From: Ralstonia sp. TCR112
Lineage (GTDB): Bacteria; Pseudomonadota; Gammaproteobacteria; Burkholderiales; Burkholderiaceae
Direction of reading: 5' to 3'
DNA length: 64,000 nucleotides
Assembly: GCF_007997035.1 (NCBI RefSeq)
Contig: NZ_VOSS01000033.1
Coordinates: 1-64,000, forward strand
Positions within the stretch are counted from its first letter, which is position 1. The number at the start of each line of letters is the position of its first letter. Below the pieces are notes generated by a model. The model saw only the letters and a list, made by a program, of their open reading frames with translations. It made no database searches and had not been told where the DNA came from. Both the position numbers and the translations under genes were made by a program. Positions 1-64,000 of the stretch are shown in pieces.

Positions 1-3000
1 CGAGTGCCGATTCGGCGCCACGCGGCCCCAGCTCGGGCAGCACGCGTTGCGCCGGCGTGCTGCCCGGGGCGGGCGCCACGCCCGGCGTGCGCACGCCCGA
101 TGCGGCCAGGTCGGCCACCGCCGCCTCGTAGGCGCGCCGTTGCGACGCGCCATGCTGGCGCGCCACGCCCATGCCGGCGCCCATGAGCCCGGCCGAGGTG
201 AAGAACTGCACCCAGTCTTCGCCCGTGGCCTGCCCGTTCGATGTCGCCAGCGATTGCCCCTGGTGCAGCATGGCCGCGAGGTTGGTGTTGAGCGCGCCGG
301 TGCCCATCAACCGATAGGCGAGGGCGCCGCCGCCCAGGAACTGCAGCCCCACCAGCCGGCGCAGGCGCGCGGGCAGCCGGGCGAGCACGTCCGCCCGGTT
401 GAGCAGCGGGATGGCATCGTTCAGCCGCTGCAGGCGCGTCGTGCCCAGCGTGAGATCGGCGACGACACCCGGGTTGCGCGTGACGCCAAACACGGCATTC
501 AGCCGTTGCGCCGCGTTGGCGGTTGCCGCAGGGGATCCATACAGCGCATGGCTGAGCACGGCATTGGTGAGGTTGTTCTGGAACGGGCGCAGCGCCCAGC
601 GGTTGTCATTGAGCAGGCTGATGCGCGCGGCGTCTTCCGCGCTGGCGCCGCGCGTGATGCGCACCGCGTTGATCGCCTCCATGAGATCAGCGTTGTAGGC
701 GCCCACGCGCGCTGCGGCCACGGCCGTGCGGTTGACGAGCCCACCGACGCCGGCCGCGCCGCCCAGCACGTTGGCCCCAAGGCCCACCCAGTTCCACGGG
801 TCTTCACGACCCTTGGCGGTGGAGAGCGCATTGATCGAGTGCGCCGCGCCTGCCACGGCCGTCACCGCAAAATACGCATCGGCCAGGTTCGACAGCACTA
901 TGGCCCACAGCGCAGCGGTCTCGGGCTGCACGACGGTGGTGATGATGCCGGCCGCCACCGTCAGGCCGATCTCCAGGTCGGTCTTCAGGTGCTCCCAGTT
1001 GTACCAGTGGTCGTCGGGCTTGTAGCTCTTCCAGTAACCGTCGTCGGTCATCAGGTTGCCGTTGGCATCGACCACCCAGTGCGGCTGGGCGATGAGCAGG
1101 CCGCGGTCCAGCCCGCTGTGCGATTCCCAGTCGCCATAGCCGTTGCGCACGGTAGTATCGGCGGGGCCCACGTCGATGTAGCGCCCGTCGGTGCCGATGC
1201 CCTCCATGATGGCCAGGCGCTTGGCGTCGCCCTTGGCCTCGCGGTTGTCCCACCACTGCATCGACAGCGAGGTGAGTGCCACGGGCGTGGCGCCGCTGGG
1301 CGTGTTCACGCCTTCGCCGTGCATGAGCTGGCTGGCCACCTGGGCCAGCGTGGTCTTGTGGCCCTTGTGGTCGTAGACGACTTCGTTGCCGCTGTACTCA
1401 GCGAACTGGCCGTCGGCCATGGCCTGCTGTTCGTCCAGAGAGCGCGCCGTGTACGTCGGGTCCAACCCGTATGCCTGGCCTACGGCGTTGTACACCTGGG
1501 CCTGGCTGGTGACGGTGTGCATGCCGTCCTGCCAGGGCAGCCCGACGGTGTTGCCGCTGGCCGTGACACCGGCGGTGCTGCCTGAGCTCACGCCTGCGGT
1601 GTCGGGCGTCCACTTCAGGTCGTTCTGCAGCCGTGGACTCGCGTTGGGCGCATTGGGAGCGGTGCCGACCGGCGCCGGCGGCTTGGGGGAATCCTTGTAG
1701 CCGGTCTCGCGCCGGATCTCCTTGCTGACCTCGTCGCCGATGTTGTCGCCGAGGATGTCCTGCGTGAGCTGCATCGGGACGTTGTCGTCCTTCACATCCT
1801 CCAGCCCGAAATCCTGCCCGGTGACCACGGCCATGCCACCGCCGCCGACGAAGTACGTCGTGTTCAGCCGCGAATCGACCGATTCGGTGCCCAGCCCGCC
1901 CTTGTCGATGGGCTTGAGCATCAGGCCTTCGATCTGCTTGCGCAGGTCGGTCATGTCCTGGTTGCGTGCACCGCCCGCGGCCGCGTAGATGCGCGACATG
2001 GCTTTCAGGTCGGTCACGTCCAGCTTGCCCTGGAACTGGCTGTGGTACAGCGCAGCGGCCAGGTCCGGCGCGACGCCGTTCATCTGGTCGGCTGCGGCGT
2101 TGGCCTGGTCTGACTTGTCCTTGCCGAAGACCTGCGCGCCGCTCTGCTGAAACAGCGACTGGGTTTGCGGGGCCTGGATCGTGTCGTCCAGCAGTTGCGC
2201 GTAGAAGATCGTGCCCTTGTAGACATCCAGCGACGTGCCCATGGCGGTGAGCCGGCCCTGGGGCGAATCCTTGCCGTCGTTGGCGGCGGTGCACATCATG
2301 GGCGCATGGTCGAGGATGGATTGCAGCGCGCGCTGCTGCAATCCCGAGATGCTCGCGTCTCCCATGACCTGGTCGAACAGCGGGTCACCGGACTGCATGC
2401 CGGCGAGCAAGCCTGTTAGCCGTTTGGCTGCCGCCGCGTCGCCCTTGCCTGGGCCGCCGTTGGTTTGCAGGGCATGCGCGGTGATGTGTAGCACCTGTTG
2501 TGCGCCAAGCCCCGTCTGCCATTGCTGGAAGCTCGTCAGCAGTTGCTTGAATTCGGGCGAGTCCTTGCCGGTGCCGCGCGCTGCCTCCATCTCGGGCGCG
2601 ATGCCGGCCATGGTGACGGCGTTCTGCGCTTTCCAGAGGGTGTCGACGTTGTCGGGGTTGAGCTGCCAATCGCCATCCTCGGGCTTGCGGCCGGCGGCTA
2701 CGTTCAGCGCCTGGTCCAGGTCGTTGTGATACGACTGCAGGGCGCGTGCGGCGGCGGCTTTGAGGTCGGCGTTGTCGGGCGCCTTGTCAGACTTGGCCTT
2801 AGCGTCCTGCCACGCCGCGTAATCGGTGCGGGCCTGCTTTACCGCGCCGTCGAGCGCCTTCTGGTCGGGCTTGATGTCCTGCTTCATGATGCCGGCCGTC
2901 ACGCGCAGCACGTCCGGGTCCAGCACGTTCAGCTTGGCGAGGTCCTTGGCTCCGGCCTCGACGGGGTCCTTGGTCGGGTCCTGGTAGTAGTCCTCCAGAT

Positions 3001-5357
3001 GCTGCTGCGCAGCCACCGTCAATGCGGATTGCGTCAGCATCGCCTCGTTCTGTTCGTTGCCGCCGAGCCAGGCTCGTGTGGCGGCAATCGCCTCGGGCAG
3101 TGTCATGCCGCTGGCCACGAGCTGGCCCAGATGGGCGGTGGTGTCGGGCTGGGCGCCGTCGCGCTGCGTGTCGGGCGTCTTGGCATCGGGCGTTGCCGCC
3201 AGGTTGCCCTTGCGCAGGGCGTTCACGCCGTCCTGCAGGTCCTGTTCGGTAAACAACTGGGCGCCGTCGACATCCTTGGTGGCCTGGTCGATGGGGTCGC
3301 TGGGGGGCTGCGCGGCCTTGTCGCCTGACTTGTCGCCGGTGTTGTCCTGCTGCCGCGCCACGGTCACGGCCTGGGCACGTGCCAGCACCGCTGCCTGGGC
3401 CCATGTCCGGTTGCTGATGTCGGCGTTGTCCTTGTCGTTGCGCGCGGCATCGAGCGCCTTCTGCAGGCCGGGCGCGTCGGCCGTGCCGCCGCCCAGTGCC
3501 TTGTTCAGCGCTGCCTGGGCCTTGGACAGGTGGCCCGCATCGTCCGGCCCGGTCTGCACCGGGGGCGGCGACGGCTTCAGGCCGGTGTGCTTCTGCAGCG
3601 TTTTCGACAGCGCACCGTTCGGGTCTTCATGATGATCGCTTGGTACGGCGCCATCGACGCATTGTTGGCCTTGGCCAGCCCCAGCGTGTCGAACGGTGTG
3701 TTGGGCGGTGTGTAGCCGTTTTCCTTGTAGCGGTCCTGATCGGCCTGTGCGTTGGAGAGGAAGGCCCGCAGACTGCCCATGACGTGCGCTGCGCCGTCGC
3801 TCTTCGGGCCGCCCAGCGCGTTGACGATGCGGCTGATGGGGCCGTAGTAGTCGTCGCGCTTGTCCAGCGTCTGCATGCTGGGGGCGTAGACCTCGGGGTC
3901 GCCCGCCTTGATCTTGCTGTCGATCTTGCCCTGCAGGTTTTGCGTGTAGAGCGCCTGCGCCAGTTCCGGCGAGGCGCGCTGCACGTCTTCCAGCAGCGCC
4001 GCGATGTCGCGCAGGTCGCCGGGCGTGCCTACCTTGGTGATGTTGTCGTGCGTGATGCCGGCGTTCAGCACCGCGGGGACCAGGTCCTTGTACAGCACCG
4101 TGTCCTTGTAGCGCGATAGCGCGTTGCCTTCGGCCACCAGCGTGTCGTGCGGGGTCTTGCCGCTGGCGTGGGTGATGTCCTGCAGCGCGCCCGACTGGAG
4201 GTCCTGCGTGCGTGCGTCGCCCATGACGCTTGCATACAGCGGGTCGGTGCTGGCCACGCCGCGCAGCTGCTGGGTGAGCGTCTGTGCAGCCTTGAGGTTG
4301 CCGTCTGCGCCGCCCGACGCGCGCGCGGCCTGGGCAGCGTCGACGATCTCCGCGGCGTGCAGGTCGTTCAGCACGTCGGCCGTCGACGGCACGCTTTGCG
4401 TACCTTGCGCGCCACTTGTGGCGCTGTTGCGTTGCGCGACAAGACGCTCGGCAAGCAGGCGCCGCTCGGTCTGCAGCGGATCGGCACGCCACTGGCTGTC
4501 GGGCTGGCCGGCCGCGGCGTTCAGTTCATCGGAAAGGGCGGTGTGGTACGCCTGCTTGTCGCGCGCCAGCGTGGCGGCGTCGGCATTGGCAGCCTTGTCC
4601 TTCTGCCAGGTCTCGAAGGCGGTCTGGGTGGCCTTGACGGTGTCGTCCAGGTTGGCGGCCGGCTTGAGCTCGACGTGCAGCGTCTTCACCACGTTGTCGA
4701 TGGTGGGCTTGGAGAAAATGCCGAGCCAGACCTCCTGCTTGGCGGCATTCGCAATGGGGTCGGCATCGGCCGGGACCTTGCCGTCTGCCACGGCTTTTTC
4801 GGCTGCGATGGTCAGGGCGGCTTCGCCCAGCAGCGTCTCGTTCTGCTCGCTGCCGCCAAGCTGGGCACGCGCTGCGTTGACGGCTTCGGCCTCGGTCATG
4901 CCGCCGTCGAGCCCCGCCTGAATGGCGCCCGCGCGTCCTGCAGCGTCACGGCTTGCGTGGGCGGCGCCTGGTCGGTGGCGAGCGGCTTGTCGGACAGCGA
5001 CTGCGTGGCGCTGTCCAGCGTGGTGTTGTCGAACACGTGCGTGAGGCCGACCTGACTGGCGGCCTGGTCAAGCGCGTCGACCTTGGGTTGCGCCGTGGTG
5101 CGTGCCGGGCCGTTGTGCGCGGCCTGCAGCAGGATGGCAGCCCGCGCAAGCGCCTCTCGGCTGACCGCGGGCTGCGTCTGCTGGATTTTCTCGATGGCAG
5201 CCTTCAGCGCCGCCGTATCGTCGGGAGCCTTGCCCTGGAGCGCATTCTTCAGGGCCGTCTCGGCATCAGACACATCGCGCGCGCTGGGCGGCGGCGGTGG
5301 CTGGATGGGCTTGGGGGGCGTCGGGACGCCACCACCGCCGTCGATGGCTCTGAGCAT
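1..5357 (-). pseudogene. Giant tandem-repeat protein, 5' part, two apparent frameshifts, runs off the left edge
   Basis: I do not recognise this protein. The start at 5357 has a strong AGGAGAA site just upstream and opens a Gly/Pro-rich N-terminus. Two homologous units follow, each an Ala/Gln-rich helical stretch leading into a conserved block. The block reads GMTEAEAVNAARAQLGGSEQNE at about residue 154 and GMTLPEAIAATRAWLGGNEQNE at about residue 751. A hydrophobic stretch rich in Gly, Ala and Val lies at about residues 1450-1545 (bases about 730-1000). The frame stays open to base 1, giving at least 1786 residues. The reading frame breaks near 4926 and near 3625; adding one base at each joins the units smoothly, so sequencing error is likely. 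No signal peptide is seen. The size and tandem build recall large secreted or effector-like proteins of plant-associated proteobacteria, but that is only a guess. Confidence 0.6.
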
Positions 5358-5770
5358 AACGATTCTCCTGGGCAGACTACGGGCACTCGCCCATGATTGC
5401 CGCGCCTGCCAAGCACGCCTATTCGGAAAATTCGTAGAAAAGCGCGCGAGACGGGCCGCCGCCCGCCGCGGACTACGGGATTCAGTGGCGGTTTCCTGGT
5501 TGTGCGCGTGGTTGTGGCGTTGCGCCTTCTCTGGGGGGGGCGGCTGATGGGTCCCCATGAGGCTGCGGCTCCCATGGTTTTGAGAGCTTCGCGCCACATC
5601 GTCATCTGGGCCTGCGCCTGAAGGACAACACCGGGCGGCTGCGGCGCGCGCACAACGCGTGTATCTGGTGAGGATCTGATTCGCGCACGGTTGGCTTGGA
5701 TCAAAGAACCGATGGCCGTACCGGCGGCATAGTCGGCGCCGTGTCCCACGGTGTCCGTAAGGAGCCCCCC
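5358..5770. other. Intergenic region between the giant gene and the YitT gene
   Basis: This 413-base divergent gap should hold promoters for both neighbours, but I cannot place clear -35/-10 boxes. It contains a run of eight G at about 5532-5539. I looked for a pair of TTCG elements of the Hrp type upstream of the giant gene and found none. Open frames here are short and show no recognisable protein. Confidence 0.4.
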
Positions 5771-6457
5771 ATGAATGCCCCCGACAATGTCCCCGGTGTC
5801 ACCCGGCATAGCCTGCTTGAGGATGTGCTTGCCATCGTTACCGGCACGCTGTTCGTGTCGCTCGGCATCACGCTGTTCAAGCAGGGCGGTCTGCTGTCAG
5901 GCGGGACGGCCGGCGTGGCCTTTCTGATCCACTACGCCACATCGCTGCCCTTTGGCGTGGTGTTCTTCACCATCAATCTGCCGTTCTATTACTTGGCGGT
6001 GCGGCACATGGGATGGCGCTTCACGCTCAAGACGTTCTGTGCAGTGGCACTGGTGTCGTGGCTGAGCGAGGTGCACGCGCATTTCGTACAGCTGGGGTCG
6101 CTCAATCCGCTGTATGCGGGCGTCATTGGCGGCACGTTGATGGGCGTGGGCTTCATCGTCCTGTTCCGGCACCAGGCCAGCCTGGGTGGCGTCAACATCG
6201 TCGCGCTGTATCTGCAGGACAAGTACGGCATTCGCGCCGGCAAGCTGCAGATGGTGGTGGATGTCGGCATCGTGCTGGCCTCGCTGGTCGTGGTCAGCCC
6301 GATGGCGCTGGCGGCGTCGCTGGTGGGGGCGGTGGCGTTGAACCTTAGCATTGCGTTGAACCATCGGCCCGGTCGCTACCTGGCCATGCAAACTGGCAGC
6401 ACCGCCGTCGCTGCGCGTGTCGGCAGCAACGGCTCGCCGGGCTCCTCAATGGCTTAG
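5771..6457 (+). CDS. YitT-family integral membrane protein
   Basis: The product is 228 residues with about five or six hydrophobic segments, starting with VLAIVTGTLFVSLGITLF and then a Gly-rich loop (GGLLSGGTAGVAFLIHY) typical of the YitT/DUF161 family. It should sit in the inner membrane. Its function is not established; some relatives have been proposed as transporters. The ATG at 5771 follows AAGGAG at 5759-5764 and is preferred over an upstream TTG. It lacks the C-terminal cytoplasmic DUF2179 domain carried by longer Gram-positive relatives. It stands alone, convergent with the AraC gene that follows. Confidence 0.8.
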   Translation: MNAPDNVPGVTRHSLLEDVLAIVTGTLFVSLGITLFKQGGLLSGGTAGVAFLIHYATSLPFGVVFFTINLPFYYLAVRHMGWRFTLKTFCAVALVSWLSEVHAHFVQLGSLNPLYAGVIGGTLMGVGFIVLFRHQASLGGVNIVALYLQDKYGIRAGKLQMVVDVGIVLASLVVVSPMALAASLVGAVALNLSIALNHRPGRYLAMQTGSTAVAARVGSNGSPGSSMA

Positions 6458-6495
6458 CAAGGTGTCGGCAGCGCGCGTGGACGGAGATTGAACGC

Positions 6496-6524
6496 TCAAG
6501 CTGCTCGTTTCGGATGCAGCTTGA
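6496..6524. terminator. Hairpin between convergent YitT and AraC genes
   Basis: TCAAGCTGC at 6496-6504 pairs perfectly with GCAGCTTGA at 6516-6524 around an 11-base loop. It lies between two converging genes, where a shared terminator is expected. There is no T tract on either side, so intrinsic termination is uncertain. Confidence 0.4.
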
Positions 6525-6575
6525 CCAACGACCGATGCTGCCGGCTCGCTCGCCAATTCCGGTGTCGGGCCAAAT

Positions 6576-7622
6576 TCAATCCGGCTCTTTGTCGATAGCC
6601 GCGCCCTGGCTGCGGAATGTGCTGGGCGCCACGCCGTTCCAGCGCTTGAAAGCCTGCGAGAAGGTGGACAAGTCGGCGAAGCCGAGGCGCTCCGCGATCT
6701 CTCCCAGTGCCAGTTCACCCTCGATGAGCAGCGCCTTGGCCATCGCACAGCGCGATTCGGCCACCAACGCCCTGAAGGTGGTGCCTTCATCATGCAGCCG
6801 ACGCTTGAGCGTGCGTTCGCTGGTGTTCATCAGGCGCGCCATGCTGCTTAGCGTGGAGAGCGTGGTGCCGGGCGCAGCGCTCAAGTAGTGGCGGATCATC
6901 GCCGTCGTGCCCACGCGCAAGCGCCGCGCTTCGATGAGACGGCTGCACATCTGCTCGCACATCGAAGCCGTGAGGGGGTTGGCGTGTGGCAGCGGCCGGC
7001 TCAGGAATGATCGGTCGAACGCAAGACTGTTGACGTGCGCCGAGTATTCCGGCTCCGCAGCGAACAGCTTCCGGCGTACCGGAGAAGGCCCGCGCGCCGG
7101 CGGGGGGCTGGCCCTGAGCGTGAAACGGGACAGTGCGAAATCATCTCCCCCGATTTCCTGCAGCAAGACGGCAGCGGCGACCATGTCCCGCTCGACAACG
7201 AACCGCTTCACCTCATCGGCCAGTTCCGGCTCGCCAAAACTCAGCACGGCGAGATGGCCTTCTTCGTGATACGTGATCACGGTAAATGCGTAGGTGAGCG
7301 GCAGGAAACGCAACGCCAACGCCATGGCATCGCCGGCCGTGGCGCTGCTGATCAGGCCGTAACCCCACACCCCATACGCCGAAAAGTGGTAGCGCAGCCC
7401 AAGCTCCAACCCCAGCCCCGGCGGATGCTTCAACAGGCGCAGCAGATTGCTGACCACGCGAAGCTCCTGCGTGGCTGTCACTTCCATATTCGGGTCGGAC
7501 AGTTGGGCCAGCGACAGCTGCGTGCCGGCCAGCAGCTTTGCCGGCGAAAGACCGCGCTCCTGGCCAAAGTCGACCAGCAAGCGCGCGCTGGCCGGGCTCC
7601 GAGTGAACTCCCAGAAACGCAT
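6576..7622 (-). CDS. AraC-family transcriptional regulator, VirS-like
   Basis: The 348-residue protein has an N-terminal arabinose-binding-like domain of the OruR/VirS type (about residues 20-210) and a C-terminal AraC DNA-binding domain with two helix-turn-helix motifs. The second contains LGEIAERLGFADLSTFSQAFKRW. I chose the ATG at 7622 (MRFWEFTRSP), where homology to the family begins; the frame stays open further upstream but without a better ribosome site. The gene is divergent from the GMC oxidoreductase at 7873, with about 250 bases between them, so it most likely activates the 7873-15406 cluster. The divergent AraC plus monooxygenase arrangement matches virS-mymA of Mycobacterium tuberculosis. 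Confidence 0.85.
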   Translation of the reverse strand: MRFWEFTRSPASARLLVDFGQERGLSPAKLLAGTQLSLAQLSDPNMEVTATQELRVVSNLLRLLKHPPGLGLELGLRYHFSAYGVWGYGLISSATAGDAMALALRFLPLTYAFTVITYHEEGHLAVLSFGEPELADEVKRFVVERDMVAAAVLLQEIGGDDFALSRFTLRASPPPARGPSPVRRKLFAAEPEYSAHVNSLAFDRSFLSRPLPHANPLTASMCEQMCSRLIEARRLRVGTTAMIRHYLSAAPGTTLSTLSSMARLMNTSERTLKRRLHDEGTTFRALVAESRCAMAKALLIEGELALGEIAERLGFADLSTFSQAFKRWNGVAPSTFRSQGAAIDKEPD

Positions 7623-7645
7623 ACGGAGAAACCCTTGGGACGTGC

Positions 7646-7660
7646 TATTTGGCCCAAATA
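7646..7660. promoter_or_regulatory. Palindrome in the AraC/GMC divergent intergenic region
   Basis: TATTTGG-C-CCAAATA is a perfect inverted repeat with a one-base centre, 24 bases upstream of the chosen AraC start. Its position fits an operator for the regulator or the RNA polymerase region of its own promoter. No binding evidence is available, and AraC proteins often use direct rather than inverted repeats. Confidence 0.35.
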
Positions 7661-7872
7661 CTAAAACAGTTGTCCCCGCGCGCCATTGGTGTTTTCCCAT
7701 GACGGAAGCAACATCAACCGCATCCGATAGGTCGCCCCAGCAGTGTTGCGCCATCCGCTCCGAGGAAGCCGCAGATCTTCCCGAGCGCGGGGCGCCGGCC
7801 TTGCACGTCGGATCGCCAAGCAGCTGTCGGCTTACAGCGCCTGGCTCAAAAAAACAGTGTGGAGACAACAAC

Positions 7873-9555
7873 ATGGGCAACATCTTCGACTACGTCATTG
7901 TGGGCGGCGGGTCCGCCGGCAGCGTCGTGGCAGGGCGACTCACCGAAGACCGGCAGGTGACGGTGTGCGTTCTGGAGGCCGGCGGGAGCGGGAGTGAACC
8001 CGTCATCAATGTCCCGACCGGCGCCGTGGCGATGCTGCCCACCAAGCTCAACAACTGGGCATTCGAGACCGTGCCCCAGCCCGGACTGGGCGGGCGCAGG
8101 GGATACCAACCGCGTGGCAGGGCACTGGGAGGCTCATCGGCGATCAACGCGATGGTCTACATACGCGGGCACCGCAATGACTACGACGACTGGGCTGCGC
8201 GCGGCAATGTCGGTTGGTCCTATGACGACGTGCTGCCGTATTTCCGGCTCAGCGAGCACAACGAGCGGCTCGACAACGCATGGCATGGCCGCGACGGCCC
8301 GCTCTGGGTCAGCGACCTGCGCTCGGACAACCCCTTTCAAGCGCGCTACCTGGAAGCCGCCCGCCAAGCGGGGCTGCCGCTGACGGATGACTTCAACGGG
8401 GCAGACCAGGAAGGCGTCGGCATTTACCAGGTGACGCAAAAGCACGGCGAGCGGTGGAGCGCAGCACGCGCCTACCTGCTGCCGCACATCGGGCGGCGCG
8501 ACAACCTGAGCGTGAAAACGCATGCCCACGTCCAGCGCATCCTGTTCGAGGGCAACCGCGCCGTGGCCGTTGAAATGCTGCAAGGCGGCCAGCTTCACAC
8601 GGTGCGAGCACGCCGCGAAGTGGTGCTGGCCGCCGGGGCGTTTCAGACGCCCCAGTTGTTGATGCTCTCCGGCATCGGCCCCTCCCATGAACTGGATCGC
8701 CTCGGCATCCAGACGCGTGCGCACCTGCCGGGAGTGGGCCAGAACCTGCAAGACCATCCGGACTTCATCTTCGGGTACCGGGCGCGCAGCCTCGACACGA
8801 TGGGCGTGTCGATCGGTGGCGGCCTGCGCATGCTGAAGGCGATCCGACGATTCCGTCGCGAACGGCGAGGCGCGCTCACGTCGAACTTCGCCGAAGGCGG
8901 CGGCTTTCTGAAGACACGCGCCGGGCTCGCGATGCCCGATATCCAGCTTCATTTTGTCGTCGCGCTGGTGGACGACCATGCGCGGTCGTTTCACCTGGGC
9001 CATGGGCTGTCTTGCCATGTCTGCCTGCTGCGTCCCCGCAGCCGCGGCTCCGTCACCCTGCAGAGCAACAACGCCCAGGATGCACCGCTGATCGACCCCG
9101 CGTTCTTTCAGGACCCGCAGGATCTCGAAGACATGGTGGCGGGCTTCAAGCTCACGCGCAGGCTGATGCAGGCGCCAGCGCTGGCGGAGTGGATCACGAA
9201 GGATGTATTCACCGCCAATGTGAACACCGACGACGAGATTCGCGAGGTCCTGCGGCAGCGCACCGACACCGTCTATCACCCGGTCGGCACATGCCGGATG
9301 GGTAACGACGCTCACGCCGTCGTGGACCCTCAACTGCGCGTGCGCGGTCTGCAGGGCCTGCGCATCGTCGACGCCTCCGTCATGCCCACGCTCATCGGCG
9401 GAAACACCAATGCGCCGACGATCATGATTGCCGAGAAGGCGGTCGACATGATGCGGGGCCGCAGCCGGGTGCAGCCGGTGCTCCAGGAAGTTCGCTCCAT
9501 GTCCACGCAATTGAAGGTCGATGCCTTGGAGGAAGCCCGCCATGTATTCAGCTAA
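7873..9555 (+). CDS. GMC-family FAD-dependent alcohol/choline dehydrogenase-like oxidoreductase
   Basis: This 560-residue flavoprotein should oxidise an alcohol to an aldehyde or ketone. The N-terminus carries the FAD-binding GGGSAGSVVA loop (about residues 11-20). The GMC signature follows (PRGRALGGSSAINAMVYIRG, about residues 77-96). The C-terminal half has the active-site pair: His469 in YHPVGTCRMG and Asn511 in GGNTNAPT. The ATG at 7873 follows GGAGACAACAAC; the frame is open far upstream but that part overlaps the AraC promoter region. It is the first gene of a co-oriented cluster and overlaps the next gene by 14 bases, which suggests translational coupling. The substrate is not known; medium-chain or terpenoid alcohols would fit the neighbours. 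Confidence 0.9.
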   Translation: MGNIFDYVIVGGGSAGSVVAGRLTEDRQVTVCVLEAGGSGSEPVINVPTGAVAMLPTKLNNWAFETVPQPGLGGRRGYQPRGRALGGSSAINAMVYIRGHRNDYDDWAARGNVGWSYDDVLPYFRLSEHNERLDNAWHGRDGPLWVSDLRSDNPFQARYLEAARQAGLPLTDDFNGADQEGVGIYQVTQKHGERWSAARAYLLPHIGRRDNLSVKTHAHVQRILFEGNRAVAVEMLQGGQLHTVRARREVVLAAGAFQTPQLLMLSGIGPSHELDRLGIQTRAHLPGVGQNLQDHPDFIFGYRARSLDTMGVSIGGGLRMLKAIRRFRRERRGALTSNFAEGGGFLKTRAGLAMPDIQLHFVVALVDDHARSFHLGHGLSCHVCLLRPRSRGSVTLQSNNAQDAPLIDPAFFQDPQDLEDMVAGFKLTRRLMQAPALAEWITKDVFTANVNTDDEIREVLRQRTDTVYHPVGTCRMGNDAHAVVDPQLRVRGLQGLRIVDASVMPTLIGGNTNAPTIMIAEKAVDMMRGRSRVQPVLQEVRSMSTQLKVDALEEARHVFS

Positions 9556-12025
9556 CCCGAGCCGCGCTTCCGACGCGGCCACTCCGCACGCAGCCATCAT
9601 CATCGGATCGGGCTTTGCCGGCATTGGCATGGCCGTGGCGTTCAAGCGAGCCGGGCTGCACGACTTCGTCATCCTGGAACGGGCACATGACGTTGGCGGC
9701 GTCTGGCGCGACAACAGTTATCCGGGGGCCGCGTGTGACGTGCCCTCACACTTGTATTCCTTCTCTTTCGAGCCCAACCCGAACTGGTCTCGCACGTTCG
9801 CTCCCCAAGCGGAAATCCATGCGTACCTGCGGCATTGCGCGCGCAAATACGCCGTCGAGCCGCACATCAGGTTTGGCGCAGACGTCGCGCGTGCGCAGTA
9901 TGACGAACAGCGTTCGGTCTGGCGGGTCACGCTACAGGACGGGACAACGCTCAGCGCGACGCTGCTCATCAGCGGCACCGGCCAGTTGAGCCGCCCCGCA
10001 TTCCCGCGACTGCCGGGCATGGAAACCTTCAAGGGGCACACCTTCCACTCCGCGCACTGGGATCACGACTACGCGCTGCCGGGCAAGCGCGTGGCGGTGG
10101 TGGGAACGGGCGCTTCGGCCATCCAGTTCGTGCCGGCCATCGCCGATGCGGTGCAGCACCTCACGGTGTTCCAGCGCTCACCGGCCTACATCATGCCGCG
10201 CCCGGATCGTGCTTATCGGCCGTGGGAGAAGGCAGTGTTCCGCGCGCTGCCATGGGCGATGAAGTTGCATCGCGCAATGATCTACACGCGCTATGAGTCT
10301 CGCGCGCTGGCGTTTACGCGCTTCAAGGGGCTGATGCGGCTGGCGGTGGGCGTGCCGTTCCAACGGCTGCTCTCAAAGCAGGTTCCCGACGCCGCGCTGC
10401 GCGCCAAGCTCAAGCCCGACTACCCCATCGGTTGCAAGCGCATTCTGCTTTCAAGCGAATACCTCGCCGCCATGAGCAAGCCGAACGTTCACCTTGTGAC
10501 CGAAGGCATCGGCAGGGTGACCCCAAACGGCATCGAAACCGTTGATGGCACGCACCATCAGGTCGACGCCATCATCTACGGCACAGGCTTTGCCGCCACC
10601 GAATTTCTCTCGCCCATGCACATCACCGGCCGCGCGGGTCTGGACCTGAACGATGCGTGGCGGCGTGGTGCAGAGGCCTACCTTGGCTTGACCGTGCCGG
10701 GTTTCCCCAACTTCTTCATGCTGTACGGCCCGAATACGAATCTTGGGCACAACTCCATCGTTTACATGCTGGAGAGCCAGATCGCCCACGTCATCCGCTG
10801 TTGCAAGGCGATGGCCGCCACCCATACGACCAGCATCGAAACGGATGCACGCCGCTATCGGCGTTTCAACGCACACATTCAGCAGCGCCTGGCCAAATCC
10901 GTCTGGAGCGGATGCAAGAGCTGGTACGTGGATGCGAGCGGGCACAACAGCACCAATTGGCCTGGCTTCACGTTGACCTATCGCCGGCTGACCCTGTTTT
11001 CGAGCCTGCAGGCATACCGCCTGACCAGAGCGCTGCCAGGGCAGGTGGGGCCAACCGCCGGCGTTGTCGTGGCCGAACCGCAGGGGTGGTGGGAGGCGGC
11101 CAACGCATGGTTCCTGCGCAACTTCCTGCGCATCGGTTTTCGCTCGCTCATCGGGCCGCCTTTCGGTGTTGCCGTTCAGCGCAGCGTCGTGCGCGTGCTG
11201 TCTCCGCTCATGCCGGGCGTGAGCGGAGTGATCCGCTACCGGGACTTGGCCGGCAACGTGCCGGTGGAAGTCGTTGCGCCCAAGCGCGGCGAGACCGACG
11301 GCGCCATGCTCTACCTGCATGGAGGCGCCTTCTGCCTCGGAGGCCCGGGCACGCACCGCAGCATCACGACGCGCCTGGCGGTCGAATCGGGCATGCCGGT
11401 GTTCGTTCCCGACTACCGGCTCGCGCCCGAGCATCGGTACCCTGCCGCGCTGCACGATGCGCTGGCGTGCTACGACGCGCTGCGCAGCCAGGGCTATGCC
11501 GCGGAGAAGATCGTCGTCGCAGGCGATTCGGCCGGCGGGGCGCTGGCCCTGGCATTGGCGCTTTCACTCCGGGAGCGCGGCGATACCGCTCCTGCTGGCC
11601 TGCTGTTGATCTCACCCGTGACCGACGCCACGCTGAGCGGCGACACGCTCGTGTCTCAGCGGACCCACGATCCGATGATCCGCCGCGGTTGGCTCGAACA
11701 AGGACTGCGCTGGTATCAGGCACCCGCCGCAGCGGCCGAGCACATGCCGCTCAAGGTCGACTTACGTGGGCTGCCGCCCATGCTGATCCAAGTTGGCGAA
11801 GATGAAGTGCTGGGCTCGGATGCCACCCGGCTGGCCGACCACGCTGCGGCCTGCGGCGTGCCGTGCCGCATCGAGGTGCATGCTGCGCGCTGGCATGTGT
11901 TCCACCTTCAGTCGTTTTATCTGCGCTCCGCAGTCGACGCCCTCCGCACGCTTGCCGATTTTGCCCGCGAGCGGATAGCGAGCGGGGCAAGCGCTGTCCG
12001 GGCCGACGTGCCGCCGCTTGGATGA
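9542..12025 (+). CDS. Fusion of Baeyer-Villiger-type flavin monooxygenase and HSL-family alpha/beta hydrolase
   Basis: The 827-residue product joins two enzymes. Residues 1 to about 495 form a class B flavin monooxygenase, with FAD motif GSGFAG at 22-27, the Baeyer-Villiger fingerprint FKGHTFHSAHWD at 163-174, and an NADPH-binding GTGASA loop near 188. Residues from about 560 form a hormone-sensitive-lipase-type esterase: oxyanion motif HGGAF (His593), nucleophile Ser663 in GDSAGG, an acid in GEDEVL, and a catalytic His in ARWHVFHL. The pair could oxidise a ketone to an ester and hydrolyse it in one polypeptide. In mycobacteria the matching proteins MymA and LipR are separate. The ATG at 9542 has GGAGGAA seven bases upstream. 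The reading frame is unbroken across the join. Confidence 0.9.
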   Translation: MYSANPSRASDAATPHAAIIIGSGFAGIGMAVAFKRAGLHDFVILERAHDVGGVWRDNSYPGAACDVPSHLYSFSFEPNPNWSRTFAPQAEIHAYLRHCARKYAVEPHIRFGADVARAQYDEQRSVWRVTLQDGTTLSATLLISGTGQLSRPAFPRLPGMETFKGHTFHSAHWDHDYALPGKRVAVVGTGASAIQFVPAIADAVQHLTVFQRSPAYIMPRPDRAYRPWEKAVFRALPWAMKLHRAMIYTRYESRALAFTRFKGLMRLAVGVPFQRLLSKQVPDAALRAKLKPDYPIGCKRILLSSEYLAAMSKPNVHLVTEGIGRVTPNGIETVDGTHHQVDAIIYGTGFAATEFLSPMHITGRAGLDLNDAWRRGAEAYLGLTVPGFPNFFMLYGPNTNLGHNSIVYMLESQIAHVIRCCKAMAATHTTSIETDARRYRRFNAHIQQRLAKSVWSGCKSWYVDASGHNSTNWPGFTLTYRRLTLFSSLQAYRLTRALPGQVGPTAGVVVAEPQGWWEAANAWFLRNFLRIGFRSLIGPPFGVAVQRSVVRVLSPLMPGVSGVIRYRDLAGNVPVEVVAPKRGETDGAMLYLHGGAFCLGGPGTHRSITTRLAVESGMPVFVPDYRLAPEHRYPAALHDALACYDALRSQGYAAEKIVVAGDSAGGALALALALSLRERGDTAPAGLLLISPVTDATLSGDTLVSQRTHDPMIRRGWLEQGLRWYQAPAAAAEHMPLKVDLRGLPPMLIQVGEDEVLGSDATRLADHAAACGVPCRIEVHAARWHVFHLQSFYLRSAVDALRTLADFARERIASGASAVRADVPPLG

Positions 12026-12031
12026 CCGCAC

Positions 12032-12748
12032 ATGAGGCGTATTACACCCAAGCCGAGACATGGCGGTCCGATTTCCGGCGACCAGGCAAGCCAGACGCGC
12101 GACCGCATCGTGGCTTACGCGTTGAAGGCCTTCAACGAGATCGGTGTGGCGAACGTCACAACAACCGGCCTCTGTGCGGGGCTCGACATGAGCCCCGGCC
12201 ATTTTTACTACTACTTCCGCGGTAAGGAAGCCGTCGTGCAGCACCTCTTCGATCGCTTCGAGCGCGACATGCAGGCACAACTCCGTGGTCGTTTGGGCGG
12301 CGCCCTGTCCGGCGAACGCCTGTCCGAACGCCTATCCGAGCGCCTTCTGAACGTGCTCGATTGCGTGTGGGAATACCGTTTTCTTTACCGCGACATGAAC
12401 AGGCTGATTGCATCAAGCCGGACGCTCGAGCAGGGGTTCAAGGAACTGGTCGACCAGAGCATGCGGGCCCTGAATGCCGCGCTCTGCTCAGATCGATCCG
12501 AGCATCAGAACGGACAGCGCTTGATGCAACGGGAAACCGCTTGCCGCTGCGCGGCCATCGTCGCGACGTATTGGCTGTCATTCCAGTTCTTGCAGAACGC
12601 CAGGCAATTCAATGATCGGAACGTCATGGCGCGCTCGGTTCACGCGGCCCGTGACCAGATACTTGCATTGCTACAGCCGTTCCTGAGAGATCGCCAGACG
12701 ATGCCTGCGGGGCAATGTTCATACATCGACTTATTGGAGCAGCAATGA
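12032..12748 (+). CDS. TetR-family transcriptional regulator
   Basis: The 238-residue protein has an N-terminal TetR helix-turn-helix (IGVANVTTTGLCAGLDMSPGHFYYYFRGKE, split here as about residues 36-65) and a C-terminal domain that probably binds a ligand. It begins six bases after the monooxygenase-hydrolase fusion and its stop codon overlaps the next ATG (ATGA at 12745-12748), so it is embedded in the operon. It probably gives feedback control of this cluster, alongside the AraC regulator at 7622. The ligand is unknown, although a product of the pathway is a reasonable guess. Confidence 0.85.
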   Translation: MRRITPKPRHGGPISGDQASQTRDRIVAYALKAFNEIGVANVTTTGLCAGLDMSPGHFYYYFRGKEAVVQHLFDRFERDMQAQLRGRLGGALSGERLSERLSERLLNVLDCVWEYRFLYRDMNRLIASSRTLEQGFKELVDQSMRALNAALCSDRSEHQNGQRLMQRETACRCAAIVATYWLSFQFLQNARQFNDRNVMARSVHAARDQILALLQPFLRDRQTMPAGQCSYIDLLEQQ

Positions 12749-13670
12749 CGCAACGAGCGAACGTAGAGTTCTCTTCTGGCCAGCGAGGAGAGCGGTGCCG
12801 GGGCTGGCTTTATGAACCTGAGGGGAATGGGCCGTTCCCCGTCATCGTCATGGCCCACGGCCTGGGCGGCGTCAAAGAGATGCGCCTGGATGCCTTTGCC
12901 GAACGCTTTTCCGACGCCGGCTATGCATGCCTGGTCTTCGACTACCGCAATTTCGGGGCGAGCGAGGGGGCCCCCCGGCAGTTGCTGGACATCGGCCAAC
13001 AGCTGGAAGACTGGTCCAGTGCAATCGCCTTTGCACGGCTGCAGCCCAGCCTGATGCGCAGCAAGATCGTCCTGTGGGGTACGTCCTTCGGCGGCGGCCA
13101 TGTCATTGCCTCCGCCGCGCGCGACCAGAATGTGGCGGCGGCCATTGCTCAATGTCCTTTCACTGACGGCATCGCCTCGGCCCTTGCGATGGATTTGCGC
13201 AGCAGCTTCAAAGTGACGGCGATGGCCATGGTCGACATGCTGCGCGGCCTGGTCGGCATGACGCCTTTGATGGTGGCCACGTCCGGCCCACCACATTCCG
13301 CTGCGCTCATGACCGCGCCCGACGCCCATGGCGGCTATCTGGCCCTGGTGCCGAGCGGAGTGTCCTTCCGCAACCACGTCGCAGCGCGCTTCGCGCTGAA
13401 CATCCTGCGGTACCGTCCCGGCCGCGCGCGGCAAAGGTGTCCTGCCCGATTCTGTTCTGCATCTGCGAGACCGACTCCGTCGCGCCCGCCGGCCCAACCC
13501 GGCGCTATGCCAAAAAGGCGCCGCGCGGCGAAGTCCGTCTGTATCGGGCTGGCCATTTCGACATCTACGTCGGCGAAGCCTTCGAACGGGTGGTGGCTGA
13601 CCAGCTCGATTTTCTCAAGCGCCATGTCCCCGTAAAAGGACGAGCCATGTCGAAAAAGGAGACCACATGA
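12745..13670 (+). pseudogene. Alpha/beta hydrolase, apparent frameshift near 13430
   Basis: The product resembles dienelactone-hydrolase or acetyl-xylan-esterase-like alpha/beta hydrolases. The N-terminal part has the HGLGG oxyanion region and the nucleophile Ser in GTSFGG. Near 13430 the frame shifts. The rest continues one frame over (SCPILFCICETDSVAP, then AGHFDIYVG) and supplies the catalytic Asp and His. As written, the first frame runs to 13635 with nonsense sequence and lacks two of the three catalytic residues. Adding one G in the GCGCGCGG stretch gives a 308-residue protein ending at 13670, which overlaps the next start. GGAG precedes the ATG at 12745. The gene is probably intact in the organism. 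Confidence 0.75.
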
Positions 13671-14524
13671 TGACTTACGACTTGAACGACAAGGTGGTGC
13701 TGATCACCGGTGCGGCGGGCGGCATCGGCGCCGCGACCGCACGTGAGCTCTATGCCCGTGGTGCGAGCTTGGTGCTGACCGATATGCAGCAAACCGCGGT
13801 GGACAAACTTGCAGAAGAGTTCACCCCATCCCGCGTGCTACCTGTGGCGCTTGACGTCACCAACGCCGCGGCGGCGAAGGCTGTCGTCCAGCAGACGATC
13901 CAACGCTTCGAGCGCCTCGATGTGGTTTTTGCCAACGCTGGCATTTCGTGGCGTAGCGGTGCCTCGACCATTGCCAATTGCGACGAGGCCGAGTTCGAAA
14001 AAATCGTAGAAGTGGATTTGCTTGGCGTCTGGCGCACGGTTCGCGCGGCGCTGCCCGAGATCATTCGCAACAAGGGCCAAGTCCTTGTCACGTCATCCGC
14101 ATACGCCTTTGTCAATGGCATGGCGAATGCACCTTATGCCGCGTCGAAGGCAGGGGTGGAAATGCTCACGCGCTGCCTGAGAGCGGAGTTCGCATATACC
14201 GGCGCAACGGCCAGCGTCGTTTACCCCGGTTGGACGGCGACAGCCATCGCCAAGGTGGCCTTCGGCGGAAACGCAACCGTGACAAAGATGAATGAGGTCG
14301 GATTTCCAGGGTCGCTGCGTCGGGCCATTCCTCCCGAGCAGGTAGCACGTGCAATCGCGAAAGGTCTGCAATGCCGCCGGCCGCGCATCTATGCGCCGTG
14401 GCGGTGGGTTCCGTTCTCGCTCTTGCGCGGGGTCTTCGGTGTATTGACCGATGCCATGCTGAGTCGACACAGAGAAATGCACGCCCTGATCCAGGAACTC
14501 GAGGCGGAATCAAAGCACGGATAA
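13667..14524 (+). CDS. Short-chain dehydrogenase/reductase (SDR), first of a pair
   Basis: The 285-residue protein is a classical SDR: cofactor motif TGAAGGIG near residue 15, NAG motif (FANAGISW), and the catalytic Tyr-Lys pair in YAASKAG. The C-terminal extension (RPRIYAPWRWVPFSLLRG) with a hydrophobic stretch is like that of SadH-type SDRs found in mycobacterial mymA operons. It should oxidise or reduce a hydroxyl/keto group with NAD(P). Its ATG overlaps the stop of the preceding hydrolase, and the next SDR starts three bases after its stop, so all are likely co-translated. Confidence 0.88.
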   Translation: MMTYDLNDKVVLITGAAGGIGAATARELYARGASLVLTDMQQTAVDKLAEEFTPSRVLPVALDVTNAAAAKAVVQQTIQRFERLDVVFANAGISWRSGASTIANCDEAEFEKIVEVDLLGVWRTVRAALPEIIRNKGQVLVTSSAYAFVNGMANAPYAASKAGVEMLTRCLRAEFAYTGATASVVYPGWTATAIAKVAFGGNATVTKMNEVGFPGSLRRAIPPEQVARAIAKGLQCRRPRIYAPWRWVPFSLLRGVFGVLTDAMLSRHREMHALIQELEAESKHG

Positions 14525-14527
14525 ACC

Positions 14528-15406
14528 ATGCCGAAATATGATTTGACCGATCGAGTCGTGGCCATCACCGGCTCCACTGGCGGCTTGGGATCCGCGCTTG
14601 CGGCGGCGTTGCGCGCCAAGGGCGCCCGCCTCGCATTGTTCGACCTGGACCTGGCCCAGGTCGAGGCGCAAGCAAAGACCTTGGGCGATGTCTCCCGAGC
14701 CCGCGGCTGGGCCACCAACGTGCGCAGCATGGAGAGCCTGGAGGCAGCCATGGCGGAAGCCGCGGCGCATTTCGGCAATATCGACGTGGTCATCGCCAAC
14801 GCAGGCATCGACACCGTGGCGCCCATGGCTACGCTCAACCCGGAGGCATTCGAACGCGTCATCGACGTCAACCTCAACGGCGTCTGGCGCACCTTCCGCG
14901 CCGGGCTGCCCTACGTGCAGAAGCGGCAGGGCTACCTCATGGGTATTTCGTCGATGGCTGCCTTCGTCCATTCGCCGCTCCAAGCCTCCTACACCGCCAG
15001 CAAGGCAGGCGTTTGGGCCCTGTGCGATAGCGTGCGGCTGGAGTTGCAGCACCTGGGAGTCGGCGTCGGCAGCGTGCATCCGACCTTTTTCCCCACACCG
15101 ATGATGGACGACGTCGTGGCCGATCCGGCGGGCCGTGCCTTGTGGGGCGGAAATGACAAAGGCCTTTGGAAAATGGTTTCGCGCGAATCCGTCGTGCGCG
15201 ACATTGTGGCCGGCATCGAGCAGCGCGCGGACATGGTGGTCGTGCCCAAGCGAAATACCCTCATCGCGAAAGCGCCAGGACTCTTCAGGCGCTTTATCGA
15301 GCGCGCCGGCTTCCGAGGCAAAAACATCCAGCAAGCCATCGAGCTGGCATCGTCCACCGGATGGAACTTGCCCGCCGAAGGTCATGGCCGTCATTCCGGC
15401 AAATGA
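14528..15406 (+). CDS. Short-chain dehydrogenase/reductase (SDR), second of a pair
   Basis: This 292-residue SDR shows the cofactor motif TGSTGGLG near residue 15, the IANAGID motif, Ser in GISSMAAF and the catalytic YTASKAG. It shares the same general layout as the SDR just upstream and may have arisen by duplication, although the two sequences have diverged a lot. It is the last recognisable gene of the cluster that begins at 7873. The substrate is probably a lipid-like or cyclic alcohol, by context only. Confidence 0.87.
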   Translation: MPKYDLTDRVVAITGSTGGLGSALAAALRAKGARLALFDLDLAQVEAQAKTLGDVSRARGWATNVRSMESLEAAMAEAAAHFGNIDVVIANAGIDTVAPMATLNPEAFERVIDVNLNGVWRTFRAGLPYVQKRQGYLMGISSMAAFVHSPLQASYTASKAGVWALCDSVRLELQHLGVGVGSVHPTFFPTPMMDDVVADPAGRALWGGNDKGLWKMVSRESVVRDIVAGIEQRADMVVVPKRNTLIAKAPGLFRRFIERAGFRGKNIQQAIELASSTGWNLPAEGHGRHSGK

Positions 15407-15786
15407 CGACGTATCGCATGACTTCGAAGCGGGCTTGGTAGACCGCATGCGGAATGCGCTCAGTCACACCGGGTAGCGCAAGCTGCGCGTGCCACGATGC
15501 GAACAGAGATGACATGGCCGCAACTCACCGGGCGAGTTCAAGCGGCGCATTGACGAGTGCACGCTTGCCCGGAGGGGCAAGGGCGCGGTGTCGCGTGTTT
15601 TGGCCTGATCCACAAAATAAAGTCCGTGGGAGAGGGTGCTGCCAACCCATTGATCTATAAAGGGCGTCAATGCAAAAAAAGGGCCAACCGCTTCAACCGG
15701 CCCTGCCGAATGCTGTTTGTGCTGATCGACGGAGCTTATGAGCCGTCCATCGCCCAGGCATTGCAGGCGCGGCAGGCGGAGGAAGC
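15407..15786. other. Intergenic region with remnant sequence
   Basis: The 380 bases after the SDR pair contain no complete gene. The end (about 15711-15790) reads in frame as LFVLIDGAYEPSIAQALQA and stops in an ATGA overlap with the FAH remnant at 15787. That arrangement looks like the tail of a lost upstream partner gene. A terminator-like hairpin at 15673-15704 interrupts it. Confidence 0.4.
15673..15704 (-). terminator. Possible intrinsic terminator, minus strand
   Basis: Read on the minus strand, AGGGCC (15704-15699) pairs with GGCCCT (15685-15680) and is followed by a run of seven T. It would stop transcription coming from the TetR gene at 16021-16689, but about 320 bases downstream of that stop. 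It may have been left here by a rearrangement. Confidence 0.45.
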
Positions 15787-15996
15787 ATGAAATTCGCCAC
15801 GCTTGCGCATACGGCGACCGACGGCCGACTGGTACTCGTGTCGCTTGACCTGCACCACGCGGTGGATGTCGCCCACATTGCCCGGTCGCTCATCGATGCA
15901 CTCGAGCGCTGGGACGACGTGACCCCGGCATTGCAAGCGCGCTACGACGCGCAGCCCGCCTTCATTGTTGAAAACAGCCCCTTTCGGGCGTTTTGA
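15787..15996 (+). pseudogene. Truncated N-terminus of a fumarylacetoacetate-hydrolase-family protein
   Basis: The 69 residues (beginning MKFATLAHTATDGRLVLVSL) resemble the N-terminal cap of FAH-family hydrolases, which usually run to 320-340 residues. The metal-binding catalytic domain is absent. The homology fades around residue 57, after which the frame runs into foreign sequence and stops just before the convergent TetR gene. This is a deletion remnant rather than a simple frameshift, since the following DNA encodes an unrelated gene. Confidence 0.55.
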
Positions 15997-16020
15997 AACC
16001 GTCTCTTAGGGCAGGGCGAT

Positions 16021-16689
16021 TCAATCGGCCAGAGTGCGTCTTTCTTTGGTTTGTGCCGACCGCCCTCGTTTGGCCCTGGTTCCGGATTTGGCGGTTCCAT
16101 ATGCCGCCATGAACACCTCGACTGCACGCGCGATGATCTCCGATATGCGGGCGCGGCTGATGTCCACAGGCATGCCGAACAGGCACAGTTCCACGCATTC
16201 CGCCTCATACAGAGCATGTAGATGCGCTGCGGCGACGTCCGGGTTGGCACGCTTTAGCTTGCCGGCTTCCATGGCCTCGGCGATGAACTCGGTCAACATA
16301 CCCCAGCCGATCTTGGGGCCGCGTTCATAGAAGGCGCACCCCAGGTCGGATCGATTGCCTTCGCCGATGGCCAGACGGCGGATCGCAAGAATGGACGGCT
16401 GTAAGATCGCATTCAGGTAGTGCTCGCCAAACACGATAAGCGTGTCGGCGATCGGACCAGTCGCTTTCAACTGCGCAAAGGCGTCGCGAATCTCGTCGGC
16501 GGCGGTGCCACTCATGATCTCCGCGAACATCTCTTCTTTTGAGCTGAAATAGTTGTACAGCGTCGCCTTGGATGCGCCCGAGCGGGCCGCGATATCTGAC
16601 ATCGAGGCCTGATCGAAACCGACCTCCATGAACACGCGAAAAGCGGCGTCAACAATGGCTTGCCGTTTCTCTTCTGTCTTTTTGCGCAT
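16021..16689 (-). CDS. TetR/AcrR-family transcriptional regulator
   Basis: The 222-residue protein has a TetR DNA-binding domain at the N-terminus (helices including FMEVGFDQASMSDIAARSG, then KATLYNYFSSKEEMF) and an AcrR-like C-terminal domain. The start at 16689 (MRKKTEEKRQ) follows AGGAA at suitable spacing; upstream codons in the same frame have no site. It lies 88 bases downstream of the pump-linked TetR gene on the same strand. It may act on the pump or on a lost neighbour; the sequence does not decide. Confidence 0.82.
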   Translation of the reverse strand: MRKKTEEKRQAIVDAAFRVFMEVGFDQASMSDIAARSGASKATLYNYFSSKEEMFAEIMSGTAADEIRDAFAQLKATGPIADTLIVFGEHYLNAILQPSILAIRRLAIGEGNRSDLGCAFYERGPKIGWGMLTEFIAEAMEAGKLKRANPDVAAAHLHALYEAECVELCLFGMPVDISRARISEIIARAVEVFMAAYGTAKSGTRAKRGRSAQTKERRTLAD

Positions 16690-16777
16690 GCATGTTTTCC
16701 TGATCCTGTGCCGCATCACCGCAGCGAAAACGAGAGTGTATGCCATCGACCACGCCGCAATGATGCAAAGACCAGCG

Positions 16778-17419
16778 TCAGCCGGCTTCCCCAGGCGCGG
16801 TCTGATGGGTGTTCTCTATGCCGTCAAAGAACGCCTGCAGACATGGCTGGATATCAATGTGCTCGCCATCGGCAACCGCGCCGGCGTGGTCCCACAACAG
16901 TCCGATGCCAACGGCATGCAGGCAGCGTGCGGCTGCCTCCGGTGTCATGTCGGCACGGAGTTGATTGCGCCTGCATGCGGCGCGCATCACGTAGTCTAGG
17001 TTTGCGATGGCGCGCGCCTTGATGCGAGCGATGTGGTCGATCGCTGGCTGAGGCCAGGGGGCGCAATCCGGTTGCCGCAGGACAAGGCGCAACACTGGCC
17101 ACTGCCTGCTGTCCCGCGCGGATTGCGTCAACTGTGCAAGCAGTTGTGCATGAAGGTGCTGCAAGGGCCGCGGATGCACGGCATAGCCCCACAGACGGTC
17201 GCCGGGGTCCAACGGCCAGCGCAGGCCAACAAGGACGGCTGCCACAAGCGCCGGCTTGCCGCGGAAATGCCCGTACACCGCTCCGCGTGTGACGCCCGCT
17301 CGCACCGCAACATCTTCCAGGGTGGTGGCATGGACACCGTGCTGGCAGAACACCGCAATGGCGGCATCGATCACGCGCTGGCGGGTCTGCGCTGCGCCAG
17401 CCACAGTTCGTCTCACCAT
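16778..17419 (-). CDS. TetR/AcrR-family repressor of the adjacent RND pump
   Basis: The 213-residue protein carries the typical AcrR/TtgR-type DNA-binding head (TTLEDVAVRAGVTRGAVYGHF) and a C-terminal drug-binding domain. It is the last gene of the pump operon, 12 bases after the outer-membrane channel gene, so pump and repressor would be co-transcribed and autoregulated. In most acrAB loci the repressor is divergent, so this tail position is somewhat unusual. Drug binding should release repression of the operon that starts at 23299. Confidence 0.85.
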   Translation of the reverse strand: MVRRTVAGAAQTRQRVIDAAIAVFCQHGVHATTLEDVAVRAGVTRGAVYGHFRGKPALVAAVLVGLRWPLDPGDRLWGYAVHPRPLQHLHAQLLAQLTQSARDSRQWPVLRLVLRQPDCAPWPQPAIDHIARIKARAIANLDYVMRAACRRNQLRADMTPEAAARCLHAVGIGLLWDHAGAVADGEHIDIQPCLQAFFDGIENTHQTAPGEAG

Positions 17420-17431
17420 CGATGCGATGCC

Positions 17432-18928
17432 TCAGACGCCTGAGGCCCGTGGCGTTGTGGTTGCAGCCGATGCGGGTGTACCGGTGTTCTCTACCCAGCC
17501 GCCGCCAAGTGTCTTATAGAACGTAGCCAGGTTGGTGAAGCGCGACAGCCGTGTGCTGATCAAGTTTTGCTGCGCCGTATAGAGCGAGCGCTGGGCATCC
17601 AACACGTTGAGGTAACTGTCGACGCCGCGCTTGAAGCGTGCGGTGGCAAGGACGTAGCTCTCCGCTGTGGCGTCTACCAGCGATTGCTGCGCATCGAGCT
17701 GCCGGCCCAGCGTGCTGCGCTGCGCCAGCGCATCGGACACTTCGCGGAAGGCAGTCTGGATGGCCTTCTCGTACTGCGCCACAGCAATGTCGCGGTTTGT
17801 CTTGGCGATGTCCAGATTGGCGCGATTGGCTCCGCCGTCAAAGATGGGCAACGAGATCTGCGGCCCGAAGCTCCACGCTCCCGAGCCTGCCTTGAACAGG
17901 CTTCCCAGGCTGGCGCTGGAAGTGCCTGCCGATGCTGTGAGACTGATGCTGGGGAAGAACGCCGCCCGTGCAGCACCGATGTTTGCATTGGCTGCCTTCA
18001 AGTCATGCTCGGCCTGCAGGATGTCAGGCCGTCGCTGCAGCAGGTCAGACGACAAGCCGGGCGGAATGGTGGCCAGTACGCTGCCGGCAGCCGCCGATGC
18101 ATCGGGCAGCGATGTCGGCAGCAACTCCACGGGCACATCGGCACCCACCAGCAGCACCAGTGCGTTGCGGTCCTGCTCGACCTGAGCCGTATAGCGCTCT
18201 ACGTCCACGCGAGCGCTGTCCACGCTTGTCTGCGACTGGCGCAGCGTCAGCTTGGACACGGTGCCCAGTTCATAACTGCGCTGGTTGAGCTGGTAAGTGT
18301 TGCTTTGGCTGGCAAGGGTGTCCTGCGCTAACTTGAGCTGGTCCTGGTCTGCGGCAAGGGTCAGATACGCGGTGGCGACCTCCGCAATCAGGCTGATCTG
18401 GCTGCTGCGACGCGCCTCTGCGGTGGAAAGGTACTGCTCCAGCGCCTGCGCGCTGAGGCTGCGTACGCGCCCAAAGAAGTCCAGCTCGTAGGCGCTGAAA
18501 CCCAACGTGGCGCTGTAGCTGTGTGCCACCAGCGGCTGTCCGATGCCAGAGAGATCGGCAGGTGTACGGCTGGCACTCTCGCTGCCACTGGCCTTGACGG
18601 AAGGAAAGAGCGCAGCGTCCTGCACACGATACTGCGCGCGGGCTTTCTCGATATTGAGCACAGCGACGCGCAGATCCCGGTTATTCGCCAAGGACAGCTC
18701 AATGACCCGTTGCAGCTGTGGATCGGTAAAGACTTGGCGCCAGCCGATCTGGGCTACCGGCGAGGCAGTCTTGTCGTCGGGGTTGTCTGCAGAAGGCGTT
18801 GCACTGGCGACATCGGCAAAGGCGGCGGGCACAGGGGACGCCGGCTGTTGGTAGGCCGGCATCAGCGTGCAGCTAGTCAGCATGGCAGCCAACGGGAGCA
18901 GCGTGGAGGAAAACGGAAAGCGGATCAT
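17432..18928 (-). CDS. NodT/OprM-family outer-membrane efflux lipoprotein
   Basis: This 498-residue protein is the outer-membrane channel of a tripartite pump. A signal peptide ends in the lipobox LTSC (about residues 17-20), so the mature protein is lipidated. Two outer-membrane efflux (OEP) repeats follow, with the conserved [12 protein letters not shown] and [14 protein letters not shown] segments. The length matches OprM/CusC relatives. It starts 11 bases after the RND transporter gene, and completes an MFP-RND-OMF operon. Confidence 0.92.
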
Positions 18929-18939
18929 CTCGAACGTCC

Positions 18940-21900
18940 TTACGAGGCAGCGGCGTCGGCCGGTTGGGCATGCGCTGGCGCCGTAGCCGAGCCGCCCTTG
19001 AACAGTCCCCGCACCAGCACAAAGAACAGCGGCACGAAAAAGATGGCAAGCACTGTGCCGGACAACATGCCGCCGATGACGGCGACACCGAGCGCGTGCT
19101 GTGCACCAGCACCGGCACCCGTGCCCGTCACCATTGGCACCACACCGAGGATGAACGCTAGGGATGTCATCAGAATCGGCCTCAGGCGCATGCGCACAGC
19201 GGCGATAGCGGCATCGACCAGGCTCCTGCCGTGCTCGTTGAGCTCCTTGGCGAATTCAACGATGAGGATGGCGTTCTTGCACGCCAGTCCGATGGTGGTC
19301 AGCAGGCCAACCTGGAAATACACGTCGTTCATCTTCCAGGTGAGCACGGCACCCAGCAGCGCACCGAACACGCCCAGTGGCACCACCATGATCACCGAGA
19401 AGGGGATCGCCCAGCTTTCGTACAGCGCGGCCAGACACAGGAACACGATGAGAATCGACAGCGTATAAAGCAGGGTGGTTTGCCCAGTGGAGGCCTTCTC
19501 TTGCATCGACAGACCCGTCCACGAATAGCCGATGCCGGCCGGCAGTTTTGCGACGGCATCTTCGACGATGGCCAGCGCTTCGCCGCTGGAGGCTTTGCTT
19601 GGCATGCCCATGCCCAGGATTTCCATGGACGGCACGCCGTTGTAGCGCTCCAGGCGCGGGGAACCCGACGTCCAGTCCACCTTGGCGAACGCCGTGAACG
19701 GGACCATGGTGCCGGCGCTATTGCGCACGTACCACTTATCGATATCGCCCGGGTTCATGCGGTAGGGCGCATCGGCTTGCAGCATGACTTTCTTGACACG
19801 GCCCCGGTCGATGAAGTCGTTCACGTAGCTACTGCCCCAAGCTGTGGCGAGGGTCGTGTTGATGTCGGAGATGGAAACACCGAGCGTTTCGGCCTTGTGG
19901 GCATCGATCTTCAGTTGAAACTCGGGCGTGTCTTCCTGCCCGTTGGGGCGTACGGCTACCAGGCGTGGGTCTTTGGATAGCGTACCTAGCAACTGGTTAC
20001 GCGCCTGCATCAGCGCGTCGTGGCCGAGGTTTGCGCGGTCTTGCAGCATCAGATCAAAGCCGGTGGCGTTGCCCAGTTCTGCCACGGCGGGCGGCGCAAA
20101 AGCGAACACCCGGGCATCGCGCAGCGTGGCAAAGAAACCGAACGCCTTGTCCACGACACCGTTGACGCTGAGCGCCTCGCCCTTGCGCTCGTTCCACGGG
20201 CGCAGCTTGACGAAGGCAAAGCCCATGTTCTGGCCACTGCCGGCAAAGCTGAAACCCGCCACGGAGAACACGCCTGAAACCGCTTCTTTCTGGTCAACCA
20301 GGAAGTGGTGTTCCACTTGGCGCAGCACGTCTTCGGTGCGCGCGTTGGTTGCGCCCGGCGGCAGTTGCGCCAGGACGAACAGCGAGCCCTGGTCCTCATC
20401 CGGCAGGAAGCCGACGGGCAGCTTCATGAAGCCAACCACGACCATCGCGAGCAACACGCCGTAGATCATCATGTAGCGCCAGCCCTTGCCCAGCATGTGG
20501 CGCACGATGCCCTGATACCGCTGATTGCCGCGGTCGAAGGTCCGGTTGAACCAGCCGAAGAAGCCGGTGGTGGCCTGGACGTGGCCTTTCTCAACGGGCT
20601 TGAGCAGGGTGGCACATAAGGCAGGGGTGAGCACCAGCGCGACCAGCACCGACAGCGTCATCGCCGACACGATGGTGATCGAGAACTGCCGGTAGATCAC
20701 ACCGGTCGAGCCCTTGAAGAACGCCATCGGTACGAACACTGCGGCCAGCACGAGTGCAACGCCGACCAGCGCGCCCGTGATCTGCCCCATCGACTTGCGC
20801 GTTGCCTCCTTGGGTGAGAGTCCTTCCTCACTCATCACACGCTCGACGTTCTCCACCACCACGATGGCATCGTCGACCAACAGGCCGATGGCCAGCACCA
20901 TGGCAAACATAGTCAGCGTGTTGATGGTGAAACCGCACGCAGCGAGCACGCCAAACGTGCCAAGCAACACCACCGGCACTGCGATGGTCGGGATCACCGT
21001 GGCGCGGAAGTTCTGCAGGAACAGGTACATCACCAGGAACACCAGCACGATGGCCTCAATCAGCGTGCGCACCACCTCTTCGATCGAGATGCGGACGAAT
21101 GGCGTGGTGTCGTATGGCTTCTGCACCTTCATGCCTGGCGGGAAGAAGCGCTCAAGTTCGGCCACGCGGGCGTCGACCGCCTTGACGGTATCGAGTGCGT
21201 TGGCGCCCGTCGCCAGCTTGATCGCCAGGCCGGCGGCCGGCTTGCCGTTGTAGCGCCCGACCGTGTTGTAGCTCTCGCTTCCCAGCTCAATGCGCGCGAC
21301 GTCGCGCAGGCGCACCTGAGAGCCATCGGTCTGCGTGCGCAGCAGGATGTTGCCGAACTCATCTACGGTCTTGAGGCGCGTTTGCGAGGTGATGGTTGCG
21401 TTGATCTGCTGGCCTGCCGATGCCGGCATGGCACCCAGTTGGCCGGCAGAGATCTGCGCGTTTTGCGCCTGGATGGCGTTCTTTACATCCAGCGGCGTCA
21501 GGCTGAAGTTGGACAGCTTGTTGGGGTCCAGCCAGATGCGCATGGCGTACTGCGAGCCGAACAGCGTCGTGTCGCCCACACCCTCCACCCGGCTGATGGC
21601 GTCCTGCACGTTGGCGGCCACATAGTCGGACAGGTCGGAACCGTTCATGCTGCCGTCTTCTGAAGTGAAGGCAAGCACGTTCAGGAAGTTTGTGGCGGAT
21701 TTGGCGACCTGCACACCTTGCTGTTGCACCTCCTGCGGCAACAGCGGTGTGGCCAGCGCGAGCTTGTTCTGCACTTGCACCTGAGCGGTATCCGGATCCG
21801 TGCCGTTTTCGAACGTCAGCGTAATGGTGGCGGTGCCGGAAGACTCGCTGGTGGACGCCATGTAGCTGAGGTGATCCAGCCCCTTCATCTTTTGCTCGAT

Positions 21901-22091
21901 GATCTGGGTGACGGTGTCTTCCAGCGTTTTGGCTGATGCGCCCGGGTATGTGGCCGTGATCGACACGCCGGCGGTGCGATGCTCGGATACTGCGCGATGG
22001 GCAACGTGGCAATGGCCAACGCACCCGCCAGCATCACGATGATGGCCAACACCCACGCAAAGATGGGGCGGTCGATAAAGAAGCGTGCCAT
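18940..22091 (-). pseudogene. RND (HAE1/AcrB-type) efflux transporter, apparent frameshift near 21966
   Basis: The protein is the inner-membrane proton-driven pump of an AcrAB-OprM-type system. It starts at 22091 ([18 protein letters not shown]). It has the family's paired halves, the TM4 motif [16 protein letters not shown] with the proton-relay Asp pair, and a typical C-terminus. After about 40 residues (QYPSIAPPA) the frame breaks; the expected continuation [10 protein letters not shown] lies in the next frame. Adding one base restores a 1050-residue protein, exactly the usual length. The break falls in a GCCGGCG stretch and matches the other frameshifts in this window, so it is probably a sequencing error. 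Confidence 0.88.
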
Positions 22092-22105
22092 GGTGGTGTC
22101 CTGAA

Positions 22106-23299
22106 TCAGTTGGCGGCCACGGTCGCCGGCTTGGTGGTCGCCGGCGTAGGCGCCTTCGTTGTCCACGGCGTTGTCTTGACCTCCGCGCCAGGCACGGCAC
22201 GCGGCAAACCGTCCACCACCAGTTGATCGCCCGCGCGCAGGCCGGTGCGTACGAGCCATTGGTCGCCGACGGTGCGGTCGGTTTCCAAGGCACGCCGCTG
22301 CAGCTTGTGGTCGGCTCCCACCACATAGGCGAAGGGCTTACCTGTGCTGTCGCGTCCTACGGCCTGCTGTGGTACGAGGACTGCCTCATCCTTCACGCCT
22401 TCGGCCAGCACCGCACGCACGTACATGCCGGGGAGCAGCACGGCATTCGGGTTGGGGAACACGGCGCGCAGGGTCACCGAGCCGGTGTTCTGGTCGACCG
22501 TGACATCGGAAAACTCGAGCTTGCCTTCCAGCGGATAGGTGCTGCCGTCTTCCAGCTGCAACCGCACTGTAGCTGCAGTGGCGCCCGTCTTTTGGAGGTC
22601 GCCTCGCGCCATGGCCTGCTTCAGGCGCAGCAGTGCGGCGCTGGATTGCGTCACATCAACGTAGATGGGATCGAGTTGCTGAATCGTGGCCATCGCGGTG
22701 GTCTGGTTGGCCGTTACCAAGGCGCCTGGTGTCACGCTCGATTTACCGATGCGCCCGGAAATGGGCGCATCCACGCGGGCGTAAGCCAGGTTGATGCGAC
22801 TAGTCTCTACGTTGGCGCGGGCGGCTGCCACATCGGCTTCGCCCTGGGCCAGGGCGGCCGCGGCATCGTCGTAGTCCTGCTGGCTCACTGCCTGGATGGC
22901 CACGAGCTCTTTGTAGCGCTCGGCCTTCAGGCGCGTGGTCTTGAGGTTGGCCTGCGCCTTCGCCAGCGCGGCCACATTGCTGTCGTAAGTGGCCTGGTAA
23001 GTGGCGGGGTCGATCTGGTAGAGCGGCTCGCCCGCCTTGACGTCGCTGCCTTCACGGAACTTGCGTGCCTTGATGATGCCGTTGACCTGCGGACGCACAT
23101 CTGCAATCAGAAACGGAACGGTACGGCCGGGCAACTCTGTACTGAGTGCCACGCGCTGGGATTGCACAGTCATCACGCCCATGGTTGGCGTGCCTTCTGC
23201 GGGGGGCGGGCCACCGGGGGGCTTGCCGCACGCAGCAAGTAGAGACGCTGCCGCAAGCGCGGCCAGAAACGGGGGCATAGCAGATGGGATCGGGCGCAT
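22106..23299 (-). CDS. Membrane-fusion (adaptor) lipoprotein of an RND pump
   Basis: The 397-residue periplasmic adaptor links the RND pump to the outer-membrane channel. Its signal peptide ends in a lipobox (SLLAACGK). It shows the biotinyl-lipoyl-like halves, a coiled-coil hairpin between about residues 100 and 170, and the beta-barrel region ending in [11 protein letters not shown], all typical of AcrA/MexA. The start at 23299 follows AGGAA; a longer upstream frame is open but lacks a signal-peptide-like beginning. It is the first gene of the operon. Confidence 0.92.
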
Positions 23300-23330
23300 G
23301 ACAGGTTCCTGAGTATTCGGATCGACTAAA

Positions 23331-23345
23331 ACTAAACTGAACGGT
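23331..23345. promoter_or_regulatory. Possible TetR operator upstream of the pump operon
   Basis: ACTAAACTGAACGGT is an imperfect palindrome (AC at one end, GT at the other, with matching C and G inside) 32 bases upstream of the adaptor start. TetR repressors of RND pumps usually bind a short palindrome in this position. The match is weak, so this is only a candidate. Confidence 0.25.
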
Positions 23346-24042
23346 ATGGTATGAATATGATTTCGTGTGGTCAAGATCGCGCGCTTTCTAGATCGGAAAT
23401 AGTGCGTTTCGGCTTCGACACGTTCTTTTCGATAGACCGTTATCCGTTTCAGAACCCACACGCCGTGGCGGAGCGAAACGAAGGCGTGCTGGCGCCGTCG
23501 TGCTGGAGGTGGTGTTGCTCGGCAACCAGTGGGAGCAAGGCGGCTCTGAAGCTCAGCCTCCCGCTTCACGGGTGTCAATGGCAGTACGAAGCTCCCGCTG
23601 AGCACGTATGGAGGCATTTAAAGTGTGCGATCGAGGGGGCTGCCAGCGACATTGCCAACGGGTTGTTAGCGCTCTTTTTCCGCTCACAGAGTCGTGGCGT
23701 ACGCGGGGGGGCGTACGTGTCGAAATGCTCAAATAATCTCAGCATGCTCGTCGGCTTCTTGACACGCACAAAGGTGGCGTGGGATACGACACGTGCAAAC
23801 GCGGCACCCCACTTCCGTGGGGGGCAGGCTCCTGTGTCAGTGCCGCAGATTTGACGACAACAAGAAGTTGGGAGGGTGTATGAGCAACAAACACGGACCA
23901 CCAGCACCGCTGGCGGGCTGCGGAGCAAACGATTGGCGCAGCCACTTCACGATCCGAACGAGGGTCTTCAGGGCGGGCCTCATGAACGACGCTTTGACTT
24001 AACGGGCCATCCCCAGACTCCGAATCAACTGCGGCGCGCTGA

Positions 24043-24113
24043 GCGCTGTCCAGACAGCGCAGTGACTCGCTAGGGGCGGAGCGCTCCGTCGCCTTGCGTG
24101 TTATCGCAAGGCG
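24043..24113 (+). promoter_or_regulatory. Cluster of three hairpins ahead of the GH74 gene
   Basis: Three perfect stems occur within 71 bases: GCGCTGT-CCAG-ACAGCGC (24043-24060), the self-complementary CGGAGCGCTCCG (24077-24088) and CGCCTTGCG-TGTTAT-CGCAAGGCG (24090-24113). They end about 50 bases before the GH74 start. They could be an mRNA leader that stabilises or regulates the transcript, or repeat-like DNA. No T tract follows, so simple termination is unlikely. Confidence 0.45.
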
Positions 24114-24163
24114 CGACACTCACTCGCGGGCTGCGCTTGCCTCTCTTTATCGTGAAAACCACC

Positions 24164-26647
24164 ATGTTGCTGACAAGCAAGCAATTCTTCGTAACCGTGT
24201 CCGCCGCCTTGCTGCTCGCTGCGTGCGGGGGTGGCGGCAGTGATGCCACAACAACCGCGCTCTCTACGGGCACGACATCAACCTCGCCAGGTACGGGTGC
24301 AATGCCAACCCCTACGCCAACGGATGGTTCTGGCGGCACGTCTTCGGGCGGGGGCAGCACCTCTGGCCCGACGCCCGCTGTGGCTCCGTCCACCGGTTGG
24401 GCCAACGTCAAGATGGGCGGCGGCGGCTACGTGCCCGGAGTGGTCTACCACCCGACCGTGGCCAACCTGCGCTATGCGCGAACAGACGTGGCCGGAGCCT
24501 ACCGCTGGGACAACGCTGCCGGCAGCTGGACCGCAATGACAGACGGCTTCAGCCGCCTTGATGGCGGCTACGTGGGTGTTGAAAGCCTGGCGGTCAATCC
24601 GTCGAATGCCAATGCCGTCTACATGACAACGGGCATGTACACCTCATCCGGAAACGGGCGTTTCTACTACTCGTCCAATCAGGGCAACACGTGGAGCTAC
24701 GTCACGCTGCCGTTTCCCGTGGGCTCGAACAACCAGGGCCGGGCGATTGGCGAACGGCTGGTGGTTGACCCGAACCGGCCTTCGACCATGTTCTATGGGT
24801 CCCGCACTGCGGGGCTCTGGAAGAGCACGGATGCCGGCATGCACTGGAGCCAGGTCGGCTCGCTGTCGTCTTACGTGATGAGCTCAACCGATATCGCCAA
24901 CGCCAACCAGGGCAGCCCCATTGGCGTCGAGTTTGTCGTGCTGGACGCCACCGTTCCGACCACAGGCTTTACGCCGACGGGCAACGCGACCTCAACGATC
25001 TACGTGGGTGTGGCGCCGGACTACAAGGGCCTGGCGGGACTGGGCTCGTACCTCTACAAATCGACCGATGGCGGATCAACGTGGTCGGGCGTTTCGCTGC
25101 CCACTGCAGTCACCAGCGCCATTGCGAGCAACCAGCTCCACATTCCGCATCTGGCCCGCGCAGCTGACGGCATGCTGTACGTTCCGTTCACGACTGGGCC
25201 GGGCCCGGGCAGCGGTGCGCCATCGCTCCTTTACAAGTTTGACGGCGGCACGACGTGGACAAAGCTCATCGCCTCCGGCGAGGGTCAGTACTTCGGTGGT
25301 ATCGGTGGCGTTTCGGTGCAGGGCAGCGGTGCGACTACAAAGATCGCGTTTGGCGTTTCGGGCACATGGGGCGACGCAGCCTGGGTGCAGGTTGCCATGC
25401 GCTCGGCCGATGGCGGACAGACGTGGTCGGAGTTGGGCCGGTCAGGCGATCTGAATGGAACTCACAACTTCCATGACGCAACCGGCACGACAGGTGCTTC
25501 GTCGCCCGAGTATTGGGGCTGGACGGACGATCTCCAGATCGATCCCTTCAATCCCGATCATGTGTCTTATGTGACGGGCGGCGGCGTGTGGTCGACGCGC
25601 GATGCGTTCTCCTCGTCAACACCGCACTGGAGCTTCGACGTCAACGGGATCGAGGAGATGATCAACCTCGCGATGGTGGCGCCGCCGCCTGGTGCATCCT
25701 ACGTACTCGCCAGTGGGCAAGGGGATACCGGCCTCTACGTCCACACGTCGCTGACAGCGGCGGCGACGCGATCACCCAATCTCGGTGCGTCGCCGGCTCT
25801 TGGCCGTGGCGGCAACGGAACCGGTATCGACATGGCCTGGAACAATCCGGCCTACATCGCCGCAGTCGGAACATTCGGTACCTCTAAGGGGGCCTATTCG
25901 ACCGACGCCGGCGCCAGCTGGACGAGCTTTGCGAGCGTGCCTCCGGTGGCAGCCACCCACTCGGGTGATCAATCCAGCGTGGTGGTCACGGCGGATGGCG
26001 CCAACGTGATCTGGGCAATTGCTGGTGCAGTGCCGTACTACACCACCGACAGCGGCGCCACATGGACCGCAACTAATCTGCCGGCTCCCGCTGTCGCATA
26101 TCACATGGCGGCTGACCGCAAGAACCCGCGCAAAGTCTACGCTTACGAGCATGGCGGCAACTGGTGGTATCCGTCCAACTCCGGCAAGTTCTACTACTCA
26201 TCCGACGGTGGGCACACCTTCAGCGCCAGTTCGCAAACGTGGGCGCCCAATGGCTTCAATGTGACGGACTTGGCGGTCAACCCCTTTGCCGAAGGAGACC
26301 TCTGGCTGGCCGACGCCAACAACCTCTGGCATTCCGTCGATTCCGGGCTCACATGGACGAAGCTCGCCGGTATGGCAACGGTGGGCGCAGAACCCACCAA
26401 CGTGCACGGCGCCATCAAGGTCGCCCTGGGTGTGCCTGCAACGGGCGCCACGTATTCGGCAGCCGTTTATCTCGTGGGAACGGTCAACGGCAAAGACGCC
26501 GTGTACCGCTCCGACGACAAGGGGGCGAACTGGCTCCGCATTGATGACGACGCGCACCGATACGGCGGCGTATCCCGGATCGTGGCCGACACCACTGTCT
26601 ACGGCCGCGTGATCATGTCGGGCAGGGGTATGCTTTACAACTACTGA
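24164..26647 (+). CDS. GH74-family xyloglucanase, secreted lipoprotein
   Basis: The 827-residue enzyme should cut the beta-1,4-glucan backbone of xyloglucan. A signal peptide ends in a lipobox (LLLAACGG) and a Ser/Thr/Gly/Pro-rich linker follows. The body has the family's seven-bladed propeller repeats with Asp-box signatures such as STDGGSTW, SADGGQTW and TTDSGATW. The two expected catalytic acids are present: Asp108 in YARTDVAGAYRW and Asp556 in GTGIDMAWNNP. A GTG at 24152 is an alternative start; neither has a clear ribosome site. It lies near a GH95 fucosidase, which suggests joint attack on plant xyloglucan. Confidence 0.92.
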   Translation: MLLTSKQFFVTVSAALLLAACGGGGSDATTTALSTGTTSTSPGTGAMPTPTPTDGSGGTSSGGGSTSGPTPAVAPSTGWANVKMGGGGYVPGVVYHPTVANLRYARTDVAGAYRWDNAAGSWTAMTDGFSRLDGGYVGVESLAVNPSNANAVYMTTGMYTSSGNGRFYYSSNQGNTWSYVTLPFPVGSNNQGRAIGERLVVDPNRPSTMFYGSRTAGLWKSTDAGMHWSQVGSLSSYVMSSTDIANANQGSPIGVEFVVLDATVPTTGFTPTGNATSTIYVGVAPDYKGLAGLGSYLYKSTDGGSTWSGVSLPTAVTSAIASNQLHIPHLARAADGMLYVPFTTGPGPGSGAPSLLYKFDGGTTWTKLIASGEGQYFGGIGGVSVQGSGATTKIAFGVSGTWGDAAWVQVAMRSADGGQTWSELGRSGDLNGTHNFHDATGTTGASSPEYWGWTDDLQIDPFNPDHVSYVTGGGVWSTRDAFSSSTPHWSFDVNGIEEMINLAMVAPPPGASYVLASGQGDTGLYVHTSLTAAATRSPNLGASPALGRGGNGTGIDMAWNNPAYIAAVGTFGTSKGAYSTDAGASWTSFASVPPVAATHSGDQSSVVVTADGANVIWAIAGAVPYYTTDSGATWTATNLPAPAVAYHMAADRKNPRKVYAYEHGGNWWYPSNSGKFYYSSDGGHTFSASSQTWAPNGFNVTDLAVNPFAEGDLWLADANNLWHSVDSGLTWTKLAGMATVGAEPTNVHGAIKVALGVPATGATYSAAVYLVGTVNGKDAVYRSDDKGANWLRIDDDAHRYGGVSRIVADTTVYGRVIMSGRGMLYNY

Positions 26648-27024
26648 GCGGCCAGCGCCATCGTCTGATGGCGCTGAGAACGTGCGGTGCGCCAATCCAA
26701 AGGAGTCCATCTCCTGGCGCACCACGCCATAAGCGCGCGGCGGCAGACCACATCGTGCCGGCATGGGCGGATGATCCCGCCTTTGAGCGTGTGTTCAGCG
26801 TACTCCGACTGCTTTACGCCCTTGTTTTGCGGTCCTAATTAACTGCGACGCTTCAGTTATGGCGATGCTATGCGGCGGACGAGTGGGCAGTCGACATTGC
26901 TCAAAGCTGCTACCGAGCTTCAATCGTCCTTTGTCTTTCTCAGAATAAAGATGGCGAGGCGACGCACGGTCGCTTTTCAAGTTTGCGGGCGCCCCTCGGC
27001 CATTAAAAAAGTACAGAGAAGGTC
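26648..27024. other. Intergenic region downstream of the GH74 gene
   Basis: It begins with a hairpin at 26654-26675. The part from about 26800 becomes noticeably more AT-rich than the flanking genes. A short minus-strand frame at 26795-26980 shows no family resemblance and I do not call it a gene. Confidence 0.4.
26654..26675 (+). terminator. Hairpin after the GH74 stop codon
   Basis: AGCGCCAT (26654-26661) and ATGGCGCT (26668-26675) form a perfect eight-base stem with a six-base loop, seven bases after the GH74 stop. It is well placed as a terminator, but no T tract follows. Confidence 0.5.
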
Positions 27025-27041
27025 TTAGTGCTTCTGTACTT
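27003..27041 (-). terminator. Intrinsic terminator overlapping the stop of the 68-residue gene
   Basis: On the minus strand AGTACAGAAG pairs with CTTCTCTGTACT (with a two-base bulge), followed by six T. The loop contains the stop codon of the small gene at 27025-27231, so the terminator is built into the end of the coding region. Confidence 0.65.
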
Positions 27042-27231
27042 TTGCGCTGCCGGCAATATCGTCAGCCGTCGACTTGATCTTATGGGCGAGGTTTGAGAAG
27101 AATGCATCCATCTTGTGCGTTGCATTCTCGAAGTTTTGATTCGGAAGCTTGTCGGGGCCGCCTGCAATCTTCGGCGGGTGGGAAACGTGGTGGCCGGCGA
27201 GTGCGTTCGAAATTTTGCTAAAAATGCTCAT
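27025..27231 (-). CDS. Small 68-residue protein of unknown function
   Basis: The protein starts MSIFSKISNALAGHHVSH and ends in a polar, Lys-rich tail with HKIKSTADDIAGSAKVQKH. The opening resembles the first residues of DUF3597-type proteins, but it is much shorter and I do not claim membership. No signal peptide or membrane segment is evident; the C-terminal half could form an amphipathic helix. AGGA precedes the ATG at 27231, and an intrinsic terminator covers its stop, which supports a real monocistronic gene. It lies in an AT-richer stretch. Confidence 0.6.
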   Translation of the reverse strand: MSIFSKISNALAGHHVSHPPKIAGGPDKLPNQNFENATHKMDAFFSNLAHKIKSTADDIAGSAKVQKH

Positions 27232-27600
27232 GTTAAATCCTGGTTAAATAAATCAAGTGACCGAATAATTGGCTGGCCAGGTAGGAATTTAATCCAGGTT
27301 TCCGAAGGTGCGGGCAAGATTTCCGAATATATTAAGACAGGCGCGAAATTCCGGTTCGTAGCGCTGAAATACCGCTTGTTTTGTGCGTGAAAATTAATTG
27401 GTCGACGGTCTGATTGTGGCGTGGGCCATATTTTTCGGGTTCGGCTGCATCTTTTCGCCGTTGTCGTTATTAATAAAATTGCGCCGAATTAACCTATTTG
27501 AGCCAGACCGATTGTGCCTAAGGGTTGTTCCCGTATGGCGGTTTCATCGGGTCTGGCAGACGTTATCTTATTTTGTTCGATGCCTTAAACAGGAAAAATC
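27232..27600. other. AT-rich intergenic region between two small genes
   Basis: These 369 bases are clearly richer in A and T than the rest of the window. They separate the divergent 68-residue and 57-residue genes, so both promoters should be here. A weak open frame (TTG at 27398, 68 codons) contains a hydrophobic stretch but has no ribosome site, so I leave it uncalled. Confidence 0.4.
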
Positions 27601-27774
27601 ATGAAGAACGTGATCTGCTGCTTGGTGCTTGCTTTGACCAGCACCATCTTTGCGCAAGCGTCGTACGCTCAGGCCGCCGACATGGCCAGTCAGCAAGGGG
27701 GCGGCGCTTCGGATATGCAATCGTCTTCGGGCGGCGACATCTGGGGCTCGGCTGCCTGCATGGGCTGCCACTGA
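27601..27774 (+). CDS. Small secreted protein (57 residues) ending in CMGCH
   Basis: The peptide begins with a clear signal sequence (MKNVICCLVLALTSTIFAQA, with cleavage likely near SYAQA). The mature part is about 35 residues rich in Gly, Ser and Gln, and ends SAACMGCH. AGGAAAAATC precedes the ATG at suitable spacing. The two late cysteines and terminal His could bind a metal or form a disulfide, but there is no known family to confirm it. It lies next to a LuxR-type regulator transcribed towards it. Confidence 0.6.
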   Translation: MKNVICCLVLALTSTIFAQASYAQAADMASQQGGGASDMQSSSGGDIWGSAACMGCH

Positions 27775-27865
27775 GCCCGCTGAAGGCGTGAGCTGAGTGC
27801 AGCTCCGTGGGGCCGACGTCAGCACAGTCCGTCAGGTGGTGATAAGACCATTTGCAGGGCTTGCG

Positions 27866-28936
27866 CTACACGTCGGCGCCGCCCAATCCGCAGTCCGGAG
27901 CATTGCGGCGCTCAGGTATAGGATCCGTTGACTGAATCCGAACCACTACTTGTCCGATGGCCGATCTCGATTCGATCCCGAGTTTGTCGAAGATCTTCGC
28001 CACGTAGATTCTCACTGTCCAATAGCTGATCTTCAGCGCCATGGCGATCTGCTTGTCAGACATGCCCTGCAAGATCAGATGGCTGACTTCAGCTTCTCGC
28101 CAGGTCATGTCGAAGTACTGGACAAACCACGCAGCCGAACCAACGGTGTCCGCCAGGAGGTGCACGGTGGTGCATCCCGGGATCAGGCTCGCGCCATCCG
28201 TCCAACGTTCGACACAGAGCACGAAGCCGCTCCACGTCATATGGGTCGAGACCCCTGCACCGATCAGGGATAGCAGGCCGCACAGCGCATCTCGCCTTTC
28301 TCTTCCCAGACTTGCGAGCAGCGCGCGTGCCCGGCGATTCGGCTCCGGGGGCCGCGCGGGCTTCAGCACAAAACGCGGGTTGCTTTCTGAGGCGGCATTG
28401 CCTTGCGGGCGGCTCGCTTGGCGCAGTCGATGCGCGTTCAACAGATACGGCTGGAGCAACTGAAGCAGCGTTTGCTCGCGCACGCCAAAGCGTTTTTTTG
28501 GATCGCTGGTGCCGAACCTGTAGTCGAGCAGCATGCCGGTGCCATCTTCCACAGACATGCTGATGCCGGGATACGTCCGATGGCGCGTCAGAAAATCAGC
28601 AAAGTACTCTGTGCGCCCCAGCGCACGGGCGTCTACCAGACTTTCCACAATCAATGGCCCTGGGCAGCCCCGCAGCAAAGGTGAGATTGGGTCGACGGCC
28701 TGGAAGTGGTTCCGGTATTCCGCATGCATGCTGGCGTCCCGCCCCCAGCCGCCGGGCTCCACCAGCACGCGTCCCTCGTCACGCCAGACCAGGTGCCCGA
28801 CAACGTCCACATGTAGAAGCGCGCCCAGCGCTGCGACGAGCTCCGGGCGGTGCACAAAGCTATGTGCAGACGCCTGCTGCAGTTCTGTAGCAACGTGCAG
28901 TAGCGCGCGGACATCATCTGTGCAGAGGGTCGTCAT
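27866..28936 (-). CDS. LuxR-family (HTH) transcriptional regulator
   Basis: The 356-residue protein has a C-terminal LuxR/FixJ helix-turn-helix: MTWREAEVSHLILQGMSDKQ, then IAMALKISYWTVRIYVAKIF, DKLGIESRSA. The long N-terminal part (about 270 residues) shows no receiver, PAS or autoinducer domain that I can recognise. It therefore looks like a stand-alone sensor-regulator of the kind common in Burkholderiaceae. It lies between the GH74 and GH95 glycosidase genes and could control them or the small secreted protein. The ribosome site at 28936 is weak. Confidence 0.82.
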   Translation of the reverse strand: MTTLCTDDVRALLHVATELQQASAHSFVHRPELVAALGALLHVDVVGHLVWRDEGRVLVEPGGWGRDASMHAEYRNHFQAVDPISPLLRGCPGPLIVESLVDARALGRTEYFADFLTRHRTYPGISMSVEDGTGMLLDYRFGTSDPKKRFGVREQTLLQLLQPYLLNAHRLRQASRPQGNAASESNPRFVLKPARPPEPNRRARALLASLGRERRDALCGLLSLIGAGVSTHMTWSGFVLCVERWTDGASLIPGCTTVHLLADTVGSAAWFVQYFDMTWREAEVSHLILQGMSDKQIAMALKISYWTVRIYVAKIFDKLGIESRSAIGQVVVRIQSTDPIPERRNAPDCGLGGADV

Positions 28937-29094
28937 GCTGCCGGGTAGAGAACGGGGCGGGCATCGCGCCAGTGGTCCTTGGATGCATTTTTAATTGAGC
29001 CGGCCATCCATTTCAACTAGCCGCGGCCGCATGGGGCGTCCCTGAGAACCGGGTCGCTCAGGCGCCAGTCGACGCCGTTTCTCAGGGGCATCAC

Positions 29095-32000
29095 TCAACT
29101 GGGCGTGACGGAGGTGTCCTGACCGTTGACGCGGACGATCACCGGCTGCTTATTTGGCGCCTTGTCGGCCACGATGTTGTACGAGACGACTTGCCCGTTG
29201 CTCCATTCGCAGTCCACCCGATATCCGCCGCGCGCCCGCAGGCCAGTGAATCGGCCGGCGGATTTCCATGCGGCCGGGCACGCTGGCAGCAGCACGATCT
29301 TCCCCTCGTGGCTTTGCAGCAGCATTTCGGTCACTGCACCGCTGATGCCAAGGTTGCCGTCGATCTGGAAGGGCGGATGATTGCAAAACAAGTTCGATAG
29401 CGTGTTGTAAGTCAACAGGCCTCTGAGCATGGTCTGGGCGCGCTCGGCGTCTCCGAGTCGCGCAAACAGAGCGCAGCGCCAAGGCCACGTCCATGAGCGT
29501 CGGCTGTCGCCCGACACCGTTCCCGCCGTGAACGTGATGTTGCTCCCGGGTGGCTCACCGCAACGGGCCTTCAGCGAGACAAGCGCGGCTGCAGCGAACG
29601 CAGGTGTTTTGGACGGGCTGATTTGGCGTCCCGGATATACCGCGAAGAGGTGGGATGTATGACGGTGAATGTCGGCCGGATCGTCACGGTCGGTTTGCCA
29701 TTCCTGCAACTGGCCCCAACTGCCGATCTTGTTCGGCGCCAGGTCCGCTTGCATTTGTGCGACGGTCGCTCGGTAGGCCGAATCGACGTTTAGCTTGGCA
29801 GCGGCATCCTGATAGTTCTGGAACAGATCCCAAATGATCTGCTGGTCGTACATCACCCCGTCTTCGCGCGGTCCGTGTTCGGGCGACCATCCGTTCGGCG
29901 ATACCAGCGTCCCGTTGGGCAGTCTCTTCAGGCGGTCTTCCCAGAACTGGCAAATTTCCTTGATGAGCGGATACGCGATGTTCCGCAGGTAGTCGATGTC
30001 CTGCGTGAATGCGAAGTGCTCGTACAAGTGTTGGGCATACCAGGCGCTGGCGACCGTGTTCCACTCCCAACCGTTCCCGCCGTAGATGCTTTGACTGGTT
30101 CTTGCTGTCCAACCGCGGTTCGCACCCAGCGCCGCCTTTGATGCGGCGCGGCTGGGCCCGGCAACCTGGGCGATGAAGTTGACGAGCGGCAGATGGCAGG
30201 CGGGCAGGTTGGTGCTCTCGGCTCCCCAGTAGTTCATCTGTATGTTGATGTTGGTGTGGTAGTCGCTCGCCCATGCAGGTTGGTTGTCCTGATTCCACAG
30301 CCCCTGGAGGTTCGCCGGCAGTCCACTCGGCCGCGACGAGCTGACGAGCAGGTAACGGCTGTAATCGAACATGGTCTGCTCCAGCGATGGGTCTGCAGCC
30401 CCGACGGCATAGGCGGCCCTTCGCTGGTCGGTCGGCAGAGCCGCCGTTGCAGGATCGGTGTTCCCCCAGTTGACAGAGGCGGTGGAGACCATCGCGCTGA
30501 AATCGGTGACGTGCGCGTCATGCAGTGCGCCGTAGCTCTTCGCCGCGGCTGCGGCCAGCGCGGTTGAAACGGCCGGCAGAGGATCGCCGCCGCGCCACCC
30601 CGACGCGTAATCCATTTTGTAGTTGGTGCGCGCATCGAGAATGAGCAGAAGGCCCGTGCAACCACTGAACGCCAGTGCGCCGCCCACCGCAGAGAGTTGT
30701 CCCCCGGTTGCGATAACCTGAATGCCGCATGCGTACTTGAGTGCGTTGGCCATCGTCCCGGAAAACGTCAGCCGCCCCGTGTTCGCATCCGCGCTCGTAC
30801 TGGCGCCTTGATCAGACGTCAGATTGATCCGTCCGGAGAGACCTTGCATGCCGCTGGCGACGTAGCGGAACACCATCACGTCATCGATCTTGCTGGCGAA
30901 GGCTTCTCGCGTGATCTGAAGATTGCCGATGCCGAAGGTGGTGGTATGAATTGCGCTCCCTAAGTCGAGGGCGCGGCGATATTCCGAGACTGCGGTACAC
31001 GAAGCCGTCGTAAAACCGTCACCCGTCAGCGCGATTTCCGCCACCTGGAAGTGGCTGACCCCAGCCTTGGGCGTAAAGGTGAATCGGTAAAAGCTGTAGG
31101 CGGTGGTGTTTTGAAAGCTGAACGTTTGCGCGAGCTTGCGGCTCGCAAAAGGCGCATTCGGCGCGCGCGAGTCCAGCGTGGTCCAGCTGATGCCGTCGTT
31201 CGAGCCCGACAGTGTCCATTGCTGCGGATCGCGTTCCGGTACATCGTTGGCGCTGGTCAATGTGTACGAGTTGATCGCGGCCGGGCGCGGCAAACGCGCC
31301 TGCCACATGACCAAGAACCCGGTTGCTCGATGCACCACTTGGTATCGGGCGATTGGTCCGACGTCTTGAGCAGATCCTCTCCACCCGTGCTGCTGCCCGC
31401 GGCTTGTCCGGTCGGCGACGACAGATACAGCGCACGCGGCTCAGCCAGGCTCACGCCGGCCAACCCGATTTCCGCTACCTGGAAGTGGCTAACGCCGGCC
31501 CTCGGTACGAAGCTGAAGCGATAGAACCGGTAGGCCGTGTTATTGGTGAAGTTGAATGACCGCGTCAGAAATCGGCCCGAGAACGGCGCATCGAGCGTGC
31601 GCGAGTCCAACGTCACCCAGCTTGAACCGTCATTGGATCCGCTCAGCGTCCATTGCTGCGGGTCGCGCTCGGGTACGTCGTTAGCGCTCGTGAGCGAATA
31701 GGTCGCCACCGCAGTCGGTGTCGACAACTCGGCCTGCCAGGTCACAAGGTTGCCAGGGCCATCGATGCACCATTTGGTGCCGGTGTTTCCGTCGACGCTT
31801 TGCGCCACGCCTTCGGCAGCGCTACTGCTGCCCTGCGCGGACCAGCCGGTCACCGTAGCGCGGGGGACGAAGTCGAGCACAACGTTTCCGAACGAACGAT
31901 AACTGCCGAAGCCAGTCACGCTGGTGTCGAAGGCTTCGTCGTTCTGGCCAGCCGAGGCATTGTCGTAGTTGTTGATCCCGCCCCACAGGCTTTGCTCGTT

Positions 32001-32309
32001 GAATTGGATGCGCTCGGACAACGGGCCTCCGAACAGCATGGCGCCCAGGCGCGCATTTCCAATAGGCAAGGCTTCGGACTGCCAGTCCGTTGCCGCACTG
32101 CCATACCAAAGGCTTCGTCCCAGCGGTTGTGCGGCTGTCGTGCCTTGCGTAACGCCCTGTGATAGAGCGGTCGGGCGCAATGCTGTGCTCTCTGGCCTCG
32201 CCGATTCGGCTTCGCCGTCTCCGCCGCAGGCATGGAGCAGGGGAGTCGCCGCGATGGCGCCGCCCAACTTGAGAAGCGCACGGCGGTGCGGGTCGTACTT
32301 GATCGTCAT
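29095..32309 (-). pseudogene. GH95 alpha-L-fucosidase with two discoidin-like inserts, apparent frameshift near 31319
   Basis: Repaired, the protein has 1071 residues. It starts with a twin-arginine-like signal ([19 protein letters not shown], then HACGG lipobox). GH95 sequence follows ([17 protein letters not shown]). Two copies of an about 110-residue F5/8-type-C-like domain come next (about residues 173-280 and 320-433), sharing the segment [18 protein letters not shown]. The catalytic half carries [19 protein letters not shown] and [10 protein letters not shown], matching the Asn, Glu and Asp of the family active site. AAGGAG precedes the ATG at 32309. One base missing in a G run near 31319 splits it; adding it restores the frame. 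The likely job is removing fucose from plant glycans. Confidence 0.88.
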
Positions 32310-32900
32310 TCAGATGTCTCCTTCATGTCGCGCAGCCATGGGTGGTCGGTCATCCAACCGCTGTCTGTGCGGTTTTTTGGGCACGCAAGGGGGCCATCAG
32401 GTGCCCGATATGGACCTGTTGAAGTTGCTGCTGCAGGGGGCGCTCGCCAGCCTCGATGGCCTCTTTGCCATCGACGGCGTATGGCCTTACGGCCGGCTGT
32501 ACAGAGAGGTCAGCAGAAAGATGTGGCGCGCATCTCGGCTTCGTCCATCACCTGGAGGCCGAAACAGGCGCCGGCCAACGCTGTGCAGCGTCGGTTGTGC
32601 GCTTGGCGACATTGAAGAAACGTGGAACCGAGCGGGATGGCTCAATGACGGGGCGGCGGCCGCCGATAGCGGTCGAACTGCGAGAAGCTGCCATAGGATT
32701 GTCTCCGGCGTGCAAGTTTGTGAATTGCATCGATGTCCGACGCGCGCCTTGCCTCTCTCGACGCCCATCAGTGAATATAGTATTTATATTTGAGTCGACG
32801 AGCGTCAAGAAACGCCCTCTAGGGATTTGCCCTACTGAATCCGCGTGCAGTCCTTGGCCATTTGTGCTTGGGCCAGCGTCACCTTAAGATTTGTCCCCCT
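32310..32900. other. Intergenic region between GH95 and the IclR gene
   Basis: These 591 bases separate divergent genes. A GC-rich part (about 32390-32700) has codon-like texture on both strands but no frame matches a known protein; it may be decayed coding DNA. The part from 32760 is AT-rich and should hold the IclR promoter. Confidence 0.4.
32774..32790. promoter_or_regulatory. AT-rich inverted repeat upstream of the IclR gene
   Basis: AATATA and TATATT form an inverted repeat with a five-base spacer, in the only AT-rich part of the GH95/IclR intergenic region. It could be an operator for the IclR regulator or a promoter -10 region. It does not match the KdgR-type consensus that I know. 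Confidence 0.3.
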
Positions 32901-33710
32901 ATGGACCCAATCACCATCTCTTCCGCTGAGGCGGGCGCCGACCGCTATCGCGCGCCGGCGCTCGACAAGGGCCTCGATATCCTCGAGTTGCTGTCCGAGT
33001 ATCCGGATGGCCTGACGCGCGCCGAGATCGTCAAGGCGCTCGGCCGCAGTGCCAACGAGATCTATCGCATGCTGGAGCGGCTCGTTGCCCGGCAGTACGT
33101 GACGCGGTCCGCCGGTGGGGACCGCCACGCGCTGAGTTTGAAGATGTTTGCCCTGGCGCATCGACATCCGCCCGTCAATCGCCTGGTCACGCAAGCGCTT
33201 CCCGTGATGGACGCCTATGCTCGGCGGGCGGAACAGTCCTGCCACCTGGGCATGGTCGACCGCGGCAACGTGCTGGTGATCGCGCAGGTGCCAGGTCCGG
33301 GTCCGTGGGGCTTGTCGATCCGCCTGGGTGCGCGCGTGAGCCTGCTCGACACCGCGTCCGGCCATGTGCTCCTGGCCTGCCAGAGCGATGAACGCCGTGC
33401 GCAGATGCTCGGTGAGCACATCCCCGTGGAAGGCGAGGAGCCTATTCCTGCTGACCAGTTCGATGAAACACTGCAGGGCATTCGTGCCGTGGGCTACAAA
33501 CAGTGCGAAAGCCGCCAATCCTTTGGCGTGGTCGATATTTCGTTCCCAGTCCTGGGGCCGGACGGGTATGCCTTGGCGGTATTGACGTCACCGTATATTC
33601 GTCGCATCGACAAGCATGCTGGGCCATCGCTGGATGACGCTCGCGTGTTGCTCCAGCAGGCGGCGAAGGAGCTATCACTCAACAGGCAAGAGCGCGACGA
33701 TAAAGCTTAG
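32901..33710 (+). CDS. IclR-family transcriptional regulator
   Basis: The 269-residue protein has an N-terminal winged helix (LDKGLDILELLSEYPDGLTR, then AEIVKALGRSANEIYRMLER) and a C-terminal IclR effector domain (LGARVSLLDTASGHVLLACQ). The ATG at 32901 is chosen because it starts just ahead of the conserved HTH; no clear ribosome site is visible. It is divergent from the GH95 gene and convergent with the SDR at 33818, so its target could be the fucosidase or a sugar-acid pathway. The sequence alone does not decide. Confidence 0.85.
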   Translation: MDPITISSAEAGADRYRAPALDKGLDILELLSEYPDGLTRAEIVKALGRSANEIYRMLERLVARQYVTRSAGGDRHALSLKMFALAHRHPPVNRLVTQALPVMDAYARRAEQSCHLGMVDRGNVLVIAQVPGPGPWGLSIRLGARVSLLDTASGHVLLACQSDERRAQMLGEHIPVEGEEPIPADQFDETLQGIRAVGYKQCESRQSFGVVDISFPVLGPDGYALAVLTSPYIRRIDKHAGPSLDDARVLLQQAAKELSLNRQERDDKA

Positions 33711-33817
33711 GAGCTATTGTGCGGCCAGCGGGCGCGGCCGAGGCTTGCAGTCTGCCTGCGGAATTACTATGCGGCCGATCCCTTGCATGAGCGCGGCCGC
33801 GCTCGCACAGAAACTGG

Positions 33818-34558
33818 CTAGAGCGTCATGCCTCCGGATGCCTCGATGACGGCACCGTTGATATAGCTAGCTTCATCGCTGGCGAGAAAAGCATAGATGT
33901 TCGCAATTTCCTCGGGCTTGCCTAATCGACGCAACGGAACTTGGCTGCGCATCTTCTCCAGCACGTCATCCGGTACTGTAGAGAGGATAGGGGTGTCGAT
34001 GAAGCCAGGGGCGACAGCGTTGACCCGAATGCCTTTGGGGCCGAGTTCCCGGCTCCAAGTTTTGGTGAATCCAATAACGCCGAACTTGGCCGCAGCGTAG
34101 TTTGTCTGCCCGTAATTGCCGTAGATCCCGACAACCGAACTTGCATTCAACAACACACCGGATTTTTGCTCAACCATACAGTCAATTACAGCCTGCGCGG
34201 TATGGAATACGCCGCGCAGGTTCACATCAATGACTTGGTCAAACTGCTCGAGCGTCATGTTCTGAAGACGAGCGTCTCGCGTGATGCCGGCGTTGTTGAC
34301 GAGCACGTCGATTCGACCGAACTGCTCGCGCACCGCCGTGACCATCTCCTCGACGGCTTCGCGGTGGGCAACGTTGACAGAAAACCCCACAGCGGTAGCA
34401 CCGACATTGCGGCATGCCTCTACGACCGAGGCTACCGCTTCTGCGTTGAGGTCGCATATGGCAACCGTTGCGCCCTCCTGAGCAAACTTGAGCGCCGTTG
34501 CCGCGCCAATTCCCTGCCCGGCGCCCGTAATTACCGCGACCTTACCACCTAGTTTCAT
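33818..34558 (-). CDS. FabG-like short-chain dehydrogenase/reductase
   Basis: The 246-residue SDR has TGAGQGIG near residue 12, VNNAG in the middle, the catalytic YAAAKFG, and a C-terminus ([12 protein letters not shown]) of the 3-oxoacyl-ACP-reductase or acetoacetyl-CoA-reductase type. It should interconvert a 3-hydroxy and a 3-keto compound using NAD(P). I chose ATG 34558 (MKLGGKVAV), which follows AAGGA. It sits 354 bases after the next SDR on the same strand and ends the lower-GC catabolic island. Confidence 0.88.
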
Positions 34559-34912
34559 TTTATCTGCGTCCTTCGAAATAGATTGTGTGACCTTGACCGG
34601 CGTCTTTGAATACCCCAAAAATTCTGCCGCTCTCATCTGCGGCGCGAACAAGGATCGTTGTCAACGGGCAATATCGCCTTACATGAGTACGCTTTGCGAC
34701 GATTAATACCGCCATGGCGAATCTGAGCGGTGGCGCGGAGCATATCGATTTTAATAATAGGGTTGCATGCGCCTTAAAGTAAGGTCACTTTCGGACTCAA
34801 TGATGTCATTTTGGGACAAAAGCGCCATGATCCGCTTTAGAGCACTCAATTCAACTGACGCCGGCGCAGTGAGAGGCAACGCCAGCGCATATGTGAAGCC
34901 GTATGCTGACAC
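34559..34912. other. Intergenic region within the lower-GC island
   Basis: About 354 bases separate the two SDR genes on the minus strand. I see no coding frame of note and no convincing promoter. The gap is long enough for the last SDR to have its own promoter. Confidence 0.35.
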
Positions 34913-35728
34913 TTAGAGATACTCGACATTGCCATCAACGCTGATGGCTTGTCCTGAAATGTTATGAGCCGCCGGCGACGCCAGAAAGAGCGTCATAGCT
35001 GCAATGTCGTCTGCGGTCACCATGCGGCGGAGAGAGATTTTGGCAAGATATTGTGCTTTCATCTCGTCGAAAGACACGCCGGTCGCTTCGGCCCTTGCCG
35101 CAATCACGCGGTCAATCCGCTCCCCCTGAACGACCCCTGGCAAGATGGCATTGACGCGGATGTTGCTTGGGCCCAGTTCAATCGCCAAAGACTTCACGAG
35201 TCCCACGATGGCCCATTTCGCAGACGCGTACGGTGTCCGAAACGCGTATCCCAGCCGTCCGGCAACCGACGACATAGCGATGATTGATGGGGAAGTAGAT
35301 GTTGCTTTCAACAACGGTACAGCCTTACGAAGAAAGTAGTACTGACTGTTGAGGTTGGTCGCGATGGTTCGTTCCCACTCGTCCGGTCGTATGAAGGCGA
35401 TGTCTCCGGTCGGACCAGCGATACCCGCATTGTTCACGAGGATGTCGAGTCCACCGAGTTCCGAGCTGACATCGTCCATGATGGCGTCAACTTGGTCGCG
35501 ATTACTGACATCGACAACGCCCGTGTGAAACTTGGGGTTTCGCTCTCGCGTTTTCGCGATCGCGGACGGATCAACATCGCAGACATACACTGTCGCCTCA
35601 GCTTGGGCAAAGGCCTCGGCTATCGCCGCGCCGATGCCAGCCGCTCCACCGGAGATCAGAACCCGCAATCCTGGCTGGGGTTTCAAGAGTTCAAAGATGT
35701 TCATTTGTATCAAAGAGGAGATTTCCAT
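34913..35728 (-). CDS. Short-chain dehydrogenase/reductase in catabolic island
   Basis: The 271-residue protein has SGGAAGIG near residue 27, VNNAGIAG, MSSVAGRLG and the catalytic YASAKWAI, as in classical SDRs. The C-terminus (SGQAISVDGNVEYL) is typical of sugar or hydroxy-acid dehydrogenases. Codon use is less GC-rich than in the flanking regions. ATG 35728 is used; ATG 35704 (MNIFELLKP) is an alternative and neither has a strong ribosome site. It begins 24 bases after the SMP-30 gene, so the two are likely in one operon. Confidence 0.87.
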   Translation of the reverse strand: MEISSLIQMNIFELLKPQPGLRVLISGGAAGIGAAIAEAFAQAEATVYVCDVDPSAIAKTRERNPKFHTGVVDVSNRDQVDAIMDDVSSELGGLDILVNNAGIAGPTGDIAFIRPDEWERTIATNLNSQYYFLRKAVPLLKATSTSPSIIAMSSVAGRLGYAFRTPYASAKWAIVGLVKSLAIELGPSNIRVNAILPGVVQGERIDRVIAARAEATGVSFDEMKAQYLAKISLRRMVTADDIAAMTLFLASPAAHNISGQAISVDGNVEYL

Positions 35729-35752
35729 TCACTGAAGGAGCCCCTTCTAGAC

Positions 35753-36751
35753 TCACCAATGCGCCATTGGCAGGCCCGCAACGGGAGAGCGAAAACAAGG
35801 GATTGAATCGTGTTTGAGGCTACCCAAAAAAACGGTTCTGAGATCTGGGCCGCCAAAAGTCACGCTGGTGATCCATGGCGCAATCTTTCCACCCGTCTTC
35901 TCGATGATGCCCATGGGGACGATCTCGCCAGTTGAGAAGGCGGCTTCAAAGGCGGCGGTCGCCTCCTTGTTGCCATCCTCTAATATCGTATGTACTTCGC
36001 CCGTAGGAAGGATCGCGACGAGGCGGTCAGCGAAGATCATTGCGCACCAAAGATTTCCGTACGCGTCGAACGCGAGGCCGTCAATGAGGCCCGGTCCCAA
36101 GGAACTTGGTCCATATGTCTGCCTTGGACCTAGTTCGCCATTGTCGAGAACGCGAAAGCGGCTCACCCTTTTCGCTGTCGTCTCGGCCACATACAGGAAC
36201 TCTTCTTTGGCGTCGAATCGAATTTCATTCGTGAAAGCGAGACCGTCAGCGACAATGCGAGCGCCCCGATCGTCAATGAGTACAACATATCCGTCCGCAA
36301 GGTTGCAGCGGATGGCATCCGGCCAAGGACTCACGCGTGTTGAGACGGTAATCCAAAGACGGTCTTTGCTATCTCGCAAGACGAAGTTGACCTTCCCCAG
36401 CGGCGAGCCATCAATCTCGTCGAGCAGAACACGAAGTTCTCCTGTGCGCGTGAGTAGCTCCACGCGGTCTGTCCCAATGTTGGCAATGACCACGTTGCCT
36501 TCTGGATCCAAAGCCAGGCCGTTCGGCAGAGAGCCTCTTGTCAACCCATCACCCGTCAGAGGCGCCCCTGCACTCGCCGGCAGGATTAGCTGCTGTTCAC
36601 CGGAAGTTTTGATGTGCATGACGCCGCCGCGGGCATCTGCTGCCAGAAGCGAGCCGTCGTGCTGCGCCAATATGCACTCCGGACGTTGCAGCTGTTGACC
36701 TACTGTCCGAATAGAAGTGACGTCGACTGTAAAACCACTGATTGGGTTCAT
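35753..36751 (-). CDS. SMP-30/gluconolactonase-family lactone hydrolase
   Basis: The 332-residue protein is a six-bladed propeller of the SMP-30/LRE family, which opens lactone rings using a divalent metal. The expected metal ligands appear in RPECI (Glu), FTNEIRFD (Asn) and IDGLAFDAYGN (Asp). ATG 36751 follows GGTGGAGA at good spacing and is preferred over the upstream ATG at 36778. It lies between a transporter and an SDR in the lower-GC island, so its substrate is probably the lactone produced or imported by that pathway. Confidence 0.85.
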   Translation of the reverse strand: MNPISGFTVDVTSIRTVGQQLQRPECILAQHDGSLLAADARGGVMHIKTSGEQQLILPASAGAPLTGDGLTRGSLPNGLALDPEGNVVIANIGTDRVELLTRTGELRVLLDEIDGSPLGKVNFVLRDSKDRLWITVSTRVSPWPDAIRCNLADGYVVLIDDRGARIVADGLAFTNEIRFDAKEEFLYVAETTAKRVSRFRVLDNGELGPRQTYGPSSLGPGLIDGLAFDAYGNLWCAMIFADRLVAILPTGEVHTILEDGNKEATAAFEAAFSTGEIVPMGIIEKTGGKIAPWITSVTFGGPDLRTVFLGSLKHDSIPCFRSPVAGLPMAHW

Positions 36752-36790
36752 TTGTCTCCACCGTATGCCTGAACACATCGGAACGACGCA

Positions 36791-38131
36791 TTACCTCTGT
36801 GCTGTTTCCAGTCTGGCCGTGATCGGACGCTGCGCTTGGCCGATTGCCCTGGCCAGCAGTGGCACCAGCAGCAGGCCCAGTACGGAAGCAAACACAATAA
36901 CGCTGAACCCCGAAGCGCTTTTTCCAGTCATCGTCTCTGCCAAACCGAAGAGGTATGGTCCAACGAACCCGCCCAACAAGCCGATGGTGTTAATGAAAGC
37001 GAGGCCGGCAGCTGCTTGCACACCTTGCAGTCGCTTCATCGCGATAGCCCAGTACGAGGGCAGAACGCCGCCGGCAAAGAAGCCTGTGATGCCAAGGAGC
37101 GTAAGCTGAGCCGCTTGATTGCCGGTTGCGATGAACGTGCACGCGCTTACGACAACTCCTGCAGTCAAGATGCCAAGGAAGCCACATTCATTGTTCACAC
37201 GTCGATGAATGCGCGGGAGCGTCAAGACACCGACGAGAAACCCAATCCCGACGCTACTCGACAATATGCCTGTGACAATCGGCGAGCTCACGTGCATCTG
37301 TGCGACGATTGAAGGGGTAAAGAAGTACAGGCCGACGAACGCTACTTGGTTCAGGAAGTAGATGAGAGCGATAAGGACCGTCGTAGGCCGCTTCAGCGAT
37401 GCGAGCCAGTCTGAGGTAGTTAATTCAGCGTGGCCGTGAGTGTCTATTACCGCGTGAGTTTCGAGCGCCTCAGCCTCTTTTTCCGATAGCCAGGCCACTT
37501 CAGATGGGCGGTTCGGAAGCTTAAAGAACAGGATGACGCCTAGCGCAATAGTGGGGAGACCTTCCAGTAGAAACATCCATTGCCAGCCGCGAAGGCCGCC
37601 GATGCCAGCGAACTCCATCAGGCCGGCGCCCAGAGGATTCCCGATAATGAGCGCGATAGACGGGGCTGTGTAGATCCAGCCAACCGCAACGGCGCGGTCT
37701 TTAGGCGCAAACCACAGCGTCACCATGTACATAAGGGCAGGGAAAAGCCCGGCCTCAGCGGCGCCTAACAGTACGCGAAGGACGTAAAACGACCACTCGC
37801 CCCGCACGAACATCATTGCAGTCGATAGTGTTCCCCACGTGACCGCGATTCTTGCTATCCACAGGCGGGGCCCCATGCGATGCGCGGCGAGATTGCTGGG
37901 AACTTCCAGCAGGGCATAGCTGATAAAGAAGATGCCAGCACCAAGTCCATACGCTGCGGCGCTGATGCCGAGATCTGCTGCCAGAGCAGTCTTTGCCAGC
38001 GCCACGTTTGTTCGGTCGATGAAGGACAGGAAATAGATGAGGCACATCAGTGGGATGAGCCTCCACATTACCTTGCGCGTTGCAAGGCGATGCACGTCTT
38101 CCGGGCTGCGGTCCACGGTTACGGTATTCAT
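36791..38131 (-). CDS. MFS transporter, anion:cation symporter (tartrate/phthalate-type)
   Basis: The 446-residue protein has twelve predicted membrane segments and the ACS-family opening LIPLMCLIYFLSFIDRTNVA. It has GNPLGAGLMEFAG in the first half and the long central loop typical of the family. Such permeases import organic anions (hexuronates, tartrate, phthalate). GGAG precedes ATG 38131. It sits between the BKACE enzyme and SMP-30 and probably imports the pathway substrate. Confidence 0.88.
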   Translation of the reverse strand: MNTVTVDRSPEDVHRLATRKVMWRLIPLMCLIYFLSFIDRTNVALAKTALAADLGISAAAYGLGAGIFFISYALLEVPSNLAAHRMGPRLWIARIAVTWGTLSTAMMFVRGEWSFYVLRVLLGAAEAGLFPALMYMVTLWFAPKDRAVAVGWIYTAPSIALIIGNPLGAGLMEFAGIGGLRGWQWMFLLEGLPTIALGVILFFKLPNRPSEVAWLSEKEAEALETHAVIDTHGHAELTTSDWLASLKRPTTVLIALIYFLNQVAFVGLYFFTPSIVAQMHVSSPIVTGILSSSVGIGFLVGVLTLPRIHRRVNNECGFLGILTAGVVVSACTFIATGNQAAQLTLLGITGFFAGGVLPSYWAIAMKRLQGVQAAAGLAFINTIGLLGGFVGPYLFGLAETMTGKSASGFSVIVFASVLGLLLVPLLARAIGQAQRPITARLETAQR

Positions 38132-38255
38132 GGCGTCTCCAAAGAATACATCGCTCGCCTCCTTTCTTATGTTCGGCGTAGACAGCTACACCGATATGGA
38201 GGCGTTCTGAAATAAGTTGCTTAGACTTGTGGTCGGTCGTAAGCCGATCACTGAT

Positions 38256-39194
38256 TTAAAAAGAGACTTTGTTTCGGCCTTTCAAACCTAGCATTTGTCG
38301 AGCTTCCGCGGGTGTCGCAATTTCGAAAGACAGATCTTCGAGGATTCGCCGAATCTTGCCGACCTGCTCAGAGTTTGATTTCGCTTTGACGCCACGCGAC
38401 AGATACACACTGTCTTCCAGTCCAACGCGGACGTTTCCCCCCATGATTGCGCCCATGGTGACCAGCGACATCTGATGACGTCCGGCGCCAAGGATGGAAA
38501 ACTGATAGTTCTCGCGTCCGAAGAGCCGGTCAGCGGTGGAACGCATGATGGCGAGGTTTTCGGGGTCAGGGCCAATCCCGCCAAGAATGCCGAGGACAGA
38601 CTGGATAAAGAACGGTGGCTTAATTAGGCCGATGTCAATGAAGTACGCTAAGTTGTATAAGTGGCCGACGTCATAACACTCGAATTCAAACCGGGTTCCA
38701 TACTCATGGAATTCGGTCAGAATATTCTTGATGTCCCGGAAAGTGTTCCGAAAAATCATGTCCTCCATACCTGTGACGTATTCCTTTTCCCAATCGAATC
38801 GCCAGGAAGACATCTTCGCTGCGATTGGATGGAGTGAGAAATTCATGGAACCCATGTTTAACGAACACATCTCCGGTTTGGCAACACGGGCGTACGCCAG
38901 CCGTTCGTCTAGCGTCATGCGCGTGCTACCGCCCGTCGAGATGTTGATGACGGCGTCGGTTTCGGCAGCGATTGCAGGCACGAACTGGCTAAAAACATCA
39001 GGCGACGGCGTTGGACGACCGTCTTCTGGATTGCGGGCATGAAGGTGAAGGATCGCTGCGCCAGCTTGCGCTGCCTCGAGTGCTTGAACCTTGATCTCCT
39101 GGGGCGTCAAGGGCAGATATTCCGACATAGAAGGCACGTGCGCAGAACCGGTGATAGCGCATGTGATGATGACCTTGTTGCTGGAGTTGCTCAT
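38256..39194 (-). CDS. BKACE (beta-keto acid cleavage enzyme, DUF849) family protein
   Basis: The 312-residue protein belongs to the family of 3-keto-5-aminohexanoate cleavage enzyme, which transfers a unit from a beta-keto acid to acetyl-CoA, giving acetoacetate and a new CoA ester. Zinc ligands are visible as His50 and His52 in LHLHARNPEDGRP and the Glu in VGLEDSVYL. ATG 39194 is chosen because AGGA lies eight bases upstream; ATG 39200 is too close to that site. It is the first gene of the island operon, divergent from the AraC regulator. Confidence 0.88.
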   Translation of the reverse strand: MSNSSNKVIITCAITGSAHVPSMSEYLPLTPQEIKVQALEAAQAGAAILHLHARNPEDGRPTPSPDVFSQFVPAIAAETDAVINISTGGSTRMTLDERLAYARVAKPEMCSLNMGSMNFSLHPIAAKMSSWRFDWEKEYVTGMEDMIFRNTFRDIKNILTEFHEYGTRFEFECYDVGHLYNLAYFIDIGLIKPPFFIQSVLGILGGIGPDPENLAIMRSTADRLFGRENYQFSILGAGRHQMSLVTMGAIMGGNVRVGLEDSVYLSRGVKAKSNSEQVGKIRRILEDLSFEIATPAEARQMLGLKGRNKVSF

Positions 39195-39542
39195 TTCCAT
39201 ATCCTGTCTATGGGGCTACGTGCACGTCGCCAGCAATGGCATACGTACGAATCTGGCCAATGACGTTAAGAACTGTCGGCAGGGTGCCAATGTGGTTGGC
39301 TGGCAAACAGTGTGCGCAGCGACTAACTGCGGCTTGGAAGCTGACACTCAGCGTTGGCGCGCTCGTATTCGTGACTCTGAGGTCCGAAAACGAGGCCTAG
39401 TCGAAAGGGGCCCACGAGAGAGGGTGGACATGCTGGTCTCCGATATATGTTCAGGCCCCACGCCTTGATATGGACCTGTCAGTTGTGTCACTGATGGTAG
39501 TAAGATGCCGGTGACCATGGAAGGTCTTTATCGGACAAGCTG
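39195..39542. other. Divergent promoter region of the BKACE operon and the AraC gene
   Basis: These 348 bases should hold both divergent promoters and the AraC binding sites. I cannot identify a clear repeat pair. An open frame crosses the region on the plus strand but has no features of a gene. Confidence 0.4.
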
Positions 39543-40616
39543 ATGTCCTTAAAGGACATCAAGGGAGGCGTTGTGTTGTCTACCTTTCCGCTGATGAACG
39601 AACGGATTTATGCGCCTTATAAGATCGCGGCGCTGGTAGAAGTGTTGGCGGAGCAAGGGATTGCACCCGAGGACAGTCTAAAAGGCAGCGGCGTGTCCGC
39701 CGATCAGATTTACGACGCATCCGTGCTGACATCTGTCCGACAATATGCGGCCGTTTGCAGGAATGCTATCGCGCTGTCGTCCGACCCAAGCACGCCGTTC
39801 AAAACGGGGGCGCGTCTTCATCTCGCGGCATATGGGATGTACGGCTACGCGTTGATGTCGTGTCTTTCGCTACGAGACTATTTTCGACTGGGCGTCAAAT
39901 ATCATCGGCTCGCAACGCCGACCCTTACGATCGAGTGGACGGAACGCGCCGATAGTTCGGTGTGGACTTTTCCAGACGCATTCTCCTCGAACCTCCCACA
40001 CGAGGTGCAGCAGTTTCTGCTTGAGCAGCAGTACACGCAGCACGTGACGCACCTTCAGGATGTGGCTGGTCGAAGCTGTCCTCCGATGCTCGCTCGATTC
40101 GCATATCCAGCCCCTGAATATGCCGCTGTCTATCCCGAGTACCTAGGATGCCCGTGTGAGTTCGATGCCGACGAATGTCAGCTTATCTACGATAGTTCAG
40201 TCCTGGAAATTCAGCCTCATCTCGCTCACCGACATTCCGCGGCGCTGATCCAGGAGACATGCGACAGACTCATCGGGCAAGCAAAGACGTCATCGGGTGT
40301 CTCGGGTGAGGTCTATCGTTTGCTCATGAGCAAGCCTGGCGTGTTTCCCGATATGGAAAGCATCGCAGATGCGCTCAAGATGACGACGCGCACACTGAGG
40401 CGAAAACTTGAGGTTGAAGGGACTTCGTTTGTCGCCATTATTGACGACGTCAGATGCTCACTTGCTCTCGAGTATCTGAAGACAACGAAACTGAGTACAG
40501 ACGACGTCGCAATGCTAGTCGGGTTCACCGACACGGCTAATTTCCGACGAGCGCTGAAACGTTGGACGGGAAAGGGTACGGGCGAGCTTAGGGGCAACCG
40601 TGCAGATTTGGGGTGA
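39543..40616 (+). CDS. AraC-family transcriptional regulator of the BKACE island
   Basis: The protein has up to 357 residues: an N-terminal arabinose-binding-like domain (about residues 20-230) and an AraC DNA-binding domain at the end (FPDMESIADALKMTTRTLRR, then VAMLVGFTDTANFRRALKRW). It is the same subfamily as the AraC at 6576-7622. The first ATG at 39543 lacks a ribosome site; GTG 39573 or TTG 39576 lie just after AGGGAGG and may be the true start. It is divergent from the BKACE operon and most likely controls it. Confidence 0.85.
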   Translation: MSLKDIKGGVVLSTFPLMNERIYAPYKIAALVEVLAEQGIAPEDSLKGSGVSADQIYDASVLTSVRQYAAVCRNAIALSSDPSTPFKTGARLHLAAYGMYGYALMSCLSLRDYFRLGVKYHRLATPTLTIEWTERADSSVWTFPDAFSSNLPHEVQQFLLEQQYTQHVTHLQDVAGRSCPPMLARFAYPAPEYAAVYPEYLGCPCEFDADECQLIYDSSVLEIQPHLAHRHSAALIQETCDRLIGQAKTSSGVSGEVYRLLMSKPGVFPDMESIADALKMTTRTLRRKLEVEGTSFVAIIDDVRCSLALEYLKTTKLSTDDVAMLVGFTDTANFRRALKRWTGKGTGELRGNRADLG

Positions 40617-40644
40617 AGTTCCTGTATTGATCCTTTTTCCTACA

Positions 40645-40830
40645 TCATGCAGCGCCGCGCAGACGCCGTCGCTGACTAGACTCCCAGGGCACGCTGAAGT
40701 CATCAAAGTCGCCGGGCGCTCCCGAAGGCAGTTGTAGGTCTGTCTTCTTGCCGTGGAACGCGATGGCCTTGTCGTCGACGCCCCGGTCGCCCTGCTCGCG
40801 CCGTCCAGCAGCTTTCAATGCAGGACGGAA
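40645..40830 (-). pseudogene. Possible C-terminal remnant of an unrecognised gene
   Basis: The minus strand reads without a stop through AIAFHGKKTDLQLPSGAPGD and FDDFSVPWESSQRRRLRGAA to a stop at 40645-40647. The composition is protein-like, but there is no start, and the frame closes just upstream inside the direct-repeat copy at 40818-40851. I do not recognise the family. It may be the tail of a gene cut off by a rearrangement. Confidence 0.3.
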
Positions 40831-40851
40831 CCCGTGGCCTCACATCAAAAC
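40818..40851. repeat. 34-base direct repeat, copy 1
   Basis: This copy differs from 43246-43279 at three of 34 positions. It starts ATGCAGGACG and includes CCCGTGGCCTC. The two copies flank the LysR and DapA-family genes in the same orientation. Confidence 0.6.
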
Positions 40852-40995
40852 GGGTCGGAGCAAACGCGCTGCAATGCTCACGGGTTCAACGGTACGGTCT
40901 CTATATGTGGACGGCAATCTACCCTCGCCCTTCGATGTTTGCGGCGGTCAGTAGCGGACGCCGAAAGAGTTGGCCGCTGGAGCGAGAGCGTCTTA

Positions 40996-41907
40996 TCACT
41001 CGTGCTCGGAAACCGCGGTTCCCGTTTGGGCGATCTCTTTGATAAGTTGCATCACCGTGCGGCTGGCAAGCGTCAGGTCACCATGCCGTGACATCGCCAG
41101 CGCGATATACCGATAAACCGTCGGATCCACAACCTTGGCCGCTTGCAGCCGTCCTTCGCGCACGGCGTTTGCAATGGCATATGGACCCAGCAGTGCATAC
41201 ATGCCGCCATCCTCGACGATGCGCGTCTGCAGGCTGAGGGAATCCGCTTCCACCACGACGTTCAGAGAGATACCGCGCTGGGTCGCGAGGTGGTCGAGCC
41301 AATCCCGCCAACTGCTGGGCCGGCAGAACGAAACCAGCGGTAGATCGTTCACGGCTGCAAACGGCACCGTGGGCTCGGCCAGAAGCGGATCGCCGGGTCT
41401 GCCAACCAGGTATGTCGCGGCTTCGGTGAGATAGATGTCCCCGTGCTTGGGTGTCGGGCTGTGCCGGAACAACAGGGCAAGATCGACGCTGCCTTCTTCC
41501 AGCCAGGTTTCCAACTGCGCGCCTTGACCTTCTCGCACGCTGAGTTGCACGAGGGGATAGCGCTCGCGCAAACGGTAGTACAGCGTGCTGACCAAAGGAT
41601 GCGCCGTAGAGGGAATGATGCCCAGGCGTACGGTCCCGATTGGTTTGCCGGCGGAACTTTGAATGTCGTTGGCCAACTGCTCCGTGCCCGCCAGCCATGC
41701 CCGCACCTTCGGTGCGATGCGCTGACCCAACTCCGTCAGCACAACGCCGCGACCCGTCCGCTGAAATAGCCGGCCACCGGCTGCGTGCTCCAACTCGGCA
41801 ATCTGCCTGCTGATATGGGGTTGCGTGGTGCCGTGCGCCAATGCCACTTTGCTCAGGCTACCAAGCTCGGCAGCCTCGATGAACAGTTTCCAGCCCGCGT
41901 AATCCAC
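40996..41907 (-). CDS. LysR-family transcriptional regulator
   Basis: The 303-residue protein has the LysR N-terminal winged helix (DYAGWKLFIEAAELGSLSKV, then ALAHGTTQPHISRQIAELEH) and a substrate-binding domain. GTG 41907 with GGGGA four bases upstream is preferred; the frame extends to 42003 but that part is Arg- and Cys-rich and not family-like. It is divergent from the DapA-family gene at 42114 and shares a 206-base promoter region containing a perfect palindrome. It most likely activates the lyase-transporter-porin operon. Confidence 0.87.
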   Translation of the reverse strand: MDYAGWKLFIEAAELGSLSKVALAHGTTQPHISRQIAELEHAAGGRLFQRTGRGVVLTELGQRIAPKVRAWLAGTEQLANDIQSSAGKPIGTVRLGIIPSTAHPLVSTLYYRLRERYPLVQLSVREGQGAQLETWLEEGSVDLALLFRHSPTPKHGDIYLTEAATYLVGRPGDPLLAEPTVPFAAVNDLPLVSFCRPSSWRDWLDHLATQRGISLNVVVEADSLSLQTRIVEDGGMYALLGPYAIANAVREGRLQAAKVVDPTVYRYIALAMSRHGDLTLASRTVMQLIKEIAQTGTAVSEHE

Positions 41908-41949
41908 GGTGTCCCCACGGTCTTGATATGTCAATTCAGTATATCTGAA

Positions 41950-41974
41950 ATGCCGGAATTCATTCTTCCGGCAT
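41950..41974. promoter_or_regulatory. Perfect palindrome, likely LysR operator
   Basis: ATGCCGGAA and TTCCGGCAT form a perfect inverted repeat with a seven-base spacer, 43 bases upstream of the LysR start and inside the divergent promoter region. Size and position fit a LysR recognition site. Confidence 0.6.
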
Positions 41975-42113
41975 GCCTTGTGCCTCCCTAGACTGCATCG
42001 CAAGCACGTTGACCACCCAGGCGTTCCAACGCTTCGCCGGCGACGAGCGCTCCCCGGGCACCGGCATGACGCCGCCCAGGGAAGACCTATCGATCCACTC
42101 GTGAGGAGACTCC

Positions 42114-43070
42114 ATGAAAGACATTGATCTGCGCGGCCTCGTACCCGCCCCCGTGACCCCGTTCACCCGTGATGGCGCTGTCGACCACGCGGCCATTCAA
42201 CGCCTGGGCAAGTGGCTCGGCAGCTTTGACGGTGTGAAAGGCCTGGTTGTGCTCGGGCACGCCGGGGAAGGCACCTTCCTGTCCCAGGAAGAGCAAACCG
42301 CCGTGATCGAGAGTTTCGTGAAGTCGGTCGACGGCAAGCTCCCCGTTATCGCCGGCATCACGCTTGAGGGCACGCAGGTGGCCGCGGCTGAGGCCAAGCG
42401 TGCCGTCAAGGCCGGTGCCTCGGCTGGTCTCGTCTATCCGTCGCACGGCTGGTTGCGCTTCGGTTACCAAAAAGGCGCACCGCAGGACCGCTATCGCGCC
42501 ATCTACGAGGAAAGTGGCCTGCCGCTGATCCTCTTCCAGTATCCGGACGTGACCAAGGCGACGTACAACCTGGAGACGCAGCTTGAGATTGCCGCGCAGC
42601 CGGGCGTGTTCGCCATGAAGAACGGCGTACGCAACATGCGCCGCTGGGATACCGAAATTCCCGTGATCCGCCGCGAGAATCCCGACCTTCAGATCCTGAC
42701 CTGTCACGATGAATACCTGCTGCACACCATGTTCGACGTGGATGGCGCACTGGTTGGATACGGCAACATCGCGCCCGAACTGCTGATCGAACTGATCGCG
42801 GCCGGCAAGGCGAAGGACTACTCGCGCGCGCGTGCCCTTCACGACAAGCTGTTGCCGATCACGAAGAACGTCTACCACCGTGGCTCGCACATGGAAGGCA
42901 CCGTCGCGCTGAAGCACGCGCTCGTCGCCCGGGGCATTCTCGAGCACGCCACCGTGCGTTCTCCGCTGCTGCCGCTCGAACCCGGGGCGGAGATCGACAT
43001 TGCCAACGCCATGCGCTCGGCCGGGCTGACTGGGCCGGGTGCCGGAGTGGCGCAGCCTCTTGCCGCGTAA
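42114..43070 (+). CDS. DapA/NanA-family class I aldolase or dehydratase
   Basis: The 318-residue protein belongs to the dihydrodipicolinate-synthase family of Schiff-base lyases. The GHAGEG pyruvate-binding loop is near residue 48 and the catalytic Lys lies in FAMKNG near residue 166. The linked MFS transporter and porin suggest catabolism of an imported sugar acid or keto-deoxy acid rather than lysine synthesis. GAGGAGA precedes ATG 42114. The exact substrate cannot be read from the sequence. Confidence 0.85.
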   Translation: MKDIDLRGLVPAPVTPFTRDGAVDHAAIQRLGKWLGSFDGVKGLVVLGHAGEGTFLSQEEQTAVIESFVKSVDGKLPVIAGITLEGTQVAAAEAKRAVKAGASAGLVYPSHGWLRFGYQKGAPQDRYRAIYEESGLPLILFQYPDVTKATYNLETQLEIAAQPGVFAMKNGVRNMRRWDTEIPVIRRENPDLQILTCHDEYLLHTMFDVDGALVGYGNIAPELLIELIAAGKAKDYSRARALHDKLLPITKNVYHRGSHMEGTVALKHALVARGILEHATVRSPLLPLEPGAEIDIANAMRSAGLTGPGAGVAQPLAA

Positions 43071-43245
43071 GGCAAGCAGGCCAAGGCCAACGCCTTGAAG
43101 GCGTGGCACACGGTATGCGCTGCCGCGTTGTCGGCGTGTGCACACCAAAAGCAGCACCTGTCCGGGCGTGATACAAGCGCTATCAAAGCGCCACGCCCGG
43201 CGCCACAGCCGACCAACGGCTGCCACCAGAACAACAAGATCATCG

Positions 43246-43279
43246 ATGCAGGACGCAACCCGTGGCCTCGCATCAGAAC
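43246..43279. repeat. 34-base direct repeat, copy 2
   Basis: This copy matches 40818-40851 at 31 of 34 positions, in the same orientation. It lies 20 bases upstream of the MFS start codon at 43299. Confidence 0.6.
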
Positions 43280-43298
43280 AATGACATCTGGAGACAAC

Positions 43299-44741
43299 AT
43301 GACCATCACCACGCCCGCCTTGGCACACCACGGCGTGCAGGAGACCGCGCACACCGCCTCAGCCGATTCCGGCTCGCGCGCCGCACAGCTCCTCTTTCGT
43401 ATCGAGAACGTCCCCTTTAGTCGCTGGCACACGAAGGCCCGCATCATCATGGGCAGCGCCACGCTGTTCGACGCGTTTGACGCGCTCTCGCTGGCCTTCG
43501 TCATGCCGGTGCTCGTGGGACTGTGGCATCTCTCACCGAGCGAAATCGGCGTGTTGATTGCCGCCGGTTATCTTGGCCAGGTGGTCGGCGCGCTGCTGTT
43601 CGGCTGGCTGGCCGAGCGTCTGGGCCGGGTGCGGAGCGCCACCATTACTGTCGGCCTGATGTCCGTCATGAGCGTGGTGTGCGCGTTTGCCGGTAACTTT
43701 CAGATGCTGTTCCTGTGCCGGTTCCTGCAGGGCATCGGCGTCGGTGGTGAAGTGCCAGTGGCGGCGACCTACATCAACGAACTGTCGCAAGCGCACGGGC
43801 GCGGACGGTTCTTCATCCTGTACGAACTGATCTTTCCGCTGGGGCTGCTGGCGGCGGCTCAGGTTGGCGCGTTCCTGGTGCCGCGCTTTGGCTGGGAATA
43901 CATGTTTCTGGTCGGTGGCATTCCTGGCATTCTCGTGGCGCTGCTGATCATGCGCTTGCCCGAGTCTCCGCGCTGGCTCATATCCAAGGGCCGCTTTGAC
44001 GAAGCCGAACACGTGATCCGGGACATTGAAGCCAGCACGCCCCGACGCAATCTCGACCCGCAACGCGACAGCACCGAAATCGACACGCGAGTCGCCACGC
44101 TGCTCGATGGCATCCGCGCACGTCGCAAGGGCTCGTGGAAGGAATTGTTCTCGCCGCTGTACCGGGGGCGGACGCTTGTCGTGTGGTTGCTGTGGGCCAG
44201 TTCCTACTTTGTCGCCAACGGCATCAATAACTGGCTTCCGAGCCTGTACAAGACTGTGTATCACTTGCCCCTGCAAGAGTCTCTGCATATGGCGTCGGTG
44301 TCGAACGTCCTTAGCACCTGCGCCGTGCTGGTGTGCGCGCTGCTGGTGGATCGCGTCGGTCGTCGGCGCTGGGCCATGGCGTGCTTCCTGATCAGTGGCG
44401 CCTTGCTGGCGGCATTGGCAGCGATCGGTGCCGGCAGTGCGCTGTCCGTGATGATCCTGGCGTCTTCTGCCTACGCTGTGATGGGGACGACCACCGTACT
44501 GCTGTATCTGTACACGCCTGAAATCTATCCAACCCGCATGCGCGCCATCGGCACAGGGCTGGCGACGTCATGGTTGCGTGCCGCATCGGCTGCTGCGCCC
44601 GCCATCGTCGGTGTGGTTCTTGCCGGCTACGGCATCGCCTCGGTGTTTGTCATGTTTGCGCTGGTGAACGTCATCGGCCTGCTGGCGGCCATGCGCATGA
44701 TCGAGACCACCAATCGAGCGCTCGAAGACATCTCGCCCTAG
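43299..44741 (+). CDS. MFS transporter (sugar/aromatic acid:H+ symporter type)
   Basis: The 480-residue protein has about twelve membrane segments, the RLGRVRSA loop after the second, a conserved GIGVGGEVPVA motif, a long central loop with PESPRWLISKGRFDEAE, and DRVGRRRW between later helices. These are features of the metabolite:H+ symporters related to SvOP/AAHS and sugar porters. ATG 43299 follows GGAGACAAC. It is downstream of the DapA-family gene and upstream of a porin, so it probably carries that pathway's substrate across the inner membrane. Confidence 0.88.
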   Translation: MTITTPALAHHGVQETAHTASADSGSRAAQLLFRIENVPFSRWHTKARIIMGSATLFDAFDALSLAFVMPVLVGLWHLSPSEIGVLIAAGYLGQVVGALLFGWLAERLGRVRSATITVGLMSVMSVVCAFAGNFQMLFLCRFLQGIGVGGEVPVAATYINELSQAHGRGRFFILYELIFPLGLLAAAQVGAFLVPRFGWEYMFLVGGIPGILVALLIMRLPESPRWLISKGRFDEAEHVIRDIEASTPRRNLDPQRDSTEIDTRVATLLDGIRARRKGSWKELFSPLYRGRTLVVWLLWASSYFVANGINNWLPSLYKTVYHLPLQESLHMASVSNVLSTCAVLVCALLVDRVGRRRWAMACFLISGALLAALAAIGAGSALSVMILASSAYAVMGTTTVLLYLYTPEIYPTRMRAIGTGLATSWLRAASAAAPAIVGVVLAGYGIASVFVMFALVNVIGLLAAMRMIETTNRALEDISP

Positions 44742-44902
44742 GCATCACGGCGCCACCGCGCGCCATCCCTCTACCTTCCATCCTGCATTGCCCCAAGAGG
44801 GGTCGCCACGTGCGACCGCCTCTCGGCGGCGTACATCCCAAAAAAAACAGACAAAACCCGGCGCGGTGTCACGCGCGGGTACAACACAGAGGAGACCTCA
44901 CC

Positions 44903-46006
44903 ATGAAAACCACGTCCTGGCTGATCGGCATGAGTATCGGTGCCGCCACCCCGATGATGGCCGCTGCACAGTCCGTCACGCTCTACGGCCTGATCGATAC
45001 CGGCGTTGAATACGTCAATAACGTTGGGACCACGAAGAGCGGGCTGGTGCGCATGCCGAACCTCACAGGCACCGTGCCGTCGCGGTGGGGCGTGCGCGGC
45101 AAAGAAGACCTGGGCGGCGGTCTGCATGCCGTCTTTACGCTTGAATCGGGTTTTGCGCCTGACTCTGGCGTCTCGAATCAGGGCGGACGGCTGTTCGGCC
45201 GGCAAGCAAACGTGGGGCTCAGCGGGCCGTGGGGGGAGGTGACGTTCGGTCGGCAGAACACCATGCTGTTCTGGGCGATTCTCGACTCGGACATCCTTGG
45301 GCCCAACGTCTATGGCGGTAACGCGTTGGACAGCTATCGCCCGAATGCGCGAGCCGACAATGCCATCGCTTACAAGGGCAAGTTGGGCGGGTTCACCGTG
45401 GGCGCCACGTATAGCTTTGGCCGCGACACAGTCAACGCAGGCACGAATCCAGCCGGCACGAACTGCGCCGGCGAACTGGCATCGGACAGCCGCGCGTGCC
45501 GCGAATGGTCTGCCTTGCTGATGTACGAAACCGGCAGCTGGGGCATCTCAACCGCGTACGACTCGCTGCGAGGCGGCCCCGGCGCAGCGGCCGGCCTCAG
45601 CAGTAGCAAACTCAAGGACGATCGGCTGCTCCTCGGAGCTTACGCCTTATTCGACAAGACAAAGGTGGGCATCGGCGCTTCGTTCCGCAACAACGAAGGT
45701 GGCGCGCCATCACACAGCCAGTTGTACTACGCAGGTGCCTCCTACGACATCACACCGGCATTCAACCTTGCAGGGCAGGTCTACTACTTGCACTTCAACA
45801 ACAGCGCCAACAAGGCATGGCTGGGCGCCATCCGGGGCACCTACGCATTCTCGAAGCGGACGTCGGTGTATCTCACCGGCGGGTACATCGATAACAGCGG
45901 ACAGTCGAATCTGTCGGTGAGCGCCGGTGGGAGTGGAGGGACGAGCAACCCGGCGCCTGGTGGCAATCAACTCGGCGTTATGGCGGGGGTTAAGCACGCG
46001 TTTTAA
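44903..46006 (+). CDS. Gram-negative trimeric porin
   Basis: The 367-residue protein has a signal peptide cleaved after AAAQ and the standard betaproteobacterial porin opening SVTLYGLIDTGVEYVNN. A gate region with GRQANVGLSGPWGEVTFGRQ follows, and it ends with a terminal Phe (VKHAF) as needed for outer-membrane insertion. GAGGAGA precedes ATG 44903. It is the outer-membrane entry point for the DapA/MFS pathway upstream, by operon position. Confidence 0.92.
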   Translation: MKTTSWLIGMSIGAATPMMAAAQSVTLYGLIDTGVEYVNNVGTTKSGLVRMPNLTGTVPSRWGVRGKEDLGGGLHAVFTLESGFAPDSGVSNQGGRLFGRQANVGLSGPWGEVTFGRQNTMLFWAILDSDILGPNVYGGNALDSYRPNARADNAIAYKGKLGGFTVGATYSFGRDTVNAGTNPAGTNCAGELASDSRACREWSALLMYETGSWGISTAYDSLRGGPGAAAGLSSSKLKDDRLLLGAYALFDKTKVGIGASFRNNEGGAPSHSQLYYAGASYDITPAFNLAGQVYYLHFNNSANKAWLGAIRGTYAFSKRTSVYLTGGYIDNSGQSNLSVSAGGSGGTSNPAPGGNQLGVMAGVKHAF

Positions 46007-46251
46007 GAAGTCCCTCAAGTTTTTTTCTCTGAGAGTGCGCGCAAAAACTCGGCTGTGCGAGGAATTGGAGGTCCGTAGGCTTGCGGCAACCTACTGCCAA
46101 CCTTCGATGACAAAGTCGGCTCTTTCCCAGCTTTTCCGCCCGGGTCAACTCGATTTGGGTGCTTTCAGCGCACTTCGACAGACTTTATTCCCCTCCGACA
46201 AGACTTTATTTTCTCCAATCAGCCCATCCAGCAAGCCATCCCGGATCCCGC

Positions 46252-46257
46252 TATAAT
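46252..46257 (+). promoter_or_regulatory. Promoter -10 box of the exporter/MarR operon
   Basis: TATAAT is a perfect -10 hexamer. The -35 region 17 bases upstream (CAGCAA) is poor, so an activator or a different spacing may be involved. The MarR palindrome begins six bases downstream, so the repressor would sit over the start of transcription. Confidence 0.6.
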
Positions 46258-46262
46258 ATCGT

Positions 46263-46287
46263 TGACACATCAATCGTTGATGTATCA
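46263..46287. promoter_or_regulatory. MarR-type operator palindrome
   Basis: TGACACATCAA and TTGATGTATCA form an inverted repeat with a three-base centre and a single mismatch in 11 pairs. It lies right after the -10 box and 22 bases before the exporter start, and the MarR gene is in the same operon, so autorepression is likely. Confidence 0.65.
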
Positions 46288-46309
46288 TTTGTATTGCCGC
46301 TCCTCCGCC

Positions 46310-47901
46310 ATGGCCGTTCACACCGCGCTTCCCCACTCCCATACCCAGGTTCTGCCGTTCAAGGAATCGCTCCTGGCGATGATCGGCATCTGCTTTGTCG
46401 TCGTTCTGGTCGCCTTCGATCAGACCGTGGTCGGCACTGCGTTACCGACGTGGTGGCCGAACTCAAGGGTTTTGAGCTGTACGCATGGGTGGCGACGTCG
46501 TATCTGTTGACCTCCGTGGTAACGGTGCCGATCTTCGGGCGCCTGGGCGACTTTTACGGCCGCAAGCCGTTCGTGATTGCCTCCATCGTGGTGTTCACGC
46601 TGGCATCGGTCATGTGCGGCATGGCAGGCAGCATGACGTTTCTCGTGTGGTCGCGGGCGCTGCAGGGCATTGGCGGCGGCATGCTGGTCGGCACGGCGTA
46701 CGCATGCATTCCCGATCTCTTTCCCGATGCGCGCGTGCGCTTGCGCTGGCAGGTCATGCTCAGCGCCTCTTTCGGTATTGCCAACGCCATCGGCCCGACG
46801 CTGGGCGGATGGATGACGCAGGCATTCGGATGGCGGTCGGTGTTTTACGTAAACATCCCATTCGGTGTGCTGGGGCTGTGGTTTGCCTGGCGCTTCCTGC
46901 CGCACCTGCGTCAGAACATGCACACCGGGCGTATCCGGCTGGATTGGCAGGGTGCGGTGCTGATCACCGTGGCGCTGGGGGCGTTGCAGTTGTTCGTCGA
47001 ATGGCTGCCGCGACATGGGCTGACGCCGGCGTTGTTCGGCTGGCTGGTGCTGTCGGCAGCAGCGTTTGTGGCGCTGTGGTGGTGGGAGCAGCGTGCGGAA
47101 CAGCCGCTGCTGCCGTTCGACATGCTGCGCAATCCGGCGCTGGCCGCGCTGTTCATGCTGGCGTTGCTGTCGGGTTTTTCGATGTTTGCGGTGCTGTTCT
47201 ATGCGCCGTTGCTGTTCCAGGGCGGGTTTGGCATGTCGCCGCAGGAAGCCGGCCTGGTGATCACGCCGCTGGTGGTCTGCATCACGCTGGGCAGCATCAT
47301 CAACGGGCGCATCGTCACGCGCATTCCCAATCCCAACGCCATGCTGTATGCCGGCTTTGCGCTGCTGACGGCGGCGGTGGCCGGCATGTCGTTGTCGTCC
47401 CGGGGCATGCCGCATACGGTGCTGACGTTGCTGATGCTGCTGGCCGGTCTGGGGCTCGGTTTCGTGCTGCCCAATCTGACCGTGTTTGCTCAGCAGACGG
47501 CCGGCCGTGCGCATCTGGGCATTGCCACCGCGCTGCTGCAATCGCTGCGCATGGTGGGCGGTATGGTCGGCACGGCGCTGGTCGGCACGCTGGTGAGCGA
47601 GCGCTATGCCTCGGGCGTGGCCAATGCACTGCGCGCTGACAGCGCGACGCAGTGGCTGCATCAGCTTGCCGATCCCGAAATTCTCATCGATCATGACGCG
47701 CAAGCCGCCTTGCTTTCGCAGTTGCATGCTGCCGGCCACGACGGTGCGGCGCTGCTCGAAGCTGCGCGCCATGTGCTGGTGAGTGCCATCCATATCGGCC
47801 TGATCGTGGCGACGGTGGTGGCGCTGATTGGCCTCTGGTATGTGCGGCGGGTACCGCCCGTGGTGCTGCACCATGTCGAGCCCGTGCAACATACGGAATA
47901 G
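46310..47901 (+). pseudogene. MFS drug:H+ antiporter (DHA2/EmrB type), apparent frameshift near 46450
   Basis: The exporter starts at 46310 (MAVHTALPHSHTQ) and has about fourteen membrane segments of the EmrB/QacA drug antiporters. After VAFDQTVVGTALP the frame breaks; the continuation VVAELKGFELYAWVATSYLL lies in the next frame. Adding one G near 46450 restores a 530-residue protein, the usual length. The next motif, GRLGDFYGRKP, belongs to the conserved loop of the family. It is followed by its MarR regulator. Confidence 0.88.
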
Positions 47902-47959
47902 GCGAGACACGCCGGAGCGGTTAGGATGCGCGGTTTCCCAGCAATCTCAGCCCTGATCG

Positions 47960-48457
47960 ATGACCTCTGAACGCGAACGCTTCGCCGTCATGCACCAGTT
48001 CGGCCGCACCTATCGTGCGTTCATGGCCGCCTTCGAGGCGCATGTGGGCCAGCCGATGCCGCGCTGGCGCATCCTGCTGGCGCTGCACGACAACACCGGC
48101 GGCGGCATGGCCCAGAAGCAACTGGCCGAGCGCCTGCAGATGGACCCTGGCGCGCTGACCCGCCAACTTAAGGTGCTCGAGCAGCTCGGCTGGATCGAAC
48201 GCGCGACCGATGCGCGCGACAATCGCCTGACCAACGTGTCGCTGTCAGATGCCGGCCTGGCAGTCGTGCTCGACTGCATGCCGCGCCGCATCGCCTTCAT
48301 CAATGCCACGCTCGATGGGCTGCCGGACGACCTCGTCCACGCGTTGTCCGAAGCGCTGGCGCAAATCGAAACACGTCTGGCCGAAGTGCCGGCGCTGGCC
48401 ACCGCGGCTTCCACCGCATCCGATAGCAAATCCGCAGATCAGCCCGCAGACCGTTAA
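47960..48457 (+). CDS. MarR-family transcriptional regulator
   Basis: The 165-residue protein has a MarR winged helix (AQKQLAERLQMDPGALTRQL, then KVLEQLGWIERATDARDNR) with the acid/basic wing. It lies 58 bases after the exporter gene in the same direction and should repress that operon through the palindrome at 46263-46287, released by a drug or organic acid. The Ala/Ser-rich C-terminal tail is not conserved in the family. Confidence 0.88.
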   Translation: MTSERERFAVMHQFGRTYRAFMAAFEAHVGQPMPRWRILLALHDNTGGGMAQKQLAERLQMDPGALTRQLKVLEQLGWIERATDARDNRLTNVSLSDAGLAVVLDCMPRRIAFINATLDGLPDDLVHALSEALAQIETRLAEVPALATAASTASDSKSADQPADR

Positions 48458-48486
48458 TGCGCGCTGAATGCGTTCCGGAGACAACC

Positions 48487-49458
48487 ATGTCCATGGTGAT
48501 CAACAGCGCGCTGTACCGCAACGGCAAGCGTGAGCGTGACTTGTCCGTCGAGGCCATCAGCGACGTGCTGCACACGCCGGGCTCCTTTGTCTGGCTTGGT
48601 TTGCATGAGCCCGACAACGCGATGCTTGACCGCGTGCAGGAGGAATTCGGCCTGCACGATCTCGCCATTGAAGACGCCCGCAACGCGCACCAGCGGCCCA
48701 AGCTCGAGCTGTACGGCGACGTGCTTTTCATCGTGCTGAACACCGCGCAGATAGAAAACGGCAACGTCGTCTTTGGCGAGACGCACCTGTTTGTCGGCCG
48801 GGACTTTCTCGTCTCGGTGCGGCATGGGCCGTCGGCGTCGTATTCGCCGGTGCGCGAGCGTTGCGAGCGCACGCCGCAATTGCTGGCCAAGGGCGCGCCG
48901 TTTGCGCTGTACGCGGTGATGGACTTCGTGGTCGACAACTATCAGCCCGTGCTGGAACGCCTGCAGGAAGAGTTCGAGCAGATCGAAAGCCAGATCTTTG
49001 GCGACACGTTCGATCGCGCGGCCATCGAGCGGCTCTATACGCTCAAGCGCCAGCTTCTGCGCCTGCGCAACGCCGCGCTGCCCGTGGAAGACATCGCCGG
49101 GCAGCTCGTGCGCCTGCATGAAGACGTGGTGCCCAAGGAACTGCGCGCGTATTTTCGCGATATTGCCGACCATGCGCACCGCGCGGTGGGCGCGCTCGAC
49201 GTGATTCGCGAAATGCTGACCACGGCCATCTCCGTGAACGTGGCGCTCGTGTCGGTCACGCAAAACGACATCGTGAAGCGGCTGGCGGGGTGGGGCGCTA
49301 TTCTGGCAATTCCGACCGTGGTGTTCAGCAACTACGGCATGAACTTCAAGGGCATGCCGGAGCTGGAGCATCCGGCGGGGTATCCCATCGTGCTCGCGTG
49401 CACGGCCACCGCTTGCGTGTGGCTGTATCGCAAGCTGCGCAAATCGGGCTGGATCTAG
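48487..49458 (+). CDS. corA: CorA-family magnesium/cobalt transporter
   Basis: The 323-residue protein has a large cytoplasmic N-terminal domain and two C-terminal membrane segments. The signature YGMNF, ending in the GMN selectivity motif, lies between them. It forms a pentameric Mg2+ channel in the inner membrane. ATG 48487 follows GGAG; the frame extends upstream to the MarR stop but without a site. Confidence 0.92.
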   Translation: MSMVINSALYRNGKRERDLSVEAISDVLHTPGSFVWLGLHEPDNAMLDRVQEEFGLHDLAIEDARNAHQRPKLELYGDVLFIVLNTAQIENGNVVFGETHLFVGRDFLVSVRHGPSASYSPVRERCERTPQLLAKGAPFALYAVMDFVVDNYQPVLERLQEEFEQIESQIFGDTFDRAAIERLYTLKRQLLRLRNAALPVEDIAGQLVRLHEDVVPKELRAYFRDIADHAHRAVGALDVIREMLTTAISVNVALVSVTQNDIVKRLAGWGAILAIPTVVFSNYGMNFKGMPELEHPAGYPIVLACTATACVWLYRKLRKSGWI

Positions 49459-49468
49459 GAGGCAAGAG

Positions 49469-50026
49469 ATGGCGCGTTGCTGCTGGGCGGGCGAAGACCC
49501 GCAGATGATCGAGTATCACGACACCGAGTGGGGCGTGCCCTCGCACGATGATCGCCACCTTTACGAGATGCTCATTCTCGAAGGCGCGCAGGCCGGGCTG
49601 TCATGGCAGACCATTCTTCGCAAGCGAGCGCGCTATCAGGAAGTGTTCGAGGGGTTTGATGCGGCACGCGTGGCGCGCTTCACGCCGGCGCGCATCGAAA
49701 AGCTGCTCGCTGATCCGGGCATCGTGCGCAATCGCGCCAAGGTCGAGGGCGCCGTCATCAATGCGCGGAAGGTGCTGGAGCTTCAGGAAGAAATGGGTTC
49801 GCTCGACGCATTCCTGTGGTCGTTTGTCGATGGCAAGACCATCGTCAACCGCTGGGACAGCTATCGCGATGCACCCGCCGCGACCGACGCGTCCAAGGCG
49901 ATGAGCAAGGCGCTGATCAAGCGCGGTTTCAAGTTTGTCGGTCCGACCATCTGCTACGCCTTCATGCAGGCCACCGGCATGGTCGACGATCACGAAGCGG
50001 GGTGCTTTCGCGCCGGCAAGGCATAA
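49469..50026 (+). CDS. tag: DNA-3-methyladenine glycosylase I
   Basis: The 185-residue enzyme removes 3-methyladenine from DNA. It has the family start MARCCWAGEDPQMIEYHDTE and the conserved EGAQAGLSW motif. Zinc ligands are in the N-terminal Cys and the C-terminal HEAGCF. GAGGCAAGAG precedes ATG 49469, ten bases after corA. Confidence 0.93.
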   Translation: MARCCWAGEDPQMIEYHDTEWGVPSHDDRHLYEMLILEGAQAGLSWQTILRKRARYQEVFEGFDAARVARFTPARIEKLLADPGIVRNRAKVEGAVINARKVLELQEEMGSLDAFLWSFVDGKTIVNRWDSYRDAPAATDASKAMSKALIKRGFKFVGPTICYAFMQATGMVDDHEAGCFRAGKA

Positions 50027-50101
50027 CGCTCAAAGGGCGCTTCTTGATCGGACGAATCTCCGTTATTCTCGCCAGTCCCAACACTGACGGAGTCGTTTTT
50101 C

Positions 50102-50647
50102 ATGTCGCTGAATTTTCTCGGCATTGCCGGTAGCCTGCGCCGCAAATCCACCAACCAGGGCCTGCTGCGCGCGGCATCCACCCGCCTGCCCGCCGGCGTT
50201 GAAATGGACGTGGCCGACCTGACGGATATTCCGTTCTACAACGCCGACATCACGGACAAGCCGGCCTCGGTGGTGCGCGTGCTGGAGCAGATCGGGCGCG
50301 CCGATGCGCTGGTGCTGGCTTGCCCCGAATACAACTATTCGCTGGCGCCGGCGCTGAAGAACATTTTGGACTGGGCCTCGCGCGAGCCCAACAACGCGTT
50401 GCTGGCAGGCAAGCCGGTCGCGATCCTGGGTGCGGGCGGCGGCATGGGCACGTCGCGCGCGCAATACCACCTGCGTCAGGTCTGCGTGTATCTGGATCTG
50501 CATCCGCTGAACAAGCCGGAAGTGTTCGCCAACGCGTTTGCCGGTGGCTTTAACGCCGATGGCGATCTGACGGACGAGCGCATTGCCGGCCTGATCACCG
50601 AGCAGATGCAGGCGCTGGCCAACTGGACGTTGAAGCACAAGGCTTGA
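50102..50647 (+). CDS. NADPH-dependent FMN reductase family protein
   Basis: The 181-residue flavodoxin-like protein has the phosphate-binding loop GSLRRKSTNQ near residue 10 and the conserved PEYNYSLAPALKNILDW that contacts FMN. Members reduce quinones, azo dyes or chromate. The start at 50102 is supported by family alignment. It converges with the MFS gene that follows. Confidence 0.9.
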   Translation: MSLNFLGIAGSLRRKSTNQGLLRAASTRLPAGVEMDVADLTDIPFYNADITDKPASVVRVLEQIGRADALVLACPEYNYSLAPALKNILDWASREPNNALLAGKPVAILGAGGGMGTSRAQYHLRQVCVYLDLHPLNKPEVFANAFAGGFNADGDLTDERIAGLITEQMQALANWTLKHKA

Positions 50648-50657
50648 TCGAAGCCTT
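50639..50657. terminator. Hairpin at the stop of the FMN-reductase gene
   Basis: AAGGCTT (50639-50645) pairs with AAGCCTT (50651-50657) around a five-base loop overlapping the stop codon. It lies between converging genes; no T tract is seen. Confidence 0.35.
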
Positions 50658-50669
50658 GCGATAGCGATC

Positions 50670-51896
50670 TCACTCGCCGGCGTGCAGCGTACGGTTGCGT
50701 CCGGCGAGTGAGCCCGCCACGAGCGAGGCCAGCGCAATCGCGCTGAACAGCCAGCCCATCACGGCCCAGCTGCCGGTCAGATCGTGCAGCACGCCCATGA
50801 GATACGGCCCTGCAGCGGCCATGGTGTAGCCAATGCCCTGCGTCATGGCCGACAGGCTTGCCGCCACGCGCGCATCGGCCGATCGCAGCACAATCAACGA
50901 CAGCGCCACGCTGAAATTGCCGCCCTGGCCGAGCCCCAGCAAGACCGCCCACCACCACAGCGTCGACAGCGGCGCGTACAGGCAGCCCATCAGGCCGGCC
51001 CAGCACATCAGCATCATCAGAACGACGGCGGGGCGTTGATCGCGCCCGAGCCGTGCCACAAACGGCCCGCCCAGCGCGGTGATGAGCTGCACGAGAATCG
51101 ACACCGCCACCACCACACCCGACTGCACGGCAGACAGCCCGCGGTCTTGCAGGATCACGGGCAGCCAGCCGAACACGCAATACGCCAGGGACGATTGCAG
51201 CCCCATATGGAGCGTCACCTGCCAGGCAATCGGCTTGTTCCACAGCGACACACGCTGCAGCCGCGTGGCCGCTCCCTTGCCGTGCGCATGCCGCATATGC
51301 GGCCACCAGCCGACAAAGGCCAGCAGAGCCGGCAGAGCCCAGAACGCCAGCGCCGGTTGCCATCCGCCCAGCCATGCCGAAAGCGGCGCGCTTGCCCCGG
51401 CCGCCACCGCCGCGCCAAAGCAGAGCGCCATGGTGTAGACGCCGGTCATCAGGTCTGCCTGCCGGCCGAAATCACGCTTGACGATGCCCGGCAGCAGAAT
51501 GCCCGTCACGCCAATGCAGGCGCCCGCCGCCAGCGTGCCGATGAAGAGCGGGGCAACGCCACCCGCGCTGCGCAAGGCAATGCCTGCCGCCAACGCAATC
51601 AGCAAACCGCCCACGGCGCGTTCTGCGCCAAACCGCCGAGCCAGCACCGCGGCGGCCGGCGCAAACAGCCCGAGGCACAGCACCGGCAGGGTCGTCAGCA
51701 AGCCCGCCGTGGCGCCAGACAGCCCGGTGCCTGCCGTCACCTGTTTAAGCACGGGCGACAGGCTCGACAACGCCGGGCGCAGGTTCACGCCCACCAGCAC
51801 CAACCCCACCACCAGCAGGATCAGCGCGCCGGAGGAGCGTGGTCCAGTGGTGTCATGTGCAGCAGGAGGTGGCGGCGAGTGCGGTGTGTGGGACAT
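50670..51896 (-). CDS. MFS transporter, CynX/NimT (cyanate/nitroimidazole) family
   Basis: The 408-residue protein has twelve membrane segments with the CynX/NimT opening LVLVGVNLRPALSSLSPVL. A PGIVKRDFGRQADLMTGVYT segment follows the fourth helix, and GLGQGGNFSVALSLIVLRS lies near the eighth. The family includes transporters for cyanate and nitroimidazoles. The N-terminus is unusually Pro/His-rich. The substrate is not evident. Confidence 0.88.
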   Translation of the reverse strand: MSHTPHSPPPPAAHDTTGPRSSGALILLVVGLVLVGVNLRPALSSLSPVLKQVTAGTGLSGATAGLLTTLPVLCLGLFAPAAAVLARRFGAERAVGGLLIALAAGIALRSAGGVAPLFIGTLAAGACIGVTGILLPGIVKRDFGRQADLMTGVYTMALCFGAAVAAGASAPLSAWLGGWQPALAFWALPALLAFVGWWPHMRHAHGKGAATRLQRVSLWNKPIAWQVTLHMGLQSSLAYCVFGWLPVILQDRGLSAVQSGVVVAVSILVQLITALGGPFVARLGRDQRPAVVLMMLMCWAGLMGCLYAPLSTLWWWAVLLGLGQGGNFSVALSLIVLRSADARVAASLSAMTQGIGYTMAAAGPYLMGVLHDLTGSWAVMGWLFSAIALASLVAGSLAGRNRTLHAGE

Positions 51897-51990
51897 GGCA
51901 GAACAGGCTGGCGGGCAAGCTGCCGATTGTAGGGCGCGCGCCGGATTGGTGCATGGCCGTCGTCCAATCCCAATGATGCCGACCCCGGAA

Positions 51991-52869
51991 TTACGTAGGG
52001 TCGAGTCGCGCTGCCAGGTCGCTCAGCACATCTGCGGAGGGTGCGCCGCGTTCGGCAGCCAACGCGAGCGCGCGCCGTGTAAGTGCGGTGTACAGCGCCG
52101 CGTGATCGGCGCCAAGGGCATCGAGCGCTTGCAGATGTTTGTCGATCACGCCGCCGTCTCCGCGCGAGACCGGACCGGCGAGCGCTCCAGCCAGGCCGCG
52201 TGCACGGGCTGCTGCCAGGGTGCCGTCCACCAGCGGCCACATGGCCGCGACAGCGGCATCGCGGTCGATGCCAGCGGCTTCCCACAGCGTGGCGGCTTCA
52301 TGCAGCGCGCACAGCAGGAAGCTGGCCGCGTAGTTGGCGCCAGCGTGATACAGGGCGCGTTGCCCGGCGCGCACCTTCAGCGGCGTGCAGCCGAGCCGCA
52401 GCGCAAAGCTGGCGAGCGCCGCATCGTGTGGGGCGTCGGCGTCAATGGCGATGGAGGCGCCGCTCAGGCGTTCCGCGTCATCCGGCAAACCGGCAAACAG
52501 GAAGAGCGGGTGGAAGCTGGCGGTCTCCGCGCCGGCCTGGCGGGCGGCATCCAGCAAGTTGCGCTCGCCCGCGCCGCTGCAGTGGAGGACAAGCTGGCCC
52601 GGTCGCCAGCGCACGTTGCCGACCACGCCCGGGATGGCGTCATCCGGCACGGTCACGAAGACCCAATCGGCGGCATCCGCCACGCCTTGCGCATCGACAG
52701 CCTTTGCGCCCGTGGCTTGTGCGAGCCACGCGGCGGGCGCGGCCGACCGGTTTGCAACCGCCACGGTGCGCACACCTGCATCGTGTGCCCGTGTGGCCAA
52801 TGCCCGCGCCAGCCGCCCCGTGCCAATCCAGCCCACGGAAACGGGCGCTTCGATTGCAAAAGACGTCAT
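51991..52869 (-). CDS. Rossmann-like and DUF2520 domain protein
   Basis: The 292-residue protein has an N-terminal NAD(P)-binding fold (GWIGTGRLARALATRAHDAG near residue 13) and a C-terminal DUF2520 helical domain, similar to 6-phosphogluconate-dehydrogenase-type proteins. Function is unknown. It lies divergent from yddG. ATG 52869 is followed by the expected N-terminal strand. Confidence 0.85.
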   Translation of the reverse strand: MTSFAIEAPVSVGWIGTGRLARALATRAHDAGVRTVAVANRSAAPAAWLAQATGAKAVDAQGVADAADWVFVTVPDDAIPGVVGNVRWRPGQLVLHCSGAGERNLLDAARQAGAETASFHPLFLFAGLPDDAERLSGASIAIDADAPHDAALASFALRLGCTPLKVRAGQRALYHAGANYAASFLLCALHEAATLWEAAGIDRDAAVAAMWPLVDGTLAAARARGLAGALAGPVSRGDGGVIDKHLQALDALGADHAALYTALTRRALALAAERGAPSADVLSDLAARLDPT

Positions 52870-53048
52870 AGCAAACCTCGAATTTTTATCGTCAGCATCT
52901 TATAGCGAAGGATCATCGGTAGACGAAGATGCGGCTATCGCGCGCGCTGCGACTGCGGCCGGTAAACTGCACGGCTTTACCGGCAGCGCTGGGCCGAGCG
53001 CAAGCGAGCGGTTTTCTTCAGGCGGACATGTCAGTGCAAGCAGGTGTT

Positions 53049-53969
53049 ATGCAAAGCAAAAGTCGGGCAACACTCATCGGACTCATCGCCGTGCTGCTGT
53101 GGAGTTCGATCGTCGGATTGATCCGCGGCGTGAGCCAGCATCTGGGGGCTGTGGGCGGCGCCGCCATGATCTACACCGTCGCGTCGGTGCTGTTGATGTT
53201 CACGGTCGGCTTCAATCAACTGAGGACGTTTTCGCGGCGCTACCTGCTGTGGGGCAGCCTGCTGTTTGTGTCGTACGAGCTGTGTCTCTCGCTGTCGATC
53301 GGCTATGCCAGCAGCGGGCGGCAGGCGATCGAGGTCGGGATGGTCAATTACCTGTGGCCGACCTTCACGATGCTGGCGGCCATCGCCTTCAACAAGCAGC
53401 GGGCGAATGCGCTGATCGTGCCGGGCGTCCTCGTGTCCATCCTCGGAATCTGCTTCGTGCTGGGTGGGGACCAGGGGCTTGATATCGTCGGCATGGCCGG
53501 CAACGTCAAGGACAACCCGCTCAGTTACGGATCGGCCTTTGCAGGCGCGGTGATCTGGGCGGCGTATTGCACCGTGACCAGCCGCATTGCCAACGGCAAG
53601 AATGGCGCAACGCTGTTTTTCATCCTGACCGCGCTGGCGCTGTGGATCAAGTTCTTCGCCACGGGCGGCGGGGCGATGCATTTCAGCATGTCGGCGGTCG
53701 TCTACCTTGCGTTGGCCGCATCCGCAATGGGGTTTGGCTACGCGGCGTGGAACGTCGGCATCCTGCACGGCAACGTCACCGTGCTGGCGGGCGCATCGTA
53801 TTTCATCCCTGTGTTTTCGGCGGCGCTGGCTGCGGCGCTGTTGCATGCACCGCTGTCGTTTGCGTTCTGGAAGGGCGCGTCGATGGTGGTTGCCGGGTCG
53901 ATCCTATGTTGGCTGGCGACGCGCGGTGGTCGTGCAAAGACGTTGTCTTCGTCCAAGTCTTCCGCCTGA
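53049..53969 (+). CDS. yddG: Aromatic amino-acid exporter YddG (DMT family)
   Basis: The 306-residue protein has about ten membrane segments and aligns closely with Escherichia coli YddG along its length, including ATLIGLIAVLLWSSIVGLIRG, EVGMVNYLWPTFT, and YAAWNVGILHGNVTVLAG. It exports aromatic amino acids and related compounds. The ATG at 53049 aligns with the E. coli start; upstream ATG 53028 is possible. Confidence 0.9.
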   Translation: MQSKSRATLIGLIAVLLWSSIVGLIRGVSQHLGAVGGAAMIYTVASVLLMFTVGFNQLRTFSRRYLLWGSLLFVSYELCLSLSIGYASSGRQAIEVGMVNYLWPTFTMLAAIAFNKQRANALIVPGVLVSILGICFVLGGDQGLDIVGMAGNVKDNPLSYGSAFAGAVIWAAYCTVTSRIANGKNGATLFFILTALALWIKFFATGGGAMHFSMSAVVYLALAASAMGFGYAAWNVGILHGNVTVLAGASYFIPVFSAALAAALLHAPLSFAFWKGASMVVAGSILCWLATRGGRAKTLSSSKSSA

Positions 53970-54142
53970 CGTAAGAAAGGGCGCATGGAGGCCTTCAATG
54001 CGTTCGCCATTTCGCAATTAACTGCCGGTAATCCAAGAAAACCGCAGATGGGGCCAGCACGGGAACGGGGCGTGCTAGATGCCGTGTAAGCCGCAGCGCC
54101 ACGACGGAACGGCGGCATACCAACACAGAAACAGGAGGCATC

Positions 54143-54298
54143 ATGTTGAGCACCATCCTCATCATCGTTCTCATCTTGCTGCTGATCGGCGCACTGCCGT
54201 CGTGGCCGTACAGCCGGAGTTGGGGCTACGGCCCGACGGGCGGTCTCGGGCTGATCGTGGTGATCGTCGTCATTCTCGTGTTGCTGGGCTATATCTGA
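54143..54298 (+). CDS. DUF3309 small membrane protein
   Basis: The 51-residue peptide has two hydrophobic segments around a central LPSWPYSRSWGYGPTGGLGL, the hallmark of DUF3309. AGGAGG lies five bases before ATG 54143. Members are small membrane peptides of unknown function found widely in proteobacteria. It is monocistronic. Confidence 0.85.
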   Translation: MLSTILIIVLILLLIGALPSWPYSRSWGYGPTGGLGLIVVIVVILVLLGYI

Positions 54299-54402
54299 CG
54301 CCGCGGTGGACGCCGATGCGCGCAGGCTTCTGAGCATCGCCTGACCAGTTGTCGACGGTTGGCTGAGCACCGTGGCAGGGCGGGTGTCTTGCAGACGCTT
54401 GA

Positions 54403-54418
54403 CTGGGCATAATCCCAG
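54403..54418. promoter_or_regulatory. Inverted repeat around a CATAAT box ahead of the second RND operon
   Basis: CTGGG (54403-54407) and CCCAG (54414-54418) flank CATAAT, a fair -10 box, 24 bases before the NodT start. A repressor or a hairpin could act here. The -35 match 17 bases upstream is weak. Confidence 0.3.
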
Positions 54419-54442
54419 CTGCGTTCCAGAAGGACACTTCCC

Positions 54443-56010
54443 ATGAAGACAGGTCGGACAGGTCGACTCGCCGGCAACTACGCGCCCGGCAGTCGGGCCC
54501 GAGTCGCGCCGCTGGTGCTGGCCCTGCTGCTGGCTGGCTGCGCGGTCGGGCCCGATTACCACACGCCGCCCCTGAGCGGCACCGAAGCCCCGCAAGGCTG
54601 GCATGCCACGCTGCCCCACCACGGCAGCCGCATGGCGCTGGCGCGCTGGTGGGAGCAGTTTCACGATCCTGTGCTCACCCAACTGGTTGAGCAAGCCGAT
54701 GCGACGAGTCCGACGATTGCGCAGGCGGTAGGTCGCGTGCGCGAGGCGCGGGCGAGCGTCTCGACCAGCCGCGCGGCGCTGCTCCCCCAATTGAAGGGTT
54801 CCGGTTCTGCCATGCGGCAGGGCGGGTTCGGTGGCAGCCAGTTTGCCGGCGGCGCGGGCGGCCTTTCTGGTGGCGCACTCAACCCGACGCTGGGGCTGGG
54901 CACGATCACCACGCTGGCGGCGCAGGCCGACGCGTCGTGGGAGATCGACCTCTTCGGCGGCAAACGCCGCAGCCTGGAAGGTGCCGACGCGCGGTTGACG
55001 GCCAGCGAAGCCGATTGGCACGACGCGCGCGTATCGCTCGCCGCCGAGGTCGCCAATACCTACTTGCAGCAACGCGAGTGCGAGGCGCTCGTGAATATCG
55101 GCGCGGCAACGCTGTCGTCCCGACAAGAAACGCTGCAACTGACCGAACGTAAATTCCGCGCGGTTTTGTCGCGCCCGCTGACTTTGCGCAAGCGCAGGCC
55201 ACCGTGGGCGATGCGGTGAATGCGCTGGAGGGCCAGCGTGCGCAATGCGCGCAGGGTATCGACAAGCTCGTCACCCTCACCGGCCTCGACCATGAGGCGC
55301 TGAACGGGCTGCTGTCCAAAGATAACGCGCAGATTCCGGCGCCGCCCGATGCCGGCGTGCCCGATGTGCCGGCGCAGGTGCTGTCGCAACGGCCAGATGT
55401 GTCGTCGGCCGAGCGCGCGGTGGCGGGAGCCAGCGCCGATATCGGTGTGGCGGTGGCGAGCCGCTTGCCCTCGATCACGCTGGCGGGTTCCATCGGCATC
55501 AATTCGTACCGTCTTGGCGGGCAATCGTTGACGAGCAAGTCGTGGTCGTTTGGGCCGTCGGTGTCGTTGCCGATCTTTGACGGCGGCTCGGGCGCGGCGC
55601 GCGTGGAAACAGCGCGCGCCCGTTACGACCAGGCGCTGGCCAGCTATCGCGGCAAGGTGCGCCAGGCCGTGCAGGAAGTGGAAGACGCGCTGGTGCGCCT
55701 CGATGCTTCGGACCGCCGTGTCGATGCTGCTGCGATGGCCGATGCGCAATACGCAAAGGTGCTGGAAGCGTCGAATGCGCGCTACCGCCTGGGCGCCGGC
55801 AGCCTGCTGCAGCTGGAAGACGTGCGGCGTACGGCGCTGCAGGCCTCGCAATCGCTGGCGGCCGTCAAGCTCGAACGCGCACAGGCCTGGGTGGCGCTGT
55901 ACAAGGCCGTTGGCGGCGGCTGGCGCGACGATGGCTCCAATCCTCATCCCGAAAACAAGACCACTGCGCCGGCCGCACAGGGCGGGGCGCATACCGGAAC
56001 CGCCTCATGA
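54443..56010 (+). pseudogene. NodT-family outer-membrane efflux lipoprotein, apparent frameshift near 55162
   Basis: This is the outer-membrane channel of the second RND system. The signal peptide ends in the lipobox LLLAGC. Two OEP domains are visible, with WEIDLFGGKRRSLEG in the first half and [15 protein letters not shown] in the second. After LTERKFRA the frame breaks; the expected GFVAPADFAQAQATVGDAVN continues in the next frame. One added G near 55162 gives a 522-residue protein. Its stop overlaps the start of the adaptor gene (ATGA). Confidence 0.87.
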
Positions 56011-57152
56011 CAGGACAACGAGTTTGGGTGACCGCGTTGGCGGTGTTGCTGGCCGGCGCGCTGGCGGCGTGCGGCAAATCTGCGCCCGAGAACAAGAAGA
56101 ACGAGCAGACGCCTGCCAAGCCGGCGCTGGCTGTCAACGTTGCGCATCTCGCGCAGGAGGTGTGGCCGCGCGTCGCCACGGCCAGCGGTGCGGTGCAGCC
56201 GTGGCAGGAAGCCAGCATCGGCGCCGAGGTGAGCGGGTTGAAGCTGGCGGAAGTGCTCGTCAACGTGGGCGATGTGGTCAAGCAAGGCCAGCTGCTTGCG
56301 CGCCTGTCGGATGAAACGGTGCGCGCCGACGTGGCCGCGCAGCGCGCCAGCCTGGCCGAGGCGGAGGCATCTGCCGCACAGGCGGCCGGCGAGGCCCATC
56401 GTGCGCATGAACTCGACAAGAGCGGTGCGATCAGCCAACAGGATTTGATCCAGTACGACACGCAGGCCAAGACGTCGGCTGCCAAACTGGCCGCCGCCCG
56501 GGCGCAGTTCGAGAGCCAGCAATTGCGTTTGCGCTACACGCGTGTGGTCGCGCCGGACGACGGCGTGATCAGCGCACGCACGGCCACCGTGGGCGCCGTG
56601 GTGTCATCCGGCACGGAACTCTTCAAGCTCCTCCGCAAGAATCGCCTGGAATGGCGCGCCGAAATGCACGGCGACGTCCTGCCTCGCATCCAGCCCGGCC
56701 AGGCCGCGCGCGTGCGCCGCATGGATGGCGGGGTGGTGAACGGCCGCGTGCGCCAGGTCGCTCCCACGGTGGACGCCAACACGCGCAATGGCCTCGTCTA
56801 TGTCGATCTGCCGCCGGAAGCTGCAACGTCCGGCGTGAAAGCCGGCATGTATCTCTCGGGCGATGTGCTGCTGGGCGATGCGCCGGCCGCGACCTTGCCG
56901 GAGACCGCCGTCTTCTCTCGCGATGGTTACGACTACGTGATGGTGATCGGCCAGCAAGGCCGCGTGCGCCAGACCAAGGTCACGGTCGGCCGCCGCCAGG
57001 ACCGGCAAGTTGAAATCGTGCAGGGCATCGGCGCGAATGACGGCGTGGTCGCCGCGGGCGCTGCCTTCCTGAGCGATGGCGATGTGGTCCGTGTGGCGGC
57101 CGCCGGTGCAGCGTCCGCACCCGCAGCGCCGGCAGCCGGAGCCAAGCCATGA
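56007..57152 (+). CDS. Membrane-fusion (adaptor) protein of the second RND system
   Basis: The 381-residue periplasmic adaptor has a lipoprotein signal (LAGALAACGK), a short charged linker, a lipoyl-like domain, a coiled-coil hairpin (about residues 100-165), and a beta-barrel region with RLEWRAEMHGDVLPRIQPGQ. It resembles MdtA/HAE-1-type adaptors. It overlaps both neighbours by four bases, so NodT, MFP and RND are translationally coupled. Confidence 0.9.
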   Translation: MTGQRVWVTALAVLLAGALAACGKSAPENKKNEQTPAKPALAVNVAHLAQEVWPRVATASGAVQPWQEASIGAEVSGLKLAEVLVNVGDVVKQGQLLARLSDETVRADVAAQRASLAEAEASAAQAAGEAHRAHELDKSGAISQQDLIQYDTQAKTSAAKLAAARAQFESQQLRLRYTRVVAPDDGVISARTATVGAVVSSGTELFKLLRKNRLEWRAEMHGDVLPRIQPGQAARVRRMDGGVVNGRVRQVAPTVDANTRNGLVYVDLPPEAATSGVKAGMYLSGDVLLGDAPAATLPETAVFSRDGYDYVMVIGQQGRVRQTKVTVGRRQDRQVEIVQGIGANDGVVAAGAAFLSDGDVVRVAAAGAASAPAAPAAGAKP

Positions 57153-60100
57153 ACTTTTCCGCCTGGGCGATCCGCAAGCCGATCCCGTCGATTCTGCTGT
57201 TCATCCTGATCACGGTGGCCGGGCTGGTGTCGTTCAAGATGCTGTCGATCCAGAACTTTCCGGACATCGACTTTCCTGCGGTTTCCGTGACGGCCAGCCT
57301 GCCGGGCGCCACGCCCACGCAGATGGAAACCGAGGTCACGCGCAAGATCGAAGACAGCATTGCGAGCATCGGCGCGATCAAGCACATCACGTCCACCATC
57401 AACGACGGCAGCTCGACCACGATGGTCGAGTTCCAGCTCGAGAAGGATGTGCAGGAAGCCGTGAACGACGTGCGCGATGCGGTCAGCCGCATCCGCGCGC
57501 AGTTGCCGTCCGACGTGCAGGAACCGGTTATCTCGCGCGTGACGTTCGCCAGCCTCCCTGTGCTGACGTACGCCGTGGAAGCGCCTGACATGGATGCGGA
57601 GGATCTGTCCTGGTTCGTCGACAACACGGTCAACAAGCGGCTGCTGTCGGTGCATGGCGTGGCCAAGGTGACACGCCAGGGCGGTGTGGACCGCGAAGTG
57701 CGCGTGCAGCTTGACCCCGTGCGCCTGCAGGCGTTGAACGTGTCGGCGGCGGATATCAGCGCGCAAGTGCGCGGCATGCAGCAGGAAGCGCCGGGTGGGC
57801 GCGGCAACATCGGCGGGCAGGAGCAGGCCGTGCGCACGCTCGGCACGGTGAAGAGCGCGCGCGAACTGGCGCAGATGGACATCCCGTTGTCCGACGGCCG
57901 GCGCATTCGCCTGTCGGATGTGGCCGACGTGCGCGATACCGCGGCTGAGCCACGCCAGATGGCACTGTTCGACGGCAAGGCTGTCGTGAGCTTCCAGGTG
58001 TTCCGCTCGCGCGGCGCAAGCGAAATCTCGGTGGCCAAGGGCGTGCGCGAAGCGCTGGCCGCGCTGCAGGCCGAGCGGCCCAACGTGCATGTGACCGAGG
58101 TCTACAACATGGTCAAGCCGGTGTCCGATGCGTACACCGCGTCGATGCACGCGCTATACGAGGGCGCCATCCTGGCGGTGATCGTCGTGTGGCTGTTCCT
58201 GCGCGATTGGCGGGCCACGTTCGTGTCGGCCGTGGCGTTGCCGTTGTCGATCATCCCGACCTTCGCGGCCATGCAGTTGCTCGACTTCACGCTCAACGGC
58301 ATCACGCTGCTGGCGCTCACGCTGGTGGTCGGGATTCTTGTCGACGACGCCATCGTCGAGGTAGAGAACATCGTGCGCCACCTGCGCAATGGCAAGAAGC
58401 CGCTGGAGGCTGCCATGGAAGCGGCGCAGGAGATTGGCCTGGCCGTGGTGGCGACATCGCTCACGCTGGTGGCGGTGTTTCTGCCGACGGCCTTCATGGG
58501 CGGTATCTCGGGCAAGTTCTTCAAGCAGTTCGGATGGACGGCGTCGCTGGCGGTGCTGGCCTCGCTGCTGGTGGCGCGGCTGCTCACGCCCATGATGGCC
58601 GCGTACATGCTCAAGCCGCAGGACGAGCCCAACCGCGACAGCTGGATCATGACGCGCTATCTGCAGGCGGCACGCTGGTGTCTCGTCCACCCGTGGAAGA
58701 CGGGCGGCATGGCGGCGGCGTTCTTCGTTGTGTCGGTCGCCATCATTGGGCTGATTCCCGCAACGTTCCTGCCGCCCGAAGACTGGGCGCAATTGCAGAT
58801 GACGGTGGAAAGCCCGCCCGGCAGCACCATCGCGCAAACGCGCGACAACACCGAGCGCGTGCGCAAGATCGTGATGCAGCACAAGGAAGTCCGTCACGTC
58901 TATACGGCCATCGGTTCGGGCGTGATGGCCGGCGTGCCGGGCTCCAGCGGCGGCGAGGTGCGCAACGGCACGCTCACGATCTCGCTGACTGACCGGCATG
59001 ATCGGCACGTCAAGCAGCAGGACGTCCAGCGCCAGTTGCGCGAAATGCTCGAAGGCGTGCCGGGCGTGCGAATCTCGTTTGGCGCGGTGGGCTCCGGCGA
59101 GCAACTCCAGGTGGTGCTGACTGGCGATGACCCCGCTACGCTTCAACAGGCCGCGCGCGATGTGATGCGCGATCTGCGTACCGTGCCGGGGCTCGGTGCG
59201 GTCACGTCGTCGGCGAGCCTGCTGCGGCCCGAGATCGTCATCCGCCCCGACTTTGCGCGCGCGGCACAGCAAGGCGTGACCGCCGCGGCGATTGGCCAGG
59301 CCGTGCGCGTGGCCACCGCAGGCGACTACGACGTCAACCTGCCGAAGCTGAACCTGCCCGAGCGGCAGGTGTACATCCGCGTTGAACTCGATCCGAAGGC
59401 ACGCAACCAGATCGACACGATCCGCCAGTTGCGCGTGCCGGGCCGCAACGGCGCGGTGCCGCTGGAGAATATCGCCGATATTTCCATCGGCAGCGGCCCC
59501 GCGCAGATCGACCGGTATGACCGCAGCCGCAACGTCACCATCAGCGTCGGGCTGGAAGGGCGCGCGCTGGGCGACACCAACATGGCGGTGGAGGCGCTGC
59601 CGTCCATCAAGAACTTGCCGCCGGGCGTGCGCCGCATTGCCTCGGGCGATGTGGAGGGCATGCAGGAGCTGTTCAGCAGTTTCTTCCTCGCCATGTTTGC
59701 CGGCGTGCTGTGCGTGTATGCGGTGCTGGTGCTGCTGTTCCACGACTTCACGCAGCCGGTGACGATTCTGGCGGCGCTGCCGCTGTCGGTGGGCGGAGCG
59801 TTCGGGCTCTTGGCGCTGTTCGGTTTCAGCTTGTCGTTGCCGGCGTTGATCGGCTTGCTGATGCTGATGGGCATCGTCACCAAGAACTCGATCCTGCTGG
59901 TCGAATACGCCATCGTTGCGCGGCGCGATCTCGGCATGTCGCGCACCGAGGCGATCATCGACGCGTGCCACAAGCGCGCCCGCCCCATCGTCATGACCAC
60001 GGTGGCCATGACGGCCGGCATGGTGCCGATGGCGCTCGGCTTAGAAGGCGATGCCGGCTTCCGCGCACCGATGGCCGTGGCGGTGATCGGCGGTCTGCTG

Positions 60101-60244
60101 ACGTCCACGCTGCTGAGCCTGCTCGTGGTGCCGGTGGTGTTCGAGAAGGTCGACGACTTCAAGGAGTGGGCCCTGCGCAAGTTCCGAGGCGTGCGCCATC
60201 ACGGGCACCGCGCCGAGGCCGCGTCGGAGCACGGTCCGCGCTAG
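57149..60244 (+). CDS. RND efflux transporter (MdtC/HAE1-like), second system
   Basis: The 1031-residue inner-membrane pump has the usual twelve membrane segments and two large periplasmic loops. It shows the proton-relay motif GILVDDAIVEVEN in TM4 and MGIVTKNSILLVEYA in TM10. It starts MNFSAWAIRKPIPSILLFIL, unlike the AcrB-type pump at 18940-22091, so the two belong to different branches. It overlaps the adaptor gene and is intact. Confidence 0.93.
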   Translation: MNFSAWAIRKPIPSILLFILITVAGLVSFKMLSIQNFPDIDFPAVSVTASLPGATPTQMETEVTRKIEDSIASIGAIKHITSTINDGSSTTMVEFQLEKDVQEAVNDVRDAVSRIRAQLPSDVQEPVISRVTFASLPVLTYAVEAPDMDAEDLSWFVDNTVNKRLLSVHGVAKVTRQGGVDREVRVQLDPVRLQALNVSAADISAQVRGMQQEAPGGRGNIGGQEQAVRTLGTVKSARELAQMDIPLSDGRRIRLSDVADVRDTAAEPRQMALFDGKAVVSFQVFRSRGASEISVAKGVREALAALQAERPNVHVTEVYNMVKPVSDAYTASMHALYEGAILAVIVVWLFLRDWRATFVSAVALPLSIIPTFAAMQLLDFTLNGITLLALTLVVGILVDDAIVEVENIVRHLRNGKKPLEAAMEAAQEIGLAVVATSLTLVAVFLPTAFMGGISGKFFKQFGWTASLAVLASLLVARLLTPMMAAYMLKPQDEPNRDSWIMTRYLQAARWCLVHPWKTGGMAAAFFVVSVAIIGLIPATFLPPEDWAQLQMTVESPPGSTIAQTRDNTERVRKIVMQHKEVRHVYTAIGSGVMAGVPGSSGGEVRNGTLTISLTDRHDRHVKQQDVQRQLREMLEGVPGVRISFGAVGSGEQLQVVLTGDDPATLQQAARDVMRDLRTVPGLGAVTSSASLLRPEIVIRPDFARAAQQGVTAAAIGQAVRVATAGDYDVNLPKLNLPERQVYIRVELDPKARNQIDTIRQLRVPGRNGAVPLENIADISIGSGPAQIDRYDRSRNVTISVGLEGRALGDTNMAVEALPSIKNLPPGVRRIASGDVEGMQELFSSFFLAMFAGVLCVYAVLVLLFHDFTQPVTILAALPLSVGGAFGLLALFGFSLSLPALIGLLMLMGIVTKNSILLVEYAIVARRDLGMSRTEAIIDACHKRARPIVMTTVAMTAGMVPMALGLEGDAGFRAPMAVAVIGGLLTSTLLSLLVVPVVFEKVDDFKEWALRKFRGVRHHGHRAEAASEHGPR

Positions 60245-60292
60245 GTGTAGCATCGGGCGGTCTGCCAACGTACCGCGCTGCGGAGACCGCCC

Positions 60293-61063
60293 ATGCCCGA
60301 TGCTGTGCTCTTCCAGACCGATGGCCCGGTCTGCACCATCCTGCTCAACCGGCCCGAATGCCGCAACGCGGTGGACGGGCCGACTGCTGCCGCGCTGCTC
60401 AATGCGTTCGAGCGTTTCGAAGCCAATGACGCGCTGCGCGTTGCCGTGCTTGGCGGCACCGGTGGCCACTTCTGTGCCGGCGCCGACTTGACGGCCGTTG
60501 GCGATCCTTCCAGACGCAATCATCTCGATCCTGACGGCGGCATGCACGGCCCGATGGGCCCTTCGCGCATGGCGCTGTCCAAGCCGCTCATCGCCGCGGT
60601 AAGCGGCTATGCCGTGGCGGGCGGGCTGGAACTTGCGCTGTTGGCCGACCTGCGCGTCATGGAGCGCGACGCCGTATTCGGCGTGTTCTGCCGGCGCTGG
60701 GGTGTGCCGCTCATCGACGGCGGTACGGTGCGCTTGCCGCGCATCATCGGCATGGGCCGAGCGTTGGACATGATTCTGACCGGCCGCGCTGTTTCCGCTG
60801 ACGAGGCGCTCGCCATGGGGCTTGCCAGTCGTGTGGTCGGCCCCGGTGAGTCGCTTGCCGCGGCGCAGAAGCTTGCCCGAGACATCGCCGCCTTCCCGCA
60901 GCAATGCATGCTGGCCGATCGGGCGTCGGCGTATGCGCAGTGGGATTTGCCGTTGGCGGCAGCGCTGCAGCAGGAAGGTGCGCGCGGCACGCCGATGGTG
61001 TTTGCCGAAGGGGTGGAGGGCGCCGCGCGATTTGCAGGTGGTGCTGGCCGGCATGGCCAATAA
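60293..61063 (+). CDS. Crotonase/enoyl-CoA hydratase-family protein
   Basis: The 256-residue protein has the crotonase fold with the oxyanion-hole segment GGHFCAGADLTAV and the GGLELAL helix carrying one catalytic Glu. The second catalytic Glu of rat crotonase aligns with Cys in FGVFCRRWGVPLIDGGT, so simple hydratase activity is doubtful; a dehydratase, isomerase or hydrolase reaction is possible. It begins 48 bases after the RND gene in the same direction. Confidence 0.85.
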   Translation: MPDAVLFQTDGPVCTILLNRPECRNAVDGPTAAALLNAFERFEANDALRVAVLGGTGGHFCAGADLTAVGDPSRRNHLDPDGGMHGPMGPSRMALSKPLIAAVSGYAVAGGLELALLADLRVMERDAVFGVFCRRWGVPLIDGGTVRLPRIIGMGRALDMILTGRAVSADEALAMGLASRVVGPGESLAAAQKLARDIAAFPQQCMLADRASAYAQWDLPLAAALQQEGARGTPMVFAEGVEGAARFAGGAGRHGQ

Positions 61064-61447
61064 CCGAATCGCTCGCCGAGCAGGTTTTGCCCTTTAAAAA
61101 GTCAACCCGAAATCCGAGGGGGCTTTGAGTTGACCGATTGCTGCCTTCATCCACCGCGTCAGCCGTTACAATTCGCGCTTTGCTGAGAATAATGGACGCA
61201 ATGACGTCCAGATAATGCAAGGGTGAGGTGGGAGTTTCGTCGCGGCATACAGCGTTGCCAACGCTGTCGGCGCGCGCATCCGCGATGGGTTTGCCTCTCG
61301 CGCGGAGCGGTGCGGCCGATCCAAATTTCCTCTGTTTTCGAATCAAGCGCGGGCCATCCCGTGCCGATAGTGCCTGTGCGCTTCGCGTGAGTGCTCGAAA
61401 TAATATTTTAGAAAATCAGATTTAAGAATTTTTAAGGGAGAAGTCGA
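61064..61447. other. Intergenic region ahead of the lipoprotein operon
   Basis: About 384 bases precede the CsgG gene. A GTCAAC/GTTGAC inverted repeat lies near 61101-61134 and a TACAAT box at 61167-61172, but no firm promoter can be assigned. The last 60 bases before the ribosome site are AT-rich, as in many leaders. Confidence 0.4.
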
Positions 61448-62131
61448 ATGAAGCAAACCTCGAAATTGATGATTGCCGGCGCCGCAGCGGTGGCACTCGG
61501 CATGCTCGGCGGGTGCGCGACCGAATCGTCGCAGGCGCTGCCGGTTGCCAAGGTGGAAAGCGCGAGCCGCCCATACGCCGGCGTGCGGGCCCCGATTGCG
61601 GTAGGCAAATTCGATAACCGCTCGGCGTACATGCGCGGCGTGTTCTCGGATGGCGTGGACCGCTTGGGCGGCCAGGCCAAGACCATCCTGATCACGCATC
61701 TGCAGCAGACGAACCGCTTCTCGGTGCTCGACCGCGACAACATGGCCGAGATCAAGCAGGAAGCCGCCATCAAGAACACCGCGCAGAAACTCAAGGGCGC
61801 CGACTACGTCATCACCGGCGACGTGACCGAGTTCGGCCGCAAGGAAACCGGCGATCAGCAACTGTTCGGCATCCTCGGCCGCGGCAAGGAGCAGGTGGCC
61901 TACGCCAAGGTCGCGCTGAACGTGGTGAACATCTCGACGTCGGAAGTCGTGTATTCGGTGGGCGGCGCGGGCGAGTACAAGCTGTCGAACCGTGAAGTGA
62001 TCGGCTTTGGCGGAACGGCCAGCTACGACTCGACGCTCAACGGCAAGGTGCTGGACCTGGCCATGCGCGAGGCGGTGAACAACCTAGTCAACGGCATCGA
62101 AAGCGGTGCCTGGAAGCCGGGCGCGCAATAA
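61448..62131 (+). CDS. CsgG/HfaB-family lipoprotein
   Basis: The 227-residue lipoprotein has a signal peptide ending in LGGC (lipobox) and a CsgG-like domain with VGKFDNRSAYMRGVF, LDRDNMAEIKQEA, and ADYVITGDVTEFGRK. CsgG forms outer-membrane secretion pores for curli, but this shorter relative lacks curli genes nearby. It is the first gene of a three-lipoprotein set; GGGAGAAG precedes ATG 61448. Confidence 0.88.
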   Translation: MKQTSKLMIAGAAAVALGMLGGCATESSQALPVAKVESASRPYAGVRAPIAVGKFDNRSAYMRGVFSDGVDRLGGQAKTILITHLQQTNRFSVLDRDNMAEIKQEAAIKNTAQKLKGADYVITGDVTEFGRKETGDQQLFGILGRGKEQVAYAKVALNVVNISTSEVVYSVGGAGEYKLSNREVIGFGGTASYDSTLNGKVLDLAMREAVNNLVNGIESGAWKPGAQ

Positions 62132-62180
62132 GCTCAGGCGCAGTCAAAACAAAAACACGAAATAAGGGGTAACAACAGTC

Positions 62181-62546
62181 ATGAGCAAGGTGTTTGCGAT
62201 GTGGCGCGTGGCGGCCGGTGTGGCCGTCGGGAGTGCAATGCTGGCCGGTTGCGCTGGTCCGAAGCCGCTGTACCAGTGGGAAGGCTACCAACCGCAGGTG
62301 TATCAGTACTTCAAGGGTGAAGCGAAGGAAGCTCAGGTGGCTGAGCTGGAGCGCGGCCTGGAGAAGATCAAGGCGACGAATGGCGCCGTGCCGCCGGGCT
62401 ATCACGCCCAGCTGGGCATGCTGTATTCGGGCCTGGGCAAGGACGACCAGATGGTCCAGGAGTTCAATACCGAGAAGGCACTGTTTCCGGAATCGGCGAC
62501 GTACATCGATTTCCTGATGAAGAACGTGAAGAAGGGGACCAACTGA
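62181..62546 (+). CDS. DUF4810-family lipoprotein
   Basis: The 121-residue protein has a signal peptide ending in LAGCAG and a short domain with YQWEGYQPQVYQYFKG and GYHAQLGMLYSGLGK, as in DUF4810. It always seems to accompany the CsgG and DUF799 partners. The stop overlaps the start of the next gene by one base (TGATG), supporting an operon. Confidence 0.87.
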   Translation: MSKVFAMWRVAAGVAVGSAMLAGCAGPKPLYQWEGYQPQVYQYFKGEAKEAQVAELERGLEKIKATNGAVPPGYHAQLGMLYSGLGKDDQMVQEFNTEKALFPESATYIDFLMKNVKKGTN

Positions 62547-63208
62547 TGGCAAAGCGCTTTCTGAAACTGTTTGCCGCGGCCAGCGTGGTGACCCTGATGG
62601 CGGGTTGTGCTGTGCCAACCAAGAACGTCGACTATGCAGCTTTCAAGGCCAGCAAGCCGCGTTCGATCGTGGTGCTGCCGCCGCTGAATGAATCGCCCGA
62701 CGTGGGCGCCACCTACGGCATGCTGTCGCAAGTGACGGTGCCGCTGGCAGAGGCGGGTTATTACGTACTGCCGGTCGCGCTGGTGGATGAAACGTTCCGC
62801 CAGAACGGCCTGAACACCGCAGGTGACATCCACGGCGTGCCGGTGGCCAAGCTGCATGACATCTTCGGTGCAGATGCGGCGCTGTACATCACGGTCACGC
62901 AGTACGGCAGCAAGTACATGGTGGTGAGCAGTGCCACCGTCGTGTCGGCCGATGCCAAGCTGGTCGACCTGAAGAGCGGGCAGACGCTCTGGACCGGGCA
63001 CGCCAGCGCGTCCAACAACGAAGGCGGAAACAACTCCGGCGGCGGCCTGATCGGCATGCTGGTGTCGGCGGCCGTCAACCAGATCATCGCCAACGTGACC
63101 GACCAGGGCTACAAGGTGGCCGGTACGACCAGCGCGCGTCTGCTGTCGGCCGGGCAACCGGGCGGACTGCTGTATGGTCCGCGCTCGCCGAAGTACGGTA
63201 CGGACTAA
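62546..63208 (+). CDS. DUF799-family (GNA1162-like) lipoprotein
   Basis: The 220-residue protein has a lipobox (LMAGC) and the DUF799 segments SIVVLPPLNESPDVGATYG and GADAALYITVTQYGS. The family includes meningococcal antigen GNA1162, an outer-membrane lipoprotein with a fold like TolB/FlgT domains. It likely forms a complex with the CsgG-like and DUF4810 partners at the outer membrane. Confidence 0.87.
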   Translation: MAKRFLKLFAAASVVTLMAGCAVPTKNVDYAAFKASKPRSIVVLPPLNESPDVGATYGMLSQVTVPLAEAGYYVLPVALVDETFRQNGLNTAGDIHGVPVAKLHDIFGADAALYITVTQYGSKYMVVSSATVVSADAKLVDLKSGQTLWTGHASASNNEGGNNSGGGLIGMLVSAAVNQIIANVTDQGYKVAGTTSARLLSAGQPGGLLYGPRSPKYGTD

Positions 63209-63227
63209 GCTGCCGTCTGCCGCAAGA

Positions 63228-63263
63228 AAAAACGCCAACCAGCGCAAGCCGGTTGGCGTTTTT
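63228..63263. terminator. Bidirectional intrinsic terminator between the lipoprotein operon and metE
   Basis: AACGCCAACC (63231-63240) pairs perfectly with GGTTGGCGTT (63251-63260). A run of A lies before the stem and a run of T after it, so it can terminate both the lipoprotein operon and metE, which converge here. Confidence 0.88.
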
Positions 63264-63281
63264 ATTTGGTGCTATCGACTT

Positions 63282-64000
63282 TTAAGCCGTCGCACCTTCG
63301 CGCTGCGTAGCCTTGCTGCCCGCATGCAGCGCATTGGCATGCTTGGCGCGCAAGCGGCGCGTGGCTTCCACCATGCCTTGCAGTGCCGCTTCCACTTCCG
63401 GCCAGCCGCGCGTCTTCAGGCCGCAGTCGGGGTTGACCCACAGGCGTTGCACGGGCACGACCTGCGCGGCCTTGTCGAGCAACGCTTCCATTTCTTCCAC
63501 ACGCGGCACGCGCGGCGAATGGATGTCGTACACGCCCGGCCCAATCTCGTTCGGGTACGCAAACTCCCCAAACGCGTCCAGCAGTTCCATGTTCGAGCGC
63601 GAGGTCTCGATCGTGATCACGTCGGCGTCCATCGATGCGATGGCCGGCAGGATGTCGTTGAACTCCGAATAGCACATGTGCGTGTGGATCTGCGTGTCGT
63701 TACGCACGCCGGAGGCCGACACACGGAATGCACGCGCCGCCCATTCCAGGTAGCCCGGCACATCGGCGGCGCGCAACGGCAGGCCTTCGCGGAAAGCCGG
63801 CTCGTCGATCTGGATGGCGGCAATGCCGGCGGCTTCCAGATCGCACACTTCGTCGCGCAAGGCCAGGGCGATCTGCAGTGCGGTCTGCTCGCGCGGCTGG
63901 TCGTCGCGCACGAACGACCACTGCAGCATCGTCACAGGGCCGGTCAGCATGCCCTTCATCGGCTTGGTGGTCAGGCTTTGTGCGTACTTGGACCACTCGA
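63282..64000 (-). CDS. metE: Cobalamin-independent methionine synthase, C-terminal part (runs off the right edge)
   Basis: The visible part of about 239 residues is the C-terminal catalytic domain of MetE, which transfers the methyl group from methyltetrahydropteroyl-triglutamate to homocysteine. The zinc ligands are visible in THMCYSEF (His and Cys), in the Glu of ETSRSN, and in [11 protein letters not shown] (Cys). The frame is open to 64000, so the true start lies outside the window. It ends convergent with the lipoprotein operon, with a shared terminator. Confidence 0.93.

Follow-up and report, generated by a model that had tools for sequence, protein, structure and literature searches.

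A Baeyer-Villiger monooxygenase-esterase fusion gene of Ralstonia in a probable regulated module for ketone degradation

The locus and the fused protein

The window, that is, the whole stretch of 64,000 nucleotides of Ralstonia sp. TCR112 DNA analysed here, carries between positions 6576 and 15406 a gene cluster in which a sequence-only reading had described an AraC regulator, a GMC oxidoreductase, a Baeyer-Villiger monooxygenase (BVMO) fused to an esterase, a TetR regulator, an alpha/beta hydrolase and two SDRs. All these genes and domains are present, on the strands described:

6576..7622, minus strand: AraC-family regulator (Arabinose_bd, PF12625, and HTH_18, PF12833), 348 aa; open reading frame open to 7883
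7649..7676, plus strand: probable operator, direct repeat TTGGCCC-N14-TTGTCCC with a 21-bp period, from a 26-site matrix
7686..7714, plus strand: possible promoter of the GMC-fusion operon, TTGGTG-17 bases-CAACAT, proposed from conserved positions
7873..9555, plus strand: GMC-family alcohol dehydrogenase/oxidase, 560 aa (PF00732/PF05199; NF002550, 609 bits, cut-off 605)
9521..12025, plus strand: BVMO-esterase fusion, one open frame of 834 aa, or 827 aa from the second ATG at 9542 (residue 8)
9578..11029, plus strand: Type I BVMO domain of the fusion, residues 20-503
11075..11983, plus strand: HSL-type esterase domain of the fusion, residues 519-821
12032..12748, plus strand: TetR-family regulator (PF13972), not core
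12715..13635, plus strand: alpha/beta hydrolase, C-terminal part frame-disrupted in this assembly, not core
13667..14524, plus strand: SDR 1 (PF00106), not core
14528..15406, plus strand: SDR 2 (PF00106), not core

In the window sequence, both domains of the fusion are complete, with intact motifs, in a single chain. The length of 827 residues given in the sequence-only reading corresponds to the second ATG of the full frame. This later start is favoured because in a copy with 93% identity (L031) residue 3 is a TGA codon and the frame is open from residue 8. The predicted structure of the fusion (pTM 0.84) comprises two complete folds joined by about 15 residues, and fold comparisons of the two halves were carried out with VIA-align.

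Type I BVMOs are recognized by the fingerprint FxGxxxHxxxW(P/D), which occurs in the window fusion as FKGHTFHSAHWD at residue 170 and is present in 61 of the 67 fusions described below, the strict form being missing in the other 6. A second BVMO fingerprint, [A/G]GxWxxxx[F/Y]P[G/M]xxxD, occurs as GGVWRDNSYPGAACD at residue 59, and two Rossmann motifs are found at residues 29 (GSGFAG) and 195 (GTGASA). The predicted BVMO half has the fold of phenylacetone and cyclohexanone monooxygenases, which it also resembles in its motifs but which were solved as stand-alone enzymes, and its K306-R307 pair, invariant in 44 fusions, aligns with the KR of the Thermocrispum cyclohexanone monooxygenase. The esterase half shows an HGG oxyanion motif at residue 600, a GDSAG nucleophile motif at 668 and a triad of Ser670, Asp767 and His792, likewise invariant across 44 fusions. 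It scores 180 bits against Pfam PF07859 (cut-off 25) and 217 bits against NCBIfam GESAG_HSLs, under the cut-off of 430, and resembles in fold and motifs the HSL esterases EstD11, E40 and EstE5, which again were solved as stand-alone proteins.

Distribution of the fusion and its split-gene relatives

Stop-to-stop reading revealed the fusion as an uninterrupted frame of no fewer than 780 aa in 67 of the 80 genome loci retrieved, which argues that it is neither a chance event nor an assembly error, and the same count rules out an artefact of a missed stop or a frameshift. Nor is the fusion peculiar to this strain, since it is widespread in related bacteria. Within the genus its distribution is patchy (6/16 genomes searched). 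Judging from record titles, the hosts include bacteria associated with soil, roots and rice, and some copies lie on plasmids; the copy on a Burkholderia glumae plasmid is annotated as 'alpha/beta hydrolase fold domain-containing protein'. Some Aquabacterium loci are devoid of the esterase half, indicating that the fusion is not indispensable, and in 6 of the 8 stand-alone loci without this half a further alpha/beta hydrolase gene lies a short way downstream. Long-frame paralogues were also considered as further BVMO fusions, and turned out to be plain BVMO frames of 513-553 aa (L119-L127).

In a tree of 83 rows, all fusions included fall into a single clade. The tree holds the window together with 43 of the 67 fused loci, the others being at least 88% identical to a kept one. 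Rows from the remaining loci have at least 45% identity, with broken, duplicate or near-duplicate loci removed (L103, L109, L114, L120, L121, L125, L126 and L152). A clade of separate genes is placed beside the fused clade, though support for this placement is weak (84/29). Nine loci that share the GTDB class of the window (L131, L132, L133, L135, L136, L138, L139, L140 and L144) encode a BVMO and an HSL esterase in the same order as separate genes, with identities to the fusion of 52-56% and 43-49%, respectively. The two genes of these loci overlap by 17 nt in different frames, whereas the fusion is a single frame. An AraC gene with 38-41% identity to that of the window adjoins the pair in 8 of the 9 loci, and a TTGNCC repeat with the same 21-bp period, recognized by eye upstream of AraC, differs in sequence from the window operator. 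No GMC match was found within their 1.5-kb flanks. These loci of overlapping genes are probably relatives of the fusion.

The protein WP_010884002.1 of Deinococcus radiodurans also combines an HSL esterase and a BVMO in one chain (833 aa), but with the esterase first and with a BVMO of another lineage (29% identity). A Paracoccus plasmid carries, with a BVMO that also belongs to a lineage other than that of the window, an AraC gene beside separate genes for a BVMO, a hydrolase and an acyl-CoA ligase, and adjacent separate BVMO and hydrolase genes were seen on four plasmids examined. The two separate fusions of opposite order, in Proteobacteria and Deinococcus, together with the adjacent split genes of the four plasmids, suggest that the functions of BVMO and esterase are coupled. 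A word search of the open-licence PMC literature found no paper on the Deinococcus chain, and among the papers listed in searches of this literature none stood out as describing a natural BVMO-esterase fusion, an earlier mention being possible in the domain-architecture file S4 of PMC4498894. Since many related bacteria share the fused gene, it is a real, though apparently little described, tool of degradation.

Regulation and conserved neighbours

Outside close Ralstonia, the alignment of many AraC homologues begins no earlier than residue 88 of the open reading frame, so that the frame is over-extended and the gene most likely spans about 6576-7622. With this correction, and with the GMC start corrected to about 7873, the intergenic region measures 250 bases (7623-7872). 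Greedy calling of open reading frames in these GC-rich loci produced shadow frames and, in 16 of the 80 loci, missed the member of the fusion cluster that was expected there, and the counts given here therefore rest on tblastn and stop-to-stop reading; five of 20 neighbour representatives scanned gave no Pfam match and may be such shadow frames. Neighbours were counted in 65 of the 80 loci, leaving out 15 with short flanks or no esterase match and keeping the frame-broken L109. The AraC gene was found in 48 of these 65 and in all 48 lies on the strand opposite to the fusion, in keeping with the divergent regulator described from the sequence.

The direct repeat at 7649-7676 would be the site bound by the AraC protein. 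Among 80 loci, 25 of which also belong to the training set of the matrix, 56 have both the site and AraC, 3 AraC only, 21 neither, and none the site only. The matrix derives from 27 hand-picked representatives, related and not independent, of 61 upstream regions with an AraC of at least 45% identity, and the omission of L080 left 26. With up to three mismatches allowed, this genome contains a single match. At a lower cut of 12, weak hits appear in L090 (17.7) and L142 (18.9), without the main site, and in L080 (15.8). A sigma-70 consensus scan found no promoter. The possible promoter at 7686-7714 is suggested by offsets conserved among the loci (T+37 in 26/26; A+61, A+64 and T+65 in 25/26), other bases being less conserved.

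The conserved core of the locus comprises AraC, the operator, often the GMC alcohol dehydrogenase, the fusion and sometimes an aldehyde dehydrogenase. These neighbours are not universal, since in 12 of the 65 fused loci with flanks on both sides neither AraC nor GMC, an aldehyde dehydrogenase or the extra hydrolase was seen. TetR matches beside the fusion are limited to loci closely related to the lineage of the window, and relatives of the alpha/beta hydrolase, whose C-terminal part lies here in another frame while the match is unbroken in six relatives, adjoin SDR relatives at other genomic places. For these reasons the TetR, hydrolase and SDR genes, previously counted as part of the set, do not belong to the core, and the idea of all seven genes as one functional unit was rejected.

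Proposed function and comparison with known systems

The most probable reading is that of a regulated catabolic module, which would turn ketones into an acid and an alcohol and then oxidize the alcohol. The AraC protein, with a small effector, would act on the direct repeat at 7649-7676 and switch on the GMC-fusion operon. The N-terminal half of the fusion would convert a ketone into an ester using NADPH and oxygen, and the C-terminal half would hydrolyse this ester, giving a carboxylic acid plus an alcohol. The net result would be a single protein that cleaves the C-C bond beside a carbonyl. The freed alcohol would most likely be oxidized by the GMC enzyme, with the help of an aldehyde dehydrogenase in some relatives, and both fragments of the ketone would enter fatty-acid or central metabolism. 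We infer both reactions and their sequence, the ester as the intermediate that links them, and the role of the GMC enzyme. A medium or long aliphatic ketone would be our guess for the substrate. Against this reading, related flavin monooxygenases can also oxidize sulfur or nitrogen.

The GMC enzyme could instead act first, as the sequence-only reading had supposed, oxidizing a secondary alcohol to the ketone used by the fusion, and the module would then form the lower half of a pathway for secondary alcohols or for the subterminal breakdown of alkanes. This is a fair contender that nonetheless falls short of likely. Of the 65 loci, 37 have the GMC gene, and in 32 it lies no more than 200 nt upstream of the match to the fusion. 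Among proteins of solved structure, the GMC enzyme best matches an alcohol oxidase, a chloramphenicol-inactivating oxidoreductase and a choline dehydrogenase, and the first two of these act on primary alcohols, which speaks against this order. Primary alcohols are also indicated by the aldehyde dehydrogenase gene found near GMC in 10 of the 65 loci, which agrees with oxidation of the product alcohol no less well than with a supply of ketone. Oxidation of a secondary alcohol does precede the BVMO step in the subterminal pathway, as outlined in excerpts of PMC6304351. One GMC enzyme could, moreover, act on both primary and secondary alcohols.

The module might also detoxify a ketone or lactone from plants or fungi instead of feeding growth. 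The soil, root and rice-associated hosts, the plasmid copies and the single operator of this genome would suit such a role, but the alcohol and aldehyde dehydrogenases suggest further use of the products, and we regard it as unlikely.

The catabolic module allows a bolder and more doubtful extension, in which the fusion would be a single-chain ketone-cleaving machine with a fixed arrangement of active sites passing on the ester. Coupling would have been selected at least twice, in opposite orders and here from genes overlapping by 17 nt, and AraC with its TTGGCCC-N14-TTGTCCC operator would serve as a sensor devoted to one class of ketones. Direct hand-over of the ester between the halves may be part of such a design. 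What BVMOs act on in nature is largely unknown, according to PMC4498894, and a BVMO tied to its esterase and served by a regulator and operator of its own opens this question to direct test: a reporter could be driven from the operator, and the inducer would point to the substrate. Artificial BVMO fusions have been built by biocatalysis groups (e.g. PMC5624969), and a natural one that has a short join, relatives with split genes and a counterpart of reverse order offers a ready model for whether fusion leads to channelling.

A similar layout is that of Mycobacterium tuberculosis, where excerpts of PMC10272862 and PMC13234193 describe VirS, an AraC-type regulator with a ligand-binding domain, beside the BVMO gene MymA and the esterase gene LipR. 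The order VirS | MymA - LipR is like that of the window, although the mycobacterial genes are separate and accompanied by FadD13 and others. With MymA and LipR compared through their published description, the earlier label 'VirS/MymA-like' is right for the layout, but the match of the regulator to VirS is weak (40 bits, residues 233-428 of the open reading frame only). That the fusion would modify or turn over cell-envelope lipids, as reported for that locus, is suggested by this layout but highly improbable, given the weak regulator match, the absence of any acyl-CoA ligase, such as FadD13, from the genes between 6576 and 15406, the neighbouring alcohol and aldehyde dehydrogenases and the patchy occurrence in the genus. 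For the catabolic module, the conversion of ketone into ester and then into alcohol and acid has precedents in excerpts of PMC6304351 and PMC12753306, the latter continuing with alcohol and aldehyde dehydrogenases. There, the sad cluster of Acinetobacter, likened here by its description, converts 2-ketones into an alcohol and acetate through the BVMO SadD and the esterases SadA and SadB, which are separate proteins.

Distribution and neighbourhood of the fusion

All the genes named by the sequence-only reading were recovered in the window as open reading frames and by family profile matches, and they are arranged as follows.

6576-7622 (approximate), minus strand: divergent AraC-family regulator gene
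7649-7676: direct repeat, probable operator
7873-9555, plus strand: GMC alcohol dehydrogenase/oxidase gene
9521-12025, plus strand: fusion of a Type I Baeyer-Villiger monooxygenase (BVMO) half and an HSL-type esterase half
3' of the fusion: TetR, alpha/beta hydrolase (12715-13635), SDR1 and SDR2 genes

The AraC frame had been called too long, its residue 88 being where many homologues begin, and the DNA of close Ralstonia resembles the window even farther upstream of this residue. A shorter AraC gene frees a 250-base intergenic region (7623-7872). On the opposite strand 3' of the cluster (16021-22326) lie two TetR-type genes and an apparent multidrug efflux operon, recognised as efflux by eye.

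The search for other such fusions, which the same reading had proposed, found both halves matched at E = 0 in 32 of 299 family genomes, the window's own (5.4 Mb) counted, and in 6 of 16 genomes of its genus. Several of the family matches contain one or two stops, yet their open frames are of at least 847 aa. In a phylum-wide sample of 398 genomes, the window's own was the only one with the fusion, although 23, again counting the window's own, had BVMO matches with E values up to 1e-150. Among the 80 genome-contig matches listed, out of at least 80, 67 loci show one frame of at least 780 aa, and the 13 remaining comprise L031 (a start artefact, fused, 827 aa), L042 (fused, 778 aa), L065 and L093 (starting or ending at a contig edge), a broken frame in Sphingomonas (L109) and eight loci with the BVMO alone (L101, L102, L104-L108 and L110). 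Hosts of intact fusions among these matches include Burkholderia, Cupriavidus, Pseudomonas, Massilia, Solimonas, Hydrocarboniphaga and Rhizobium, and the nearest named copies are those of Ralstonia pickettii SSH4 and other Ralstonia-type records (89-93% identity). Annotation gives these proteins generic names, and no paper on a natural BVMO-esterase fusion of such kind was found among the open-licence papers listed.

Neighbours were counted in the 65 fused loci with both flanks, out of the 80 listed, with an AraC cut-off of at least 40% identity. An AraC gene occurs near the fusion in 48 of them, always on the opposite strand, and a GMC gene in 37, in 32 cases at most 200 nt 5' of where the fusion match lies. 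Less frequent are an aldehyde dehydrogenase (10/65), a second hydrolase (6/65) and an SDR of a different type (6/65), and in 12 loci AraC, GMC, aldehyde dehydrogenase and second hydrolase are all absent. Plasmids of B. glumae also bear the fusion, one of them with the order AraC / aldehyde dehydrogenase - GMC - fusion, divergent side first. A further flavin monooxygenase gene adjoins the fusion on the opposite strand in L089 (12562-13983), as does a member of its family in L047. TetR matches 3' of the fusion are confined to the window's close lineage, and at this position the other loci compared gave no match to the window's hydrolase. Among 200 family genomes, six others hold a close relative of this hydrolase, adjoining an SDR2 relative in all six and an SDR1 relative in three (1.5-kb flanks); two of these six genomes (G141 and G093) contain both fusion and hydrolase relative, on different contigs. 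The C-terminal part of the window's hydrolase lies in another frame, while the six relatives read through without a break; the disruption may be a real lesion or a sequencing error.

Origin of the fusion

In a BVMO-domain tree of 83 rows, 44 fusions and nine BVMO-only rows form one clade (100/100); the label 'fused' costs the tree 6 changes. Seven of the BVMO-only rows are nested within Aquabacterium-type rows that are fused, which suggests that these loci lost their esterase half; L101 and L130 take an unresolved position at the base of the clade. The seven loci (L102, L104-L108 and L110) have sister strains that retain the esterase half, and six carry a second hydrolase gene 3'. One of them, L104, shows at 15198-17689 a second BVMO frame (51%) and, directly after it, an overlapping esterase frame (38%), the fused esterase being absent from the same locus.

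Nine loci with separate BVMO and esterase genes form another clade (100/98), which adjoins the fused one with weak support (84/29), so identity and gene order are the main grounds for regarding the two as sisters. In all nine, an ATG in another frame sits exactly 17 nt short of where the BVMO gene ends, and an AraC gene adjoins the pair in eight. An overlapping gene pair of this kind would most likely be the source of the fusion.

Deinococcus radiodurans encodes an 833-aa protein with the reverse order, its esterase (residues 101-309) preceding the BVMO. Since its BVMO shows 29% identity to the window's and 51% to that of a Mycobacteroides plasmid, this protein is a separate fusion. It lies on a plasmid (L118, 3704-6205), and 14 plasmid records match at 99% identity or more. 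Adjacent separate pairs on four plasmids examined run hydrolase to BVMO in three and BVMO to hydrolase in one.

Probable operator and predicted regulon

The 9-mer TGGCCCAAA occurs upstream of AraC in 18 of 27 related representatives, any 9-mer reaching at most 5 in 20 shuffles. In the operator consensus, TTGGCCCAAATAATAAAGCAATTGTCCC, the TTGNCCC half-site appears twice at a distance of 21 bp, as is usual among AraC-family proteins. The matrix scored 29-50 at the 26 training sites versus at most 8.6 in five shuffled windows. AraC (at least 45% identity) and site occur together in 56 of the 80 listed loci, 25 of the 80 having belonged to the training set; 21 have neither, three have AraC without the site (L080, L083 and L109), and none has the site without AraC. 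One locus, L075, holds the operator in two copies (9146 and 9915). A scan found no sigma-70 promoter, and TTGGTG-17-CAACAT-like positions 3' of the operator are partly conserved.

The window's operator is the sole match in its genome at up to 3 mismatches, which suggests that the regulon is probably the GMC-fusion operon and perhaps the regulator gene itself. When up to 2 mismatches were allowed, 22 of 150 family genomes had matches, with 24 sites in total. Fourteen sit in the 14 sampled genomes with the fusion; 13 of these, the window's excluded, adjoin an AraC relative, and 12 of the 13 also have a GMC or aldehyde dehydrogenase gene in the 1.5-kb flank. Four of the 10 remaining sites adjoin an AraC paralogue (46-49%), with an alpha/beta hydrolase gene across the site in three, and at the other six none of this module's proteins was matched. 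The four paralogous genes with a nearly identical operator lie in L168, L181, L185 and L186 (around 1501-1528), the hydrolase gene being identified in L168, L181 and L186. This combination would constitute a sister regulatory module.

Proposed pathway and comparison with VirS/MymA

The regulator is predicted to sense an effector, bind the direct repeat and activate transcription. The BVMO half would convert a ketone into an ester, which the esterase half would split, and the released alcohol would be oxidised by the GMC enzyme, plus the aldehyde dehydrogenase in relatives. Two papers propose comparable steps: BVMO followed by esterase for long alkanes in Thalassolituus (PMC6304351) and, for 2-ketones in Acinetobacter, BVMO and esterase with later alcohol and aldehyde dehydrogenases (PMC12753306).

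The cluster had been described as VirS/MymA-like, a description that holds in part. According to PMC10272862, VirS (Rv3082c) activates Rv3083-Rv3089, including MymA, LipR and FadD13. The window's cluster resembles this locus in layout. The sequence comparison covered VirS, to which its regulator is weakly similar, and, in contrast to the locus with FadD13, the cluster lacks an acyl-CoA ligase. Among the loci examined, the nearest layout match to VirS/MymA/LipR/FadD13 is that of a Paracoccus albus plasmid (L188, 3886-9339), with the order AraC / BVMO - alpha/beta hydrolase - long-chain acyl-CoA ligase.
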